Source of the DNA: Orenia metallireducens
GTDB taxonomy: Bacteria; Bacillota; Halanaerobiia; Halobacteroidales; Halobacteroidaceae
DNA length: 64,000 bases
Assembly: GCF_001693735.1 (NCBI RefSeq)
Contig: NZ_LWDV01000010.1
Location: 269,196 to 333,195 of the forward strand
Reading direction: 5' to 3'
Under the pieces are notes generated by a model. That model was not told the origin of the DNA, made no database searches, and saw only the letters and a list, made by a program, of their open reading frames with translations. Below, in pieces: positions 1-64,000 of the stretch. The position numbers and the translations under genes were made by a program. The first letter of the stretch is position 1, and each line of letters begins with the position of its first letter.

Positions 1-650
1 ATCTTATTCTTTACCTTTAAAATCTCTATTTCTCTTTCTAAAATCTTATATAGCTTAGTTAATCGCTCTTCATAGAAAATTGTAGCTAAAATCTCTTGTT
101 GTTGTTTAACCTTTAAAGAGATATGTGAAACAATGATATCAATTAACCTATCAGGGTCTTCTATGTTAACTATTGTCATCATAGCTTCTGGTGGTACTAC
201 TTTATTAAGCTTTATGTACTCTTCAAAGCTATTACTCACACCTCTCATCAAGGCTTCTATCTCAGTATCTACCTCTTCTTCGTGTGCAATCTCTTCAACT
301 TCAACCTCAAAGTAAGGTTCTTCCTGAATAAAATCTGCAATTTTTGCTCTTTTTAATCCTTCTACTAAAATTTTAACAGTTCCATCAGGTAACCTCATCA
401 ACTGTTTTATCTCTCCAACAGTACCTACATTATAAATATCATTTTTAGTTGGCTCTTCAATAGTTTCATCATGCTGAGCAGCTAATAAGATCTCTTTATC
501 TTCTACCATCGCTTTTTCTAAAGCTTCTAAAGATTGTTCTCTGCCAACAAGCAAAGGAATTATCATATTTGGGAATATAACTAAACCTCTTAATGCCAAT
601 AAGGGCATAGAACTTCTGTTCCTCTTCTCCTTTTTCAACTCTTTAGCCAT
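1..650 (-). CDS. lonA: ATP-dependent protease LonA, N-terminal part (cut by window edge)
   Basis: The minus strand reads an open frame of about 216 codons from an ATG at 650-648 off the left end of the window. A strong GGAGGTG site lies just upstream. The start MAKELKKEKR leads into the Lon substrate-binding (LAN) domain, with PLLALRGLVIFPNM near residue 16 and VGREQSLEALEKAM after it. The AAA+ and Ser-Lys protease domains would lie outside the window. LonA is the soluble cytoplasmic protease that removes damaged and regulatory proteins. It follows lonB in the same direction with a 141-bp gap, the usual Firmicute order lonB-lonA. The family assignment is safe; only the N-terminal domain is seen. 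Confidence 0.93.
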   Translation of the reverse strand, partial: MAKELKKEKRNRSSMPLLALRGLVIFPNMIIPLLVGREQSLEALEKAMVEDKEILLAAQHDETIEEPTKNDIYNVGTVGEIKQLMRLPDGTVKILVEGLKRAKIADFIQEEPYFEVEVEEIAHEEEVDTEIEALMRGVSNSFEEYIKLNKVVPPEAMMTIVNIEDPDRLIDIIVSHISLKVKQQQEILATIFYEERLTKLYKILEREIEILKVKNK

Positions 651-748
651 AACTACACCTCCATTTATAGAATCATCACCTATCATTATTCTATTAGTTA
701 TAATTAAAGTCCTGCAATTACTTTAAGTTATTAGTATGAATTCTTCTT

Positions 749-771
749 AATAAGGTTAATTAAGCCTTATT
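749..771 (-). terminator. Weak hairpin after lonB
   Basis: The stem AATAAGG/CCTTATT with a 9-nt loop lies 20 nt past the lonB stop codon. No clear T-run follows on the minus strand, so it may only partly separate lonB from lonA. Confidence 0.35.
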
Positions 772-791
772 GACTAACCCCTACCAATTAT

Positions 792-2480
792 TTAGATTAA
801 AGGGGCAGAAATAAAATCAGACTCCAAATCTACTTCAATCTTCTCTTCTTCTACATCCTCTATTAATATTGACTCTCGTAAAGCTTCATCAAAAGTTTCT
901 ATTTTAATTATATCTATCTCTGCAAACTCTTCCTCGTTAAATATTTGTTGCCAATTATCTGATGGAATTAAGACTTTTTTGACTCCTGCTCTAATAGCTG
1001 CTCTTACTTTGGCAACAACGCCTCCAATAGGACGGACCATACCATTAATTGATATCTTCCCAGTCATAGCAACCTTATTGTCTATAGGATATCCTGTTAA
1101 AGCTGAATAAAGAGCTACTGCCATTGTTATACCAGCAGAAGGACCATCAACAACGGCATCACTGGTAAAATCAATATGTATAAAATAATCTCGTAAATCA
1201 ATGTCCATAATCTTATTCAAAACGGTAATAACATTCTCTGCTGAACCCTTGACCATACTCTTTCTTCTGATTTTTCTATATTGATTCCCCTGTTCTTCTT
1301 CTTCAGCTATACCAGTAATATTTAATCTGCCCTTACCTTCACCTACTTCTTTAACTGAAACCTCTAATTGATTTACAGTCCCCATATTAGCACCAATAAC
1401 AGCTAATCCATTAACAACACCCACCTGTGGGTTATTAGGGATTTTATCCATAGGTCTGGGGTTATAACGACCATTCATTATTACTCTTTCTATATCTCCA
1501 ACTTTAATGACAAAACGCTTAGCTGTTCGAGCAATACCAGCTGCAGTCTGAACCATATTAATAGCTTGCCTTCCATTAGCAGCATACTTTCTGATAACAT
1601 CAATAACTCCATCCTCAACCTGAAAATTTATTTTGGCTATTGCAGTATTTACAATCCTTTCAACATGGTTCGGTTCTAAAGGATTAAAATAGACCTCTAA
1701 ACAACGAGAACGAATAGCAGGCGGAATATTTTCTGGACCTCTAGTGGTGGCGCCTATCAATCTAAAATCAGCAGGTAATCCATTTTGAAAGATTTCATGG
1801 ATATGTCGAGGAATATTCTTATCATCTTCATGATAATAAGAACTCTCTAAAAAGACCTTTCTATCCTCTAAAACCTTCAATAACTTATTCATCTGGATAT
1901 GATGCAACTCTCCAATTTCGTCTATAAATAAAATTCCTCCATGGGCTTTTGTTACAGCACCAGGTTTAGGCTGCGGAATTCCTGCTGTACCCATAGCCCC
2001 TGCGCCTTGATAAATAGGATCATGCACTGAACCAATCAAGGGGTCAGCAATTCCACGTTCATCAAATCGTGCTGTTGTTGCATCCATCTCTACAAATTTA
2101 GACTCATCATCAAAAGGAGAATCTTGATTTTTCTTAGCTTCTTCCAATATTAAACGAGCCGCTGCTGTCTTGCCAACTCCAGGAGGTCCATAAATAATTA
2201 CATGCTGGGGATTAGGACCACATAAAGCTGCTCTTAAAGCTTCTAATCCATCTTCCTGTCCAACCACTTCAGAAAAATCGCTAGGTCTAATCTTTTCTGA
2301 CAAAGGCTCAGTCAAAGATCTCCTTCTCATCTTATATAACTTTTCCATCTCTTTTTTTGATTCTCTATTTATTGCTACCTTACTATTTCTCTGTTTTTTG
2401 AGCATATTCCAAAAATAAATTCCAATCACAATAGCAAAAAATAATTGAATCATACTGAAAACATTAATTGCAAGATTCAT
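792..2480 (-). CDS. lonB: ATP-dependent protease LonB
   Basis: The protein is about 562 residues. I start it at MNLAINVFSM (ATG 2480-2478) because GGAGGAG lies 6 nt upstream; the longer frame adds 12 residues without a site. It begins with a short hydrophobic segment (roughly residues 5-25) that could anchor it to the membrane. The AAA+ core follows, with Walker A GPPGVGKTA and Walker B GGILFIDEIGEL. The C-terminal Lon protease domain has the catalytic serine in DGPSAGIT and the lysine in GGVVAKVRAA. The LAN domain of LonA is absent, as in Bacillus LonB, which acts in the forespore. It lies between clpX and lonA. Confidence 0.95.
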   Translation of the reverse strand: MNLAINVFSMIQLFFAIVIGIYFWNMLKKQRNSKVAINRESKKEMEKLYKMRRRSLTEPLSEKIRPSDFSEVVGQEDGLEALRAALCGPNPQHVIIYGPPGVGKTAAARLILEEAKKNQDSPFDDESKFVEMDATTARFDERGIADPLIGSVHDPIYQGAGAMGTAGIPQPKPGAVTKAHGGILFIDEIGELHHIQMNKLLKVLEDRKVFLESSYYHEDDKNIPRHIHEIFQNGLPADFRLIGATTRGPENIPPAIRSRCLEVYFNPLEPNHVERIVNTAIAKINFQVEDGVIDVIRKYAANGRQAINMVQTAAGIARTAKRFVIKVGDIERVIMNGRYNPRPMDKIPNNPQVGVVNGLAVIGANMGTVNQLEVSVKEVGEGKGRLNITGIAEEEEQGNQYRKIRRKSMVKGSAENVITVLNKIMDIDLRDYFIHIDFTSDAVVDGPSAGITMAVALYSALTGYPIDNKVAMTGKISINGMVRPIGGVVAKVRAAIRAGVKKVLIPSDNWQQIFNEEEFAEIDIIKIETFDEALRESILIEDVEEEKIEVDLESDFISAPLI

Positions 2481-2590
2481 TAAATCTCCTCCTGTATAAA
2501 CTTTCAGGTATTTCATATCATAAGAAACCTGATTTAATTTATCATAGATTAGTATAACCTTAGGAAGAGATTTTATCCTTAAACATAAAA

Positions 2591-2618
2591 GAAACTGCTT
2601 AAATATTTAAGCAGTTTC
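2591..2618 (-). terminator. Intrinsic terminator overlapping the clpX stop codon
   Basis: A perfect 14-bp-arm palindrome (GAAACTGCTTAAAT and its complement) is followed on the minus strand by TTTTATGTTT. The clpX stop codon lies inside the stem, so transcription ends right at the gene end and lonB needs its own promoter. Confidence 0.85.
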
Positions 2619-3860
2619 CTCTTTTGTTTCATCAACTGTAACTAATTTTGGTTTTGCTCTCTTTTCAATTACATCCTGAGTGATAATACATTTTGAGATA
2701 TCATCTCTTGATGGTATATCATACATGATATCTAAGATAGCATTTTCCACTATAGAACGTAACCCTCTTGCTCCTGTCTCCTGTTTCAATGCCTTTTGAG
2801 CAATTGATTTTAAAGCTTCCTCTGTAAATTCTAACTCTACATCATCTAATTCAAAGAATTTAATATACTGCTTAATCAAAGCATTACGAGGCTCAGTTAA
2901 AATCTGTACCAGAGCATCTTGATCTAACTCTTCTAAAGTAACAACAACTGGAATTCTTCCTACAAACTCTGGAATTAATCCATACTTCAATAAATCCTGT
3001 GACTTAATATGCTTTAATATCTCTCCGATATTCTCTTCTTTCTTACTTTGAATATCAGCACCAAAACCAAGTACTTTGGTATTTAGTCTAGATTTTATAA
3101 GCTTATCTATTCCTGCAAAAGCACCACCACAGATAAATAGAATGTTTGAGGTATCAATTTGAATAAACTCTTGGTGAGGATGCTTTCTGCCACCTTGTGG
3201 AGGAACACTTGCTTCTGTTCCTTCTAGAATTTTAAGCAAAGCTTGCTGTACCCCTTCTCCAGAAACATCACGAGTAATAGATGGATTTTCTGATTTACGG
3301 GCAACTTTATCAATTTCATCGATATAGATAATTCCTTTTTCTGCCTTCTCAATATCATAATCAGCAGCTTGAATTAACTTCAATAGAATATTCTCTACAT
3401 CTTCACCTACATACCCAGCTTCAGTTAAAGATGTAGCATCTGCTATTGCAAAAGGAACATCTAAAATACGAGCTAGAGTTCTAGCTAATAATGTTTTACC
3501 AGAACCAGTAGGACCTACTAAACAGATATTACTCTTCTCTAACTCTACATCATCGACTTTCATACCTGAATTAACTCTTTTATAATGATTATAGACAGCT
3601 ACCGCTAAAGTCTTTTTAGCATCCTCCTGTCCAATTACATACTCATCTAAAATATCCTTTATCTCTTTAGGTTTTGGAACACTTTCTAAATTTAACTCTA
3701 TCTCTTCATTTAACTCTTCTTCAATAATCTCATTACATAATTCAATACATTCATCACAAATATAGACGCCAGGACCAGCCACAAGCTTCTTGACTTGATC
3801 TTGGACTTTACCACAGAAAGAACACTTCAATTGTCCTTTCTCGTCTCCAAATTTGAACAT
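2607..3860 (-). CDS. clpX: ClpX, ATPase subunit of the ClpXP protease
   Basis: The protein has 417 residues, the normal length. The N-terminal zinc finger has two CxxC pairs (CSFC at 14-17, CDEC at 35-38) for dimerisation and adaptor binding. The AAA+ module shows Walker A GPTGSGKT, Walker [11 protein letters not shown], the pore-loop GYVGEDVE motif and the C-terminal ETGARGLRS sensor region. It unfolds ssrA-tagged and regulatory substrates and passes them to ClpP, whose gene lies 20 bp upstream in the same direction. The start has AAAGGGGTGA 5 nt upstream. Confidence 0.97.
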
Positions 3861-3880
3861 TATATCACCCCTTTATTAGT

Positions 3881-4477
3881 CTACCCTTCCAACTCAGTTT
3901 GGCGAGTGATAACCTCATCTATTAGACCATATTCTTTAGCTTTTTCAGCTGACATAAAATAGTCTCTATCTACATCTTTTTGAATCTTCTCAATTGGCTG
4001 TCCTGTATGATTAGCTAAAATATTATTAATAATATTTCTTAACTCAAGAATCTCTTTAGCTTGAATTTCTATATCTGTAGCTTGACCCTGAGCTCCCCCC
4101 ATTGGTTGGTGAATCATGATTCTAGAATAAGGCAAAGCAAATCTCTTTTTACTAGTCCCACTTGCCAATAATAAAGCACCAGCACTAGCAGCTAATCCCA
4201 TACAAATTGTAGAAACATCTGGCTTAATGTATTGAATTGTATCATACATAGCTAAAGCAGCCGTAACAGACCCTCCTGGACTATTGATATATATGTATAT
4301 ATCCTTATCTGGATCTTCAGCTTCTAAGAATAATAATTGTGCAATCACTGAGTTAGCTACTCTATCATCAATTGGACTACCAAGAAAGATAATTCTGTCT
4401 TTTAATAAACGAGAATAGATATCATAAGAACGTTCTCCTCTATTAGTTTGTTCAACTACCATTGGTACTAAATTCAT
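3881..4477 (-). CDS. clpP: ClpP, protease subunit
   Basis: The protein has 198 residues. The catalytic triad is visible: Ser in [12 protein letters not shown], His in MIHQPMGG and Asp in DVDRDYF. The N-terminus begins [20 protein letters not shown], as in active Firmicute ClpP, where a short propeptide is trimmed. It assembles into two heptameric rings that degrade substrates delivered by ClpX. An AGGAGGAGGGGG site precedes the ATG. A 17-bp inverted repeat lies in the 194 bp between tig and this gene. Confidence 0.97.
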
Positions 4478-4533
4478 AATTTCCCCCTCCTCCTTTTAAC
4501 TATGCCCATATTTGGACTTTTTAAACCTATTAT

Positions 4534-4651
4534 TTTAGAGAATTTCATAAAAGAATTTTTTATTATGACTAATTACTAGGTTAAATAAATACATGACAAT
4601 AGATAATCCTACTATTTAGGGGAATTAAGACAGATTATGAAATTCTCTAAA
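4534..4651. repeat. 17-bp perfect inverted repeat around the clpP 5' region
   Basis: The arms TTTAGAGAATTTCATAA (4534-4550) and its exact complement (4635-4651) enclose 84 bp upstream of clpP. On the minus strand the enclosed DNA holds a TTGTCA that could be a -35 element. No CtsR heptad pair or CIRCE element is visible. It could be an operator pair, an RNA stem or the ends of a tiny mobile element. Confidence 0.6.
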
Positions 4652-4671
4652 TTATTTAAAATGAATAATAA

Positions 4672-5949
4672 TTAATTATTTTCAACTAAAAAATCAATTG
4701 TTTTTTCCATTAGTAAACTATCTTTTAGTGAAGCTAATTGACCTTGCATCTGTAAGAACATCTTTAATTGATCTTTATCTTGACCTTGACGTTCAGCAAT
4801 TTCAGCTAATTTGGCATCTACATCTTCATCACTTACTTCAATACCTTCATTTTTAGCAATTGCTTCTAAAATTAAATTAGCTTTTGCTCTTTTTTCAGCT
4901 GATTCTCTATAATCTGCTCTAATATCTTCTTCGTTCATTCCAGTCATCTCTAAATATTGGTCAAATTCAAACCCTTGTTGCATAATTTGATATCTGAAAC
5001 CTTCTAGCATATTATCAATCTCATTTTCAATCATAGTTTCTGGTATATTAATTTCTGTATTATCTGTTATAGCATCAATTAATTTATTTTCAAATTCTCT
5101 ATTTACTCTTAACTCTTCTCTAGCAGTAATCTTTTCTTTAATATCTGCTTTTAATTCATCTAGAGTTTCAAATTCTAAATCTTTGGCAAATTCATCATCT
5201 AACTCAGGCATCTCTTTTACTTTAATTTCTTTAACTGTTACTTTAAATACTGCATCTTGACCTGCTAAGTTCTCAGCATGATATTCTTCTGGGAAAGTAA
5301 CATCAACCTCTACTTCCTCCCCAACTTTAGCTCCAACTAATTGTTCTTCAAATCCCGGAATAAACTGACCAGAACCGATTTCTAAATTATAATCTTCTCC
5401 AGCTCCACCTTCAAAGGCTTCACCATCTACAAATCCTTCAAAATCGATTACAGTATTATCTCCTTCTTGAACCTCTTCTCTATCAGTAACTACCAATTGA
5501 GCATGATGTTCCCTTTTATGATTTAATTCTTCTTCTACTTGCTCATCACTTACATTTATCTCTTCTTTTTCAATTCCAAGACCTTTATATTCTCCAAGCT
5601 CAACCTCTGGTTTTACTTCTACTTCAGCTGTAAATTTAGCAGGCTTTCCTGCTTCAATGAATACATCAGTAATATCAGGCTGAGCAATTGGTTCAATTTC
5701 TGTCTCCTGTACAGCTTTATAATAAGCTTCAGGAATTAAAATATCTAAAGCATCTTTATGTAATACTTCTGCTCCAAACTTCTTGATTAAAATACTCTTA
5801 GGAACCTTCCCTTTTCTAAACCCTGGGATATTAACCTCTTTAACAACTTTTTTGTAAGCTTTATCTAAAGCACTAGCAACCTTATCTTCGCTAACTTCAA
5901 TAGTTAATTCAACCTTATTTTCTTCAATTCTTTCTTTACTTACATTCAT
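4672..5949 (-). CDS. tig: Trigger factor, ribosome-associated chaperone
   Basis: The protein has 425 residues. It shows the ribosome-binding N-domain with signature GFRKGKVPKSIL (residues 43-54), an FKBP-type prolyl isomerase domain in the middle (ITVIDFEGFVDG-like region and GSGQFIPGFEEQLVG) and a helical C-terminal domain. It shields nascent chains at the ribosome exit. Very acidic composition fits a halophile or salt-tolerant host. AAGGAGG lies 7 nt before the ATG. The gene is first of the tig-clpP-clpX-lonB-lonA run, a widespread Firmicute order. Confidence 0.97.
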   Translation of the reverse strand: MNVSKERIEENKVELTIEVSEDKVASALDKAYKKVVKEVNIPGFRKGKVPKSILIKKFGAEVLHKDALDILIPEAYYKAVQETEIEPIAQPDITDVFIEAGKPAKFTAEVEVKPEVELGEYKGLGIEKEEINVSDEQVEEELNHKREHHAQLVVTDREEVQEGDNTVIDFEGFVDGEAFEGGAGEDYNLEIGSGQFIPGFEEQLVGAKVGEEVEVDVTFPEEYHAENLAGQDAVFKVTVKEIKVKEMPELDDEFAKDLEFETLDELKADIKEKITAREELRVNREFENKLIDAITDNTEINIPETMIENEIDNMLEGFRYQIMQQGFEFDQYLEMTGMNEEDIRADYRESAEKRAKANLILEAIAKNEGIEVSDEDVDAKLAEIAERQGQDKDQLKMFLQMQGQLASLKDSLLMEKTIDFLVENN

Positions 5950-6403
5950 TATATTTCCTCCTTATATTATTATACGTAATTATATGTATTTTATTTCATT
6001 TATCCAAAAGCTACTATTTCTTATCTTCATTATATATTTTAAAATTGAAGAAAAAGTGTAACTTCAGATAGATCTATCAAAAAATAAATTCACATTATTG
6101 ACTATTTCTATATAATCATAGAATCTCCTTTATATTTTAGCCATTTTTATAAAATCATTCTATTAATAAATTCAAAGTGAAATTTATGTTATTTTTTATT
6201 ATTTATTAAAAACTACAATCAAGTTTTTAATGATATTCTAAGGAGATATAACTACTCTATATAGTACGAATATTAAATTTTTCTCTTAAAATTTAATATA
6301 AGGCAGAAGATTAACTAAATTTAGTAGTAAATAAAAACATCAAGAATAATAAAATCCCTTGATTTCTATAAAATTTTAAAGATAGTTCATAAATAAAAAC
6401 AAT
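5950..6403. other. AT-rich non-coding gap upstream of tig
   Basis: This stretch between tig and the tRNA operon terminator is very AT-rich and carries no convincing ORF or RNA. It should contain the tig promoter; a TATAAT-like hexamer is visible near 6033 on the minus strand, but without a good -35 element. Confidence 0.5.
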
Positions 6404-6437
6404 ACCTCGAGATACGACAATATAGTCGTTCCGAGGT
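6404..6437 (-). terminator. Terminator of the tRNA operon
   Basis: The stem ACCTCG..GATACGAC pairs with GTCGTTC..CGAGGT around a 6-nt loop. On the minus strand it is followed by ATTGTTTTTATTT. It lies 115 nt past the last tRNA gene. Confidence 0.8.
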
Positions 6438-6552
6438 CTTATAGTAAAGCTTAAAAACAAGATATAATTTAAAGTATGAATTCAATTCAATAAATATGTA
6501 TAAATTTAGTTAACACAATCTATATTTACTAAAATCAATAATTCTTAATTAA

Positions 6553-6629
<77 letters not shown>

Positions 6630-6644
6630 ATAGTATACTAGTTT

Positions 6645-6712
6645 ACAGTAAAAAAAGATTTTAAAAACTTAAAGGTTTTGAACTTAACTGTCAATTGCAA
6701 ACTGTTAACAGA
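6645..6712. repeat. Repeat in tRNA spacer (copy 1)
   Basis: The segment contains GTTTACAGT, an AACTTAAA..TTTTGAACTTAACTG block and a closing AACTGTTAAC. It recurs at 7223-7325 and in shortened form at 6961-6990. The TTTTGAACTTAACT core is the complement of the AGTTAAGTTCAAAA block in the repeats at 12.9 and 28.8 kb. Confidence 0.6.
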
Positions 6713-6719
6713 TTTAAAA

Positions 6720-6796
6720 TGGAGCGGGAAACCAGATTCGAACTGGCGACACCCAGCTTGGAAGGCTGGTGCTCTAGCCAACTGAGCTACTCCCGC
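6720..6796 (-). tRNA. tRNA-Gly(TCC), copy 1
   Basis: A 77-nt cloverleaf with encoded CCA. The acceptor GCGGGAG pairs with TTCCCGC. The anticodon stem is CCAGC/GCTGG and the loop CTTCCAA gives anticodon TCC, reading GGA/GGG. It differs from the second copy mainly in the T-stem (CCAGT/ATTGG-type instead of CGAGT). Confidence 0.95.
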
Positions 6797-6877
6797 ATAC
6801 TATTAATTAGGTTTTAAACATAAAAAAATATACTGCCTATAAGCAGTTTATTCTAAGTGAAACTATTTTATTATAAA

Positions 6878-6954
6878 TGGCATGCCTGAGAGGATTCGAA
6901 CCTCTGACCCACGGCTTAGAAGGCCGTTGCTCTGTCCAGCTGAGCTACAGGCAC
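6878..6954 (-). tRNA. tRNA-Arg(TCT)
   Basis: A 77-nt cloverleaf with encoded CCA. The acceptor GTGCCTG pairs with CAGGCAT through one G-T pair. The anticodon stem is ACGGC/GCCGT and the loop CTTCTAA gives anticodon TCT, reading AGA/AGG, the main arginine codons in this AT-rich genome. Confidence 0.95.
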
Positions 6955-7140
6955 AAGATTAATTAGTTTACAGTTAAAAAACTTTAAGAAATTAACTTCT
7001 TATTGTATTTTAAATGCAACGATCTCAATGACCTAGCATCGAAAACTACCTTGCGTTCTTTGAATCAAAGTTTTAGATGCCCCAACCCCGATGGTCAAGT
7101 ACTCAAAATTTCCTTTCGCCCTAAAATTAAAATTTTTAAG

Positions 7141-7217
<77 letters not shown>

Positions 7218-7222
7218 ATAAG

Positions 7223-7325
7223 ATTAGTTTACAGTGTACAGTTAGAAATAAAAGAGATTTTAAGAACTTAAATCTTTTGAACTTAACTGTTCACTGTCAA
7301 TTGTAAATTGTAAACTGTTAACTAA
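7223..7325. repeat. Repeat in tRNA spacer (copy 2)
   Basis: This is a longer version of the 6645 spacer: GTTTACAGTGTACAGTTAG, then AACTTAAATCTTTTGAACTT and a tail of AACTGTT/TTGTAAA direct repeats. It probably belongs to the dispersed intergenic repeat family or spread when the tRNA units duplicated. Confidence 0.6.
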
Positions 7326-7332
7326 TTTTAAA

Positions 7333-7409
7333 TGGTCGGAGCAGCAGGATTTGAACCTGCGACCCCCTGGTCCCAAACCAGGTGCGCTACCAAACTGCGC
7401 CATGCTCCG
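7333..7409 (-). tRNA. tRNA-Pro(TGG)
   Basis: A 77-nt cloverleaf with encoded CCA. The acceptor CGGAGCA pairs with TGCTCCG. The anticodon stem is CCTGG/CCAGG and the loop TTTGGGA gives anticodon TGG for CCN proline codons. It is transcribed first in the cluster, about 140 bp after yfcE. Confidence 0.95.
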
Positions 7410-7552
7410 TTGCTTTACCGCTCATCTCCCTTGCGACATTTAATAGTATACCTAAAAAAGAGGGCAAGGTCAAAAGAAGAAAAGCGGAATAATAGTTATT
7501 ATCATAAATTAAATCATAAATAATCCCCTTTTCTCCATTTATCTATAGTATG

Positions 7553-8038
7553 CTAATTGTTTGATTTGAAATCAAAATGCTTGTAAATTATCTTATTATC
7601 TCTGATTTCAATTATTCCATAAGATGGAGCCTTACCATCTCTAGGTGAAGAGATACTCCCAGGGTTAAAGAACAAGATTCCATCTTCTTCAATAGCATAG
7701 CGACGATGGCTATGACCAAAGATTACTATATCTGCTTCTACTTCCTTTGCCTTATAATAGAGCTTATCCAACCCATAATTAATCATATAATTATGACCAT
7801 GAGTTAAAAAGAGCTTCATATTTCCTATATTAGCCAATTGATCTTCAGGATATTCCGTACTATAATCACAGTTTCCCCTTACAGCTAATAACTTTATATC
7901 ATCTAATATCTCTACTTCTTTTAAATCTCCAACTATATCTCCAGCATAGATGATATAATCAATATCTTCTAATTCTTGTACTACTTGATTCATCTTCTGA
8001 CCTTGTCCATGGCTATCACTGAATATTACCAATTTCAT
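7553..8038 (-). CDS. YfcE/MJ0936-family metallophosphoesterase
   Basis: The protein is about 161 residues and starts at MKLVIFSDSHGQ; the six extra codons upstream overlap the GGGTGGTGAT ribosome site and are probably not translated. The small calcineurin-like phosphodiesterase motifs are clear: DSHG, GDIVGD, VRGNCD, LTHGH and FGHSH. It is a soluble Mn/Ni-type phosphodiesterase homologous to Bacillus YsnB, whose natural substrate is uncertain. The order rph-rdgB-this gene matches the Bacillus rph-ysnA-ysnB cluster. Confidence 0.9.
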   Translation of the reverse strand: MKLVIFSDSHGQGQKMNQVVQELEDIDYIIYAGDIVGDLKEVEILDDIKLLAVRGNCDYSTEYPEDQLANIGNMKLFLTHGHNYMINYGLDKLYYKAKEVEADIVIFGHSHRRYAIEEDGILFFNPGSISSPRDGKAPSYGIIEIRDNKIIYKHFDFKSNN

Positions 8039-8070
8039 TATCTCATCACCACCCAACTACAATTTAACTG

Positions 8071-8109
8071 TATAAATAGCCACAGGTTTGAACCTGTGGC
8101 TATTTATAG
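8071..8109 (-). terminator. Strong hairpin between rdgB and yfcE
   Basis: Long near-perfect arms (ATAAATAGCCACAGGTT and complement) sit 25 nt past the rdgB stop codon, with A/T-rich stem bases serving as the tail. It probably ends or reduces transcription into yfcE. Confidence 0.75.
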
Positions 8110-8134
8110 TTATAATTTAATATTTTTAATATTA

Positions 8135-8719
8135 TTATTTCATTAAATACTCTTTCATTTTTTCTAAAGCTTTAGCCCTATGGCTAATCTTATTTTTAAC
8201 TTCACTTCCTAATTGAGCAAAACTCTTCTTATATCCCTTAGGAATAAATAATGGGTCATAACCAAATCCCTCTTCACCCAATGCATTGAAAGTAATATGA
8301 CCATGGCATTTACCTGTCACTGTATACTCTTCACCTTCAACAGATACAAATGACATAGCACAGATAAAATAAGCCTTCCTTTCTTCTAAAGGAGTATCCT
8401 TCAATAATTCTAATAACTTCTGATTATTCTCTTGATCTGTAGCATGCTCCCCTGCAAAGCGGGCTGAATATACCCCTGGTTGACCACCTAAAGCTTCAAC
8501 AACCAACCCAGAATCATCAGCAATAGTAGACATACCTGTATACTCAGCAATCTTTCTAGCCTTTTTTAGGGAATTACCAATAAAAGTATCCTGATCTTCT
8601 ATCACCTCTGGCATAGCATCAATATCATTTTTAGAAAGAATCTCTATATCTGTATCTGCTAAAATCTTCTCCATCTCTTCTATCTTATGTTGATTTCCAG
8701 TTGCTAAAAATAACTTCAT
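8135..8719 (-). CDS. rdgB: XTP/dITP pyrophosphatase (HAM1/RdgB family)
   Basis: The protein has 194 residues, the usual length. The family signature is MKLFLATGNQHKIEEM at the N-terminus, with TIADDSGLVVEALGG around residues 65-80, GEEGFGYDPLF and SHRAKAL near the end. It hydrolyses non-canonical purine triphosphates (XTP, dITP) to monophosphates and keeps them out of nucleic acids. Only 3 bp separate it from rph upstream, so the two are co-transcribed. Confidence 0.96.
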   Translation of the reverse strand: MKLFLATGNQHKIEEMEKILADTDIEILSKNDIDAMPEVIEDQDTFIGNSLKKARKIAEYTGMSTIADDSGLVVEALGGQPGVYSARFAGEHATDQENNQKLLELLKDTPLEERKAYFICAMSFVSVEGEEYTVTGKCHGHITFNALGEEGFGYDPLFIPKGYKKSFAQLGSEVKNKISHRAKALEKMKEYLMK

Positions 8720-8722
8720 TAC

Positions 8723-9469
8723 TTACTCCCCCTTAAACAACTCCACCTTATCTTCTAATGCTTTCCTCTGATGAGCAATCAGCTCTTTAATACCTTTTTC
8801 AGCTATATCAATTAATTTGAACATATTCTCTTTAGAGAAGGGATTCTCTTCACCAGTTCCTTGTACCTCTATAATATCACCTTTACCAGTCATAACCAAG
8901 TTCATATCCACATGGGCATTAGAGTCCTCTTTATAACATAAGTCCAATAATAGCTCATCATCTACTATTCCTACGCTTACAGCTGCTACAAAGTCTTTTA
9001 ATGGTAGCTCTTTAATCATATTATTATCTATCATATAAGCAAAAGAATCTACCATAGCAACAAAGGCTCCTGTAATAGAGGCTGTTCTTGTTCCACCATC
9101 TGCTTGGATAACATCACAATCTATCCAAATAGTTCTCTCACCTAATTTTTCTAGATCAACCACTGAACGTAATGCTCTACCTATTAATCGCTTAATCTCT
9201 TGAGTACGTCCAGTTAATTTACCTTTAGCTGCCTCTCTAACATTCCTATCTTGGGTTGCTCTAGGTAGCATAGAATATTCTGCTGTCAACCATCCTTGCC
9301 CTTGTCCTCTTAAAAAGTAAGGAACACTATCTTGAACACTGGCATTACAAATTACCTTTGTATCCCCTGCCTCAATTAATACAGACCCTTCTGCATATTT
9401 AGTAAAATTTCTAGTTATTTTAATCTCTCTTAATTGATCATTTCTCTCTCTACCATCAACTCTTGACAT
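8723..9469 (-). CDS. rph: Ribonuclease PH
   Basis: The protein is about 248 residues. I start it at [14 protein letters not shown], 7 nt after GGGAGAG; a second in-frame ATG six bases upstream touches that site. It contains the PNPase/RNase PH fold with phosphate- and RNA-binding arginines in [28 protein letters not shown] and the C-terminal [12 protein letters not shown]. The enzyme trims tRNA 3' ends by phosphorolysis. Its nearness to a tRNA operon is probably incidental, since all tRNAs here already encode CCA. Confidence 0.96.
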
Positions 9470-9654
9470 TAGCATCTCTCCCTTTCAAACGTATTTTTCT
9501 ATGTATAGTATTTATGTTAGCATAACTACATACTCTATTTTATTCTTTCAATAATTATAATAATTATCCTGTAGAAATGGAATTTAAACTTAGGACTTAG
9601 TTTAAGATTAAGTAAGTTCAAGATATATTTACAGACTGAGACTTATACTTGGTG

Positions 9655-10188
9655 TTAGTCTCTTCTATATAAGTTATTTCCTTGACTATCGATTACACAG
9701 ATAAGCGGTAAGTCTTCTACTACTAGTCTTCTTACTGCTTCTGTTCCTAAATCATCATAGGCAATAATCTCTGCTTCTTTGATACATTTGCTAATTAAGG
9801 CTGCCGCTCCTCCAATTGCCCCTAAATAAACAGCCCCTTCTGCTTTCATAGCATCGATGACCTCATCATTTCGCTCACCTTTACCAATCATAATTCTTAG
9901 CCCTTCTTTGATTAACCTTGGTGCAAAAGGGTCCATTCTATAACTGGTAGTCGGTCCAGCAGAACCAATTACCTGACCAGGTTTGGCAGGGCATGGACCT
10001 ACATAATAGATAGCATTCCCTTCTACTACAAAGGGTAATTCTTCCCCTTTATCTAAAGCTTCAACTAACCTCTTATGGGCTGCATCACGAGCTGTATAAA
10101 CTACTCCAGATAATAAGACCTTATCTCCTACTTCTAAACTTCTAATCTTCTCTTCTGTAACTGGCGTTGTTAAGCTAACTTTAGCCAT
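9655..10188 (-). CDS. Fumarate hydratase class I, beta subunit (C-terminal domain)
   Basis: The protein has 177 residues and matches the stand-alone C-terminal domain of class I iron-sulfur fumarases. Characteristic segments are LSGVVYTARDAAHKR, GPCPAKPG, GPTTSYRMDPFAP and MIGKGERNDEV. It pairs with the alpha subunit encoded at 10668-11513 to hydrate fumarate to malate. The alternative L-tartrate dehydratase beta subunit (TtdB) cannot be ruled out from sequence alone. AAGGAGG precedes the ATG. Unusually, a 479-bp spacer with a dispersed repeat separates it from its partner. Confidence 0.88.
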   Translation of the reverse strand: MAKVSLTTPVTEEKIRSLEVGDKVLLSGVVYTARDAAHKRLVEALDKGEELPFVVEGNAIYYVGPCPAKPGQVIGSAGPTTSYRMDPFAPRLIKEGLRIMIGKGERNDEVIDAMKAEGAVYLGAIGGAAALISKCIKEAEIIAYDDLGTEAVRRLVVEDLPLICVIDSQGNNLYRRD

Positions 10189-10215
10189 GATTTAATCCTC
10201 CTTTATTCTTTAAAG

Positions 10216-10600
10216 ATGAGTACTAGTAAAGAACAACTCGCACATCTTATACTAATAGAAAAAATAAACAAACCTTTAATTAATCTAATTAAAAGTCATT
10301 ACGAGAAAGCTTATCAGCTTTCACCCCAAGGGCACTTCTTTCAGGGCGTTCTCGTATTACTTTTGTACCTAAAGGCATCATCCAAGAAAAAATATCTCTT
10401 CCTTCAAAACTCATTGCCACAAAAGTAACCAAAAAGTCTAGAAAAAATTCAACTCATTCCCCAATCAAATTGCTTAATTATTATCATTGAATAGAATTTT
10501 TAATTAAAATTTGGTTAAACTATAATTTTTAGATCAATTTTTGCTCCATTCAAACAAGAATTTTTTTAGCTTTTAAACCTTTTAATTTTAAATGTTTAAA
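10216..10600 (+). repeat. Dispersed intergenic repeat, fragment (copy A)
   Basis: This GC-richer non-coding stretch lies between the two fumarase genes. It contains CCCCAAGGGCACTTCTTTCAG, then CAATTTTTGCTCCATTCAAAC. Both have counterparts in the same order at 40.2 and 40.5 kb, and complements at 14.9 and 15.85 kb. The terminal GCGACACTTTT ends of the family are not seen here, so it is a fragment. The open frame within it has no family likeness. Confidence 0.6.
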
Positions 10601-10667
10601 GTTCCCAATGTAGCCATAATTTAATACCACCTATATTGAAATTTAATTAGCACAAAGCAAAGCTTTA

Positions 10668-11513
10668 TTATAAAACTACCTCTTTATGTCGTGCTACATG
10701 GCAATTGATATTGACTACTACTGGTAATCCAGCGATATGGGTCGGATAGGTTTCGATATTTACTGCTAGAGCTGTAGTCAGTCCTCCTAATCCCTGTGGT
10801 CCAATATCTAATTGATTCACCTCTTCTAATAGCTCTTGCTCTAAACTCTTAAACTTCTCATCATCATTATAAACACCTAGAGGTCTTAATAAAGACTTCT
10901 TAGCCAATAATGCTGCCTTCTCTACTGTTCCTCCAATTCCCACCCCTACTACAATAGGTGGACAAGGATTTGGTCCAGCCTCTTTGACTACTTTCAATAC
11001 AAAGTCTTTAAGCCCTTCTACTCCATCAGTGGGTCTAAGCATCTTCAACTGGCTCATATTCTCACTACCAAAGCCCTTTGGTGCTACCATTATCTTCAAT
11101 TGATCTCCAGGAACAATCTCTGTATGGATGACTGCTGGAGTATTATCTTGAGTGTTCTTCCGTTCAATCAAAGGATCATTGACTACAGACTTTCTCAAAT
11201 ACCCTTCTGTATAGCCATCACTTACACCTTGATTAATGGCCTGATATAAGTCTCCTTCAACCACCCTTACGTCTTGTCCTAACTCTAAAAAAATAACTGC
11301 CATCCCTGTATCCTGACAGATTGGTACTTGGTCTTCCTTAGCAATTTCAGCATTCTTACTTAGTTGCTCTAAAATCTCCTTAGCAACATCAGACTCTTCT
11401 CGCTGATATGCTAGTTTATATTCATTAACTATATCTTCTCCCAAGTTATAGTTAGCATCAATACACAGCTTTGCTACTGCTCTACTAATTTCCTCAGCCT
11501 TTATCGTTCTCAT
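10668..11513 (-). CDS. Fumarate hydratase class I, alpha subunit (N-terminal domain)
   Basis: The protein has 281 residues and matches the iron-sulfur catalytic half of two-subunit class I fumarases. The three cluster cysteines appear in VPICQDTGMAV, GPNPCPPIVVGVG and INCHVARHKE. It dehydrates malate or hydrates fumarate together with the beta subunit encoded downstream. The oxygen-sensitive 4Fe-4S type fits an anaerobe. TtdA-like tartrate dehydratase is the main alternative. GGGGAGG precedes the ATG. Confidence 0.9.
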   Translation of the reverse strand: MRTIKAEEISRAVAKLCIDANYNLGEDIVNEYKLAYQREESDVAKEILEQLSKNAEIAKEDQVPICQDTGMAVIFLELGQDVRVVEGDLYQAINQGVSDGYTEGYLRKSVVNDPLIERKNTQDNTPAVIHTEIVPGDQLKIMVAPKGFGSENMSQLKMLRPTDGVEGLKDFVLKVVKEAGPNPCPPIVVGVGIGGTVEKAALLAKKSLLRPLGVYNDDEKFKSLEQELLEEVNQLDIGPQGLGGLTTALAVNIETYPTHIAGLPVVVNINCHVARHKEVVL

Positions 11514-11607
11514 TTTATTGCCTCCCCATTTTTTAAGAATTGATAGATGTCTTTATCTATATATATTTACAAATAATTGGCTAAATATCAATATTAAATT
11601 TAAAAAA

Positions 11608-11652
11608 TAAAGACTCCCCTCTATAATTCTGCTTAAATAGAGGAAAGTCCTT
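11608..11652 (-). terminator. Terminator after the MBL-fold gene
   Basis: The arms GGACT..CCTCTA and TAGAGG..AGTC surround a 14-nt loop. On the minus strand the stem is followed by TTTATTTTTTA. It separates the 11695-12435 gene from the fumarase genes. Confidence 0.8.
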
Positions 11653-11654
11653 GT

Positions 11655-11700
11655 GTTGTTTAGTGATTAGTTTTTAGTAATTGGTAATTAGTAATTATAT
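11655..11700. repeat. Short degenerate TTAGTAATTGG-type repeats
   Basis: Runs of TTAGTAAT-like units lie here. Similar TAATGAGTAA/AGTGATGAG units are found at 12452-12500, 24318-24405, 25207-25250 and 31495-31530, always between genes. Confidence 0.5.
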
Positions 11701-12435
11701 CTCATAAGTCTCTCCTACCTGACTAATTTCTACAAAGGTATCTACCTCTTCTACCTCTGCTTCAATCTCTTCTCTAGGATAGTAGGCTCCTAGATGAGTT
11801 AACAGTAATTTTTCAGTCTTAGCATGCAATCCAAAGTTTACTGCTTGCTTGACTGTTAGATGACCTACTTTAGTTTTCTTCTTATCCCTCTCCAAAAGGC
11901 TTGCTTCTACCATCAATAAATTGGTATCTTTGAGAAAATCGATTAGATTATAATCCCAAGCTGTATCGGCTGTATAACCTAAGGTCTTAGTACCATCACT
12001 AATTCTCATAGCATAACATTCCTTGGGATGATTACTCCGCTTAAAGCTAAAGTTGAGATTACCAAAGTTCAATTTGGTAGCTTCATTAATTGGCTGTAGA
12101 TAGTATTCCTCGCCTACCTTTGACCTGATAAAATCTAACTCCTTACCTTCATCAAAGGGGAGATAGACCGTTAAAGCCTCCTTCCTCTTGCCTGCCATGA
12201 TATCGAGCATAATGGCATAGTGTAAAGGTAATAAGTCTTGAAAATGGTCTCCATGGAGATGGGAGATAATGATAGCAGTCAATTCATAATAGCTGATATG
12301 CTTGTTCAACTCCTGTAATGAGTCAGGACCGATATCTATTAATACCTTCTGATTATCAGACTCTAATAAATAACTAGGACAGCCCCCATCTTTGACTGGA
12401 AAAGGGGAACGATTGCCTAGGACTGTTAGTTTCAT
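11695..12435 (-). CDS. MBL-fold metallo-hydrolase, YhfI/RNase Z-like
   Basis: The protein is about 246 residues, starting at MKLTVLGNRSPFP, where CGGAGGTG lies 5 nt upstream; the longer frame has 25 more residues without a site. The metal-binding HxHxDH motif is SHLHGDHFQDLLPL near residue 60. Further ligands are likely in GYTADTAWD, KVGHLTV and LLLTHLGAYY. The layout resembles Bacillus YhfI and the tRNase Z superfamily, but it lacks the flexible arm typical of RNase Z. It is probably a cytoplasmic phosphodiesterase with an unknown substrate. Confidence 0.8.
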   Translation of the reverse strand: MKLTVLGNRSPFPVKDGGCPSYLLESDNQKVLIDIGPDSLQELNKHISYYELTAIIISHLHGDHFQDLLPLHYAIMLDIMAGKRKEALTVYLPFDEGKELDFIRSKVGEEYYLQPINEATKLNFGNLNFSFKRSNHPKECYAMRISDGTKTLGYTADTAWDYNLIDFLKDTNLLMVEASLLERDKKKTKVGHLTVKQAVNFGLHAKTEKLLLTHLGAYYPREEIEAEVEEVDTFVEISQVGETYEI

Positions 12436-12540
12436 TGTAACACCTCCGAAGTGTTGTAGTTTAGTAATGAGTAACGGGTGAGGAGTGATGAGTAAAAACC
12501 TTATTGTCACTTGTGGTTTTATAGTTATTATGGTAAACTT

Positions 12541-12897
12541 TTAGGAATGATAATATTCAACGGTTGATACTATCAACCTCTGTCTCGAACTTTCACACCA
12601 AGTAAACCTCTCTGTTGGAACATTTAATAATGATTCCTTTAGAAAATCTCCATTGAAACCATCAGCAATTATACGTCCAATATAGTTCATTGACCAAAAT
12701 GGTTTATTATTTTCCCATAATGCCTCTTCTCCAGCAAATTTTTCACCACCTAAATAAGTATCAATATACTTTAACTTTCCCTCCTCATACTCTAAATCAT
12801 GAGAATTAGGTCGAGATGGCAAACTTTCAGAACCTTTTCCTGCATAAGTTGCCCTTTTGGCTCTAATCAAAAACTCTATAACTTCTTTTCTATCCAC
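12541..12897 (-). CDS. Small DUF5680-like protein
   Basis: The frame has 118 codons and begins with GTG after GGAGGGATATAA. FLIRAKRATYAGKGSE, SRPNSHDLEYEEG, YIDTYLGGEKFAGEEALW and WSMNYIG look like the DUF5680 domain, which is often fused to an XRE DNA-binding domain or follows one. That DNA-binding part is absent. The last 25 residues (after NVPTERFTW) do not look like the family end, so the gene may have lost its C-terminal part. The function is unknown. Confidence 0.65.
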   Translation of the reverse strand: MDRKEVIEFLIRAKRATYAGKGSESLPSRPNSHDLEYEEGKLKYIDTYLGGEKFAGEEALWENNKPFWSMNYIGRIIADGFNGDFLKESLLNVPTERFTWCESSRQRLIVSTVEYYHS

Positions 12898-12916
12898 TTA
12901 TATCCCTCCATAAACC

Positions 12917-13086
12917 TTATAGTGTATAGTTGATAGTTAAGTTCAAAACCTCACACCTCATCCCCAACCCTTCTCCTAATCTTAGGAGAAGGGAGACAAA
13001 CCAAAATAAAAAACAGTTCCCCCTCTCATCAGATGAGGAGAGGAGGTTAGGGGGTGAGGTCTGAAAAGTGTCGTAATATATCCATT
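12917..13086. repeat. Dispersed intergenic repeat, type II (copy B)
   Basis: It contains AGTGTATAGTTGATAGTTAA, GTTCAAAACC, a CCTCATCCCC..GGGGTGAGGTCTG inverted pair and the family end AAAAGTGTCGTAATATATCC. The same order occurs at 28778-28945. The left GCGACA end is missing in this copy. Confidence 0.7.
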
Positions 13087-13166
13087 ATATCCATTAACCG
13101 TTATTACCTATATTGAAATTAAACTAACCTAATATTATATAAAATTCCCTACTCTAAAAAATACTT

Positions 13167-14105
13167 TTATTCTTTTATCATATTCTCTTTATACCAAGGC
13201 AAAATTATTTTCTTCATTATTTCCTTCATCTTATTATTACCTGCCTTATCAGTAAAGCTATGGTTAAGCCCAGGTATAATTTCAAAACTAAAATTCTCTT
13301 TATCTCCTAATTTATTAGCTAAATACTCTACCGATTCATAAGGAACACTTTTATCTTCCTTACCTATTATGAATAATACAGGCATATCTAAATTTAATAT
13401 ATTTTTTTCAGGTTCATAATCAAGGTAACTATTCCACCTTCTATAAGTACACCCCCACCAAGTTTTTTTATAAGATGGGTTCTTCCTTATTTCAGTAAAT
13501 TTATTCAATAAATCTTCTTTATTCTTTATACCAACTTTCCTAAATATTCCTTTTTCATTACTATTAAGTTCTTTTTCTAATAAAACCTCAAATTCTTTTG
13601 CTTGAGAATAGCCTCCTGATCCCATAATAATCATATGCGTTACTTCTTTTAAATCATTTGCTATCTCAGGAGCAATAGAACCTCCTTCACTATCTGCAAG
13701 AATAAGTACTTCCTTTAAATTATTGTTATATATATTGCTTATAACATAATTAACAACAAACTCAATATCTTCAATTCTACGCTCTCTACAATTAGTTTTA
13801 TCAAATAATTCCTTATCATCAAACGCATATTTTTCTAGATATAGAATGTCAAAACCTAACCTTGCTCCTCCAGCTCCCATACCAAACCTTCTTGTTATCG
13901 AATCTCTTCCTGAACCTTGAATCATAACTAATAGTTTATCACTTAACTTATTTTCTGATCTTTTACCCAAATAATATTTCAAAATCTCTCCCTTAGAATT
14001 AATTACCTTACCTTTGTCAATAGTTAAACTAACTTTATTGCTACATGAAACTAAGAAAGTTAACAACAAAAATAAAGCCAATATCCCTAATAGTTTTTTT
14101 AACAT
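13167..14105 (-). CDS. Lipoprotein alpha/beta hydrolase
   Basis: The protein is about 312 residues, starting at MLKKLLGILALFLLL, which has AGGGGGGAG upstream. A lipobox FLVSC places the mature protein as a lipid-anchored envelope protein. The hydrolase layout is visible: MIQGSGRDS (oxyanion region), LADSEGGSIAPEI as the nucleophile elbow (the usual first Gly is Ala), IIGKEDKSVP with the acid residue and LNHSF with the histidine. The natural substrate is unknown. It is transcribed alone, between two repeat-bearing spacers. Confidence 0.75.
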   Translation of the reverse strand: MLKKLLGILALFLLLTFLVSCSNKVSLTIDKGKVINSKGEILKYYLGKRSENKLSDKLLVMIQGSGRDSITRRFGMGAGGARLGFDILYLEKYAFDDKELFDKTNCRERRIEDIEFVVNYVISNIYNNNLKEVLILADSEGGSIAPEIANDLKEVTHMIIMGSGGYSQAKEFEVLLEKELNSNEKGIFRKVGIKNKEDLLNKFTEIRKNPSYKKTWWGCTYRRWNSYLDYEPEKNILNLDMPVLFIIGKEDKSVPYESVEYLANKLGDKENFSFEIIPGLNHSFTDKAGNNKMKEIMKKIILPWYKENMIKE

Positions 14106-14829
14106 AAAATTCTCCCCCCTAATTTCATTAACTTTTTCCACTATGATATCCCTCTACCTCTTTAAAATTATTTTAGTTCAACAGCGAACTTTGTATTAAT
14201 ACTAATTTTAAATTTTAATTAAGATTCAAAAATCAAATCTCAAAAATATAGAATATGCTTTCTTAGGCTCTAATGTGCACTAATTTTCACGAATTAAAAC
14301 CATTTTTACTTTAATAAATTATTTTATTTTTATGCTTTTATTAGTGTAGATTCATGTTAATTAGTGGCAGAAAATAATGTTTTAAACTATTTTCACAAAA
14401 ATCGTGGAAGAACTATTATTTTCTTTGAAATCTAATAAAAATCATCTAAAAGATATATCTCTAAATCAATATTCACAAGCTCATATCTAGAAATATAGTC
14501 TATCACTGCTAAGTTTGATAACTAACCTAATCATTTATCCCAACAAACAAAATATACCAATATTATAACATATTACATCCTTCCCTGCCACTAACTAACA
14601 ATCACATCTACAAATCACTATATTTCTAGATAGCCAAAAAAGAAAAAGCCAATCCCCAAATAGAGAATTGACCCTCAAATCTTAAATATTCTATTTTGAT
14701 TTCCCACTATTGCAAACACCAACTTAGGAAAAGTAAGCGGAATTTAATATTAATCAAGTCTCACTATAAACAACTAAAATCAAACACCTCTATATGAAAT
14801 AAAAATCAATATAGCGTTTCTCATTACTA
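14106..14829. other. Non-coding gap with an inverted TTAGTG/CACTAA pair
   Basis: No convincing gene is present. CACTAATTTTCACGAATTAA at about 14279-14298 is partly the inverse of a TTAGTG..GATTCATGTTAATTAGTG stretch at 14341-14365, forming a loose inverted repeat. The rest is AT-rich and featureless. It should contain the promoter of the lipoprotein hydrolase gene. Confidence 0.4.
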
Positions 14830-15025
14830 GACAACCATATACTGAAAACTTTTTATGTTTGAGCTGTAAGCGAGTTTAAAAGTTTTCTTGATTGGATTTA
14901 TCACGAAGGATTCCAAGAATGAATCAGTAGGTTTAGTTACTTTTTATCAAGAACGCCGTGAAAGAAGTGCTCTTCTTCCTGAAGAAGTAGTCTTGGGCTG
15001 AAAACGTAACTCGCCCTCAAGCAAC
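14830..15025 (-). repeat. Dispersed intergenic repeat, fragment (copy C)
   Basis: Read on the minus strand it runs GGGCGAGTTACGTTTTCAGC, CCAAGACTACTTCTTCAGG, a TTACTTTTT-like linker with AACTAAACCTA, and GATTCATTCTTGG. The same blocks in the same order occur at 40095-40275 on plus. No terminal inverted repeats were seen. Confidence 0.65.
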
Positions 15026-15032
15026 CCTATTC

Positions 15033-15758
15033 CTACATCCCGAAATTAACCCGCAAACTTACACTTCCACCCTCAAACCCATCTAAAGAATCCTCTAACT
15101 CATGTCCACTCAGACTCCAACCACCATCTAAATCATGAGTCATAAGATATCCTACAGAAAAATCTAAGCCGATAATTGGTGTCAACTGTTGATGGAAGTT
15201 GATACTAGGCTCTAATAATAGGAAGCTCTTCTCCAGAGTAGTTCCAGTAGCCCCTAAAATACCATCCTTAGTAGCATCCACCTTATAATGGAGCAACTCC
15301 AATCTACTACGCCCATATCCCATCCCTGTTCCAATAGAGATATCTGTATTCTTCTTCATATAAATACCCCGTTGATAGATAAGACCACCATAGGTTAAAG
15401 ATAACTCAACCCTCTCACCATTAGCTCCTCTACTCCGATTCCGACCATTGAGAAAATAAGCACCATAGATATTACCGTTTCTGACCCCTCCTACCCCTTC
15501 AATACCATAAAGCATCATCGTCTCATCTAAAGCAGAAAAATCAACATCAGCAGCAGCCAATAGACCATTTATCTTATCTAAATCTAGCTGTAGTCTCTCT
15601 ATTTTCAATCCAACCCCTGCCCTAATATAGAGAGGCAATTCATTTTCCATATCCACCTCCACTATCTGACCAGACTCCTCTAGCTCTTCATAACTGTCAG
15701 CAAAAACAGGTAAAGAGAATAGAATTACAGCAAATATTATCATTAATAACCTCTTCAT
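15033..15758 (-). CDS. Secreted beta-barrel-like outer membrane protein
   Basis: The protein has 241 residues. It starts with a clear signal peptide (MKRLLMIIFAVILFSLPVFA, cleavage probably after FADS or VFA). The rest is made of alternating polar/hydrophobic stretches with many Gly and aromatic residues, ending in the strand-like SLRVNFGM. This is typical of a small outer-membrane barrel. I do not recognise a family. GAGGTGA lies 6 nt before the ATG. It follows the TolC-type efflux operon in the same direction, but a repeat-bearing 500-bp gap separates them. Confidence 0.65.
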   Translation of the reverse strand: MKRLLMIIFAVILFSLPVFADSYEELEESGQIVEVDMENELPLYIRAGVGLKIERLQLDLDKINGLLAAADVDFSALDETMMLYGIEGVGGVRNGNIYGAYFLNGRNRSRGANGERVELSLTYGGLIYQRGIYMKKNTDISIGTGMGYGRSRLELLHYKVDATKDGILGATGTTLEKSFLLLEPSINFHQQLTPIIGLDFSVGYLMTHDLDGGWSLSGHELEDSLDGFEGGSVSLRVNFGM

Positions 15759-15804
15759 TCAAGTCACCTCAATATATAGTTATCCAATTTTAAATATACC
15801 ATTA

Positions 15805-16136
15805 TAGATAGATAAAGCGACACTTTTTCAAATTGAGAATTAAAAGATTTTTAACCTGAAAAAAATTTCTGTTTGAACGAAGCAAATATTGCCAAGGAAT
15901 AATAATAACAACATAATCTTTGAAGTAGGACTCTTGTATTTCTTAATCTAAACCAATATTGATTGTGGAGTGAGTGGGCTTTGCCACGGAGGGTTCTAAG
16001 AATGAACCCATAGGTACATTTTTTCTAGACCTTTTGGTTTCTTTTTGGGCAATGCCAAAAGAGACTCGCCCTTAGGCGAAACCTAAGATTTGGCTTACTT
16101 TTTAAAAAGTAAAAGTGTCGCAATATATCCATTAAG
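15805..16136 (-). repeat. MITE-like repeat with inverted ends (copy D)
   Basis: The left end AAAGCGACACTTTTT and the right end AAAAGTGTCGCAATATATCC are inverted copies. Inside, read on the minus strand, it runs ACTTTTTAAAAAGTAAGCC, TTAGGTTTCGCCTAAGGGCG and, towards the far end, TTTGCTTCGTTCAAACAGAA. The copy at 40030-40612 has the same order in the other orientation. There is no transposase inside, so it would depend on one elsewhere. Confidence 0.7.
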
Positions 16137-16256
16137 TTTCCTTTTGAGTTGTTTATCTATATTAAACTCCATTAATAAATTTCTAGGCTAAATCCCTTCT
16201 TCCTTCTAACAAGTCTATCCATTGAAACCATTTGATAACTTTTTTATATTAAGTTT

Positions 16257-17681
16257 TTACTCAACCCCCATCAATATTTCAATCTTATAAACCTGCCTAT
16301 TATAATTAACTAAATTCTTTATATAATCAACCCTCTTCTCTGCTAAATCAATCTGTTGATCGATCAATTCGCTAATAGTAATTAGACCAAATTTATACTT
16401 ATGATCAGCAATTCTTAACTTCTGCTCTGAATTAACTATAGCCTTCTCATATAAAGATATCTTAGATTCATAATCTTCTAACTTTAGAAAAGCATCATCG
16501 ACCTCAAATACTACCTCATCTCTAATATCTTTTAGTCGCTCAGATAACTTATTCAGTTCAATTTCAGACTTCTTAATCTTCTGCTCCGTCTTCCTCTTTT
16601 CATACTTATTGAAGTTATAATCTAATCTAACCCCTACTCTATAGTCAGTTTCATAATCATTACTATCATTGTTCTTTTCCCACACTGCTTTGCCAAGCAA
16701 CCTTAAATCAAAATCTTTATCCTTATCTAACTTTTCACGTAAATCTTTCTCTTGCTCTATCTTTAGCCTTAAGATATTCACCTCTAAATTATTCTTATAA
16801 GCCATCCTCTTTACCCATCCTTCGAATTCATCAAAGGATAATATCCTCTCACTATCAGCAAATTCAACCTTCTCTGTTAACCCTATCTCTAACTCCCTAG
16901 ATAGATCTCTTAAATTCAATCTGTACTTAGAGTTTAGGTTACTTAAATCTAACTTATTCTCTTTTACTTGAAGTTCAGCTTCAATCTTATCTACTTCAAG
17001 AGAGTGACCTGTTTTGACCCTTGCCTTGACAATCTTTAAGGTCTCTTGGCTCTTCTTTAAGAGCTCTTCTTTAATTTCAATCTTTTTTTGTAACTCAATT
17101 AAGTTATAATATTTATCGATAATTTCACTCTTTAAACTATCTTTTACCTTCCTAACTTCCTCCTTGGCTTCCAAAAGTGCCAATTCCTTCTCCATTAGAC
17201 CTTGCTTATAATCATTTTCAGTATCATAGTCCCTTAATATATAATGGTTATAAGTTAAACTACCTCCCTTACCCTCTAACTCTAGGTTATCATCACTATC
17301 CTTCTCCAATAACTTCTGACTTAGAGTTAGGTTCCTATCAGTAGAGAGGTTCTTAGTAAATGTAATTTTAGTTAGCTCCTCAGCCCCCTGTTGACCACTC
17401 CACAGATTACTCTCTTTTTCCCATAGATTATAATTACTTTCTAGATTAATATCCAAATCCTTAGCGAAATACTCCTGATATAACTCTAAATCCATTTTCT
17501 TCTCTTGATATAACTCCTTAACAGACTTTAACTCTACACTCTTATCTAAGAATAAATCTATGACATGCTCCAAAGTCAGAATCTCCAAAGAATCATTAGC
17601 AGCTACAGAGCTTGATATCAAGACTATTATTATTAATAGGAATATCCTCTTCATAATTTTTTGCCATCTCAGGTAAACCAC
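16257..17681 (-). CDS. TolC-family outer membrane efflux protein
   Basis: The protein has 474 residues with a signal sequence (hydrophobic stretch IFLLIIIVLISSSVAA). The body is mostly long heptad-rich helices in two similar halves, as in the TolC/OEP fold (roughly 30-260 and 270-474), with short strand segments between. I keep the GTG start because GGGGGAG lies 9 nt upstream; the internal ATG nine codons later lacks a good site. It would form the outer-membrane exit duct for the adaptor and ABC transporter encoded just upstream. TolC homologues imply an outer membrane. Confidence 0.85.
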   Translation of the reverse strand: MVYLRWQKIMKRIFLLIIIVLISSSVAANDSLEILTLEHVIDLFLDKSVELKSVKELYQEKKMDLELYQEYFAKDLDINLESNYNLWEKESNLWSGQQGAEELTKITFTKNLSTDRNLTLSQKLLEKDSDDNLELEGKGGSLTYNHYILRDYDTENDYKQGLMEKELALLEAKEEVRKVKDSLKSEIIDKYYNLIELQKKIEIKEELLKKSQETLKIVKARVKTGHSLEVDKIEAELQVKENKLDLSNLNSKYRLNLRDLSRELEIGLTEKVEFADSERILSFDEFEGWVKRMAYKNNLEVNILRLKIEQEKDLREKLDKDKDFDLRLLGKAVWEKNNDSNDYETDYRVGVRLDYNFNKYEKRKTEQKIKKSEIELNKLSERLKDIRDEVVFEVDDAFLKLEDYESKISLYEKAIVNSEQKLRIADHKYKFGLITISELIDQQIDLAEKRVDYIKNLVNYNRQVYKIEILMGVE

Positions 17682-17758
17682 CTAATATAGCTCCCCCTTT
17701 CTAAGAATACATTAAGTTGAAAGTTACTAGTGTTTTAAGCCAAACCCCATTAAGCTCT

Positions 17759-18985
17759 TTACTTAACTATCTCTACATCTACATTAAAACTAGGTAATAA
17801 GAAATCATCATAATCATCTATAGAGATTTCAACAAGTACTATAGTCTCTCCACCATCCTTGATAGCCATATTTGAAATTCTCATTACCTTTCCATGATAC
17901 TCTCTATTAGAGTCAGCCAGAGGTACAATAGTAGCTTCAGCCCCTAACTTTACATCTTTAATAAACTCTTCTGGAACCTCTGCTTCTACAATAACTGTAG
18001 ATAAATCCATAATATCTAATAACTTATCCTTATAGTCACTACCAATTATATCACCATCTACTACTGATAGGTTATGGACAACCCCTTGGTCTATATCGAC
18101 TATTACCTTATTACCTTTTAAGTAACTCTTAGCAAATAATTTATCTTCTAAAACCTTAATATCACTCTCTAAATTCTTAATCTCAATCTCTTTAGCCAAA
18201 GAATCCTTCTCCATCATAGAACGGTTTTCTTTTAAAGACAGCTTCAAAGAGACTATCTTATTCTCCTTTAACTCTAATGCTTTCTCTAACTCTTCAATCT
18301 CATCCCTCTTATCCTCTTTTAACTTCTCCAACGAAATCTCTAGACCGACTAGCTTCTCCTCTTCATTATCATACTTCTTCTCAAATTGATCAAATTCATA
18401 TTGGGTAATAGCTCCAACTGCTAATAAATGCTCTTTATCAGCCAACTCCTTTTTTACTTTCTGATATGATCTTTTAGCAAATTCAATTTCACTTAACAAC
18501 TTCTTAATATCTGCACTACTCTCTTCTTTAAGCTCAACCTCTTTTCTAGCCAACTTCTCTTTATCCTGCTGGTATAAAGACTCTTGGGTCTTCAATTCAG
18601 CCTGCAAATCCTTAATATTTATATCAGACTTTTCTTTAATAGATTCTAGCTCCTTTTTAGCTAACTCTAGTGCTTCCTTCTTATTCTCTAAATTCTCCAT
18701 CATTTCAGTTAAACTTAAAATTAAAAGTACATCACCCTTACTTACCTTCTGACCCTCTACAACCCTTACATCCTCAACTCTAGCAGAGAAATCTAGCCCA
18801 ATAGTCCTTTCTTCCTTAATCTCTACCGTACCAAAGGCTTCTATGCTATTAATTACATTCTCCTCTACTGGTTTATTTACTGGTGCTGTCACTTCTTTAG
18901 ACTTTTTATCACCACAGCCTACTACAGTTACTACTATGAAGATTAATATTGCTAAGATTAGAGTCTTTTTAGTAAAAAACCTCAT
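17759..18985 (-). CDS. Membrane fusion (HlyD/MacA-type) adaptor, lipoprotein
   Basis: The protein has 408 residues. A signal peptide ends in the lipobox TVVGC, so it should be lipid-anchored in the periplasm. A biotinyl-lipoyl-like half (VRVVEGQKVSKGDVLLIL) is followed by about 170 residues of very charged coiled coil (roughly 95-270), longer than in MacA. The second lipoyl half (DIDQGVVHNLSVVDGDIIG) and a beta-barrel domain follow. It links the ABC permease with the TolC-like channel. Its start overlaps the ATPase stop as TAATG, so translation is coupled. Confidence 0.88.
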   Translation of the reverse strand: MRFFTKKTLILAILIFIVVTVVGCGDKKSKEVTAPVNKPVEENVINSIEAFGTVEIKEERTIGLDFSARVEDVRVVEGQKVSKGDVLLILSLTEMMENLENKKEALELAKKELESIKEKSDINIKDLQAELKTQESLYQQDKEKLARKEVELKEESSADIKKLLSEIEFAKRSYQKVKKELADKEHLLAVGAITQYEFDQFEKKYDNEEEKLVGLEISLEKLKEDKRDEIEELEKALELKENKIVSLKLSLKENRSMMEKDSLAKEIEIKNLESDIKVLEDKLFAKSYLKGNKVIVDIDQGVVHNLSVVDGDIIGSDYKDKLLDIMDLSTVIVEAEVPEEFIKDVKLGAEATIVPLADSNREYHGKVMRISNMAIKDGGETIVLVEISIDDYDDFLLPSFNVDVEIVK

Positions 18986-19650
18986 TATTCACACACCCTT
19001 CCATCTTTTAATCTTATAATTCTTGTTCCATATTCAGCAGATTTCTCAGAATGAGTTACTTGTACAATTGTTTTTCCTTGCTCCTGATTAATCTTTTTAA
19101 ATAGCTCCATAATCTCCATTCCTGTCTTACTATCAAGATTTCCAATAGGTTCATCAGCCAAGATAACCTCAGGCTTATTGATCAAAGCTCGAGCAATAGC
19201 TACTCTCTGCTGTTGCCCTCCTGAAAGCTCTCTTGGGGTATGCTTTCTTCGATCACTCAATCCCACAATCTCTAATATCTCATCTAAATCACCTTGATAA
19301 TCTTTCATCTTTTTGCCATCAAGCAAGATAGGCAGTAGAATATTTTCTTCTACATTAAGATTGGGGATTAAATTATAAAATTGAAATACAAATCCTAGCT
19401 CCCTTCTTCTCATTATGCTCTCCTCTTTATCCTTCATTACCGCAAGTTCCTTACCATTAATCTTCAAACTACCAGAACTAGGCTTATCCAACCCTCCTAA
19501 AAGATACAAAAGGGTACTCTTTCCTGAGCCAGAAGGTCCCATAATAGAAACAAATTCTCCTTTTTGAATAATCAAGTTTATATCCTTTAATACCTCTACC
19601 TCTAATTCTCCTAATTTAAAGCTCTTATATAAGTTAGTAGTTTCAATCAC
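18985..19650 (-). CDS. ABC transporter ATP-binding protein (MacB/LolD class)
   Basis: The protein has 221 residues with all ABC motifs: Walker [11 protein letters not shown]-loop [13 protein letters not shown], signature [15 protein letters not shown], Walker B VILADEP and the switch histidine in VTHSEKSA. It belongs to the class that drives mechanotransmission transporters such as MacB, LolCDE and FtsEX. A GTG start follows GGGGGAGAAGTCTA. It is encoded between its permease and the adaptor. Confidence 0.93.
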
Positions 19651-19747
19651 TAGACTTCTCCCCCTCTCTCTTTAACTTATAATCAAAAGTAAATTGTTCT
19701 ATTTTCTTACTTATAGACAATCCCTATCTAATCTTAGCAATTACTAA

Positions 19748-22246
19748 TTACTCATATTTAATAGCTTCAATAATATTCAACTTTGAAGACCTTAAAGCAG
19801 GACTGATAGAAGCTATAACTGATATAACCGATCCTGCTACCACTGCTGTAATGAACATACTAATAGAATAATGCATTTTAATTGGAATAGTCATAGCCTT
19901 AAGAACAAACTTAATTATTTCTATGAACATTACTCCACCAAAAACTCCAACTAAACCACCAATTAAACCTCCAGTCATCGTCTCAATCAATATCATCTTA
20001 ATAATCTGCCTTTTACTCATACCTATAGAACGAAATACTGCTAAGCTTCTCTTTCTACTGATAAAACTAACTACAAAATTATTAAATATACCAAAGACCC
20101 CTATAATCATTGCTATAAAAGAAAATCCTTTCAAAATAATAAAGAGTTGATTATTAGACTCCATATTCCTCTTTTCCATACTCTTTAAAGTATCTAGCCA
20201 GAGACGATCTCGAGCAAATTTATCCTTAATAGCCTCTTTAACCTTCTCTGGATCTTTAGATGTTCTTAAATAAATTTGATCACGATATTGCAAATCCATA
20301 TCCCTTTTTAAATAACTTCCTCCCACCAAAGCCATGTCACCATTTTCCATTAAGGTATTTATAAATCCAGCCACTCGATATTTCTTCTTACCCCTTTTAG
20401 TCTCTAAAGTAAGGATTTGTCCATAATCAATATTCAACTTCTCTTTAAGCATAGTAGTCAATATAATCTTTCTACCTTCTTCCATCTCTTTAAATAGTTC
20501 TCTTCTATCGCCTATAATATCATAATCCCAATAATCAAAATACTCTTCAACATCTATTCCAGTTACTTCGCTTATACTATGCTCTTTCTCTACAATCTTG
20601 ACATTTCTGGCTTGATAAGCACTATAAACATCTCTTACTCCATCTACAGTTAGTAACCTCTGTTCTAAATTACGGTCTGCCCGAGGATGCCACATCCATA
20701 TATCAAATTTGGCATCACCATATACATCACTCACCTCTATTGCAACACTGTGACTTAAAGTATTAATCATTAACAGACTAGCAATTCCTATAGTTAATAA
20801 AGAGATATTATTTATAATACTCTTATTATCACGAAGATTCTTAACTGCTAAAATTCCCTCATTTCCAAAGATATAAGAATACAGGTGTTCAAATATTATT
20901 ATAAACAAATTTGTAATTATAGGAATAAGCATTATAATTGCTGCTCCTATAGTCAACATACAAATTATATTTATAATCATAGCTTGTGAATCTGATACAA
21001 AGCGAGGTATTATTAACGAGGCTATCAATAATAGCAGGCCTAATATCGGCTTCCATCTTCTTCTCTTGGATTTATTATCGATATTATTAAGGATTATATC
21101 CTTAACAGGAATCTTAGAGACCTTAATAATTGGAATCAGAGAACTTAGTACAGATATAATAACTGCTGTTAAGAAGGCTGTTAACAACTGGCCTGAAGTA
21201 AAGACCATCTCAGCTTTCATCTCAGTTCTTGACCAAGGATTTTTAGCCAAGATATTTGTCATTCCATAAAGGATCCCAAATCCTATTCCACAACCAAATA
21301 TTCCACCAATAACCCCATACATAAAACTTTCTACTAATAATAGTAGATCTGTAATCTTCCTTGTAGCACCTATACTCCTAAAAGTCCCTATCATCGGTAA
21401 CCTCTCCATAGTAATGACCTTAAAGGAAGTATAGATAATAAATATACTAATAAAGATAACTATCGGTAGCATCATCATAAAAGGAGCCGTAGTACTCTTG
21501 CTATACTCCTTAATCTCTGCTCTGGTTACAGTCTTTCTAACAGTATATCTATGATACTTCTCAGATAAACTCTTAATCGCCTCCTTTACTTCAATCCCCT
21601 CTTTAGTTTTAAGATAGATTCTAGAAACTCTACCCCTAGCATCATAGAGTGTAGCCAACTTCTTTTTAGGGACAACTGCTCTAATATTCCGACTTCCTGG
21701 TTCAAATAATCCTTGAGATACTGCAATTGCTGATACTATAAAGCGATACTTCTCACCATCGACCTCTAAATCTACTTTGTCACCTAATTCTAACCCATAT
21801 TTATCAGCATCGACTCTACCAATAATCAATTTATTGCCTACAAAAGGCTCTAGCTTAACCTTCTCTTCTAAAATGATTGGATTCATCTTCTGTAAATCAT
21901 CCAATTCATAACCCTGCAAATGAATATCGACCTTCTGATGTTCAGAGTACTTGTATGAAGTACTCATATCCATAGTACCTACAATATATTCAAATTGCTC
22001 TTTTAACTGCTCTGCTTGATAAGTACGGAAAAAGCTTGAGGGAGAATCACTATTAGCATAAATTATAATCTCTGCTGTACCAAAGTACTTCTTTAAACGC
22101 TCTATCTGCATCTGTTCTACTGTACTAGAAATAGCCAATGAAGCAAAAAACAATGCTGCAGATAATGCTATAGAGAAGAGGATTAAAAAGGTTCTAAACT
22201 TCTTCTCTTTGATATTTCTCAATGTAAATTTGAGTAATATCCCCAC
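19748..22246 (-). CDS. ABC transporter permease with duplicated FtsX/MacB-type domains
   Basis: The protein has 832 residues. One TM helix near the N-terminus is followed by a large extracytoplasmic domain (about 45-245), three TM helices (about 255-385), more helices near 400-455, a second N-terminal-like helix with another extracytoplasmic domain (about 480-680) and three final TM helices with the FtsX ending SPALRSSKLNIIEAIKYE. It is a double-unit permease, unlike the single-unit MacB. With the neighbouring ATPase, adaptor and TolC-like protein it would pump a substrate (peptide, lipid or toxin) across the envelope. GTG start after AAGGAGGTG. Confidence 0.88.
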   Translation of the reverse strand: MGILLKFTLRNIKEKKFRTFLILFSIALSAALFFASLAISSTVEQMQIERLKKYFGTAEIIIYANSDSPSSFFRTYQAEQLKEQFEYIVGTMDMSTSYKYSEHQKVDIHLQGYELDDLQKMNPIILEEKVKLEPFVGNKLIIGRVDADKYGLELGDKVDLEVDGEKYRFIVSAIAVSQGLFEPGSRNIRAVVPKKKLATLYDARGRVSRIYLKTKEGIEVKEAIKSLSEKYHRYTVRKTVTRAEIKEYSKSTTAPFMMMLPIVIFISIFIIYTSFKVITMERLPMIGTFRSIGATRKITDLLLLVESFMYGVIGGIFGCGIGFGILYGMTNILAKNPWSRTEMKAEMVFTSGQLLTAFLTAVIISVLSSLIPIIKVSKIPVKDIILNNIDNKSKRRRWKPILGLLLLIASLIIPRFVSDSQAMIINIICMLTIGAAIIMLIPIITNLFIIIFEHLYSYIFGNEGILAVKNLRDNKSIINNISLLTIGIASLLMINTLSHSVAIEVSDVYGDAKFDIWMWHPRADRNLEQRLLTVDGVRDVYSAYQARNVKIVEKEHSISEVTGIDVEEYFDYWDYDIIGDRRELFKEMEEGRKIILTTMLKEKLNIDYGQILTLETKRGKKKYRVAGFINTLMENGDMALVGGSYLKRDMDLQYRDQIYLRTSKDPEKVKEAIKDKFARDRLWLDTLKSMEKRNMESNNQLFIILKGFSFIAMIIGVFGIFNNFVVSFISRKRSLAVFRSIGMSKRQIIKMILIETMTGGLIGGLVGVFGGVMFIEIIKFVLKAMTIPIKMHYSISMFITAVVAGSVISVIASISPALRSSKLNIIEAIKYE

Positions 22247-22417
22247 TATTGCACCTCCTTTAATAAAAAACCATTATCAAAACTCAATAATAATGTTAAC
22301 TAATGACATTATATCTATTTAAAGTAACCTTGTCTAATGATTAATTTTTAAATTTTAATGATAAATTAAACCTTAATCCTTTAATTACTATTAAAACTCC
22401 TGATTATACCCTTAATC

Positions 22418-22453
22418 GTGAAAAGGAACAAACTCATGTTTGTTCCTTTTCAC
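22418..22453. terminator. Strong palindromic hairpin between MBL gene and efflux operon
   Basis: The arms GTGAAAAGGAACAAAC and their complement close a 4-nt loop. No T-run follows on the minus strand, so it could be an operator or a factor-assisted terminator for the metallo-hydrolase gene. The rest of 22247-22565 is AT-rich and shows no gene. Confidence 0.6.
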
Positions 22454-22565
22454 CTCACCTTAACTATATATCCTTGCAAAAGAATATTTAAATAAAGTTA
22501 CCCAATTTTAGAATCAGATTTAAATTAGGGCAAAGTTGAATGGTTACAAAAACCCTTTCAAATAT

Positions 22566-23309
22566 CTATAATTTCCCTAATAATTTTAAATTCTGTAAAT
22601 GAACCTCCTTATATCTAGATTTTAGATACTCTTCAGCTTGGTTATTTGTTAAGCTAGTAATATACTTCAAATTATCTTCAATCAAGGACTTATTACTCAC
22701 TTCACCATGCCCTGGAATCACAGTATCAACCTCTAATTGCAAATACTTCTCTAAAGTCCTTTGATAACTCTTAATATCCCCGTCTTGTAAATATGGTATC
22801 GGTGCCTCTAAATTATCACCCGCAAATAATACTCCATCTACAAAATCAACACAACTAGCAGAACCTTTGGTATGACCAGGGCTATAGAAGAATTTAACCC
22901 CTTCTTCATAAAAGGTTAACTCATCAGTAAAGGTATTTGTTGGAGGAATTATATTGACCTCACCTCTTCTATGCTCTGAATAGATCTCTAACTCCTGCTC
23001 TGCTTTATCAATTATATTATTTCGGCATATTTCATGGGATAAGATCAAGCTAGTTTCAAAGGTACAATTTCCCCAGATATGATCCCAGTCATAGTGGGAA
23101 TTAAATACTATAATTGGCTTGTCCCTAAAATTTATCTCAATATACCTCTTAATCTCTTTCATCGACTCTGGTCCTAAAAAGGTATCACAGACAAAGACAT
23201 AATTTTTAGCATTAATTACGTAAACATTTGTAGTTACTCCAAATCCTGTATCTTGTAAATAGAAGAAGGTGAAAAGCATCCCTCTTCTACCAATACGCGT
23301 TATTTCCAT
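22566..23309 (-). CDS. Metallo-beta-lactamase fold hydrolase
   Basis: The protein has 247 residues. The zinc-binding residues are in NSHYDWDHIWGN (HxxxDH near residue 70), SPGHTKGSA, FAGDNLE and IPGHGEV, the usual five-motif set. The substrate is not evident; glyoxalase II-like and hydrolase relatives of unknown role share this layout. GGAGGGTAATA precedes the ATG. It lies directly after the folate operon in the same direction, with 52 bp between it and folK, but there is no obvious link to folate. Confidence 0.8.
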   Translation of the reverse strand: MEITRIGRRGMLFTFFYLQDTGFGVTTNVYVINAKNYVFVCDTFLGPESMKEIKRYIEINFRDKPIIVFNSHYDWDHIWGNCTFETSLILSHEICRNNIIDKAEQELEIYSEHRRGEVNIIPPTNTFTDELTFYEEGVKFFYSPGHTKGSASCVDFVDGVLFAGDNLEAPIPYLQDGDIKSYQRTLEKYLQLEVDTVIPGHGEVSNKSLIEDNLKYITSLTNNQAEEYLKSRYKEVHLQNLKLLGKL

Positions 23310-23361
23310 TATTACCCTCCAATTACTACCTGCTAGAATTATTTATGCAATACCCTATTGA

Positions 23362-23847
23362 TTATAAAGCTTCTTTATATTCTTCAACCCCATCTTTACC
23401 TAACTCCATTATCAAATCAGTAATATCCTTCCCATTGATAAGTAAACCTTCATCCAACTCAGCTAAAGGTATTAAAACAAAAGCTCTTTCTGCAATTCGA
23501 GGATGGGGAATAATTAAATTCTCTTCCTTTAAATCTAAGTCTCCATATAATAAGATATCAACATCTATCGTCCTTGGTCCCCACTTCATCAACCTCTTCC
23601 GTTTAAGCTTTGATTCAACAGATTGGCACTTTTTTAATAATTCTTGAGGAGCTAACTGGGTTTCTATCTTTAGACATAGATTTAAAAAGCTATCTTGGTT
23701 ATTATACCCCCAGGGCTCAGTTTCATAAACCTTAGATATCTCCAATAAATTAGTTACAGGAAATTCTCTAATTAAATCGATTGCCTTCTTTAAATTACCT
23801 TCTCTATCACCTAGATTAGTACCTAAGCCTAAATATACAATATTCAT
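23362..23847 (-). CDS. folK: HPPK, 6-hydroxymethyl-dihydropterin pyrophosphokinase
   Basis: The protein has 161 residues, the normal length. It begins MNIVYLGLGTNLGDREGNL and carries the family signature WGPRTIDVDILLYGD (about residues 90-104) plus IPHPRIAERAFVLIPL. It transfers pyrophosphate from ATP to 6-hydroxymethyl-7,8-dihydropterin, making the substrate for FolP. It is last of the seven-gene folate cluster. Confidence 0.96.
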   Translation of the reverse strand: MNIVYLGLGTNLGDREGNLKKAIDLIREFPVTNLLEISKVYETEPWGYNNQDSFLNLCLKIETQLAPQELLKKCQSVESKLKRKRLMKWGPRTIDVDILLYGDLDLKEENLIIPHPRIAERAFVLIPLAELDEGLLINGKDITDLIMELGKDGVEEYKEAL

Positions 23848-23932
23848 CTTAAAATCTCCTTTTAATATAAATAAAAGTCATTCCACAAATTTTTTGAAAA
23901 ACCCCATATTTCAAGATATAGTTTATATAACT

Positions 23933-24295
23933 TTATTTTCTTCCTCTAAAGATTTGGACTCCTACATGATCAAAAATCCCTGGAATAGGAGCTTCTGGCT
24001 TCTTTACTCTAACCATTATCTCCTCAATTTTAGTAAATTCCTTCAAAACTCTATCAGCTATCTTTTCAGCTAAAGCCTCAATAAGTTGATATCGCTCTTG
24101 TTCGCATATCTCTTTTACTACTTCATAAACAAGAGCATAACTGACTGATTGATCCAAGTTATCACTCTTTCCAGCAGACTTTAAATCTAGATATAACTCC
24201 AAATCTATAAAGAACTTTTGACCCAATCTATTCTCTTCTATCAATGCTCCATGATAGCCATAAAAAGATAAATCATTCAGAATAATCTTATCCAT
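23933..24295 (-). CDS. folB: Dihydroneopterin aldolase
   Basis: The protein is about 120 residues, starting at MDKIILNDLSFYGYHGALIEE with GGGGTGAG upstream; 18 codons of the longer frame lie before the site. FYGYHG and RYQLIEALAEKIA are typical, and the Lys in RVKKPEAPIPG matches the catalytic lysine of the family. It cleaves dihydroneopterin to 6-hydroxymethyl-dihydropterin and glycolaldehyde. It is followed by folK. Confidence 0.95.
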   Translation of the reverse strand: MDKIILNDLSFYGYHGALIEENRLGQKFFIDLELYLDLKSAGKSDNLDQSVSYALVYEVVKEICEQERYQLIEALAEKIADRVLKEFTKIEEIMVRVKKPEAPIPGIFDHVGVQIFRGRK

Positions 24296-24403
24296 AATCT
24301 CACCCCATCCAAAATTTAAATACAACAGTGACAAGTGATGAGTAACCAATAACTAGAAAAGATTTTTACTTATTACCAATCATTTATCACTCATTAGTAA
24401 ATG

Positions 24404-25192
24404 TTATCTAACTATTGCATCAGTAACTTTAGCAGCCCTCAAATTCTCCTTAACATCGTGTACTCTAACTATATCCACACCTTGCATAATCCCCATCACA
24501 GTAGTAGCTACTGTGCCTTCCACCCTCTCTTTAGGTGGTAAATCTAATATCCTACCTATCATTCTCTTTCTAGAAGTACCAAGTAGAATAGGATATCCTA
24601 AATCCTTCAACTTTGATAGATTTCTCATAATCTCTAAATTCTCTTCTTGAGTAGTACCAAAACCGACTCCAGGGTCTAAGATTATATTACTATCTTTAAC
24701 TCCAGTTTCCTTAGCCATCTTAATACTCTTATTTAGAAACTCAATCATTGCTTCCATAATATTAGTCCGCTCTTCATCACTACGACCATTATACATGATT
24801 ATTACTGGAGCATCATAGTCAGCTACTACCTTAGCCATCTTCCCATCCCACTGCAAGCCCCAAACATCATTGATTATATCTACACCCATCTCCAAAACCG
24901 CCTTAGCCACCTCTGGCTTATAGGTATCGATAGAAATAGGAATATGAACCTTATCTCTAATAGCTTTGATTACGGGCTTTAGCCTCCTTATCTCTTCCTC
25001 TGCTGATACCTTCTCTGCCCCTGGTCTAGTAGATTCTGCCCCAATATCGATAATATCTGCTCCTTGCTCAACCATCTCTTGGGCACGAGAAACAGCATCC
25101 TCTATATTAAAATAGTCTCCTCCATCAGAAAAGCTATCAGGAGTAACATTTAAAATTCCCATGATATAAGTTCTCTTACCAAATTCAAACAT
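24404..25192 (-). CDS. folP: Dihydropteroate synthase
   Basis: The protein has 262 residues. Both family signatures are present: MGILNVTPDSFSDGGDY near the start and DIIDIGAESTRPGAEKVS (about residues 45-62), plus GTSRKRMIG for pterin and phosphate binding. It condenses hydroxymethyl-dihydropterin pyrophosphate with 4-aminobenzoate, the step blocked by sulfonamides. The pabABC genes upstream would supply the aminobenzoate. Confidence 0.97.
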   Translation of the reverse strand: MFEFGKRTYIMGILNVTPDSFSDGGDYFNIEDAVSRAQEMVEQGADIIDIGAESTRPGAEKVSAEEEIRRLKPVIKAIRDKVHIPISIDTYKPEVAKAVLEMGVDIINDVWGLQWDGKMAKVVADYDAPVIIMYNGRSDEERTNIMEAMIEFLNKSIKMAKETGVKDSNIILDPGVGFGTTQEENLEIMRNLSKLKDLGYPILLGTSRKRMIGRILDLPPKERVEGTVATTVMGIMQGVDIVRVHDVKENLRAAKVTDAIVR

Positions 25193-25264
25193 ATTGTTCC
25201 CCCTTTATTAAGTATAGTAACGGGTAATGAGTAATTAGTAACATGTAAAAAAATAATTATTATC

Positions 25265-25391
25265 AAGTCTCTTCACTCTCCCTACGAGTTCTTCGAATTC
25301 TCCGTGATGGGACCTTTAAAAATATCGATCCACGGAGAGTCTTATTTTTTAAAGACTCATAGGGAAAAATTCCCGACGGAATTTTTCCTAT
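25265..25391. repeat. Cluster of three hairpins between folE and folP
   Basis: Three stems follow each other: TCTCCGTG/CACGGAGA (about 25290-25336), GAGTCTT/AAGACTC (25336-25357) and GGAAAAATTCC/GGAATTTTTCC (25364-25390). The last overlaps the folE stop codon. On the minus strand the first encountered could terminate after folE. The GC-rich composition resembles the dispersed repeats, but I see no clear match. Confidence 0.5.
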
Positions 25392-25954
25392 CTACTGCTC
25401 TTGATAAGATTCATTATCTCAGCTCTAGCAGCACTATCCTCTTTAAATACACCTCTTGCTGCAGAGGTTATCGTCCGACTTTCAGTCTTTTTAATCCCTC
25501 TCATAGTCATACACATCTGCTCCGCCTCTACAATCACTAAAACTCCAAGAGGCTCTAAGACATTGACGATAGCATCAGCTATCATCTTATTCATCCTCTC
25601 TTGCAATTGTAGCCTTCTAGCTACTGTTTCTACTAATCTAGCCAAGCGGGAGAATCCAGTTATTCTCCCCTCCTTAGGAACATAAGCTATATGTACCTTT
25701 CCGAAAAAGGGTACTAAGTGGTGTTCACAGATAGAATAAAAGCTTATATCTTTTACCATTATTAAATCTTCGTACTTTTCATCCTCAGAAAAGAACTCCA
25801 AATGCTCCTCTGGCTGCTGATTAGTCCCTGACAAAATATCTTCATACATCTCAGCCACTCGCTCTGGTGTTCTCTGCAATCCCTCTCTATCTGGATTCTC
25901 ACCAATAGCCTCTAATATATCTCGCACTGCTCGCTCTATCTTCTTCTTATCCAT
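25388..25954 (-). CDS. folE: GTP cyclohydrolase I
   Basis: The protein has 188 residues, the usual length. Zinc and substrate ligands appear in [18 protein letters not shown] and [10 protein letters not shown], with the signature [12 protein letters not shown] and [12 protein letters not shown]. It makes 7,8-dihydroneopterin triphosphate from GTP, the first pterin step. Its start directly abuts the pabC stop codon, so it is in the pab operon. Confidence 0.97.
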
Positions 25955-26722
25955 CTACTCCATCCCTTCTATCCCATATACCTGATAATTAAATTCATTA
26001 ACTAACCTATCAAAAAAATTATTATGCTGATCATATTCTACCCCTTCTATACTTCTTACCTTCATTAAATCAATCAAGCTATTTGTTAAGAAGGCAAAAT
26101 CAAAGTTAGCAATCTCATCTATACCGATAACTTCTAACTTAATTTCAATATTCAGCTTATTGGCAATCTCAATAACCTTAGTTCTGATTATACCAGGAAG
26201 TAAATCTAATTCTTTAGAAGGTGTATATAATATATCATTTTTTATAAAAAAGATATTACTAACACTTCCTTCCAGCACCTTATCATCTGTATTTAATAAG
26301 AGAGCTTCATTATAGCCACTATCAATAGCTTCACGCCTAGCATAAATATTCTCCCAATAATTAGCTGTCTTATGTCGATATAATGGGCTAGTCCCCCGCT
26401 TAAAGGAAGCTACCTTGACTCTATAACCTGCTTCATAATCACCAGAAGAGTAATTTATATCCCTTAAAGAAAAGTTATACCCTTCTGCACAGACAGTCAC
26501 CCGTAAAGCTTGATACTTCAATCCTTCAGTATAGCTTAATATCTTAGAGATTAACTCCTCCTTACTCATATCAAAGGGCACTTTAAGCTCTTGAATTGAG
26601 TTATATAACCTATCTATATGCTCTTTTAAGAAGATAGGTTGACTGTTCCAAACCTTTATCGTTTCAAATAATCCTCTCCCAAACTTAGCTAATTCACTAT
26701 CAAAAGATATATTATTCTTCAT
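25955..26722 (-). CDS. pabC: Aminodeoxychorismate lyase (class IV aminotransferase fold)
   Basis: The protein has 255 residues. It shows the fold type IV PLP pattern: RGLFETIKVWNSQPIFLKEHIDRL at the start, the family's LEGSVSNIFFI segment and PGIIRTKVIEIA. Position between pabB and folE and an 11-bp overlap with pabB point to the lyase that releases 4-aminobenzoate and pyruvate from aminodeoxychorismate. A D-amino acid or branched-chain aminotransferase has a similar sequence, but the context argues for PabC. Confidence 0.9.
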   Translation of the reverse strand: MKNNISFDSELAKFGRGLFETIKVWNSQPIFLKEHIDRLYNSIQELKVPFDMSKEELISKILSYTEGLKYQALRVTVCAEGYNFSLRDINYSSGDYEAGYRVKVASFKRGTSPLYRHKTANYWENIYARREAIDSGYNEALLLNTDDKVLEGSVSNIFFIKNDILYTPSKELDLLPGIIRTKVIEIANKLNIEIKLEVIGIDEIANFDFAFLTNSLIDLMKVRSIEGVEYDQHNNFFDRLVNEFNYQVYGIEGME

Positions 26723-28061
26723 AGTATCCCCTAACTGTTCTCATAATAGATTCTGCTTTATCTAAAGTCTCTTGATACTCTTCCTTAGGATTTGAATCCC
26801 AAGTTATCCCTCCACCAACTTGGAAATAAATCTGATTCTTCTTCTTAATAATTGTTCTAATAGCTATATTCAAATCTAAAGAACCATTAAAACCAATATA
26901 ACCTATAGAACCAGTATAGACACTCCTTTGAGTAGGCTCCAATTCATCGATTATCTCCATTGCTCTTATCTTTGGTGCACCAGTAATCGAACCTCCTGGA
27001 AAGGTAGCCTGTAGTAAATCAACTAAATCCTTATCTTCCCTTAGCTCTCCTTTGACTGTAGCTACCAAATGATGAACATTGCTATACTCCTCCAACTCAA
27101 ATAATTCAGGTACCTTGACTGTACCTACTGTACAGACCTTCCCCAAATCATTCCGTTCTAAATCTACTATCATCAATAACTCCGCCCTATCTTTTTCACT
27201 ATTTAATAGCTCTGATTTTAGGACTTCATCCTCCTGAAGCGTCTTTCCTCTTGGTCTAGTCCCCTTAATAGGTCTAGTCTCTACAATCCTATCTCTAAGA
27301 TGAATAAATCGCTCTGGAGAGTTAGATAAAATGTCAACATCACCAAAATTCAAAAATGCTCCAAAGGGAGCAGGGCTATTTCTTCTTAAATCTCGGTATA
27401 ACTCATAACTTGAAACAGCAACATTTCCCTCAAAACGTTGAGTTAAATTGGCTTGATAGACATCACCTGATTTGATATATCTTCTCACCTTTTCAATTGT
27501 CTCTAAATAATCAGCCTTTTTAAAATTAGATTTTACTCTTATCGGCTGGTATTTGCCTACTTCTGAAACAATAGTATAGTTAAATTCTCTTTGATTCTCT
27601 TCAATTATCTCTGTAATCTTCTTAATCGTCTCAGCTTCTTTAGCTAAATCTAACTCTGGAGTTGCTAGATAAGTCTTTGACTCTAAATGGTCTACCACTA
27701 TTACCCAATCATACAGCCCCATATATAATTCAGGTATAGCTATATCATCGATTGCATTTCTAGATATATCCTCTATATAATGAACCAAGTCATAGGATAA
27801 ATAGCCTACAGCTCCCCCAACAAAGGGAAGTTGAGTCTCATTTTCAACCTTATATTTATTCAATTCTTCTCTTAGCTCTTCTAATGGATTTTTAGAGCTA
27901 TCTTTAAATTTGAGTACCTTAAAAGGGTTAGCACTGATAAAGGAATATCTACCTAACTTCTTCTTCCCCATAGCACTATCCAAAATAAAGCTATACTCTT
28001 CATCCTTAAAGATAGTATATATTTGAAAAGCTGATAGTTCAGTCTTTAACTCTTTAATCAT
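26712..28061 (-). CDS. pabB: Aminodeoxychorismate synthase component I
   Basis: The protein has 449 residues, the length of PabB/TrpE. It carries RPIKGTRPRG; the lysine in PIKGT is the residue that distinguishes PabB from anthranilate synthase (PIAGT). Other chorismate-binding motifs are ERNDLGKVC, PGGSITGAPKIRAM and GSIGYIGFNG. It adds ammonia to chorismate, supplied by PabA. It overlaps pabA by 8 bp and pabC by 11 bp, indicating translational coupling. Confidence 0.95.
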   Translation of the reverse strand: MIKELKTELSAFQIYTIFKDEEYSFILDSAMGKKKLGRYSFISANPFKVLKFKDSSKNPLEELREELNKYKVENETQLPFVGGAVGYLSYDLVHYIEDISRNAIDDIAIPELYMGLYDWVIVVDHLESKTYLATPELDLAKEAETIKKITEIIEENQREFNYTIVSEVGKYQPIRVKSNFKKADYLETIEKVRRYIKSGDVYQANLTQRFEGNVAVSSYELYRDLRRNSPAPFGAFLNFGDVDILSNSPERFIHLRDRIVETRPIKGTRPRGKTLQEDEVLKSELLNSEKDRAELLMIVDLERNDLGKVCTVGTVKVPELFELEEYSNVHHLVATVKGELREDKDLVDLLQATFPGGSITGAPKIRAMEIIDELEPTQRSVYTGSIGYIGFNGSLDLNIAIRTIIKKKNQIYFQVGGGITWDSNPKEEYQETLDKAESIMRTVRGYYEE

Positions 28062-28641
28062 CCCTTAACGCTCCCTTAGCCTGTATAATAAAATTATTGA
28101 GTAGCTCATGTCCTTGCTCTGTCAGAATTGCCTCAGGATGAAATTGTACTCCTTCTATCAAGTAATCTTTATGCTTAATCCCCATTATCTCTCCACCTTC
28201 ACTTTCAGCAGTTATCTCTAACTCCTCTGGGAGAGTATCCCTATCTATTATCAAAGAATGATACCTAGTTACCCTTAGAGGATTATTTAAATCCTTAAAG
28301 ACCCCTTTATTATTGTGTTTAATATGATGTACCTTGCCATGAACAGGCTCCCTTGCTTCAATGATCTCCGCTCCAAAAGCATGTCCAATACTCTGATGCC
28401 CTAAACAGATCCCCAATATAGGAACCTTGCCCTTAAATCTATCGATTACCTCTAAAGAAATCCCTGCTTCCTTGGGAGTACAAGGACCAGGCGAGATTAT
28501 TATCAATCCTAGTTGCAACTCTTCAATCTCAGCAATGCTAATCTCATCATTTCTCTTGACTAGAACCTCTTCCTCTAATTGACCCAAAAACTGTACAAGA
28601 TTATAAGTAAAAGAGTCATAATTATCTATCATTAAAATCAT
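28054..28641 (-). CDS. pabA: Aminodeoxychorismate synthase glutaminase (component II)
   Basis: The protein has 195 residues. This is a class I glutamine amidotransferase with the nucleophile in GICLGHQSIG and the His/Glu pair in GVQFHPEAILT. It provides ammonia to PabB. In some Bacilli one PabA serves both folate and tryptophan synthesis; no trp genes are near, so this one is at least for folate. It is the first gene of the operon. No tetrahydrofolate riboswitch was recognised in its leader. Confidence 0.94.
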   Translation of the reverse strand: MILMIDNYDSFTYNLVQFLGQLEEEVLVKRNDEISIAEIEELQLGLIIISPGPCTPKEAGISLEVIDRFKGKVPILGICLGHQSIGHAFGAEIIEAREPVHGKVHHIKHNNKGVFKDLNNPLRVTRYHSLIIDRDTLPEELEITAESEGGEIMGIKHKDYLIEGVQFHPEAILTEQGHELLNNFIIQAKGALRDD

Positions 28642-28777
28642 TTTAACACCTAATTTCTATTACATCTTTATATTATCTGATTATTATAATTTTACAATAT
28701 CATCATACTATATTCAAATTAATCTTATATTTATCATTCTTTGAATTTATTATAACTTTGAAATTAATATAATAGAA

Positions 28778-28945
28778 TGATAATGCGACATTTTTACCCC
28801 AGTGTATAGGATAGTTAAGTTCAAAAACATCTACCTCATCCCTTAATCCCTTTCCAGGTCTATCGACCACTTCATGCAAAATCAGCCTCTCCTAAGGTAG
28901 TAGAGGGGGCTAGGGGGTGAGGTCTGAAAAGTGTCGCAATATACC
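28778..28945. repeat. Dispersed intergenic repeat, type II with both ends (copy E)
   Basis: The left end ATGCGACATTTTT and the right end AAAAGTGTCGCAATATACCC are inverted copies. Inside are AGTGTATAGGATAGTTAAG, TTCAAAA, and the CCTCATCCC../..GGGGTGAGGTCTG pair. The copy at 12917-13086 has the same order. It lies upstream of pabA, about 140 bp before the gene. Confidence 0.7.
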
Positions 28946-29007
28946 CACATAATGCTACACAATAAAAAAAGAGAAGCCACTACACCGTGACCCCCCTTTT
29001 TATCTAA

Positions 29008-30942
29008 TTAAGCTCTTTCTTTAACTATAAACCCAATCTCTCTACTTTGTAAGAAGAGAACTACACCTAAAAGTACCAATCCAATCAAGTCAGTCTTCCA
29101 ACCTGGTAATAGCAATGTAATCGCACTTATGATTAGTAAGACCTCTTCTAAGATATTTGTGTTTCTCTTTAGATATCCCAAAACTCCACCAGCTAATGCA
29201 TATACTCCTATGAAAGAACTAAGAGTGATAATAATCAATTCTCCTACACTAGAATGTAATAACAATAACGATGGAGAATAAGCAAAGATAAAGGGAACCA
29301 CAAAACCAGCAATAGCAAGTTTAACTGCTGTCAATCCAGTCTTTAATGGGTTAGCTCCAGCAATTCCTGCTCCTGCATAAGCTGCTAAGGCTGCTGGAGG
29401 AGTCAAATCTGCTACTACTCCAAAGTATAATACGAATAAATGTGCTGCTAAAATAGGAACTCCTAGCTTAACCAAAGCAGGTGCAGCCATCGTAGCCAAT
29501 ACAATATAAGTTGCTGTAGTAGGTAGTCCAGTTCCTAAAATAGTACATGCTACCATAGTAAAGAATAAGGCTAAGAACAAGTTACCATTGGCTAAAGCAA
29601 CAGTAATAGTAGTAAACTTCAATCCTAAACCAGTTAAAGTTGTAACCCCAACGATAAATCCAACACAGGCACAAGCTGCAGCTACACCTACTGCACTTTT
29701 AGCACCTTCTTCTAAAGTATCTAGTATATCTTTAAGACTCATCCTTGTATCCTTCTTGATAAAACTTAGCACAAAAGATAGGATAATCCCCACAAAAGCA
29801 GCCTTAAGTGGTGTATATCCTCTAAATAGATAATAGAAAATAGCTGCCAAAGGAAGTATCATATGCCCTCTATGTTTCACAACATCCATCAACTTAGGAA
29901 TTCTTCCTTCATCCATTCCACTTAAGCCCAGCTTCTTAGCTTCAAAGTGTACCATTAAACCAACAGCTAAATAATATAAGATAGCTGGTAAGATAGCTGC
30001 TTTAGCTATACTTGCATAAGGTACTCCAATAAATTCAGCCATAATAAAGGCTGCAGCACCCATTATCGGTGGCATAATCTGCCCTCCAGTAGAAGCTGCT
30101 GCCTCTACTGCTGCTGCAAAACGTGGAGTATAACCTACACTCTTCATCAATGGAATAGTAAAGGAACCAGTAGTTACTGTATTTGCTACTGAGCTTCCTG
30201 AGATAGAACCCATAAAACCACTAGAAACTACTGCTGCCTTTGCAGGTCCACCAGTAGTTCTACCTGTTAATGCCATTGCTAAATCGATGAATAAATCACC
30301 TAATCCAGTCCGTTTAGCAAAAGCACCTAATAATAAGAATAAGAAGATGTAAGTTGCTGATACTCCTAAGGGTATACCAAAAATCCCCTCTGTTGTAAAG
30401 TACATATGGCTAGCAATCCTTGATAATGAATAGCCTCTATGGGCTAAAATCCCTGGCATCTGTGGTCCAAAGTAAGCATAGACTAAGAATACCACTGAAA
30501 TAAGTGGTAGTTCCCATCCAATCACTCTTCGAGTTCCCTCTAACACTAATAGAATAGCAATGACCGCCATAACCTGGTCTAAAGTAGTGTAGATACCAGC
30601 TCTAGCAACTAAATCCTTATAATTAATAACTATATAAGCTGCAACAACTACACTTAACCCTGCCAAAATATAATCTATGATCATCAAAAACTTATTCTCT
30701 TTAACCCTCTTTTTAAAGGGATATAACAAGAATATCAGAGTAAATACAAAGCCTAAATGGACTGCTCTTTGTTTTAAAGCTAACAATACCCCAAACCCTG
30801 CTGTATATAGATGGAATAATGACATCCCTACAGCTAATACTGTAATAAAGATAGCCATAATACCAGTATAATTTCTAAAGTTGCTTACTGTATCAAACTC
30901 TTCCAATAATTCTTCTTCTTTTATCTCTTTAGTCTCAACCAT
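29008..30942 (-). CDS. TRAP transporter fused small/large membrane subunit (4TM/12TM)
   Basis: The protein has 644 residues and about 16 hydrophobic segments. It starts with a four-helix part (about 30-200) that corresponds to the DctQ small subunit, followed by the DctM-like large subunit with GSISGSSVANTVTTGSF, GGQIMPPIMGAAAFIMAEF, GTGLPTTATYIV and LTPPAALAAYAGAGIA. These mark the 'fused 4TM/12TM' class that works with TAXI receptors. It uses an ion gradient to import organic acids or amino acids; the substrate is unknown. It overlaps the DUF1850 gene by 22 bp. Confidence 0.94.
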   Translation of the reverse strand: MVETKEIKEEELLEEFDTVSNFRNYTGIMAIFITVLAVGMSLFHLYTAGFGVLLALKQRAVHLGFVFTLIFLLYPFKKRVKENKFLMIIDYILAGLSVVVAAYIVINYKDLVARAGIYTTLDQVMAVIAILLVLEGTRRVIGWELPLISVVFLVYAYFGPQMPGILAHRGYSLSRIASHMYFTTEGIFGIPLGVSATYIFLFLLLGAFAKRTGLGDLFIDLAMALTGRTTGGPAKAAVVSSGFMGSISGSSVANTVTTGSFTIPLMKSVGYTPRFAAAVEAAASTGGQIMPPIMGAAAFIMAEFIGVPYASIAKAAILPAILYYLAVGLMVHFEAKKLGLSGMDEGRIPKLMDVVKHRGHMILPLAAIFYYLFRGYTPLKAAFVGIILSFVLSFIKKDTRMSLKDILDTLEEGAKSAVGVAAACACVGFIVGVTTLTGLGLKFTTITVALANGNLFLALFFTMVACTILGTGLPTTATYIVLATMAAPALVKLGVPILAAHLFVLYFGVVADLTPPAALAAYAGAGIAGANPLKTGLTAVKLAIAGFVVPFIFAYSPSLLLLHSSVGELIIITLSSFIGVYALAGGVLGYLKRNTNILEEVLLIISAITLLLPGWKTDLIGLVLLGVVLFLQSREIGFIVKERA

Positions 30943-31436
30943 CGTTTTCCCTCCTCAACTAATAATCTTATTCTACTTCTTCTCTCTACACTTATCACTA
31001 CTAAACTCTGAGGTTGAGTAATATCATATAGTTTATATTCTTCATCTCCATAAATAAACTTATGTTGAGCATAATCACTGATCCGTAAAGGAATATTATC
31101 TAGCTTTCGATTAATATCCTTAATCTCAAACTTATCATTAGCAACAATATAATTATTCTTCTTTAAAAAAGGCAACCCTGCACCATAGGACTCATATAAA
31201 GTTCCTGTTAAGAATATCTCCCCATTTTTTACTTTAAAATACTCCCAAACTGGTGTCCTTTCTACCGAATGGAGATATTCAATTGCAAAGTTTGCTCCTT
31301 CTTCAACCTTTTCTTGCCAGATTATCTTGTTAGCCTTAGCTTCTTTAACTACCAGTACCGATTCCTGAAGGAAAGACAAACTGACTAATCCCAGTATTAT
31401 AAACGGGACTATTAACCATCTATAAAACCTATACAT
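30921..31436 (-). CDS. DUF1850 protein, accessory of TAXI-TRAP system
   Basis: The protein is about 171 residues starting at MYRFYRWLIVPF. Upstream in-frame ATGs lie inside a strong hairpin (31447-31471), so I prefer this start even though no strong ribosome site is visible. One N-terminal TM helix is followed by the DUF1850 core (FAIEYLHSVERTPVWEYF, ESYGAGLPF). DUF1850 genes are usually found between the TAXI receptor and the fused TRAP permease, exactly as here. The function is unknown; probably needed for transport across the envelope. Confidence 0.85.
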   Translation of the reverse strand: MYRFYRWLIVPFIILGLVSLSFLQESVLVVKEAKANKIIWQEKVEEGANFAIEYLHSVERTPVWEYFKVKNGEIFLTGTLYESYGAGLPFLKKNNYIVANDKFEIKDINRKLDNIPLRISDYAQHKFIYGDEEYKLYDITQPQSLVVISVERRSRIRLLVEEGKRWLRLKR

Positions 31437-31446
31437 AAAATGATAA

Positions 31447-31471
31447 CCGGACATTAACATCTAATGTCCGG
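31447..31471 (-). terminator. Hairpin between TAXI receptor and DUF1850 genes
   Basis: The arms CCGGACATTA and complement surround a 5-nt loop, followed on the minus strand by TTATCATTTT. It could act as a leaky terminator or stabilise the receptor mRNA so that more binding protein than membrane protein is made. Confidence 0.6.
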
Positions 31472-31540
31472 AATCCCCCTCTCAATAATTCTCTTTTGAC
31501 TACTAGCTATTAGTCATTAATTATCACTAAGAAATTATAA

Positions 31541-32512
31541 CTATTTTACTTCGTCAAAGTATTTAGCAGCACCTGGATGAAGTTCTACAGTCATTCCCTC
31601 TTGTGCATTCTCTACTTTAATATCTTTAGCTCTATCATGAGCTTCAATTAGCTTATCTCTATTTTCAAAGATAGCCTTAGTAATATTGTACACTAAGTCT
31701 TCAGATAAACTTGCTTCTACCACTAAAGTAGCTTTCAAAGCAATGGTAGTAATATCATTATCTAGTCCATTATATGTTCCTGCTGGTACTTTAACTCCAG
31801 TTAAGAATGGATATTCTGCATTTAATTTACTGATTTCATCTTTGCTAAAACTTAGTAAGTTTATATCTTGAGTAGCAGCTACATCCATTACCGCTGCTGT
31901 TGGTACACCAGCAGTTAAGAAAGCTGCATCTATTTGTCTATCCTTTAATCTACTTGCTGCCTCACCAAAGGATAAGTAATCTTCTTCAACATCATCATAA
32001 GTCAATCCAAAAAAGTTCAAAATTTGTTTAGCATTTGCTTCTACCCCACTACCTGGAGCACCTACTGCTACTTTCTTACCTTTTAAATCTTGGATACTCT
32101 TAATTCCAGCATCCTCTCTAACTACAATTTGGATAACCTCTGGATACAAAGTAGCAATTCCCTTCATATTTTCAACAGGATTATCTGCAAATTGATTCTT
32201 TCCATTAACTGCATAACTAGCAATATCATTTTGTAGGATAGCTAGTTCTACCTCTTTTTTAGCAATCAATCTTGTATTAGTTACAGATGCACCAGTAGAC
32301 TGAGCCGATGCATTAGCATTATCTACATCCTCATTAATTATCTTTGCAATAGCTCCACCTATAGGATAATATGTACCTGAAGTACCTCCAGTTGCAATAG
32401 ATAAGAACTTAGTTTCAGTCTTTACACCTTTATCTGACCCGCACCCTACAACAAACAGACCTAACACTAACAACACACTTAAAAACATTACCTTATTCTT
32501 AGTCAAAAACAT
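31541..32512 (-). CDS. TAXI-family TRAP solute-binding lipoprotein
   Basis: The protein has 323 residues with a signal peptide and lipobox FVVGC (about residue 24). The TAXI family start SIATGGTSGTYYPIGGAIAK is clear, along with LKGKKVAVGAPGSGVEANAK and QIDAAFLTAGVPTAAV. It captures a substrate for the fused TRAP permease encoded downstream. Glutamate or dicarboxylates are reported for some relatives; the substrate here is not evident. A consensus promoter lies about 150 bp upstream. Confidence 0.94.
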   Translation of the reverse strand: MFLTKNKVMFLSVLLVLGLFVVGCGSDKGVKTETKFLSIATGGTSGTYYPIGGAIAKIINEDVDNANASAQSTGASVTNTRLIAKKEVELAILQNDIASYAVNGKNQFADNPVENMKGIATLYPEVIQIVVREDAGIKSIQDLKGKKVAVGAPGSGVEANAKQILNFFGLTYDDVEEDYLSFGEAASRLKDRQIDAAFLTAGVPTAAVMDVAATQDINLLSFSKDEISKLNAEYPFLTGVKVPAGTYNGLDNDITTIALKATLVVEASLSEDLVYNITKAIFENRDKLIEAHDRAKDIKVENAQEGMTVELHPGAAKYFDEVK

Positions 32513-32664
32513 TTCTCATTTCTCCCTTCTCATAATCACTTATGTAAGTAATTATTAAACATAAAAATTAGATGCTCAATACTAAATTTTAACAAAAGTT
32601 AAAAAAGAATACAGAAGATATCCCATATTAAAGCCAAACCAGAGGTACCTATATACCCTATTCA

Positions 32665-32693
32665 ATTATATATTTTTTTACATTAGATGTCAA
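32665..32693 (-). promoter_or_regulatory. Consensus sigma-A promoter of the TAXI-TRAP operon
   Basis: On the minus strand TTGACA (32693-32688) and TATAAT (32670-32665) are separated by exactly 17 bp. The leader to the TAXI start codon is about 145 nt and rather AT-rich. I recognise no riboswitch in it. The remaining part of 32694-32956 is AT-rich without features. Confidence 0.85.
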
Positions 32694-32956
32694 GTTTATT
32701 ATAATAACTCAATAAGTTTCATAAAAATTATAAATTCTCCTAACCATATACCTTATTATATTAATACTATCTATTCTAAATAAAAAAACACCAAAATTGA
32801 ATTTAATAATATATACATTATCAATCATAAGCGATATATAACAAGTATTTACGACCTTACTAGTCACTCATTTTCATCAATCAACCTTAATTTAATATAA
32901 AATTTAATTCAAAGATAGATAACTATATCGAATAAAATAATATAGACTTAAAATAA

Positions 32957-32990
32957 TAAAAAGTCTCAATTAGAGGTTAATTGAGACCTT
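32957..32990 (-). terminator. Terminator of murI
   Basis: The arms GTCTCAATTA/TAATTGAGAC are followed on the minus strand by TTTTTATTATTTT, 26 nt after the murI stop codon. Confidence 0.9.
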
Positions 32991-33015
32991 CAGATTAAAT
33001 TTAATAATTTATTGA

Positions 33016-33831
33016 TTATCTCCAAATATTAAGCTTTCTGAATTCCAATTCTTTAAAATTTAAAAATTCTTTACCTAATTTCACAAAATCATTAGATAGT
33101 TTATCTAAATCACTGACATAAAATTGGTTATCCTCTATACTATTATCTTCATTTAACAAGTCCTTTTTATTTAAAATCTCCCGAACCTTTAATGCAATAC
33201 CTCTACCAGGATAAATCAACTTTACCTTTTCCCCCATAACATCTCTAATAATTCCCTCTAAATAAGGAAAATGAGTACAACCCAATAATAAAGTATCTAT
33301 CCTTTCTTTCTTTAATGGTGTAAGATAAGCCTCAGCAATCTCTTTAGCTTCACTACTATAAAGCTCTCCTCTCTCAACTAACGGAATGAATTCAGGACAG
33401 GGCTGGGAGAAGACCTCAATCTTAGAAGATGCCTCCTTTAGCCCCTTCTGATAGGCTCCACTTTCAATTGTCCCTTCTGTTGCTATTACTCCTATCTTAT
33501 TATTATCTGTTGCCAATACAGCCTCTTCTACACCTGGTTCAATTGGTCCTATAATTGGTATATCAAATCTCTTTTGAGCATCCTTTAATCCTGCTGCTGT
33601 AGCAGTATTACAAGCTATTATTACCATCTTAGCATCCATTTTAATAAAGTAATCTATAATCTCAAGCACAAAGTCCCTTACCTGACTTTGTGATCTTATA
33701 CCATAAGGGAGATGAGCTGTATCCCCAAAGTAGATAATCTGCTCCTTAGGAAATTCAGCTATTACCTCTTTAGCAATTGTTAGCCCCCCTACTCCCGAAT
33801 CAAAGAGAGCTATTGGATTTTTTTTACCCAT
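33016..33831 (-). CDS. murI: Glutamate racemase
   Basis: The protein is about 271 residues. I choose MGKKNPIALFDSGVGG as the start, with GGATGGTG close upstream; a TTG and another ATG lie 18 and 9 bases earlier. The two catalytic cysteines are in ACNTATAAG and LGCTHFPYL. It makes D-glutamate for peptidoglycan. It follows the amidase-gerM pair with a 226-bp gap, as racE sits near gerM in Bacillus. Confidence 0.95.
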   Translation of the reverse strand: MGKKNPIALFDSGVGGLTIAKEVIAEFPKEQIIYFGDTAHLPYGIRSQSQVRDFVLEIIDYFIKMDAKMVIIACNTATAAGLKDAQKRFDIPIIGPIEPGVEEAVLATDNNKIGVIATEGTIESGAYQKGLKEASSKIEVFSQPCPEFIPLVERGELYSSEAKEIAEAYLTPLKKERIDTLLLGCTHFPYLEGIIRDVMGEKVKLIYPGRGIALKVREILNKKDLLNEDNSIEDNQFYVSDLDKLSNDFVKLGKEFLNFKELEFRKLNIWR

Positions 33832-34075
33832 TGTCACCATCCTATCCAACTCTTAATTTATTATTATAATATTCATTTACAGAATATTAGGTAATATTTT
33901 TATTTTATTTATATTCTAGTCCAAATATAAAGTTAATTATAACATGATTTTAATGAATATAACTAATTATATTATTTATTATTATATGTTAAACAAGGAA
34001 TTAGTAATTATAATTTCTCATTAATATATACTTACAAAGTAAAGACGAGACCACAGCCTCGCCTAAATCTAACCT

Positions 34076-34564
34076 TTAATTTATTAAGTTGCTATTAAAA
34101 GTTAAGGGTTCTTCTAACTCTAAATGACCTACCAAAGTCTGTACCTTACTACCTTCAACCAATATTTGAACCTTATCTACACCATCGAGAGCAGTTAATG
34201 TATTGACAATAGAATAGACAGTAACTGTCTCGCCTGTACTCCCACCCCAATGATTAGTCTGTATTTCCTTACTAAAGTCAACTGTAGCTGTCCTCCCCTT
34301 CAGCTCTATTCCCAATAACTTCGTTTGAGTAGGAATAGTCATCTCCAGCCCTTTAGTTTCTGGTCCTTTAATCAACTCTTTAATGACATTCTCATACAGA
34401 TTGTTAGACTTTATCTCTCTTATCTCAGCTGTCAAGTATTGAGCCTGAGCATCACTAAAATATAATTTAACCTCTTTAGTTGTAAAAAACTCAGAGAACA
34501 AAAGAATAACCAAGATACAAAGTCCCACAACAATATATAAGTTTATAATTTTCTCTTTTAACAT
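34076..34564 (-). CDS. GerMN-domain protein
   Basis: The protein is about 162 residues. An N-terminal TM helix or uncleaved signal (IVVGLCILVILLFSEF) is followed by a single GerMN domain, with VIKELIKGPETKGLEMTIP and ATVDFSKEIQTNHWGGS. GerM is needed in Bacillus sporulation and germination and has two such domains; this one has one. ATG overlaps the stop of the amidase gene (TGATG) with GAGGAGGAG upstream, so it is translationally coupled. Confidence 0.88.
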   Translation of the reverse strand: MLKEKIINLYIVVGLCILVILLFSEFFTTKEVKLYFSDAQAQYLTAEIREIKSNNLYENVIKELIKGPETKGLEMTIPTQTKLLGIELKGRTATVDFSKEIQTNHWGGSTGETVTVYSIVNTLTALDGVDKVQILVEGSKVQTLVGHLELEEPLTFNSNLIN

Positions 34565-36786
34565 CAAGACTCCTCCTCTGCCAACAACCTAAAGTAATTA
34601 TTGATACCTTTGTATAAAGCTATAGCTGCCTTATCCCTAAACTCTTCACTCATTAACAACACTTCTTCTTCTTTATTACTCAAAAAAGCAATTTCATTTA
34701 AAACAGCAGGCATATTTGTAGTATCTAATACTTTTAAATCATTAGCCTTCACTCCACGATCATAAGTACCTAAATCCCTAAGTAAAGCTCTTTGAGTCAG
34801 ATTGGCTAATAATAAATTTGCCTGATTATAATTAGGTCTTATATAAGTTTCAGTACCACTATACTGACCATCCACATGTGAGTTAAGGTGAAGACTGACA
34901 AAGATATCGGCATTATTATCATTGGCTATCTTGGACCGGTCTGTCAATTCAATATAATCATCAGTCTTTCTAGTCATAATTACCTCAGCCCCACCATCTT
35001 CTAATAACTCCTCTAACCTCAGAGCCATATCTAAGACCAAATCTTTTTCTCTAGAGCCAGAGTAACCTATAGCACCAGGGTCACGACCTCCATGCCCTGC
35101 ATCTACTACTATTACTTTACCTTTTAAATAGCTCCTGAAACGTTCTTCTATTATATCTATCTCTATATTATCAGTTATGCTTTCAGATTTGATTTCAAAA
35201 TCTAAATCCTTTTCTAATTCCAAAGCTATTCTTACTTGATTAGGATCTGTAGAGTATTGACTAACCCTAATATCCTTAATTATTCCATCAACCTTGGAAA
35301 GTTCAATCTGCTTGAGATCAACTATAGTATCAAAGATATCTATTACTAAACGATTAGGATTAACTAACTTATATACCTTATACTCTCTATCCTTTAAAAG
35401 AGAAAGCTTCAAAGTCTGCTTTAACTTCTTCTCTTCCAAATGCACCCCAGTCAAATTATTGACCAACTTTACCTGAAGATTATTGCCTTTCCATTCTAGT
35501 TTGTAAGGTACTAATTTAGTCAAGTCAACCACTACCCTTGACTTTTCTTTATTAAACTGAGAAATTCTAATCTCCTCAATTAGTTTATTATCTACCTTCA
35601 AAGTATGTTCTTTGATAGTATTTACTGTGAAAGGAAAATCAAAGACCAATCTATCGCCATTAACCAGCGGGAATACTTTTGGCTCTACTTGATTACTTAG
35701 TTTAAATAAAAGGTCTTCTTCTGAACTATAATCTATTCCTAATAGTTGGCTACTTAACGGTATAACCGCTAGGTCCCCCCCATTATTTTCTACTTCTACC
35801 TTAATTTCACCTTCTAAATCCAAGACTACTCTAACTATATTATATGGTTGAGTCTGAAATTGGCTCAATCTAACCCTCTTAATAGACTTATCTTCAACCT
35901 TTAGCTCTCTTGCCTTCTCTAAAGCAGCATTTTTAATATCAATCACTACTCTACTAGGATTTGACAGATAATTAACCCTAGTAGCATTTAAAGGTCTTGT
36001 AGCTCCAATATTAATCCTTGAACCATCATAATTGATAGAGTTAATAATTGGACTCAGCTTTACTAAATATTTATATTCATCTCCATCTTTTCTCTGTTCA
36101 ATATTATAATTTATATTATCATATAAGTCTATTATTACTTTAGTATTATTATTTAATTGAGAGATATGGTAGCCTTTAATTAAATCACTATCTACCTTAG
36201 GCTTGTCCAAATTCGAGGTAATTGTAGCACCTTGAATATCTAAGACTATCCTAGCTGGATTTGAGAAGAACTGGACATCATAATCTACTTCTTCGGTTAT
36301 TAACAACTCTAAACCCTCATAATCTTCATTCTTAGGATAATCTATATCCTTAATCTTCCCTTTAACCTCAGATATCTTAACGATTCTCTGCTCAGGATAG
36401 GACTTAATCAATAAACCTAAAGCATTACCCAAATCCTTCAATGGAACCATAATCTTCTCATTAATTGATATTACTTTTGTATCCATTTTAATGATTTGAT
36501 TATCAACTTGTAAGTACTTATCACCAACTCTAAATTTGATAACCTTACCTTCTTTATCTAACTGGATAGTATCAATAGATGTAAACCATTTCATTTTAAT
36601 AGAGAGATTATCTGTCAATATCTCTAAAGGAATTAATATACTATTATCTACTATCTTATAATCTAATTGATCAGTAATTAAATCACCATTAATCATCAGC
36701 CTAATCTCATCATCTTCTTCTGCTCTAATAGATATAGATGTTATTACCAAAAACATTAATGTCAGTACTAATACCCGCTTTGGCAT
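34564..36786 (-). CDS. N-acetylmuramoyl-L-alanine amidase with several AMIN domains
   Basis: The protein has 740 residues and a signal peptide. After it lies a copper-amine-oxidase-N-like stalk domain (about 25-130), then about four AMIN domains (about 140-550), each with an RVVIDIxxxxL-type strand pattern and RVSQY/RLSQF ends. A C-terminal Amidase_3 domain has zinc ligands in DAGHGGRDPG, REKDL, SLHLNSH and LNEIAFLSN. AMIN domains bind envelope polymers. The high number of AMIN domains is unusual and suggests a multi-contact cell-wall hydrolase. Confidence 0.92.
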   Translation of the reverse strand: MPKRVLVLTLMFLVITSISIRAEEDDEIRLMINGDLITDQLDYKIVDNSILIPLEILTDNLSIKMKWFTSIDTIQLDKEGKVIKFRVGDKYLQVDNQIIKMDTKVISINEKIMVPLKDLGNALGLLIKSYPEQRIVKISEVKGKIKDIDYPKNEDYEGLELLITEEVDYDVQFFSNPARIVLDIQGATITSNLDKPKVDSDLIKGYHISQLNNNTKVIIDLYDNINYNIEQRKDGDEYKYLVKLSPIINSINYDGSRINIGATRPLNATRVNYLSNPSRVVIDIKNAALEKARELKVEDKSIKRVRLSQFQTQPYNIVRVVLDLEGEIKVEVENNGGDLAVIPLSSQLLGIDYSSEEDLLFKLSNQVEPKVFPLVNGDRLVFDFPFTVNTIKEHTLKVDNKLIEEIRISQFNKEKSRVVVDLTKLVPYKLEWKGNNLQVKLVNNLTGVHLEEKKLKQTLKLSLLKDREYKVYKLVNPNRLVIDIFDTIVDLKQIELSKVDGIIKDIRVSQYSTDPNQVRIALELEKDLDFEIKSESITDNIEIDIIEERFRSYLKGKVIVVDAGHGGRDPGAIGYSGSREKDLVLDMALRLEELLEDGGAEVIMTRKTDDYIELTDRSKIANDNNADIFVSLHLNSHVDGQYSGTETYIRPNYNQANLLLANLTQRALLRDLGTYDRGVKANDLKVLDTTNMPAVLNEIAFLSNKEEEVLLMSEEFRDKAAIALYKGINNYFRLLAEEES

Positions 36787-36870
36787 ATTGCTTGCCTCCT
36801 AAACTTAGACTATCTATAATTGTTTATTAGTTTACCATTAATATTCTTATTAATTTTATAAAGTCCTCTT

Positions 36871-38214
36871 TCAATTAGTCTTTTTTTCTTGATAATATTT
36901 CTCAATCCCTGCCACAATCCCCTCAGCAACCTTCTGTCTAAAACTTGCAGAACCTAGTAATCTCTCCTCAACAGGATTTGATAAGAAGCCTGTTTCTACT
37001 AAAATTGATGGCATAGTGCTTTCTCTTAATACAGCAAAATTAGCAGCCTTTAAACCTTTGTCTTCTAATCCACTTCTCTTAATCATTTCACTTTGTACAT
37101 ACCATGCTAACGCCCAATTTTCCTTACTTGCATTCCAATGAGCGTAAGTTTCAGCCCCATTAACTGAAGTCCTAGGGTGGGAATTGGCATGAATACTGAC
37201 AAAAATATCAGCATTTAGGGTATTAGCTATCTCTGCTCGTCCAGCTAGTGGAATAAAGCGATCATTTTCTCTAGTCATGACAGTATTATAACCTTTTTGC
37301 CTTAATAAATTGTTTACCTTTTGAGCTATATCCAAATTAACACTCTTCTCTTCTACCCCCATTACACCAATGGCACCAGGATCATAGCCCCCATGTCCAG
37401 CATCTATGACTATCTTCTTTCTTGATAATTTCAATTCTTCTTTAACTCTAGGTTGACTAATAATAGAAGAAGTAGCCACTTGTAAGTTATTACGGATACT
37501 CAAAATTAATCGAGAACCTTCTTCAATCAAATAGTAACTACTCATTGCATTAATATCAACAGTAACCCTTACTACCGCAGGATCAAAATTATACTGACTG
37601 ATTCTAACCTGCTTAATCATACTACTGTTGACTGAAATTAGATTCTTAAGCATATTCAATCCCACATTCTTTATATCTAGGACCAATCTAGTAGGCTGAT
37701 GATATAATTTCAAATTATATTTACTTAAAGAGTCCATATCTATAATTACTTGTGATGTTTGATTGAAGGTCTTAATACTAACATCATTCACCATATTCTT
37801 ATGATAATTTATTGACTTGTTTTCACCATCCCAAGCCAGAGTCCCACCATATAACTTTGTTAAAAATCTCAATGGCACCATAACTTGTCCATCAACTAAA
37901 GCAGGCTGTATATCTAGAGGAACAGGTTTATTATTAATTAAAGCTATTCTATCATTTACCTTAAGAATAACATGAGCGCTCTTATTATATATCTCTAAAG
38001 TCTTTTTATTATTATCCCAGCTCACTCTATCCCCAAAGTAATCTGAAATAAAACGAGCAGAAATTAGTGTTCTTCCATTAACAACCTTTATAAATTCAAG
38101 GCTTAATTCCTCACCATCTAGGATAAATTTAGGACTTTTAGCCTCTACTACTAAAGATAAAAAAACCGTTACTGCAACAAATAGTGCAATTAGACTATAT
38201 TTATTTTTCATCAT
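36871..38214 (-). CDS. N-acetylmuramoyl-L-alanine amidase, AMIN type
   Basis: The protein is about 447 residues, starting at MMKNKYS (two adjacent ATGs after AAGGAG). A signal peptide is followed by a stalk domain (about 30-140), one AMIN domain (about 145-240) and Amidase_3 with DAGHGGYDPG, EEKSVNLD, SIHANSH and VETGFLSNPVEE. It cleaves the bond between N-acetylmuramate and L-alanine in peptidoglycan. It resembles AmiC of diderms with an extra stalk domain. The larger amidase gene lies 84 bp downstream. Confidence 0.93.
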   Translation of the reverse strand: MMKNKYSLIALFVAVTVFLSLVVEAKSPKFILDGEELSLEFIKVVNGRTLISARFISDYFGDRVSWDNNKKTLEIYNKSAHVILKVNDRIALINNKPVPLDIQPALVDGQVMVPLRFLTKLYGGTLAWDGENKSINYHKNMVNDVSIKTFNQTSQVIIDMDSLSKYNLKLYHQPTRLVLDIKNVGLNMLKNLISVNSSMIKQVRISQYNFDPAVVRVTVDINAMSSYYLIEEGSRLILSIRNNLQVATSSIISQPRVKEELKLSRKKIVIDAGHGGYDPGAIGVMGVEEKSVNLDIAQKVNNLLRQKGYNTVMTRENDRFIPLAGRAEIANTLNADIFVSIHANSHPRTSVNGAETYAHWNASKENWALAWYVQSEMIKRSGLEDKGLKAANFAVLRESTMPSILVETGFLSNPVEERLLGSASFRQKVAEGIVAGIEKYYQEKKTN

Positions 38215-38281
38215 TTCTTCTCCTTCCAACTATGATTAATGCTATGACGTAATAGTGTGATTTAATAGTTTGATAATAATT

Positions 38282-38773
38282 TTAATCAACCTTAAAGGTA
38301 GTACTATATAATAGTTTAGCATGGCAATCTAAAAATTTAAATTTTAAAAGTCCTTTTGTTAGTAATTTACTCTTCTTTACTTTGACTAAATCATAAGGGA
38401 CATTAACCATCTCTAAAGTAAATGTACTACTACTTGGAATTAACCTCTTAGTCTGAACTATAATTTGATTCCCTTCCTGTTTAATCTTATCTATCTTTAC
38501 TTCACAACCCCTAACATTATTCCCACCGATTGAGGCATAGATTAAAAAATATTTACTATAGTCTATATTTAAGTCCAATAACCTCTGATGATACTTAGGG
38601 AGTTCGAAGACATGTTCTTTTCTTGTAATAACCTGAAAGTCGACTTCACAGCTACAGTCATCCCTTTGACAAAGATCATCTCCTTTTTTTGGCAGTAGAT
38701 GCTGAAAAGGAATAAGACTTTTACTATTAGCTTTTCCACTAGATATTAATGATTTTAATGGAATTTTAATCAT
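38282..38773 (-). CDS. Hypothetical protein with PrcB-like C-terminal domain
   Basis: The protein has 163 residues with no signal peptide or TM segment. The C-terminal half (YFLIYASIGGNNVRGCEVKI, then IVQTKRLIPSSST and VPYDLVKVKKS) has the pattern of the PrcB C-terminal domain, named after a cofactor of the PrtP-type protease of Treponema. The conserved GG.R/TGGY turn is only partly kept. A CQRDDCSC cluster near residue 35 could bind a metal. AAGGAGTGA precedes the ATG. It seems to be co-transcribed with the amidases downstream. Confidence 0.6.
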   Translation of the reverse strand: MIKIPLKSLISSGKANSKSLIPFQHLLPKKGDDLCQRDDCSCEVDFQVITRKEHVFELPKYHQRLLDLNIDYSKYFLIYASIGGNNVRGCEVKIDKIKQEGNQIIVQTKRLIPSSSTFTLEMVNVPYDLVKVKKSKLLTKGLLKFKFLDCHAKLLYSTTFKVD

Positions 38774-38792
38774 TTTATCACTCCTTAATAAA

Positions 38793-38819
38793 AAAGTGGG
38801 GAAAATTCTTTCCCACTTT
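38793..38819 (-). terminator. Terminator-like hairpin in the leader of the PrcB-like gene
   Basis: The arms AAAGTGGG and CCCACTTT surround an 11-nt loop, followed on the minus strand by TTTTTTATT and then directly by the ribosome site of the gene at 38773. No minus-strand gene lies upstream for over 2 kb, which makes an attenuator more likely than an end-of-operon terminator. Confidence 0.6.
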
Positions 38820-39299
38820 ACTCTCCATTCTAAACTTATTATATTATTATCTTGACACTAATTATGACTATAAAATGACTAAATTAACTATTAGGAAATT
38901 TTTTCTTCATCTTACCTTAAAATCCCCTTTCCTTCTTTAATATATTTTCAAGGTCATTTACTAAAAACCTTTATGTAAATTTAATTACTGATAACTTAAT
39001 CTGGTAATTTCCTATCTTGCAGTTATTACCATACCTTCAAAATATCTTTATAATTTAAATGTTAAATAATTATCATTATCTTTACTTTTATTCTCCATTA
39101 ATTCTTAGTTAAACTTTAATTATCCAATTTATCTATGGCTATAAACCAGACATAGTAATTTAATTATAATATACAAACTCTATTTTCTCTAGACTACTTT
39201 ATGTATTAATAAAAACAATAGTTATTTTTTTACTTTTATATGAATATGCTAGTTTATAGTATACCAAAAATTCCATCTAATAGATTGGAGGATTTATTT
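38820..39299. other. Divergent intergenic region with possible Fur-like site
   Basis: This AT-rich region lies between the minus-strand amidase operon and the plus-strand membrane protein gene and must carry both promoters. AATAATTATCATTATC at 39065-39080 matches most of a Fur box. The 5' in-frame part of the plus ORF (39240-39299) is taken as leader because it has no ribosome site. Confidence 0.35.
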
Positions 39300-39929
39300 A
39301 TGAATATTGATATAGTCTTACTCTTACAATTAGGCTGCGGACTATTCTGGTCTTTAACTTATCTATTAATTATAGTTAAAGGTTTCCATGACAGAACCTA
39401 CGGAATGCCAATATTGGCTATTTGTGCCAATATATCATGGGAATTTATCTTCTCCTTTATTATCCCTCACCCAAGTCCACAACTTTACATTAATATTATT
39501 TGGTTTATTCTTGATTCGATTATCTTATTTCAATTTCTTTATTTTGGGAAAGCAGACTTCAAAGAAACCTTTTACCAGAAGTACTTTTATTCTATCTTCT
39601 TAATAACATTAGTAATTAGTTTCTTAAGTATCTTACTCATCTCTTATGAGTTTAATGATAACCTTGGTAAGTATGCTGCCTTTGGACAGAATCTTATGAT
39701 GTCTATCTTATTTATAACTATGCTAGTAAGGCGTGGTAATCTTGCTGGACAATCATTATTTATCGCCTTATTTAAGTTATTTGGTACATTATTTGTCTCT
39801 ATTGCTGCTTATATGATTGAATACTCTACACTTATAACCTTTCTTTCTATAGCTACTTTTTTCTTTGATTTTGTCTATACTATACTACTATATAACTATA
39901 ACCTTAAAATCAGAAATAAAGCTATATAA
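39300..39929 (+). CDS. Candidate transmembrane terpene cyclase homologue (Pyr4/PaxB-like)
   Basis: The protein is 209 residues, starting at MNIDIVLLLQLGCG with GGAGG 8 nt upstream. It has about seven hydrophobic segments. GLFWSLTYLLIIVKGF, YGMPILAICANISWEF and WFILDSIILFQFLYFG match the layout I know from the Pyr4/PaxB transmembrane terpene cyclases, including the Glu after SW and the Asp in ILD where that family has catalytic acids. Such proteins cyclise prenyl chains of meroterpenoids. No prenyltransferase is nearby, so the function is unsure. One of only two intact plus-strand genes here. Confidence 0.6.
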   Translation: MNIDIVLLLQLGCGLFWSLTYLLIIVKGFHDRTYGMPILAICANISWEFIFSFIIPHPSPQLYINIIWFILDSIILFQFLYFGKADFKETFYQKYFYSIFLITLVISFLSILLISYEFNDNLGKYAAFGQNLMMSILFITMLVRRGNLAGQSLFIALFKLFGTLFVSIAAYMIEYSTLITFLSIATFFFDFVYTILLYNYNLKIRNKAI

Positions 39930-40029
39930 AATATTGGATATATATTCTATAACTTTTATTAGCTTTCCACGATATAATTAGATTATATAATATTAAATAC
40001 ATAATTATTTTAGTTAAATTGACCTTAAA

Positions 40030-40612
40030 GGATGATATTACGATACTTTACTTTACTTTTAAAAAGTAAGCAAACTTCTTAGGTTCCGCCTAGGGGCGGG
40101 TTAGGTTTTCAGCCCAAGACTACTTCTTCGGGTTTGAACAGATAACCCTTCGTGAAATTTTAATTTTTATGGTTCTCCTACGGGGCGTCCTTGATGCACC
40201 CCAAGAGTACTTCTTCAGGCGTAGTACCTTCAGGGCGAAAAAGTAACCAAACCTACGGGTTCATTCTTGGATTTATTACGAAAGGTTTTTGTTCAAAAAC
40301 CTGTAGGGAACCCTTCATGGTCCTACAGGGAATATAATGCAATTCCCTTTCGTGCAAAGCCAGTCCAATCCAGAAAAAAATATACCTACGGGTTTAAAGA
40401 ACAAACCCTCCGTGGCAAAGCCCACTCACTCAGCAATCAAGATATTAGTTATTATTAATCAGATTCTCTAATCAAAATCAGATTAAACTTTAAATTTTGG
40501 CTCAATTTTTGCTTTGTTCAAACAGAAATCTTTTCCGTTTTTAAAGATTTTAACTGTTCACTGTTTACCTTACACTGTCAACTCAAAAAAATGTCATAAT
40601 ATATCCATTAAG
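40030..40612 (+). repeat. MITE-like repeat with inverted ends (copy F, longest)
   Basis: The left end GGATGATATTACGATACTTT and the right end AAATGTCATAATATATCC are inverted versions of the family end. Next to the left end is ACTTTTAAAAAGTAAGC, then TTAGGTTCCGCCTAGGGGCG and TTTTCAGCCCAAGACTACTT. The interior has more GC than its surroundings and several CCTACGGG/CCCGTAGG-like pieces. The right part has TTGCTTTGTTCAAACAGAAA. No transposase is inside; the short ORF at 40267 has no family likeness. Confidence 0.7.
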
Positions 40613-40698
40613 CGATATACTTAACTAACTAAACACTAATAAACTTTTAAAAATCATAATAGCTACAATAAAATTCATAAAAAGGTGTGATAAAATCT

Positions 40699-41475
40699 AT
40701 GAAAAAGAGCATATCAATATTTTTAATAACTGTGTTACTAGTATCTTCGACCTCTTCTGTCTCAATAGCTAAAGCTAAAAACGAAAAACATAAACATAAA
40801 AATCAACATTCTTATAGTAATATTTCAGTTGATAATAACTTTATCAAAAAAGTCTTTAATATAGGAGATAAAGAGATTAGATACTTCAAAGACTTTAATA
40901 TAGGCACGGAAGAGTTAAGCTTAATCTTATATCTATACTCTATATCTAATAAGGACATTACTACTACTGATATCAATTTTATTGTTGAGAACAAAGATAA
41001 TCTACCTAGATTAACTTGGTATCTTGGATTACCGCCGATTATCTTTGAAGATGGAATCATCACTTTGCGCCATCCAAAATTAGATAGAACTCTCCCTCCT
41101 TTAGGACAGAAAGTCTATAAAAACAGCCGCAAAGGACCAGTCAAGGAAAAGATTGATATAGATGATAACAAGTATGAATACGAATATGATAGTAAACCTG
41201 CAAGGATCAAAGAAAAGATTGAAATTAAGGCTGACAAATATGAATACAAGTATGAGAATAAACGCTTAGGAATCGAGGAGAAACTAGAGGTAAAATATCC
41301 TTCTTATAAATACGAATATCATTATAAAAATGAAAGAACAGGAGAAAATATCAAAAAGGAAGGAAGAGGTTATCCACTTAGTCCTAGATACTTCTATCAA
41401 AAGCTAAAGGATAAAAAAGAAAGGGAATCTAACTTTAATGTATCTATAAGGATAGATATAAATTTATCAAGATAG
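40699..41475 (+). CDS. Secreted charged protein with EKxExKxxKYEYxYE repeats
   Basis: The protein is about 258 residues. A signal peptide (MKKSISIFLITVLLVSSTSS, cleaved near SIAKA) is followed by a His/Lys-rich stretch, a folded-looking middle (about 40-130) and three or four imperfect repeats of about 23 residues (EKIDIDDNKYEYEYDS, EKIEIKADKYEYKYEN, EKLEVKYPSYKYEYHY). The repeats would form regular beta-hairpins with alternating Tyr and charged residues. I recognise no family. The ATG follows AAAGGTGTGAT; a GTG four codons upstream is possible. Confidence 0.7.
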   Translation: MKKSISIFLITVLLVSSTSSVSIAKAKNEKHKHKNQHSYSNISVDNNFIKKVFNIGDKEIRYFKDFNIGTEELSLILYLYSISNKDITTTDINFIVENKDNLPRLTWYLGLPPIIFEDGIITLRHPKLDRTLPPLGQKVYKNSRKGPVKEKIDIDDNKYEYEYDSKPARIKEKIEIKADKYEYKYENKRLGIEEKLEVKYPSYKYEYHYKNERTGENIKKEGRGYPLSPRYFYQKLKDKKERESNFNVSIRIDINLSR

Positions 41476-41490
41476 AATAAATTTAGATAA

Positions 41491-41519
41491 AAAAGATACG
41501 GTATCTCTACCGTATCTTT
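41491..41519. terminator. Bidirectional terminator between the secreted repeat protein and pgi
   Basis: The arms AAGATACGGTA and TACCGTATCTT lie between convergent genes. TTTATTTAA follows on plus and TTTTTTATCTAA on minus. Confidence 0.9.
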
Positions 41520-41529
41520 ATTTAATATA

Positions 41530-42969
41530 TTATAAGATTAAATCACTATTTTTAGCTGGACGAGCATCAAACTCTTCCTTCTTCTTATCAAAACCTTCTC
41601 TACCTAATACACCATAAGCGTATTGCTTACCTAATTCTACACCTGGTTGGTCAAAGGCATTAATATTATAGAACTCTCCCATAAGTGCAGTAGATAATTC
41701 ATACATATAGAAGAATTGACCGATAGTAAACGCATTTACCTCAGGGAAGATAACTGTGCAGTTTAGCCTATTATTATCAACTAATGCCAATTCAGTAGCT
41801 TTCTTTTCAACAGTTAATAACTCATTGAAAGTGTGCCCACCTAAATAAGATACTCCAGAAATATCTTCATAACCAGGAGCAATCTCTAAAGTCTCTTTAT
41901 AATTCTCTACTTCTAAGAAGGTAACCACCTTATCAAAAGGCCCTTCCATATATAGTTGAGCTTGAGAATGTTGGTCAGTAGCACCTAATGCTTTAACTGG
42001 AGTAGGTCCTACATTTACAACTTCACCTTGGCGGCTAAACTTCTTACCTAAAGATTCAGCCCATAATTGGCGATACCAATCAGCAAGATCCTTTAAGTCA
42101 TGTGCATATGGCATCATTACAGACATTGGCTTACCATCTTGGTCAGCTAAATATTGTAAAGTAGCATTTAAATAAGCTGGGTTCTTCCATAGATCATCTG
42201 TATTACAGATTTCATCCATATAAGCTGCCCCTGCTAATAACTCTTCGATATCGATTCCAGTAAATGCAGCAGAAACTAATCCTACTGGAGTTAATACAGA
42301 GAATCTTCCTCCTACATTTTCAGGAATATAATAAGTCTTCAATCCCTCTTCTTTAGCAATCTTGATTAGATTACCAGAATGTTCACTTGTAGTAGCAATA
42401 AAGTGATCAGCTACTGCATCTTCACCTAATTCTTCTACTACCATAGCACGAGCGGTTAAGAATTGGCTCATTGTCTCAGCAGTACCACCAGATTTAGAGA
42501 TTACATTGAACATAGTTCTTGATAAATCTAATGTCTCTAATAACCCTTTTAATCTAGTTGGGTCTACATTATCAGGAACGAATAATCTTGGATATCCATT
42601 TCTAGCTTCTTCATTTAAATTGTAGTATGGATGATTTAAAGCAGTCTGTAATGCAATATTACCTAATGCAGAACCACCAATTCCTAATACTACAAAATTA
42701 TCATACTTATCCTTATTAGCATCAGCATACTCTTTAATCTCTTTAGCAATAGCTTTATGGCTTTCAGGTAACTCCATAAATCCTAATTTTCCTGCCTCCT
42801 TAGCAGCTCTAATGGCTTTATGACCAGCTGTTGCTCTCTCTTGCATAGCATCTACATCAGCTTTAGTATATCCATGCTCTTCACCAACAGTTTCAGCAAA
42901 CATATTGTTTACATCTAACTTGATGCGCATAGACTCTTTCCATGAAGCATCTTCATATCTTTTTGTCAT
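41530..42969 (-). CDS. pgi: Glucose-6-phosphate isomerase, copy 1
   Basis: The protein has 479 residues. Both PGI signatures are present: VGGRFSVLTPVGLVS and FYNINAFDQPGVELGK. GIGGSALGN and SKSGGTAETM bind the phosphate. It converts glucose 6-phosphate and fructose 6-phosphate. A second full-length paralogue lies at 46822-48261. The two align without gaps, with changes mainly at the surface, so both are probably active. Transcribed alone from about 43 kb. Confidence 0.96.
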   Translation of the reverse strand: MTKRYEDASWKESMRIKLDVNNMFAETVGEEHGYTKADVDAMQERATAGHKAIRAAKEAGKLGFMELPESHKAIAKEIKEYADANKDKYDNFVVLGIGGSALGNIALQTALNHPYYNLNEEARNGYPRLFVPDNVDPTRLKGLLETLDLSRTMFNVISKSGGTAETMSQFLTARAMVVEELGEDAVADHFIATTSEHSGNLIKIAKEEGLKTYYIPENVGGRFSVLTPVGLVSAAFTGIDIEELLAGAAYMDEICNTDDLWKNPAYLNATLQYLADQDGKPMSVMMPYAHDLKDLADWYRQLWAESLGKKFSRQGEVVNVGPTPVKALGATDQHSQAQLYMEGPFDKVVTFLEVENYKETLEIAPGYEDISGVSYLGGHTFNELLTVEKKATELALVDNNRLNCTVIFPEVNAFTIGQFFYMYELSTALMGEFYNINAFDQPGVELGKQYAYGVLGREGFDKKKEEFDARPAKNSDLIL

Positions 42970-43355
42970 TTCTTAAATCCCCCTTATATTATTATCTTCT
43001 TGTTATATGTATTTTATCCAAAGCTAAAATTAATAAATTAACTTAAGATAATATAAAACTAAGTTATATAATTGTCTAAAAATGTCTAAATCATTCTCAT
43101 TATGTACTTTATACACCCATTAACACTATTCTACTAAAAATGAATCATTCCTGCAATAAATTATTTCAAATTAAAATCCAAATTATTTTAAATAACAACT
43201 ATTTTTGAATAACATCGATTATAAATAATTTCTGACTAAGAATAGATTAGCTATCACCTCTACAAGATATTGATCAATAAACAATAATATTACTAATTTT
43301 GGCAAAAAAGCGATTCATGTAAACTAAACCATTTTTCAGCTTATATAAAAGAAAA
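42970..43355. other. AT-rich spacer upstream of pgi copy 1
   Basis: No gene, repeat or RNA was recognised. It should contain the pgi promoter. The right end carries the downstream flank of the BI-1 gene terminator. Confidence 0.4.
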
Positions 43356-43384
43356 AACCTTATCGATTAATAATCGATAAGGTT
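43356..43384 (-). terminator. Terminator of the BI-1 family gene
   Basis: The arms AACCTTATCGAT and ATCGATAAGGTT close on a 5-nt loop and are followed on the minus strand by TTTTCTTTTATAT. Confidence 0.9.
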
Positions 43385-43390
43385 GAATAA

Positions 43391-44083
43391 TCATTTCTTA
43401 CGCCCAAAAATACGTAATAAATATAAAAATAAATTAATAAAATCAAGATATAAAACCAAAGCACCTATGATACTCTCTTTTGTATCCTCATCTGTTCCTT
43501 CATTCCCAATCACATTCATCTCTTTAATCTTCTGAGTATCATAAGCTGTCAATGCAGTAAAGATAATAACACCCGCATAAGTTGTAATCCAATAAAGCAC
43601 ACTACTATAAAAGAATAAATTAATTATAGTAGCAATAATCAAACCAAATAACCCCATTAAACAGATACTACCTACATTACTTAAATCATTGTCAGTGTAA
43701 TAGCCATAAGCACTCATAAATCCAAAGATAGAAGCTGCAATAAAGAAGGTAGATACAATAGAACCCCCTGTATATACCAAAAATATAACAGAGATAGTTA
43801 AACCATTTATCACTGAATAAGTAATGAAACTTAAGGTTGCAGTTCTAACAGACATTCTATCAACTCTTGCAGATAAAAACATTACTAACAACAACTCTCC
43901 TATCAGTAATCCATAAAAGACAGTACTGTTACCTAAAATCAGCGTTAACATTGTCCTTGAAGAGATAGTTCCAATAGCAACAACAGCTGTTATCACTAAA
44001 GCCAATGCCATCCAAGAATATACCTTTCTAATAAAATTTCTCTGCTCAGCCTCTATCTGACCTAGACTAAGTTGCGTTTCCAT
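43391..44083 (-). CDS. Bax inhibitor-1/YccA family membrane protein
   Basis: The protein has 230 residues with seven predicted TM helices spread over residues 22-225. The family traits FIRKVYSWMALALVITA, ALTAYDTQKIKEM and ALVLYLDFINLFLYLLRIFG are clear, including the Asp pair used as a pH sensor in bacterial YetJ. It may act as a proton-sensitive calcium leak channel; a role in protease control (YccA with FtsH) is known in E. coli. AAGGAGG precedes the ATG. Confidence 0.93.
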   Translation of the reverse strand: METQLSLGQIEAEQRNFIRKVYSWMALALVITAVVAIGTISSRTMLTLILGNSTVFYGLLIGELLLVMFLSARVDRMSVRTATLSFITYSVINGLTISVIFLVYTGGSIVSTFFIAASIFGFMSAYGYYTDNDLSNVGSICLMGLFGLIIATIINLFFYSSVLYWITTYAGVIIFTALTAYDTQKIKEMNVIGNEGTDEDTKESIIGALVLYLDFINLFLYLLRIFGRKK

Positions 44084-44215
44084 AATCTATTCCTCCTTAT
44101 CAATCTTTATATGCCTAATAATATATTCTTCGTCCCCCTTATTTTTCCTCTAATTACTTATATAATCTCCTTCTAGTAAATATAATTTCTTATATTAAAA
44201 ATAACCTGGAGAAGC

Positions 44216-45874
44216 TTATAGAATTAATTTCAAATAAACCTCTGTATCCCTTAAAAATTCATTTTCTTTTACATAATCTATTGCCTTTTTACCTTTATTA
44301 TCCTTGATATTATAGTCAGCACCTAACTTCAATAATCTAGTAACAACTTCAGGATTTTCATTATACTTAGCCGCAAACATTAGAGGAGTCCATCCATAAT
44401 CTGTTTTAGCATTTATATCAGCTCCTGCTTCCACTAGCAGCTCTATTATCTCTGGATTAGAATTGTATTGAGCAGCATACATTAAAGGAGTCATACCATA
44501 CCAACTTTTAAAATTGCTTTTTGCCCCACTGTTCAATAATAAAGATATTAATGTAGGATCCTTACTAAACCTAAGAGCATAGATTAAAGGGGTCTCCTCC
44601 TTTTTATCTACATCATTGATCTTTGCACCAGAATTTATTAGATATTCAACAAGCTTTAGATTATCCTCCTGTATAGCTAACATCAAAGGAGTTCTACCGC
44701 TTCTATCTCTACACTCTAAACTAGCACCATTACCAATTAAAGTATTTACTATATCTAGATTCCCATTCTCTATTATTGCATACATTAAAGCTGTCTTTCC
44801 TATATTATCTCTAATATTTAACTTGGCTCCATTATCAATCAATGCTTTTATTATTTCAGGATTTTGATTAAATTTAACAGCATTAATTAAAACAGTGCTT
44901 CCGTCAACACTCTTTAAATTAACATCTGCACCAGCTTCAATTAACTTTATTATAACCCTAGAATCACTGTTTCCTTCTGCTGCATAAAACAATAAAGTTT
45001 TACCATCTTTATCTTGTTTATCAATATTATCTACCTGGTCAATAAGAGGACCTACTAACTCTAATTTATAGTTTTTAAGCAGATACATCAATGGAGTAGT
45101 TTGTTTAATATCTTGCTGATTAATCTCAGCACCGGCATCAATTAGAACTTTTATTATTTCAGGATTTTTATTATACTTGCTAGCATAAAGCAAAGGTGTT
45201 TCTTTTAAACTAGTTGCAAAGTTAACCTCAGCCCTATTTTTAATTAATAGTTTTATTATCTTAGGATTATTAGTATATCTAGCAGCCCACATCAATACAC
45301 TAGCACCATAAGGGATTCTGCCGTTAACATCAGCTCCATAATTGATTAGAGTAGAAATAATCTCGAAGTTATTAGTATGTTCAATAGCATACATCAATAA
45401 TGTCTGATCACCTTCAAATTCAATATTTAATTCTGCTCCATTTTTAATCAGAAGTTCCACTAATTCAGCATCCCCTCTATTAATAGCATAGACTAGAGGA
45501 GTCTTATTCTGCTCTCCTAACAGATTTACATCTGCCCCTTGATCGATCAACACCTCCGCTACTTTAGGATTTTTATTATATCTTAAAGCATAAAACAGAA
45601 CAGATTCACCATAAATATTAATATCATCAACCTTTGCTCCGTTATAAATTAATAGTTTGATAACATCTTCATCATCATTATATTTGGCAGCAAACATTAA
45701 TGGAGTCTCCCCATCAATATTTTTAGCATTTATATTGGCACCATTGTCAATTGCTAATTCAATTCTAGATAAATCTCCATATTTACAGAGATTATGAAAA
45801 TTATTAGCTGAAACTACACTACTAGACAGTATAATTATTAAACTAGATATAATTAAAATAGAAAATTTCTTCAT
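44216..45874 (-). CDS. Exported ankyrin-repeat protein
   Basis: The protein has 552 residues. A signal peptide (KKFSILIISSLIIILSSSVVSA) is followed by about 15 ankyrin repeats of 33-35 residues, each with a G.TPLMYA-type helix start and a L.NGA.N or L.AGAD.N end. Nothing but repeats is visible, so it must act by binding another protein outside the cytoplasm. Ankyrin proteins of this kind are common in diderm bacteria but rarely so long. AAAAGGAGGG precedes the ATG. Neighbours give no hint of the partner. Confidence 0.88.
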   Translation of the reverse strand: MKKFSILIISSLIIILSSSVVSANNFHNLCKYGDLSRIELAIDNGANINAKNIDGETPLMFAAKYNDDEDVIKLLIYNGAKVDDINIYGESVLFYALRYNKNPKVAEVLIDQGADVNLLGEQNKTPLVYAINRGDAELVELLIKNGAELNIEFEGDQTLLMYAIEHTNNFEIISTLINYGADVNGRIPYGASVLMWAARYTNNPKIIKLLIKNRAEVNFATSLKETPLLYASKYNKNPEIIKVLIDAGAEINQQDIKQTTPLMYLLKNYKLELVGPLIDQVDNIDKQDKDGKTLLFYAAEGNSDSRVIIKLIEAGADVNLKSVDGSTVLINAVKFNQNPEIIKALIDNGAKLNIRDNIGKTALMYAIIENGNLDIVNTLIGNGASLECRDRSGRTPLMLAIQEDNLKLVEYLINSGAKINDVDKKEETPLIYALRFSKDPTLISLLLNSGAKSNFKSWYGMTPLMYAAQYNSNPEIIELLVEAGADINAKTDYGWTPLMFAAKYNENPEVVTRLLKLGADYNIKDNKGKKAIDYVKENEFLRDTEVYLKLIL

Positions 45875-46073
45875 TCAAATCCCTCCTTTTTTATTTTATA
45901 ACCATAATTCTATCGATATTAATAATCTTCTACCTTTAAATATAATAATCCTGTTAAGTTAAATTCAAATTAAACCTAAAGACTTATAAAATTAATTTGA
46001 ATTATAAAATTTAAAATTTAAAAGATTACCAGGTTGTATTCCTATAGATAAATATGATAAAATTATGATAGGT

Positions 46074-46095
46074 AACATCTAACCGGTTAGATGTT
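46074..46095. promoter_or_regulatory. 22-bp perfect palindrome, LacI-type operator candidate
   Basis: The half site AACATCTAACC is followed by its exact complement, with a central CG as in LacI/CcpA-family operators. It lies about 35 bp before the remains of the GH43 gene, with TATGAT-like -10 elements just upstream (about 46063-46068). No LacI-family gene is nearby. Confidence 0.6.
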
Positions 46096-46128
46096 CATGA
46101 AATTTAAATGATATTATATTAAAAAAAG

Positions 46129-46587
46129 AAATGGACAATTTGTACTGAACCTGTTATAATAGCTACTCCAGAATATGACTAGGAAAAGATTGGTTTGCAA
46201 TGTAAATGAAGGTCCTGCTGTAATTAAGAGAAATGGTAAAGTATTTGTGGCTTTCTCTGCTAGTGCTACCGATGAGAAATATTGTATGGGCTTTTAACAG
46301 CTTATACAGACAGCGATTTATTAGATGCAGACTCTTGGACTAAAGCACCTCATCCAGTATTTGAAATTAGTGAAGAAACTGGTGAATATGGTCCAGGTCA
46401 TAATTCCTTTACCATAGCCGAAGATGGTACTACTAATCTTCTTGTTTATCACGCACGTCCATATAAAGGCTACTTAGAGGGTAAAGACCCACTTAGTGAC
46501 CCAAACCGACATGCTAGAGTAAAGGCTTTCTCATTGAATGAAGATGGAACACCAAACTTTGGTATTTCTGGCTCTACAGAGGATTAA
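46129..46587 (+). pseudogene. GH43-family glycosidase, C-terminal remnant
   Basis: Joined over frames it reads EPVIIATPEYD-stop-EKIG, then NEGPAVIKRNGKVFVAFSAS and ATDEKYCMG, then LLTAYTDSDLLDADSWTKAP and GPGHNSFTIAEDG, ending FGISGSTED. These are typical of the second half of GH43 arabinofuranosidase/xylosidase proteins. One in-frame TAG replaces a Trp codon (YDW to YD-stop) and two frameshifts follow (near 46205 and 46285). The first half of the gene, including the catalytic Asp, is missing. Confidence 0.85.
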
Positions 46588-46598
46588 TCCACTATATT

Positions 46599-46637
46599 AA
46601 GTTACCCCTAGCAATTTAAATTTGCCAGGGGTAACTT
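46599..46637 (+). terminator. Hairpin after the GH43 remnant
   Basis: The arms AAGTTACCCCT and AGGGGTAACTT, extended by GCAA/TTGC, lie 12 bp past the last GH43 stop codon. The old terminator seems intact although the gene is dead. Confidence 0.75.
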
Positions 46638-46782
46638 ATGTCTTGAATTGTAGCAGATCTCATATTATCAATTTTAATAGATTAGTTTAGTGATTAAGAC
46701 TGAATTCAAAATATAATTAATCTTTTCAATAATTTTATTCTTGTCAGTATTTAATGATAAAAATATTTTATTACTATAAATA

Positions 46783-46805
46783 AAAAGCCCACAAAGGGTC
46801 CTTTA
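46783..46805 (-). terminator. Terminator of pgi copy 2
   Basis: The arms AAAG..CCC and GGGCTTT with a 5-nt loop are followed on the minus strand by TTATTTATAG. The stem has a two-base bulge. Confidence 0.6.
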
Positions 46806-46821
46806 AGCTATCTAGTTGAAA

Positions 46822-48261
46822 CTACAGAATCAAATTCTCATCTTTTTTAGGACGAGCATCAAATTGTTCTTTCATATGGTCATAACCTTCTCTACCTAAT
46901 ACACCATAAGCATATTGTTTACCTAACTCTACACCTGGTTGATCAAAGGCATTGATATTATATAACTCTCCAATAAGGGCAGTTGTCATCTCATACATAT
47001 AGAAGAACTGTCCTAAGGTAAAAGCATTTACTTCTGGGAAAGTAACTGTGCAATTTAATCTATTATTATCAATTAAAGCCAGTTCAGTAGCTTTCTTCTC
47101 AGTAGTAATCAGCTCATTAAATGTATGCCCCCCCAAATAAGATACTCCATCAATATCCTCATAACCACGAGCAATCTCTAAAGTCTCTCTAAATTTCTCT
47201 ACTTCCAAGAAGGTAACAACCTTATCATAAGGTCCTTCCATATATAATTGGGCCTGGGAATGTTGGTCTGTAGCACCTAATGCTTTAATTGGAGTAGGTC
47301 CAACATTTACAACTTCACCTTGACGATTAAATTTCTTTCCTAAAGATTCTGCCCACATCTGACGGTACCAATCTGCCACATCTTTTAATACATGAGAGTA
47401 TGGCATCATTACAGACATTGGCTTACCATCTTGGTCTGCTAAATATTGTAACACTGCATTTAAATATGCAGGATTCTTCCAAACATCATCTGTATCACAG
47501 ATTTGATCCATATATTCTGCTCCTGCTAATAATTCTTCAATATCAACACCAGTAAAGGCAGCAGATACCAAACCAACTGGACTTAGTACAGAAAAACGCC
47601 CTCCCACAGTCTTAGGAATATAGAAAGTTTTAATTCCTTCTTCTTTAGCAATCTTGATTAAATCACCAGAATCCTTACTTGTAGTTGCAATAAAATGATC
47701 TGCTACTGCATCTTCACCTAGCTCTTTAATAACAGCTGCACGAGCAGTTAAAAATTGACTCATTGGTTCAGCAGTTCCACCTGATTTAGAGATTATATTG
47801 AACATAGTCTTTTCTAAATCTAACATATCCAATAAAGATTTTAAACGAGTTGGATCAACATTATCAGGAATAAATAGTCTTGGACAGCCATTTCTTGCTT
47901 CCTTCTTTAAATTATAATAAGGATCATTTAGAGCAGTCTGTACAGCAATATTACCTAATGCCGAACCACCAATCCCAAATACTACAAAATTATCATACTT
48001 CTCACGATTTTCCTCTGCAAATTCTTTAATCTCTTTAGCAATTTCTTTGTGATTATAAGGTAGATCCATCCAATCTAAATTACCTGCTGCTTTAGCTTCT
48101 TTAATTGCTTGATGGCCATTTGTTACTCTTTCTTGCATTGCGTCAATATCTTTTTTAGTATATCCATGCTCTTCACCAATAGTTGCAGCAAACATATTGT
48201 TAACATCCAACTTTAACCTCATTGATTCCTTCCAAGATAAATCTTCATATCTCTTTGTCAT
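46822..48261 (-). CDS. pgi: Glucose-6-phosphate isomerase, copy 2
   Basis: The protein has 479 residues and aligns over its whole length with copy 1. Signatures are VGGRFSVLSPVGLVS and LYNINAFDQPGVELGK. Differences from copy 1 are mainly conservative; one motif changes from SKSGGTAETM to SKSGGTAEPM. It lies at the end of the sorbitol locus, downstream of the GutQ/KpsF gene and a dead pgi fragment, so it may be used to bring sorbitol-derived fructose 6-phosphate into glucose 6-phosphate. AGGAGGAA precedes the ATG. Confidence 0.96.
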   Translation of the reverse strand: MTKRYEDLSWKESMRLKLDVNNMFAATIGEEHGYTKKDIDAMQERVTNGHQAIKEAKAAGNLDWMDLPYNHKEIAKEIKEFAEENREKYDNFVVFGIGGSALGNIAVQTALNDPYYNLKKEARNGCPRLFIPDNVDPTRLKSLLDMLDLEKTMFNIISKSGGTAEPMSQFLTARAAVIKELGEDAVADHFIATTSKDSGDLIKIAKEEGIKTFYIPKTVGGRFSVLSPVGLVSAAFTGVDIEELLAGAEYMDQICDTDDVWKNPAYLNAVLQYLADQDGKPMSVMMPYSHVLKDVADWYRQMWAESLGKKFNRQGEVVNVGPTPIKALGATDQHSQAQLYMEGPYDKVVTFLEVEKFRETLEIARGYEDIDGVSYLGGHTFNELITTEKKATELALIDNNRLNCTVTFPEVNAFTLGQFFYMYEMTTALIGELYNINAFDQPGVELGKQYAYGVLGREGYDHMKEQFDARPKKDENLIL

Positions 48262-48287
48262 TTTTTATTCCTCCTCATAATTTATTA

Positions 48288-48505
48288 TCTTTTATTACGG
48301 TCATCAAAATCTTCTTTCATATAATCATAACCTTCTCACCCTAATATGCCATAAGCATATTGTTTCCTAACTCTACAATATACTGGTTTAAAGTACTAAT
48401 ATTATATATTTTTTTAAGAAAAGTTGTTAACTCATCTATAAGAATTGCCCCTACACAAAAGTATTTACTTCTAGGAAGACAACTGTACAATTTAACCTAT
48501 TATAT
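48288..48505 (-). pseudogene. Decayed third copy of pgi (3' part)
   Basis: The 218 bp between kpsF and pgi copy 2 match the 3' part of pgi (46838-47070) base by base with many small gaps. Clear blocks are TCTTTCATATAATCATAACC, CCATAAGCATATTGTTTCC and TATTTACTTCTAGG. Frame is lost throughout. It is older than the other duplicates here. Confidence 0.85.
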
Positions 48506-48546
48506 CAGTTCTTCTATTGACACAATATGTAAAAATTAAGAAATAC

Positions 48547-49533
48547 TTATAACACTCCTGCTTTCAATAAATCTTGAAAGTTTACTATTCCAATAGGATT
48601 TCCTTTATCATCTATAATAGGCAAATCATTTATTTCTTTATCTTCCATTAATTTTAGCGCTTCAACAGCCAATCTCTCTGCTGTAATTACCACTGGGTCC
48701 TTAGTCATAACTTCTTTTGCCTTCATAGTTAATAAATCAGAATTCTTTTCTAATTCACGCCTAATATCACCATCAGTAATTATTCCAACTAATTCTCCTT
48801 CATTATTTATAACATTTATAGCCCCCATTCTAGATGAAGTCATCTCAAATAATGTCTCTTTCAAAGTAAGCTCTTCTATGACAATTGGATTACTTTCTCT
48901 AACATTTAATACATCAGCAACTGTTAGTAGCAATTTTTTACCTAAACTACCTCCTGGATGGTACAAAGCAAAGTCTTTAGGTTGAAAGTCCCTTGCTTTT
49001 AATAAAGCAAGAGCAAGAGCATCCCCAAAAGCTAACATTGCTGTAGTACTAGCCGTTGGCGCAAGATTTAAAGGACAAGCCTCTCTTTCTACACTAGTAT
49101 CTAAAATATAATCTGCATTTTGAGCTAAAGTTGAAGACAATCCTCCTGTCATAGCAATAATCTTAGCACCGATTCTTTTAATAAAAGGCAAAATATCAAC
49201 TATTTCATCACTTTCTCCACTATTAGATATAGCAATTACAATATCTTTATCTGTAATCATACCTAAATCACCATGAATAGCTTCAGCAGGGTGCAAAAAA
49301 AAGGATGGAGTACCTGTACTAGCTAAAGTAGCTGCCAACTTTTTAGCAATTACTCCCGCTTTACCCATACCAGTCATAATAATTCTATCCTCACATTTTA
49401 AAATTTCTTTCACAACCTCTATAAATTTATCATTAACTGAATTCTTCAAATTCAAAATAGCATTAGCTTCAATTTCCAAAACTTCTCTTGCTTGCTGCTT
49501 AATATTATTATCTAGATTATTTTCAATAGTCAT
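48547..49533 (-). CDS. SIS-CBS sugar-phosphate isomerase (KpsF/GutQ family)
   Basis: The protein has 328 residues. The SIS domain (about 30-185) contains MTGMGKAGVIAKKLAATLAS and HPAEAIHGDLGM with ISNSGES; two CBS domains follow (about 205-328). The family makes arabinose 5-phosphate from ribulose 5-phosphate. In E. coli the paralogue gutQ lies in the glucitol operon, as this gene does here. An organism with an outer membrane could also use arabinose 5-phosphate for Kdo. Which role applies is open. Confidence 0.9.
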   Translation of the reverse strand: MTIENNLDNNIKQQAREVLEIEANAILNLKNSVNDKFIEVVKEILKCEDRIIMTGMGKAGVIAKKLAATLASTGTPSFFLHPAEAIHGDLGMITDKDIVIAISNSGESDEIVDILPFIKRIGAKIIAMTGGLSSTLAQNADYILDTSVEREACPLNLAPTASTTAMLAFGDALALALLKARDFQPKDFALYHPGGSLGKKLLLTVADVLNVRESNPIVIEELTLKETLFEMTSSRMGAINVINNEGELVGIITDGDIRRELEKNSDLLTMKAKEVMTKDPVVITAERLAVEALKLMEDKEINDLPIIDDKGNPIGIVNFQDLLKAGVL

Positions 49534-49571
49534 TTATCAAATACTCCTATTATTAAATTTATACTATCATA

Positions 49572-50537
49572 TCATAATTTATAATTAATTAGCTTTCTAG
49601 CTGTTATCTCATTAGTAATTAAAACATTTATAAAGCCTCCTCGTAAAGCCCCTAAAATTGAAGGAACTTTATCTACTGATTCAGCTACAGCAATAGAATA
49701 ATTTATATCTTGTAATTTTTCTAGTTCTATAGCAATTGTCCTATCACTTATATAAGAATCTATTATATTACCATCTATATCATAATATCTAGAACAAATA
49801 TCTCCTACAGCGTTCTTCTCCGTTAAATATTCTATATCTTCATTCCCAAAATAACCTGTCCAAATCATGTTAGATGATTTTATTGGAGTACCTATACCTA
49901 CTACTGCTATATCAACTTTATCCCAAAATTCTAATACTTCTCTAATATTTGCATCTTTAATTAGAGCTTCCTTGGTACTTTTCTCTGAAGTTATAGCTGG
50001 TACATAAAGATGACGCTCAGTAGCATTAAAAGTAGTAGCTACTTTAGAAATTATCGTATTTACATCATACTTATTATTCATATCACCTGGTCCACCAACT
50101 AAAGGAATTATTGTTAAGTCGGCACTCTTACATTCTTCTTTATGAGCCAATAATTCCTCTGCTAAAGCAGCTAAAGTCGTTCCCCAAGCAAACCCCATTA
50201 TATTACCATCTTTAATAATTCTTTTTAATAAATCAACTCCAGCTAAACCTAAATTTCTTTTTTTCACTTCCTCAGTTTGTTTAGACGAAGAGGGAACAAC
50301 ACAAACTTCCTTAAGATTAAAATTTTCTTCTAATTTTCTTTCTAGTTCAATATATTCATTATAATCATTATCTATCTCTATTTTTACAATTTCTTCTTCT
50401 CTTGCTTTTTTTAGCATTCTACTAATGGTAGTTCTGTGAACTCCTAACTTTTTAGCAATTTGACTTTGATTCATCTCATCAATATAATACATTCGAGCAA
50501 CTTTTGTTAATATTCTTGACTCATTATCTTTACTCAT
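49572..50537 (-). CDS. SorC/DeoR-family sugar-binding transcriptional regulator
   Basis: The protein has 321 residues. The N-terminal HTH (MNQSQIAKKLGVHRTTISRM, about 18-37) is followed by the sugar-binding SorC domain with GFAWGTTLAALAEEL, PLVGGPGDMN, VATTFNATERHLYVP and VGIGTPIKSS. It should sense a sugar phosphate and control the neighbouring sorbitol genes. The likely target is the inverted repeat around the gutM promoter, 4.4 kb upstream. Its own start has AAGGAGAGTG. Confidence 0.9.
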   Translation of the reverse strand: MSKDNESRILTKVARMYYIDEMNQSQIAKKLGVHRTTISRMLKKAREEEIVKIEIDNDYNEYIELERKLEENFNLKEVCVVPSSSKQTEEVKKRNLGLAGVDLLKRIIKDGNIMGFAWGTTLAALAEELLAHKEECKSADLTIIPLVGGPGDMNNKYDVNTIISKVATTFNATERHLYVPAITSEKSTKEALIKDANIREVLEFWDKVDIAVVGIGTPIKSSNMIWTGYFGNEDIEYLTEKNAVGDICSRYYDIDGNIIDSYISDRTIAIELEKLQDINYSIAVAESVDKVPSILGALRGGFINVLITNEITARKLINYKL

Positions 50538-51141
50538 AATTCACTCTCCTTCAGCACTTTACAAGAAATCTAAATAAAAAATAATAGAAAAAGAAAACCA
50601 TACCCATGAATATTATATCAAATACAAAATGATATTTATAAATATCATTTTCTTAATATTTCTACTCAAAAGATTTTCAAGATGTTCTTCTTTTAACCTG
50701 CAATTTCAATTATAATCTTTAATAAAAGATTGTATTATATATATTGTATAATCTTATTTTTAACTATGTCTATAATAGTAAATAATTTATGCTATTTTTA
50801 ATATAGACATAAATAAATTTTTCAATAATCCTTTTAGCAATTATACAATATATTGAAATAGTGAAATTATCCTTTATGAGTTAAAAATATCTTTGTTCTT
50901 TGATAATTATCTAGTTCATGCTGAACAGGGTGTAGTCATTTATATTAGAGGTGAACTAATTTTAAGAAATCGGAAATATCTAAACTTGAAAACATAAAAA
51001 TATATCTTGATTTAAAGAATAGTTTATTTACTAATAAAATGAACCTTACTTAATTTAAGGTATATGCTAGTATATTCACTTTATAAACTCTATCAATATA
51101 TCATAGGAAAATAGTTTATAGAATTTAATTAATTATATAGA
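50538..51141. other. Non-coding gap between srlD and the regulator
   Basis: The gap is AT-rich. A plus-strand frame of about 45 codons (about 50875-50997, with SLFFDNYLVHAEQGVVIYIR) looks better than chance but has no start codon or ribosome site. I cannot assign it. No other feature was seen. Confidence 0.35.
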
Positions 51142-51171
51142 AGGTATTCTATCATTTCTAATAGAATACCT
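51142..51171 (-). terminator. Hairpin after srlD
   Basis: The arms AGGTATTCTA and TAGAATACCT, with a 10-nt loop, lie 24 nt past the srlD stop. The tail TTCTATATAATT is only moderately T-rich. The regulator gene downstream would then have its own promoter. Confidence 0.65.
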
Positions 51172-51194
51172 CCCATATAATAATCAAACTCCAT

Positions 51195-52019
51195 CTACCC
51201 TCTTGATTTTCCACCAGAGATATTATAAGTTGTACCATGAATATATCCTGCTCTTTTAGAAGCTAAAAAACATGCTAGATTAGCTGCTTCTCTCAACTTG
51301 CCTTCCCTTCCTAATGGTACTGAAACATTCTTATAGCCAGTTCTAAGTTCATTTACAGTTTTACCACGTGTATAAGCAAGAGCTTCTTCATATTCTAAAG
51401 TTCTTAATCCAGTTTCCTCCATAATACCTGGAGCCATACCAACAACCCTAATACCATATTTACCTAATTCCTTACACCATGATCTAGTAAATGAATAAAG
51501 AGATGCCTTTGTTGCTGCATAACAACTTTGACCTTCAGATCCTTCCAAACCACACTCAGAATCAATATTAATGATTACTCCACTCTCTTTTTTAATCATT
51601 TCACGTGCAACTGCTTGAGTAACAAATAAAACACCTTTTATATTGATATCAATCATAAAGTTAACAGATTTTTGATTAAGTTCATATTTACTTTTAGCAT
51701 CCTTAGAGTCTACTAATAATCTTGGTATGTTAATTCCTGCATTATTAATTAATACATCTATTTTTCCGTATTTTTCTATTGTCTGAGCTACCATTTCCTC
51801 GATATCTTCTTGATTAGTTACATCAGTTTTTACAAATAAATGCTTATCTGCACCACCATCAAATTCTGAAAGTACTTCTTGACCATCTGGATTTATATCT
51901 GCAACTACAATATTACTTCCCTGTTCAGCAAAAGCCGTTGCTATTTCTTTACCAATTCCAGAAGCAGCACCAGTTATAATAACAGTCTTAGCTTCTAAAT
52001 CTAACCATTTATCACACAT
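51195..52019 (-). CDS. srlD: Sorbitol-6-phosphate 2-dehydrogenase (SDR family)
   Basis: The protein is about 274 residues, starting at MCDKWLDLEAKTVII, 7 nt after AAGGGTGA. The NAD-binding TGAASGIGKEIA and the catalytic tetrad residues in NNAGINIPR, DSECGLEG and YAATKAS are in place. The family alone would allow many alcohols, but the position in a glucitol PTS locus indicates oxidation of sorbitol 6-phosphate to fructose 6-phosphate. It ends the srl gene row. Confidence 0.88.
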   Translation of the reverse strand: MCDKWLDLEAKTVIITGAASGIGKEIATAFAEQGSNIVVADINPDGQEVLSEFDGGADKHLFVKTDVTNQEDIEEMVAQTIEKYGKIDVLINNAGINIPRLLVDSKDAKSKYELNQKSVNFMIDINIKGVLFVTQAVAREMIKKESGVIINIDSECGLEGSEGQSCYAATKASLYSFTRSWCKELGKYGIRVVGMAPGIMEETGLRTLEYEEALAYTRGKTVNELRTGYKNVSVPLGREGKLREAANLACFLASKRAGYIHGTTYNISGGKSRG

Positions 52020-52163
52020 TAATATCACCCTTTTCTTATTTTCTTATATTTTATATCACATTTTGTTAAGAGTTTTCTTATCGTATTTTGCTAAATTTAC
52101 CAGAAGAATTCATCTCCTAATATAAACACTCCCGATAAATTTAGCTCTTGTAATATCATCAGC

Positions 52164-52240
52164 CTTTTAAATGATATAATCTAAATCAATTAAATTCTTA
52201 TTTACAACAGCTCCTACTGCTGTAACCTTATATTCCATAG
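52164..52240 (-). pseudogene. Fragment of a duplicated srlB
   Basis: Directly after the srlB stop codon lies a degenerate copy of the gene's inner part. TTTACAACAGCTCCTACTGC and TGTAACCTTATATTCCAT match 52393-52432 within srlB, and weaker likeness extends to both sides. Translated it reads EYKVTAVGAVVNKNL against EYEITAVGDVVNENL. Confidence 0.8.
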
Positions 52241-52253
52241 GTTCCTTTAATCC

Positions 52254-52619
52254 TTATTTTCTAAATATTTCTATGATATCTCCTATATCTATAGAAGGCA
52301 TCTCTTTAGCTTCCATATGAAGACTTCCAGCAAGTTCTGCTGTTGTATCACCATCAAATTTTAAAGTTATATGACCTAAATTAGCTAAATTCTCATTTAC
52401 AACATCTCCTACTGCTGTAATCTCATATTCCATATCACTAATTTTAAGCATATCACCTACTTTAATGTCCTGATTTAATTGGTTTTTACCATGAAGAACA
52501 CAATATTCTTGTAATTCATCAGGAGCATTATCCATAAATAGAATAATCATCTTTCCTGAAAGAAATTCTTCAAATTGTGCACCCAAATCTGTTACATTTG
52601 TCTCATAAATCTTCTCCAC
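52254..52619 (-). CDS. srlB: PTS glucitol/sorbitol-specific IIA component
   Basis: The protein is about 121 residues. I take the GTG at 52619 as start because GAGGTGA lies 5 nt upstream; the product begins MEKIYETNVTDLG, matching the N-terminus of E. coli SrlB. The earlier GTG lies inside the ribosome site. The phosphorylated His is probably in CVLHGKNQ (about residue 43). It carries phosphate from HPr to the IIB domain of SrlE. Confidence 0.92.
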   Translation of the reverse strand: MEKIYETNVTDLGAQFEEFLSGKMIILFMDNAPDELQEYCVLHGKNQLNQDIKVGDMLKISDMEYEITAVGDVVNENLANLGHITLKFDGDTTAELAGSLHMEAKEMPSIDIGDIIEIFRK

Positions 52620-52743
52620 TTTAGTCACCTCACAATGATATTTTATACCTCTAAACTTATTTCTTATACCTATATCATTGACTCTAAAGCCACAATATAT
52701 TATAATTATTACATATCACATTAATATCACATTTTTGAGAAGG

Positions 52744-52786
52744 CCTTGGTAAAATAATCTATCTCCTAATAGATTATTAACCAAGG
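52744..52786. terminator. Hairpin between srlE and srlB
   Basis: The arms CCTTGGT..ATAATCTAT and complement lie 11 nt after the srlE stop codon. No T-run follows on the minus strand, so it may rather stabilise the upstream mRNA part or reduce, not stop, srlB expression. Confidence 0.6.
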
Positions 52787-52796
52787 ACTTTTCCTT

Positions 52797-53780
52797 TTAT
52801 CCTGAATAAAGTCCAAAACTTGCTAACCATGCTACTAATACGGTTGTTGGTCCTGTTAAGAATCTTGAATAAAGAACTGAAGGTACACCAACCTCAACTG
52901 TCTCAGGCTCTGCTTCTGCAAGACCTAAACCAACTGGAACAAAGTCACAAGCAGCTTGTGAGTTTATTGCAAATAATGCTGGCAATGCTAATTGTGGTGG
53001 TATATTACCTTTAGCAATCTCAACCCCAACTAATGTTCCTATAACCTGTGCAATAACAGCCCCTGGCCCTAAAAACGGTGATAATAAGGGGAAGGAACAA
53101 ATTGCAGAAATAATCACCAATCCTGGTACTGTACCAGCAAGAGGAGTAAGTAAACTAGCAAATACATCACCAATTCCAGTCTTTAAAATTACTCCAATTA
53201 ACATTGTTACAAAAGCCATAAATGGTAAAATAGTTTTTAAAACTGTATCAATTGCATCACGACCTGCTTGATACAATACTCCAACTAATTCTCCCATTCC
53301 CTGTCCAATTCTAACTAATAAACCATCAGATTGTTCACTTAATTTCTTACTAGTATCATACTTAGGTTTCTTAGCAGTAGATTTAGTAGTTTCTTCTACT
53401 ACATGAACTTCTCCATCATATAATTCTACATTTTTATCCTTAACTCCTGAAACATATATATCTTCTTTAATATGCTTGGCTAATGGACCACTTGGACCAG
53501 TAGGTTTCACATTAATTGTTGGAATCTGCTTTTGTGGATAAATTCCACATCTCAATGTTCCTCCACAATCAATAATAACACATGCAATCTCATCATCTGG
53601 GACCTTTGTCTTAAATCCATTTACTAACTGTGCACCAGTTAACTCTGCAATCTTTTCAGCAACTGATGTAATTGGACCACCTGTTATATTAACAATTTTA
53701 TCTCTTTTCTCAGTAGGTTTTATTGTTAATGGCCCACCAAAACCACCAGGTCCAGCACTTACTTTAATAGCTTTATACAT
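52797..53780 (-). CDS. srlE: PTS glucitol/sorbitol-specific IIBC component
   Basis: The protein has 327 residues. The N-terminal IIB domain starts [18 protein letters not shown] and has the probable phosphocysteine in [12 protein letters not shown] linker (about 125-150) is followed by a C-terminal membrane part with about four helices ([56 protein letters not shown]). It phosphorylates sorbitol during uptake together with SrlA. AAAGGAGG precedes the ATG. Confidence 0.95.
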
Positions 53781-53835
53781 AATTTTAAGCCTCCTTTATT
53801 TTGTTAATCATTAAGTTACAACATTAATAATTACT

Positions 53836-53880
53836 ATCATGTAATTCAGCTTTTAATTTAATTCAGCTTTTAATTTAATT
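53836..53880. repeat. 17-bp tandem repeat at the srlA 3' end
   Basis: The unit AATTAAATTAAAAGCTG (minus strand) occurs twice in direct succession. The stop codon of srlA lies within the second copy, so the duplication has set the present C-terminus (GIKLKAELN). Confidence 0.85.
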
Positions 53881-54404
53881 CCTTGTTGTCTTTCAACAAA
53901 AGCTGTAGTAAAGTCAGTAATCCAACCTCTAAAGAAGTTTGTGACTACACCAACTAAAAAGTATCTAACAGCTAAATCGGTTGTTGATAATCCTAGCTTT
54001 TCAATACCTGCTGCAACTCCAAGGAATACAAATAGCTCACCTGGGTTTACATGTGGAAATAGTCCATTCATTGTATGACAAGAGAAAGAAGCAGCTGCAT
54101 AATAACTTGGCTTATATTTCTCTGGTAAAAATTTACCTAAAGATAAAGTCATTGGATTCATAAAGAAGAAAGTTCCTATTACCGGCAATACAAGATATCT
54201 TAAGAAAGGATTTGCCGTACATTTTTTCAAGAACCATTCTACTCTCTCTTCACCAATAAACTTAACCAAAGCATTCATTGCTACCAACAACACAATTAAT
54301 GTAGGAACAAAACCTGAAACCCAACTAACCAGAACTTCTCCACCTTTTTCAAAAGCACCGATAAATGTTTCTGCTGCTTTTACTAAAACATTCATAAATT
54401 CCAT
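53853..54404 (-). CDS. srlA: PTS glucitol/sorbitol-specific IIC component
   Basis: The protein has 183 residues and three to four membrane helices. [49 protein letters not shown] and [20 protein letters not shown] are typical SrlA segments (shown in parts no longer than the motif). It forms the sugar channel with SrlE. A 17-bp tandem repeat covers its end. The ATG follows AAAGGGGGA. Confidence 0.94.
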
Positions 54405-54513
54405 TAATTTAATCCCCCTTTTTAATTTTTTATTTTTACATATAGTGATCTACACCTTATCTTTATAATTCACTCCCTTCAGTTTAATTAATAATCTATT
54501 TTTAAAATTTAGA

Positions 54514-54876
54514 TTATTTCAATTTATAATTTTTTATTGCATTTTTAACTGCCTTTTTTATACCTTTACTATATTCATTTAAGTCATCATCATTAATCTT
54601 ATTAAGAGCTAAATCCTCTAACCCTTCTAACAACTTCATTCTAGCCAAAACTGAAATTCCTTCCATATACTCTCCTTTTATAATTCTGCCACTATCATCT
54701 ATAGCAAATGCAACTACAGTGCCTGAGGAAATTTTACCTTTGTTTTTACCAACTATTACTTTACCTAATTTTCTCAATTCACTATAATGAGTATTAAAAT
54801 CTTTTATTTGCAAATAACCTAAGGCTGTTTGAACAATCCATGCAATAGCTCCTAAAATTATAAGTTGATAGATAAT
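54514..54876 (-). CDS. gutM: GutM glucitol operon activator, probable non-AUG start
   Basis: The conserved part is IAWIVQTALGYLQI, FNTHYSELRKLGKV and VVAFAIDDSGRII, as in E. coli GutM (119 residues). The N-terminal membrane helix (about 2-21) is encoded upstream of the TTG at 54813. In that frame there is no ATG, GTG or TTG before an in-frame stop; the only candidates are ATT (54876) and ATC (54873), just after GGGGGAG. Starting at ATT gives 121 residues. GutM co-activates the glucitol genes in E. coli. It is the first gene of this operon. Confidence 0.8.
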   Translation of the reverse strand: MIYQLIILGAIAWIVQTALGYLQIKDFNTHYSELRKLGKVIVGKNKGKISSGTVVAFAIDDSGRIIKGEYMEGISVLARMKLLEGLEDLALNKINDDDLNEYSKGIKKAVKNAIKNYKLK

Positions 54877-54900
54877 AACTCCCCCTTTCTTAGATAAAAA

Positions 54901-54978
54901 CCCATACTTTGGTATATCAATCTATAATTCAAACAAATAGTTTGACAACATATTATATATTGAGATACCAAGTATGGG
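54901..54978 (-). promoter_or_regulatory. Promoter of the sorbitol operon within inverted-repeat arms
   Basis: The arms CCCATACTTTGGTATATCAAT (one gap) at 54901-54921 and its near complement at 54959-54978 enclose a minus-strand TTGTCA, then 16-17 bp, then TATAGA. Within this lies a second palindrome, CAAAC..GTTTG (54930-54944). This is a good operator region for the SorC-type regulator, about 25 bp before gutM. Confidence 0.65.
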
Positions 54979-55482
54979 TGGTTATAAGCTTATAATTATT
55001 ATACCCAATGTGTTTTTTTGTATAAAATTAGCTTTTTATAATATAAATATCAATATTTTATTTTATTTGGATAGTTTTAGATTTAACCAACTTTATAATG
55101 AAATAATAAATAGTTATTTTTTATTGCATTATGTTAGTTATCTATACTTGTATTATAGTATAACTATATTTTTGGAATAGTCATAAATGTATAATAAATT
55201 ATTTTTACTACTCACACTTACTAATATAATTAATTACAAATAACTGAAAAACTATCTTCTCTTATTTTATATTAATTAAGAAAGAGCAAATAGATATTAA
55301 TAACTTATTAGTCTTATATTTTTGCACATTTGTGCTTGTCGCTAGTCATTTGTTCTTTACACTTTTATATTAACACATATCGATAATATAGTCAAGAATA
55401 TATAATAAGTTATTTTTTTCACTTATATTCATTTAATCTTATCGCTTCATTGTAAAATCAAATTGAAATAAATAAAAATATC
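54979..55482. other. AT-rich gap between the sorbitol operon and the IS remnants
   Basis: Apart from poor ORFs without ribosome sites, nothing recognisable is present. Confidence 0.4.
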
Positions 55483-55735
55483 CATAGTGAACCGAACTGT
55501 AATATAATTAAATCACCACAAAATAAAAACATTACAGGAGGGTTTACACTATGGACTACTTAAATGATACACCAAAATCTCGAAAAAATAAACATTTAAA
55601 TGCTTATGAACGTGGTCAAATTGCCTTATTATATTCCGAAGGAATGTCTTCTTATGGTATTGCAAATCGCTTAGGTAGAGCTTATAACACTATCATACGT
55701 GTTAACTTAAGCCAATTTTTTACAATTGCTTAATG
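55483..55735 (+). mobile_element. 5' fragment of an IS30-family element
   Basis: From about 55483 (ATAGTGAACCGAACTG, possible left end) a leader with AGGAGGG leads to a 60-codon frame at 55551-55733. It reads HLNAYERGQIALLYSEGMSS and YGIANRLGRAYNTI, the N-terminal HTH of IS30 transposases. After that the sequence leaves the family and stops. The DDE domain is missing, so it is dead. Confidence 0.8.
55551..55733 (+). pseudogene. Truncated IS30-family transposase
   Basis: Only the first 50 or so residues of an IS30 transposase remain, including the HTH_38 motif. The last ten residues come from the junction DNA. The break lies next to the end of the IS4-family remnant, consistent with insertion or deletion between the two elements. 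Confidence 0.8.
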
Positions 55736-56303
55736 GAATAGTATTATTCCATTAATCTTTCTAAATTTGTTTTTCGCTTACGTTTTTCATATAAACTTTC
55801 TTCTGCAATTCTTTTAAAGAGAACAATAAGTTCCTTAATATTAGGAATAATAAAAACTAAATTTTCGATAATTTTTGTACTTTCATCAGATAATAATTTT
55901 AACTCTCCTTTTCTACTCTATGTAATTATTTGTTCTGTATAGAAAGTATCAGTACCAGGAAATTTAGTTAGTTTAAGATTAGTAATACTTTTAGATAAAA
56001 GGATATAAGCTATTTGAATCTTTAAGCTAGATTTTGCATTGCGACCATCTAATCCAGGCCATGACTCAGCTAATTTATCAGGTAAAGATATTTTAGTACT
56101 ATCATATATTTTAACATCTTTAAATTGACATAAAATTTGAGCAGTTTCCGTAGTTATAGTATTTTTAAGTGAAAGTTGCATTGATAAACTAAATATCTTT
56201 TGTAAAAAATTTAAAATTTTATCTAATCTCTTATAGATTGCCTGTTTACTTATTTTTGAGCCTGGCTGAATAGATTTACATTTAGATGTAATAAGTTAAC
56301 ACA
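55733..56303 (-). pseudogene. Decayed IS4-family transposase
   Basis: On the minus strand, one frame (56303-55918) reads SIQPGSKISKQAIYKRLDKI, then VKIYDSTKISLPDKLAESWP and KSSLKIQIAYIL, typical of the first third of IS4 transposases (DST with the first catalytic Asp). After a stop a second frame (about 55913-55737) reads KELIVLFKRIAEESLYEKRK and ends, resembling an IS4 C-terminus. The middle, with the other catalytic acids, is deleted. Confidence 0.75.
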
Positions 56304-56333
56304 CATGATTATAAAATATCAAAAAATAAAAAT

Positions 56334-56389
56334 AGCACGGGAAGCAGGACTTGAACCCGCAACACCTGGATTTGGAGTCCTCACCGTGC
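56334..56389 (-). pseudogene. tRNA-Trp-like remnant without D-arm
   Basis: A 56-nt stretch reads GCACGGT, then GGACTCCAAATCC (anticodon CCA), a normal T-arm GCGGGTTCAAGTCCTGC and CCCGTGC. The ends pair, but the D-arm and half of the anticodon stem are gone and no CCA follows. A functional tRNA is unlikely. It lies next to two dead IS elements, so a deletion during IS activity may have caused it. Confidence 0.7.
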
Positions 56390-56586
56390 AATACAAAACA
56401 ATATAGATAACACCTTAATAGACCAACCTCATTATTTAATAGTAATTACATTAGATTAAAATATCAACGCTAAGTTTGACAAAGACATGGCTAAAAGTTT
56501 ACAATCTACAATGTTAAAATAAAGATGCAGAATTAAATTTAATTCCATATCTTTTAGAATGCTCATATTTAACTATGAAGTCATCC

Positions 56587-58824
56587 TTAATTTAACATTT
56601 CTTTTATCTTAGTTATGACATCTTTTTGGCTATCTACTGTCAACATTTCCTGTACAAAATCATATTCATCAATTAATTTTAACAGTTGGGATAAAGCAGA
56701 GAGGTGAGAAACTTCATCTATAGGAGCTAATGTGAAAATCAGATGAACAGGATCATGATCATGATCAAAATTAACTCCCTCTTTTATAATTCCTAGACCC
56801 ATACTCTTATTTACAACCCCATCTTCAGGTCTAGCATGTATTAAACTAATATGAGGTGCTATTACTACGTAAGCACCTTTTTGTTCAATTATTTCTATTG
56901 CTCGCTCAACATATTCTTCTAATATATGACCTTGATCTACTAAAGGCTTTCCTGCTACTCTAACCCCTGTTCTCCAATTATCTACCTTATCAATTACTGT
57001 TACATTATTTTCAGTTAATAATTCTAATAGCCCTTTACCACTCTCTTCTATACTTTGCTTATCAGGTATATCATCTATTTTATCTAAAACTTTAACTCCT
57101 TTAGAAGCAAAAAAATCTTTTAAATCTTTTTTTAATATATCTTTATCCCCTACAATTGCTTCTTGCTCTATAACCTCAATTATTTCTTCAATCTCAAAAT
57201 AGTAATCTCTTTGAGATTCAGGGTTGTTTTTCAATGCAACTTCATCAGCATCAAAAATATCTTGCTTAGTACGGATAATTGCTTTAATATTTTTCTTATC
57301 CTCTTGGCTTAATAGCGGATTAACTTGTAATACTAAAATATCATCAATCTCTAATGGGATAGTTGTAATAATTAAATCAATATTTTTTAAATCAACTTCA
57401 TTATTCTCTAATTGAATAACAGAAAAAACATTACAAATCTTAATCTCAGAAAATTCTTTACTTAATCTAGAAGCTAACAAGTTAGTTGTCCCTACTCCAC
57501 TTGAACAGACTAAAACTACTCTTAATTTCCTACTAGATCCTAAAGATTTACTTCTCTCTAAAGCAGCTCCCAGATGAAGGGTAATATAACCAATTTCATC
57601 TGAACTAATTGGTTTTTGCAACTTACTCTCTAATATCTTAGCTGCCCTTTTAGATGCTTTAAATATTTCCCCATACTTACTTTTTATATCTAGCAATAAG
57701 GGGTTCTTTAGTGGTAGGTCATATTTTATACGATTAATAGTTGGTTTTAAATGCAAAGCCAAACCAATTATTAATTGAGTATCATCAATTAACTTGACCC
57801 CTAAATAGTCTTCAGCTATCTTAACCATTTCTTTAGTTAAAATAATCAGCTCTTGGTCCAAATCTTCGGCGATAAGCTTTTTATAATCGTCATCACCTAT
57901 TTTTTGCCATAATTTAGCCCCCATTAAATGTAAGGTAATATAACCTATCTCCGAATCTGGAATGTTTATTTTAAAAATTTGTTCCATGATTTTTCCTATC
58001 TTCTTAGCTATATTATATTCTTCACTTTTTTTAATAACCTCTAATCGTTCCTCAGGTAGCTGAATATCTTTCCCTTCCAATAATCTGCTTATTGCTAAAG
58101 CCAAATGAACTAGCAAACTAGCATAGGCTTCATCGGCAAATTGAAATCCTAATTGTTTTTCAGCAAAAGAAATTACACTTTCAATCTTAGTCAAATCAAT
58201 ATCAGATACTAATTTGTCAAATTCTTTAAAGAATCCTGGCTCTAAATTTCTATCTTTTAATGCTTTTTTTTGAATTAGTCGTAAAAAACTAACTAATTCT
58301 TTTTTATTTGCTGTTTCTTCTAAAACATCCATCATAGCATGCCTAATATCTATCTCTTTACCCTTTATCTCTAAACCATAATTTGTCTTTCTAATTAGAG
58401 TTAAATTATGATTAGATAACCAATTTTCAACTTCATCTAAATCTTTAATTATGGTTGACTTACTAATACGTAACATTACTTCTAATTCTTTAATAATAAT
58501 TGGTTCACTAGCTTGAAATAACCTAAATAAAATCAGATACTGGCGCTCTTTAGGTGATAAAACTCTTTCAAACCCATGAATATTAATTAATTCTTTTTGA
58601 ATCTTATTTAACTCTTCTTCTTCTCCCTCTAAATAAACCCCAACCCGCGTTTTTCTTATTAACTTAACATCATATGAAGAGATACTAGATTTAATATCAT
58701 CTAAGTCATATCTAATTGTTCTAGCACTAACATTAAATTTATCAGCTAACTGTTTAATAGAGACTGCCTTCTCCTGATTAATTAAATATTTCAACAATTG
58801 ACAAGCCCGTGACTTTAAACTCAA
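56587..58824 (-). CDS. PRD-domain transcriptional activator with IIB and IIA domains (MtlR/LicR type)
   Basis: The protein has 745 residues. It has an HTH_11 domain (about 5-60, VSIKQLADKFNVSARTIRYD), an Mga-like HTH (about 85-165), two PRDs (about 190-300 and 310-420, each with conserved His in GYITLHL), a IIB-like domain (VVLVCSSGVGTTNL) and a C-terminal IIA domain (SLIHARPEDGVV). Phosphorylation of these sites by the PTS sets its activity. It should control the tkt/tal/ula genes upstream. TTG start after AGGAGGT. Confidence 0.92.
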   Translation of the reverse strand: MSLKSRACQLLKYLINQEKAVSIKQLADKFNVSARTIRYDLDDIKSSISSYDVKLIRKTRVGVYLEGEEEELNKIQKELINIHGFERVLSPKERQYLILFRLFQASEPIIIKELEVMLRISKSTIIKDLDEVENWLSNHNLTLIRKTNYGLEIKGKEIDIRHAMMDVLEETANKKELVSFLRLIQKKALKDRNLEPGFFKEFDKLVSDIDLTKIESVISFAEKQLGFQFADEAYASLLVHLALAISRLLEGKDIQLPEERLEVIKKSEEYNIAKKIGKIMEQIFKINIPDSEIGYITLHLMGAKLWQKIGDDDYKKLIAEDLDQELIILTKEMVKIAEDYLGVKLIDDTQLIIGLALHLKPTINRIKYDLPLKNPLLLDIKSKYGEIFKASKRAAKILESKLQKPISSDEIGYITLHLGAALERSKSLGSSRKLRVVLVCSSGVGTTNLLASRLSKEFSEIKICNVFSVIQLENNEVDLKNIDLIITTIPLEIDDILVLQVNPLLSQEDKKNIKAIIRTKQDIFDADEVALKNNPESQRDYYFEIEEIIEVIEQEAIVGDKDILKKDLKDFFASKGVKVLDKIDDIPDKQSIEESGKGLLELLTENNVTVIDKVDNWRTGVRVAGKPLVDQGHILEEYVERAIEIIEQKGAYVVIAPHISLIHARPEDGVVNKSMGLGIIKEGVNFDHDHDPVHLIFTLAPIDEVSHLSALSQLLKLIDEYDFVQEMLTVDSQKDVITKIKEMLN

Positions 58825-58854
58825 CTTCTTACCTCCTCACTTAATTTAAAGAGA

Positions 58855-58884
58855 AGAGCTCTTGTAATTAATTACAAGAGCTCT
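58855..58884 (-). terminator. Perfect 30-bp palindrome after tkt
   Basis: The arms AGAGCTCTTGTAATT and complement lie between tkt and the regulator gene, followed on the minus strand by TCTCTTTAAATT. It probably ends or lowers transcription before the regulator gene. Confidence 0.8.
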
Positions 58885-58893
58885 AAAACACTT

Positions 58894-60873
58894 CTAATCA
58901 AATTTGTTTATAATGTCATTAGCAATTTTTTTAACATCAAAACCAAATTCTTTAGCAACCATTTCCCCAGGAGCACTTAATCCAAAATCTTCTATGCTAA
59001 CAACATAATCCTCACCTTCCAAAAGTGAATACCAACCTTGACTTACTCCTGCTTCTATTACAACCTTTAAAACATCCTTATCGCCTAAAGTAGAAACTAT
59101 ATAATCTTGGTCTTGAGCAAGAAATTGTTCTCTATTTGGTACTGATATAACTCTTACATTTAAATTTTTCTCACGCAATAATTTAGCTACCTCACTTGCT
59201 AAAGCAACTTCACTACCAGTAGCTAATAATGATACATCTAAACTGCTTTCCTGCTCTTTACTTACCACATATCCACCCTTACTAAAATCACTAGTACCAC
59301 TTATTTTATCAATATGAGGCAACTCTTGTCTAGACAATACAAGAGCTGTTGGCCCATCAGTTTTTTTCATTGCACTAATCCATGCTTCTTTTGTCTCTTC
59401 CTCATCTGCTGGCCGAATTACTGCTAAATTAGGAATAGCTCTCAAACTAGCTAAATGTTCAATCGGTTGATGAGTTGGACCATCTCCACCTACATAAATA
59501 GAATCATGAGTAAAGACATAAATAGCAGGAAGTCCCATTAATGCTGACATTCTAATAGCTCCCCGCATGTAATCGGAAAATACTAAAAATGTAGCTGTAA
59601 AAGGTCTTAAGCCAGATAAAGCAAGTCCATTAGCAATAGCTCCCATAGCATGTTCTCTAATCCCAAACCTAAAGTTACGCCCAGCAAAACTATTCTTTTG
59701 AATATCACTATATCTTTCTAGATATGTCTTATTAGACGGACCTAAATCTGCTGATCCACCTACTAAATAAGGAACTTCATCAACAATCTTTTCTAGAATT
59801 AAACCTGATGCACTTCTTGTAGCAATTGGAGCCTCTATCTCTAGTTGATTAACTACTTCTTCAAAATTATCAGGCAACTCTAAGTTCTGAGCCTGATCCC
59901 ACTTTTCTTTTAACTTAGGATTAGCCTTAGCCCATTGTGCAAACTTATCTTGCCACTTTTTATTTAACTTCTGTAACTCTTTATTTCGTTGGGTAAAATG
60001 TTCTCTAACCTCATCAGCTACATAAAACTTTTGCTCAACTGGCAAACCTAATTTTTCTTTCATACCTTTAATTTCCTCTGCGCCTAAAGGAGCACCATGA
60101 GCTGCACTAGTACCCTGTTTATTAGGAGCACCATAACCAATATGTGTCTTAGCAATTATAAGAGACGGTTTGTCTGCTATACTTTTAGCCTTTAGTATAG
60201 CTTCTTTGATAGCATTAATGTCATGACCATCAATATTATCAACTACATGCCAATTATAAGCTCTATATCTATCTGCTACAGATTCTGTAAAAGTTATATC
60301 TGTACTACCTTCAATAGAAATATCATTATCATCATAAATAGCGATTAATTTACCTAAGCCTAAGTGCCCTGCTAATGAAGCAGCCTCTGAAGTAATCCCT
60401 TCCATCATACACCCATCGCCCATTAGAGTGTAAGTATAATAATCTATAATCTCAAATTCTTCTGTATTATATCTATCGGCTAGCATTTTCTCTGCTATTG
60501 CCATCCCTACAGCATTAGCAAAACCTTGTCCTAAAGGTCCTGTAGTAGTTTCTATTCCAGGAGTCTCTTTATATTCGGGATGACCTGGAGTTTTAGAATG
60601 TAACTGCTTATACTCTTTTAAATCATCTATAGTTAAATCATAACCTGTCAGATGTAGTAAGGAATAAAGCAACATTGATCCATGACCTGCAGATAAAACA
60701 AACCGATCTCTATTTGGCCAAGCAGGATTCTTTGGATTATGATTCATAATTTCACTAAACAAAACAGTTCCTATCTCTGCACATCCTAAAGGTAATCCTG
60801 GATGGCCTGAACCGGCTTTTTCTATAGCATCTGCCGATAAACCTCTAACTATATTAGATATTCTCTCTAACAA
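58894..60873 (-). CDS. tkt: Transketolase
   Basis: The protein has 659 residues, full length. The thiamine diphosphate motif GDGCMMEG with a distal N (about 153-185), the catalytic His regions ([34 protein letters not shown]) and the pyrimidine domain with [14 protein letters not shown] are present. It moves two-carbon units between sugar phosphates. A second transketolase is likely elsewhere in the genome for the core pathway; this copy belongs to the PTS cluster. The start is TTG after AAGGAGG. Confidence 0.95.
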
Positions 60874-60926
60874 TCCTATTTCCTCCTTTTAAAATTCCAT
60901 CATATTAATACCCACTTATACTGAAA

Positions 60927-61568
60927 TTATTTTTGCTCCCAGTCTGCCATAAATTTTTCTATTCCAACATCAGTTAATGGATGATTGCTCATTTGCTTAA
61001 TTACATTAAATGGAATAGTAGCAATATCTGCTCCAATTAAAGCAGCCTCTTTTACATCTAGTGGGTTTCTTATACTAGCTGTTATAATCTCACTTTCTAA
61101 ACCATAATTACTAAGGATTGTAGCTATCTCACTAATTAATTCCATTCCTGTATGAGCTATATCATTTAATCTTCCAACAAATGGACTAATATACGTAGCT
61201 CCTGCTTTAGCAGCAAGTAATGCTTGATTAGCTGAAAAAACTAATGTTACATTAGTTTTAATCCCCTCTTTAGTTAATGCTTTTGTTGCCTTTAATCCTT
61301 CAACTGTCATAGGAATTTTAATAACTACATTTGAAGATATTTTAGCTAATTCTCTTGCCTCTTCAATCATTCCTTCAGCATCTAAACTTATAACTTCTGC
61401 ACTTACTGGCCCATCAACTATCTCACAAATCTCTTTAATTCTAGTATGGAAATCAACATTTCCTTCCTTAGCTACTAGACTAGGATTAGTCGTAACACCA
61501 TCAATCACTCCTAAACTAGCTGCTTCTTTAATCTCTTCTAAATTAGCAGTATCAATAAAAAATTTCAT
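60927..61568 (-). CDS. tal: Transaldolase, small FSA/TalC type
   Basis: The protein has 213 residues, the length of the TalC/fructose-6-phosphate aldolase subfamily. [29 protein letters not shown] and VIKIPMT with the Schiff-base lysine are typical, as is [11 protein letters not shown]. It moves three-carbon units between sugar phosphates. Whether it acts as transaldolase or F6P aldolase cannot be decided from sequence, but the adjoining transketolase favours transaldolase. Confidence 0.94.
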
Positions 61569-61591
61569 TTCATTTCCCCCTTTTAAAAATA

Positions 61592-61615
61592 GAGAAGGAT
61601 ATTAATATCCTTCTC
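61592..61615 (-). terminator. Terminator-like hairpin between ulaA and tal
   Basis: The perfect palindrome GAGAAGGATATT..AATATCCTTCTC is followed on the minus strand by TATTTTTAAAA. It lies within the likely operon, so it may reduce tal-tkt expression relative to the PTS genes. Confidence 0.8.
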
Positions 61616-61636
61616 ATGTTTTTATAAAATTATTAA

Positions 61637-62902
61637 TTAACCAAATAATTTAGCTACTGTTCCAATAATAATACCTACTACCCCAAAATCAGCATCTCCA
61701 AAAGTAGTATTAGCAAATCCTAAATTTCCTAACACTGGAAGTAATAAAGCTGGCAAGAAAGTAATTAATAATCCATTAGCAAAAGAACCAAAAATAGCTC
61801 CTTTTTTACCTCCTGTAGCATTACCAAAGACCCCTGCAGTAGCTCCAGTAAAGAAATGAGGTACTAACCCTGGAAGAATTATTGCTAATCCTAATGGCCC
61901 TAATAAAAACATTCCTACAACTCCACCTAAAAAACTAAATAGGAAACCGATAGTTACAGCTGTCGGAGCAAAGTTAAAAGTAACTGGACAATCTAATGCT
62001 GGTTTAGCATCTGGAACTACTCTTTCACCGATTCCTTCAAAGGCTGGAACAATTTCTCCTAAAACCATTCTTACACCTGACATGATGATACTAACTCCTG
62101 CAGCAAACGTAATCCCTTGCATTACAGCAAACATAAACATGCTCTGATCTCCTGCATATTCACTAACAACTTCTGGACCAGCCTTCATCACAATAATTAA
62201 AAAGATAGCAGTCATTGTTAACGCAGTCGATAATAATGACTGTTTTAAAAAGCCTAATGCTTTTGGAACTTCAATATCTTCTGTGGAATCTTCTGGATCA
62301 CCTACTAACTTACCAATAAATCCAGCTAGAATATAACCTGTCGTTCCAAAATGTCCTAAAGCAATATCATCACTACCAGTTACATCCTTCATATATATAT
62401 CTGCTAATGCAGGCATTAAGACCATTAAAAATCCTAATATTGCAGCCCCTACAATTACTAATGGAGCTCCAGTTAATCCTGCAGTTCCTAATACAGCTGC
62501 CAATAAAGCTGCCATAAAGAAAGTATGATGTCCCGTTAAAAATACATACTTTAAGGGAGTAAAACGAGCATAAGCTAAATTAGCTAGAAAACCAAAGCCC
62601 ATAATTAAGGCAGTTTCTTTTCCTAATGTTTTTTGTGCCACAGCTACTACAGCTTCATTAGTCGGAACTACCCCATGAATGTTAAAAGCTTCTGTAAGGA
62701 TTGGCCCTAAATTATCTAAACTCCCAATTAAAACCCCTGCACCTGCACCTAAGATAACAAAACCTATAATACTTTTAAAAGTCCCTGACATAATTTCAGA
62801 GAAGGACTTTTTAGCAGCCACCAGACCAATACAGGCCATTAATCCTACTAAAACAGCTGGCTCACTTAATATATCATTAACTAAAAAATCTAAAAATTGC
62901 AT
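61637..62902 (-). CDS. PTS ascorbate-family IIC component (UlaA/SgaT-like)
   Basis: The protein has 421 residues and about ten membrane helices. GFVILGAGAGVLIGSLDNLGP, FNIHGVVPTNEAVVAVAQ, GHHTFFMAALLA and GFLFSFLGGVVGMFLLGPLG are typical of the UlaA family. The family takes up L-ascorbate and probably pentitols. In this window the ascorbate catabolic genes (UlaG lactonase, UlaD/E/F) are missing, so another substrate is possible. AAGGGGGA precedes the ATG. Confidence 0.93.
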   Translation of the reverse strand: MQFLDFLVNDILSEPAVLVGLMACIGLVAAKKSFSEIMSGTFKSIIGFVILGAGAGVLIGSLDNLGPILTEAFNIHGVVPTNEAVVAVAQKTLGKETALIMGFGFLANLAYARFTPLKYVFLTGHHTFFMAALLAAVLGTAGLTGAPLVIVGAAILGFLMVLMPALADIYMKDVTGSDDIALGHFGTTGYILAGFIGKLVGDPEDSTEDIEVPKALGFLKQSLLSTALTMTAIFLIIVMKAGPEVVSEYAGDQSMFMFAVMQGITFAAGVSIIMSGVRMVLGEIVPAFEGIGERVVPDAKPALDCPVTFNFAPTAVTIGFLFSFLGGVVGMFLLGPLGLAIILPGLVPHFFTGATAGVFGNATGGKKGAIFGSFANGLLITFLPALLLPVLGNLGFANTTFGDADFGVVGIIIGTVAKLFG

Positions 62903-63054
62903 TTTTATTCCCCCTTGTTTGTTTTTAAATAATTTTGAATAAAGTATTATATCTTATTATCTTATTTACTTATATAACATTTATAAGTTAGTAACAATTT
63001 AGATAAAATTTCTTCTTATATTCTTATTATATTATAGTATTGAATAATAAAGCT

Positions 63055-63321
63055 CTAAGAAATATACTCCATAATTTTTTCTTTAATTTCATTTTTATCA
63101 GCCATATTTTTAATCGCAACTACTTTAGCAGAATGACCTTCTAATTGCTCAGCAATCTCTGGTGCAGCCACAATAATATCTGCCTTTTCCCCTTTAGCAC
63201 TACTAACATCACTCACCTCAACAGTTCCTTCTATTCCTTCGGCCTTAAGAACCTTTTCAACACCCATTCTTAACATTAGACTACTTCCTAAACCCATTCC
63301 ACATACAGCTAAAATTCTCAT
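63055..63321 (-). CDS. PTS ascorbate-family IIB component, copy 1
   Basis: The protein is about 88 residues, starting MRILAVCGMGLGSSLMLRMG; the ATG at 63321 lies 7 nt after AAGGAGGG, while a GTG two codons upstream overlaps the site. The cysteine in VCGMGLGSS is the phosphorylated residue. It takes phosphate from the IIA protein and gives it to the incoming sugar. A near-identical second copy begins to the right of ulaC. Confidence 0.94.
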   Translation of the reverse strand: MRILAVCGMGLGSSLMLRMGVEKVLKAEGIEGTVEVSDVSSAKGEKADIIVAAPEIAEQLEGHSAKVVAIKNMADKNEIKEKIMEYIS

Positions 63322-63342
63322 TTTCACCCCTCCTTTTTGTTA

Positions 63343-63798
63343 TTAATTATTACTTATAATCTGACTTATATAATCAAATACTTCGCTAGAAGTATCTTTA
63401 GCATATATTTTATCAATTGATTCATCTTCCATTAAGACTGTCATTAACTGAGACATTGCTTCAACATGTTGCTCATTATTAATTGAACCAAAAGCAAAGG
63501 CTACTTTTACTGGATCATTACTTTCATGACCAAATTCTACTGGGGCATCAAGAGTAATTAAGCTCATTCCTGTCTTTTTCACACCATCCTCTGGTCTAGC
63601 ATGGAAAATTGCTACCCCTTTAGCCATTACAATATATGGACCATTATCTTCTAGTGATTTAATCATTGCATCTATATACCTATCCTCAACTAAGTTATCT
63701 CTTAAAAGAATTTCTCCAACTTTTCTACCAACCTCACGCCAATTTTCTGCTTTTACTTTAGTAGCTATACGTTCTTCAGGTAATAAATCTAACAACAT
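63343..63798 (-). CDS. PTS ascorbate-family IIA component (UlaC-like)
   Basis: The protein has 151 residues. IIA domain of the mannitol/fructose class with the active His in IFHARPEDGVKKTGMSLI. It shares this motif with the C-terminal IIA domain of the PRD regulator in the same cluster (LIHARPEDGVVNKSMG). It carries phosphate from HPr to IIB. It lies between two IIB genes. The start ATG follows GGAGAGGAG. Confidence 0.94.
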   Translation of the reverse strand: MLLDLLPEERIATKVKAENWREVGRKVGEILLRDNLVEDRYIDAMIKSLEDNGPYIVMAKGVAIFHARPEDGVKKTGMSLITLDAPVEFGHESNDPVKVAFAFGSINNEQHVEAMSQLMTVLMEDESIDKIYAKDTSSEVFDYISQIISNN

Positions 63799-63858
63799 TT
63801 TTTAACACTCCTCTCCAAAACAATAAAATATTTTATTATAACATTGAATAATAAGGTT

Positions 63859-64000
63859 CTAAGAAATATAATCCATAATTTTTTCTTTAATTTCATTTTT
63901 ATCAGCCATATTTTTAATCGCAATTACTCTAGCAGAATGACCTTCTAATTGCTCAGCAATCTCTGGTGCAGCCACAATAATATCTGCTTTTTCCCCTTTC
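63859..64000 (-). CDS. PTS ascorbate-family IIB component, copy 2 (cut by window edge)
   Basis: The last 46 codons of a second IIB gene are visible. Compared with copy 1 they differ at only a few bases (IMDYIS versus IMEYIS at the end, VIAIKN region VARVIAIKN-like versus VAKVVAIKN). The likeness also covers about 30 bp past the stop codon. The gene continues outside the window and so far is in frame. Confidence 0.9.
   Translation of the reverse strand, partial: KGEKADIIVAAPEIAEQLEGHSARVIAIKNMADKNEIKEKIMDYIS

Follow-up and report, generated by a model that had tools for sequence, protein, structure and literature searches.

A Pyr4-family transmembrane protein encoded outside terpenoid gene clusters in the anaerobe Orenia: a probable cyclase of a resident membrane prenyl lipid

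Pyr4-like transmembrane terpene cyclases have so far been studied almost wholly as natural-product enzymes. The genes of the fungal members of the Pyr4/PaxB type lie in meroterpenoid clusters that also encode a prenyltransferase and, in most cases, an epoxidase. The characterized bacterial members—XiaE/XiaH, DmtA1, ZigF, TylF, and GroF—are found in gene clusters as well (PMC13307353, PMC6173783). DmtA1, the drimentine cyclase of Streptomyces youssoufiensis, accepts a farnesylated diketopiperazine, whose farnesyl chain it cyclizes via protonation of a C=C double bond and without an epoxide (PMC6173783). Changes of its residues W29, Y33, N56, W59, E60, D214, or Y217 abolish or lower activity, with the exchanges E60A and E60Q abolishing it (PMC6173783). 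Epoxide-free cyclization has also been described for the fungal mfm pathway (PMC10882540), and protonation of a terminal alkene was proposed for ZigF (PMC13307353). A study from 2026 collected 1107 bacterial Pyr4-like candidates, of which only the 264 with nearby terpenoid genes were kept (PMC13307353). The branch to which the protein described in the following belongs looks like part of the remaining three quarters or so (1107 minus 264), which were set aside there.

The window analyzed here—a stretch of 64,000 nucleotides of DNA from Orenia, a salt-loving anaerobe of the order Halanaerobiales—carries a gene whose product the initial annotation took for a possible cyclase of the Pyr4/PaxB type, and profile comparison leads to the same family. 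The protein matches PF25129 with an E value of 1.5e-26 and 93.9 bits (cut-off 27), residues 5–199 being aligned to positions 16–223 of the 227 positions of the profile, and is a new member of the already known Pyr4 family. A better match to another seven-helix family was looked for in Pfam, where no further family is hit even at E 10; NCBIfam holds no model for the 209-aa protein. All 78 scanned homologs match PF25129 too, any other family appearing weakly in at most four of them. The idea that few bacterial relatives have been studied is outdated, as some 1,100 sequences from bacteria are on record and several of the enzymes have been characterized (PMC13307353). Members of PF25129 comprise about 200–250 aa and seven transmembrane helices, and the Orenia protein agrees with this in its length and in its AlphaFold2 model. 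It shares with the fungal cyclases the sequence family, the seven transmembrane helices, and the catalytic Glu and Asp, whereas the fungal genes are clustered and the Orenia gene stands alone in an anaerobe. The transmembrane lycopene cyclase (PF18916), which is likewise membrane-embedded, proton-driven, and built of helix triplets, bears no sequence relation to it according to hhalign (probability ≤0.5). The features of the gene are compiled in Table 1.

Table 1. Coordinates within the window of the Orenia cyclase gene, its ribosome binding site, and the codons of conserved residues; residue counts refer to 83 aligned sequences
Feature	Position	Strand	Basis
CDS, Pyr4-like transmembrane terpene cyclase (PF25129), 209 aa, seven TM helices	39300..39929	+	Pfam; AlphaFold2; dN/dS
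Ribosome binding site GGAGG, 8 nt 5' of ATG 39300	39287..39291	+	Sequence; kept in all three Orenia species
Trp17 and Tyr21 codons, TM1, equivalent to DmtA1 W29 and Y33	39348..39362	+	Trp 82/83, Tyr 82/83; DmtA1 mutagenesis
Asn44, Trp47, and Glu48 codons, TM2, equivalent to DmtA1 N56, W59, and E60	39429..39443	+	82/83 each, the other being a gap
Asp72 codon, TM3, third family-conserved acid	39513..39515	+	82/83; mostly retained in distant members
Asp190 and Tyr193 codons, TM7, equivalent to DmtA1 D214 and Y217	39867..39878	+	Asp190 81/83 (2 gaps), Tyr193 82/83 (1 gap)

The longest version of the reading frame, which ends with TAA, starts from a second in-frame ATG upstream, at 39240. Since both other Orenia species keep GGAGG and ATG 39300 but not the sequence upstream of them, the later ATG is taken as the start. 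The good ribosome site and the lone position on the opposite strand, both pointed out in the initial annotation, are confirmed: the flanking genes lie mostly on the minus strand, and the cyclase gene hence stands alone. By sequence reading, it is flanked on one side by a 163-aa open reading frame and a gene resembling N-acetylmuramoyl-L-alanine amidase, and on the other by an intergenic stretch, a small Lys/Glu-rich open reading frame, and a gene resembling glucose-6-phosphate isomerase. A Fur-like box that had been suspected upstream could not be recovered, as no 19-bp Fur consensus occurs near the gene with up to three mismatches allowed; in the other Orenia, the stretch ATTATCATTATC at about 39069–39080 shows no conservation. 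The genome holds a single copy. Two congeners carry the gene, with identities of 85% and 66%, the closest named relative being Orenia metallireducens with 85%. The dN/dS ratio, 0.11 in the comparison with O. metallireducens and 0.13 in that with the third Orenia, indicates purifying selection on the protein. In this third species (L085 in genome G002), the neighborhood is a different one, with genes that by open reading frame resemble sulfur-uptake and rhodanese genes; the gene has therefore been relocated within the genus.

On the level of single residues, conservation is pronounced. A homolog scan returned 80 loci of 36–85% identity; the counts in Table 1 refer to 83 sequences. The Glu and Asp positions that had been likened to those of the fungal enzymes stand out, every sequence lacking Glu48 or Asp190 showing a gap there; a loss of these two acids in homologs, which would speak against a cyclase, was sought and not seen, as each homolog with a residue at these sites keeps them. 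Trp17, Asn44, Trp47, Glu48, Trp68, and Tyr193 are invariant in an alignment of 78 sequences, and distant members found with the Pfam model retain nearly the same set. The seven residues of DmtA1 that were probed by mutation are all present in the Orenia protein at matching spacing (PMC6173783), a correspondence established by spacing and motif rather than by alignment with the DmtA1 sequence: Trp, Tyr, Asn, and Trp precede the Glu by 31, 27, 4, and 1 residues in both proteins, and the Asp and Tyr of the last helix are three residues apart in both D190/Y193 and D214/Y217. DmtA1 differs in that its gene is part of a cluster, and it bears the additional acids D94 and E133, which lie outside this spacing-based comparison (PMC6173783). 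Glu48 is, on this basis, the putative proton donor.

The closest relatives form a broad branch spanning about ten bacterial phyla and archaea. Hosts are found among Bacillota, in Orenia, and among Chloroflexota, Cyanobacteriota, Bacteroidota, Planctomycetota, Actinomycetota, Myxococcota, the ammonia-oxidizing archaea of the Nitrososphaerota, and Methanoperedens, and further comprise a Spirochaetales member, a Micrarchaeota member, and a Verrucomicrobia bin. A literature search yielded no paper on archaeal Pyr4 homologs and, to our knowledge, no cyclase of this stand-alone branch has been characterized. The tree of 94 sequences largely follows host phylum, with 18 changes of phylum label against a minimum of 14 and 48.8 after shuffling; these values come from a tree of uneven support and unsettled bootstrap, and from a scan that favors close relatives of the query. 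The gene is rare—one of 398 genomes of the phylum bears it, and among near relatives three of 61, all of them Orenia—so that its function, whatever it may be, is dispensable in most relatives. Six plasmid records from Nostoc and Streptomyces carry a copy, and no carriage of homologs by phages was found. Taken together, frequent recent exchange seems a less apt description of its history than ancient inheritance followed by many losses, or transfers that happened long ago.

The surroundings of the homologs point away from a fixed pathway context. The 99 immediate neighbors at about 60 dereplicated loci fall into 182 Pfam families, the commonest of which, the histidine kinase ATPase, occurs in five. 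No isoprenoid family is among the 25 commonest, and no conserved operon partner was found, since only closely related hosts, for example Lysinibacillus and Psychrobacillus, have neighbors in common. Neighborhoods were interpreted outside the GC-rich actinobacterial loci, where longest-frame gene calling is poor. In the flanks, which were searched with single UbiA and polyprenyl synthase queries that divergent copies may escape, a UbiA gene lies within about 8 kb of the homolog at only two loci (L078 and L080), which together form their own supported branch; a polyprenyl synthase is found beside one distant actinobacterial member only. On a 19-kb plasmid of Nostoc sp. C057 (p057_N; L118, 9001–10809), the homolog precedes an isopentenyl phosphate kinase gene (NF040647, E 6e-54) by about 370 bp; as a general partner this kinase was rejected, since it accompanies the homolog on this one Nostoc plasmid only. 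Also for the Orenia gene itself, no terpenoid gene and none of the genes that would mark it as cluster-borne—UbiA prenyltransferase, polyprenyl synthase, or epoxidase—lies beside it in the window, which sets it apart from XiaE/XiaH, ZigF, TylF, and GroF, bacterial enzymes of the same family that are all cluster-borne (PMC13307353).

A tree largely following phylum, together with the lack of conserved or isoprenoid neighbors, suggests that the protein probably works alone on a prenyl lipid resident in the cell, and not as a cyclase of a natural-product cluster. In full, we consider it fairly probable that the gene encodes a stand-alone, proton-initiated Pyr4 cyclase whose substrate is a prenyl lipid of the membrane, likeliest a demethylmenaquinone-type tail in the case of Orenia. 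Such an enzyme would be membrane-embedded and type II-like, holding the prenyl chain within a bundle of 3+1+3 helices. Glu48 on the second helix, tuned by Tyr21, Asn44, and Trp47, would protonate an alkene near the end of the chain, and aromatic residues would stabilize the resulting cation. Asp190 and Tyr193 on the seventh helix—and perhaps Asp72 on the third—might shape the acid network or accept the final proton. The cation would close at least one ring before losing a proton or being captured by an internal nucleophile. As such a reaction would require neither oxygen nor an epoxide, it is compatible with the life of a strict anaerobe; with DmtA1, the mfm pathway, and the proposal for ZigF as epoxide-free precedents, growth of Orenia without oxygen does not stand in the way of cyclization.

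The candidate substrate follows from the prenyl metabolism of the host. The Orenia genome contains two polyprenyl synthases, one of the farnesyl and one of the long-chain type, and a single UbiA-family match above cut-off, which is a 1,4-dihydroxy-2-naphthoate polyprenyltransferase (NF004752, E 7e-113). Because this is the only UbiA enzyme of Orenia, a demethylmenaquinone-type quinone, presumably already present in the membrane, would be the first candidate. In the other two Orenia and in a Spirochaetales host, the single UbiA protein likewise scores best as a dihydroxynaphthoate prenyltransferase. The presence of a UbiA protein as such does not discriminate, since it is found in 12 of 12 hosts and equally in all 14 control genomes.

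An enzyme of the same class and mechanism could instead act on a non-quinone substrate: undecaprenyl or another polyprenol, an archaeal-type ether lipid in archaeal hosts, or an imported small prenyl compound. We regard this as possible and as clearly the less probable reading for Orenia. It would accommodate the homologs in archaea and in very different phyla as well as the isopentenyl phosphate kinase beside the one plasmid homolog. In the Micrarchaeota host (L051), moreover, one UbiA protein resembles an archaeal lipid enzyme, which agrees poorly with a quinone as the substrate throughout the branch. Against it stand the dihydroxynaphthoate type of the only UbiA enzyme in Orenia and the preference of characterized family members, which mostly use prenylated aromatics (PMC13307353, PMC6173783).

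Much less room is left for a conventional natural-product cyclase that would make a meroterpenoid in Orenia together with partners encoded elsewhere in the genome. The cluster-borne nature of all characterized bacterial members (PMC13307353, PMC6173783) speaks for such an enzyme. However, the absence of terpenoid genes near the cyclase gene in the window, the one UbiA protein above cut-off being MenA/DmkA-like, and a branch that largely tracks host phylum without clustering make this quite improbable.

The seven-helix layout read from the sequence is reproduced in an AlphaFold2 model calculated from the 78-sequence alignment (pLDDT 95.7, pTM 0.90). When this model is compared with the PDB by Foldseek, all matches of probability 1.00 are SWEET transporters, the KDEL receptor, and cystinosin, with TM scores of 0.51–0.63 and a best E value of 4e-3, followed by a sharp drop; viral PQ-loop proteins give a similar structural match. 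The predicted 3+1+3 fold is thus common to the Orenia protein and the PQ-loop superfamily, to which the former shows no Pfam sequence similarity while keeping the cyclase residues. Phmmer finds no relative, and no Pyr4-type cyclase sequence, in the PDB, and our literature search found neither a paper on a solved structure of such a cyclase nor one that states this fold for the Pyr4 family. A model of the UbiA-linked family member from the Verrucomicrobia bin (L078, 1122–1769) returns the same SWEET, KDEL receptor, and cystinosin matches. Hence, the 3+1+3 fold, as predicted, appears to belong to the whole Pyr4 family and is not a sign of transport. At the sequence level, an internal repeat of helices 1–3 and 5–7 is weakly hinted at, TM3 aligning with TM7 (P 0.029). 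A transporter or receptor of the SWEET, PQ-loop, or KDEL-receptor type without enzymatic activity, which the exclusive Foldseek matches would suggest, is highly improbable given the retained catalytic residues, the same fold likeness of a UbiA-linked member, and the lack of any MtN3 or PQ-loop match in Pfam at E 10.

For the preferred cyclase of a resident prenyl lipid, the newly described aspects are its stand-alone, cross-domain branch and the role outside natural-product biosynthesis that this branch suggests. A branch that reaches across domains without cluster partners, in a tree largely following phylum, points to ordinary lipid metabolism. One might go further and speculate—doubtful as this extension is at present—that an ancient bacterial and archaeal Pyr4 branch outside natural-product clusters introduces a ring into the isoprenoid tail of a core membrane lipid, for example of menaquinone or demethylmenaquinone, and so tunes respiration or extracellular electron transfer, the fungal and actinobacterial meroterpenoid cyclases being recruits from it. 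If true, this would identify a gene for quinones that bear a ring, or for other cyclized membrane prenyl lipids, and with it a possible ancestor of the natural-product Pyr4 cyclases. Lysinibacillus, a cultivable host of a homolog, makes the role testable.

Some further observations concern the host, distant relatives, and the vicinity of the gene. Elsewhere in the Orenia genome, genes resembling flavin-based extracellular electron transfer are found at 4254–8706 of locus L125 (G000:C9:100000-115000) and at 7624–8568 of locus L124. There, the long-chain polyprenyl synthase gene adjoins one for an ApbE-like flavin (FMN) transferase and is near that of a 600-aa NADH-dehydrogenase-like protein, the dihydroxynaphthoate polyprenyltransferase being encoded separately; the arrangement recalls the Ndh2/FmnB/DmkB genes with which Listeria carries out flavin-based extracellular electron transfer. 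O. metallireducens is a metal reducer. Three actinobacterial proteins (L134, L135, and L136) match PF25129 only weakly (E about 1e-6). They align with Asp where the catalytic Glu would be, lack conserved Trp residues, and are possibly divergent relatives with another function. Finally, the intergenic region at 40060–40260 has a G+C content above that of its surroundings and contains two imperfect 23-nt repeats (CAGCCCAAGACTACTTCTTCGGG). Related 14-mers recur at 14978 and 36284 of the window, giving four occurrences where 0.2 would be expected by chance.
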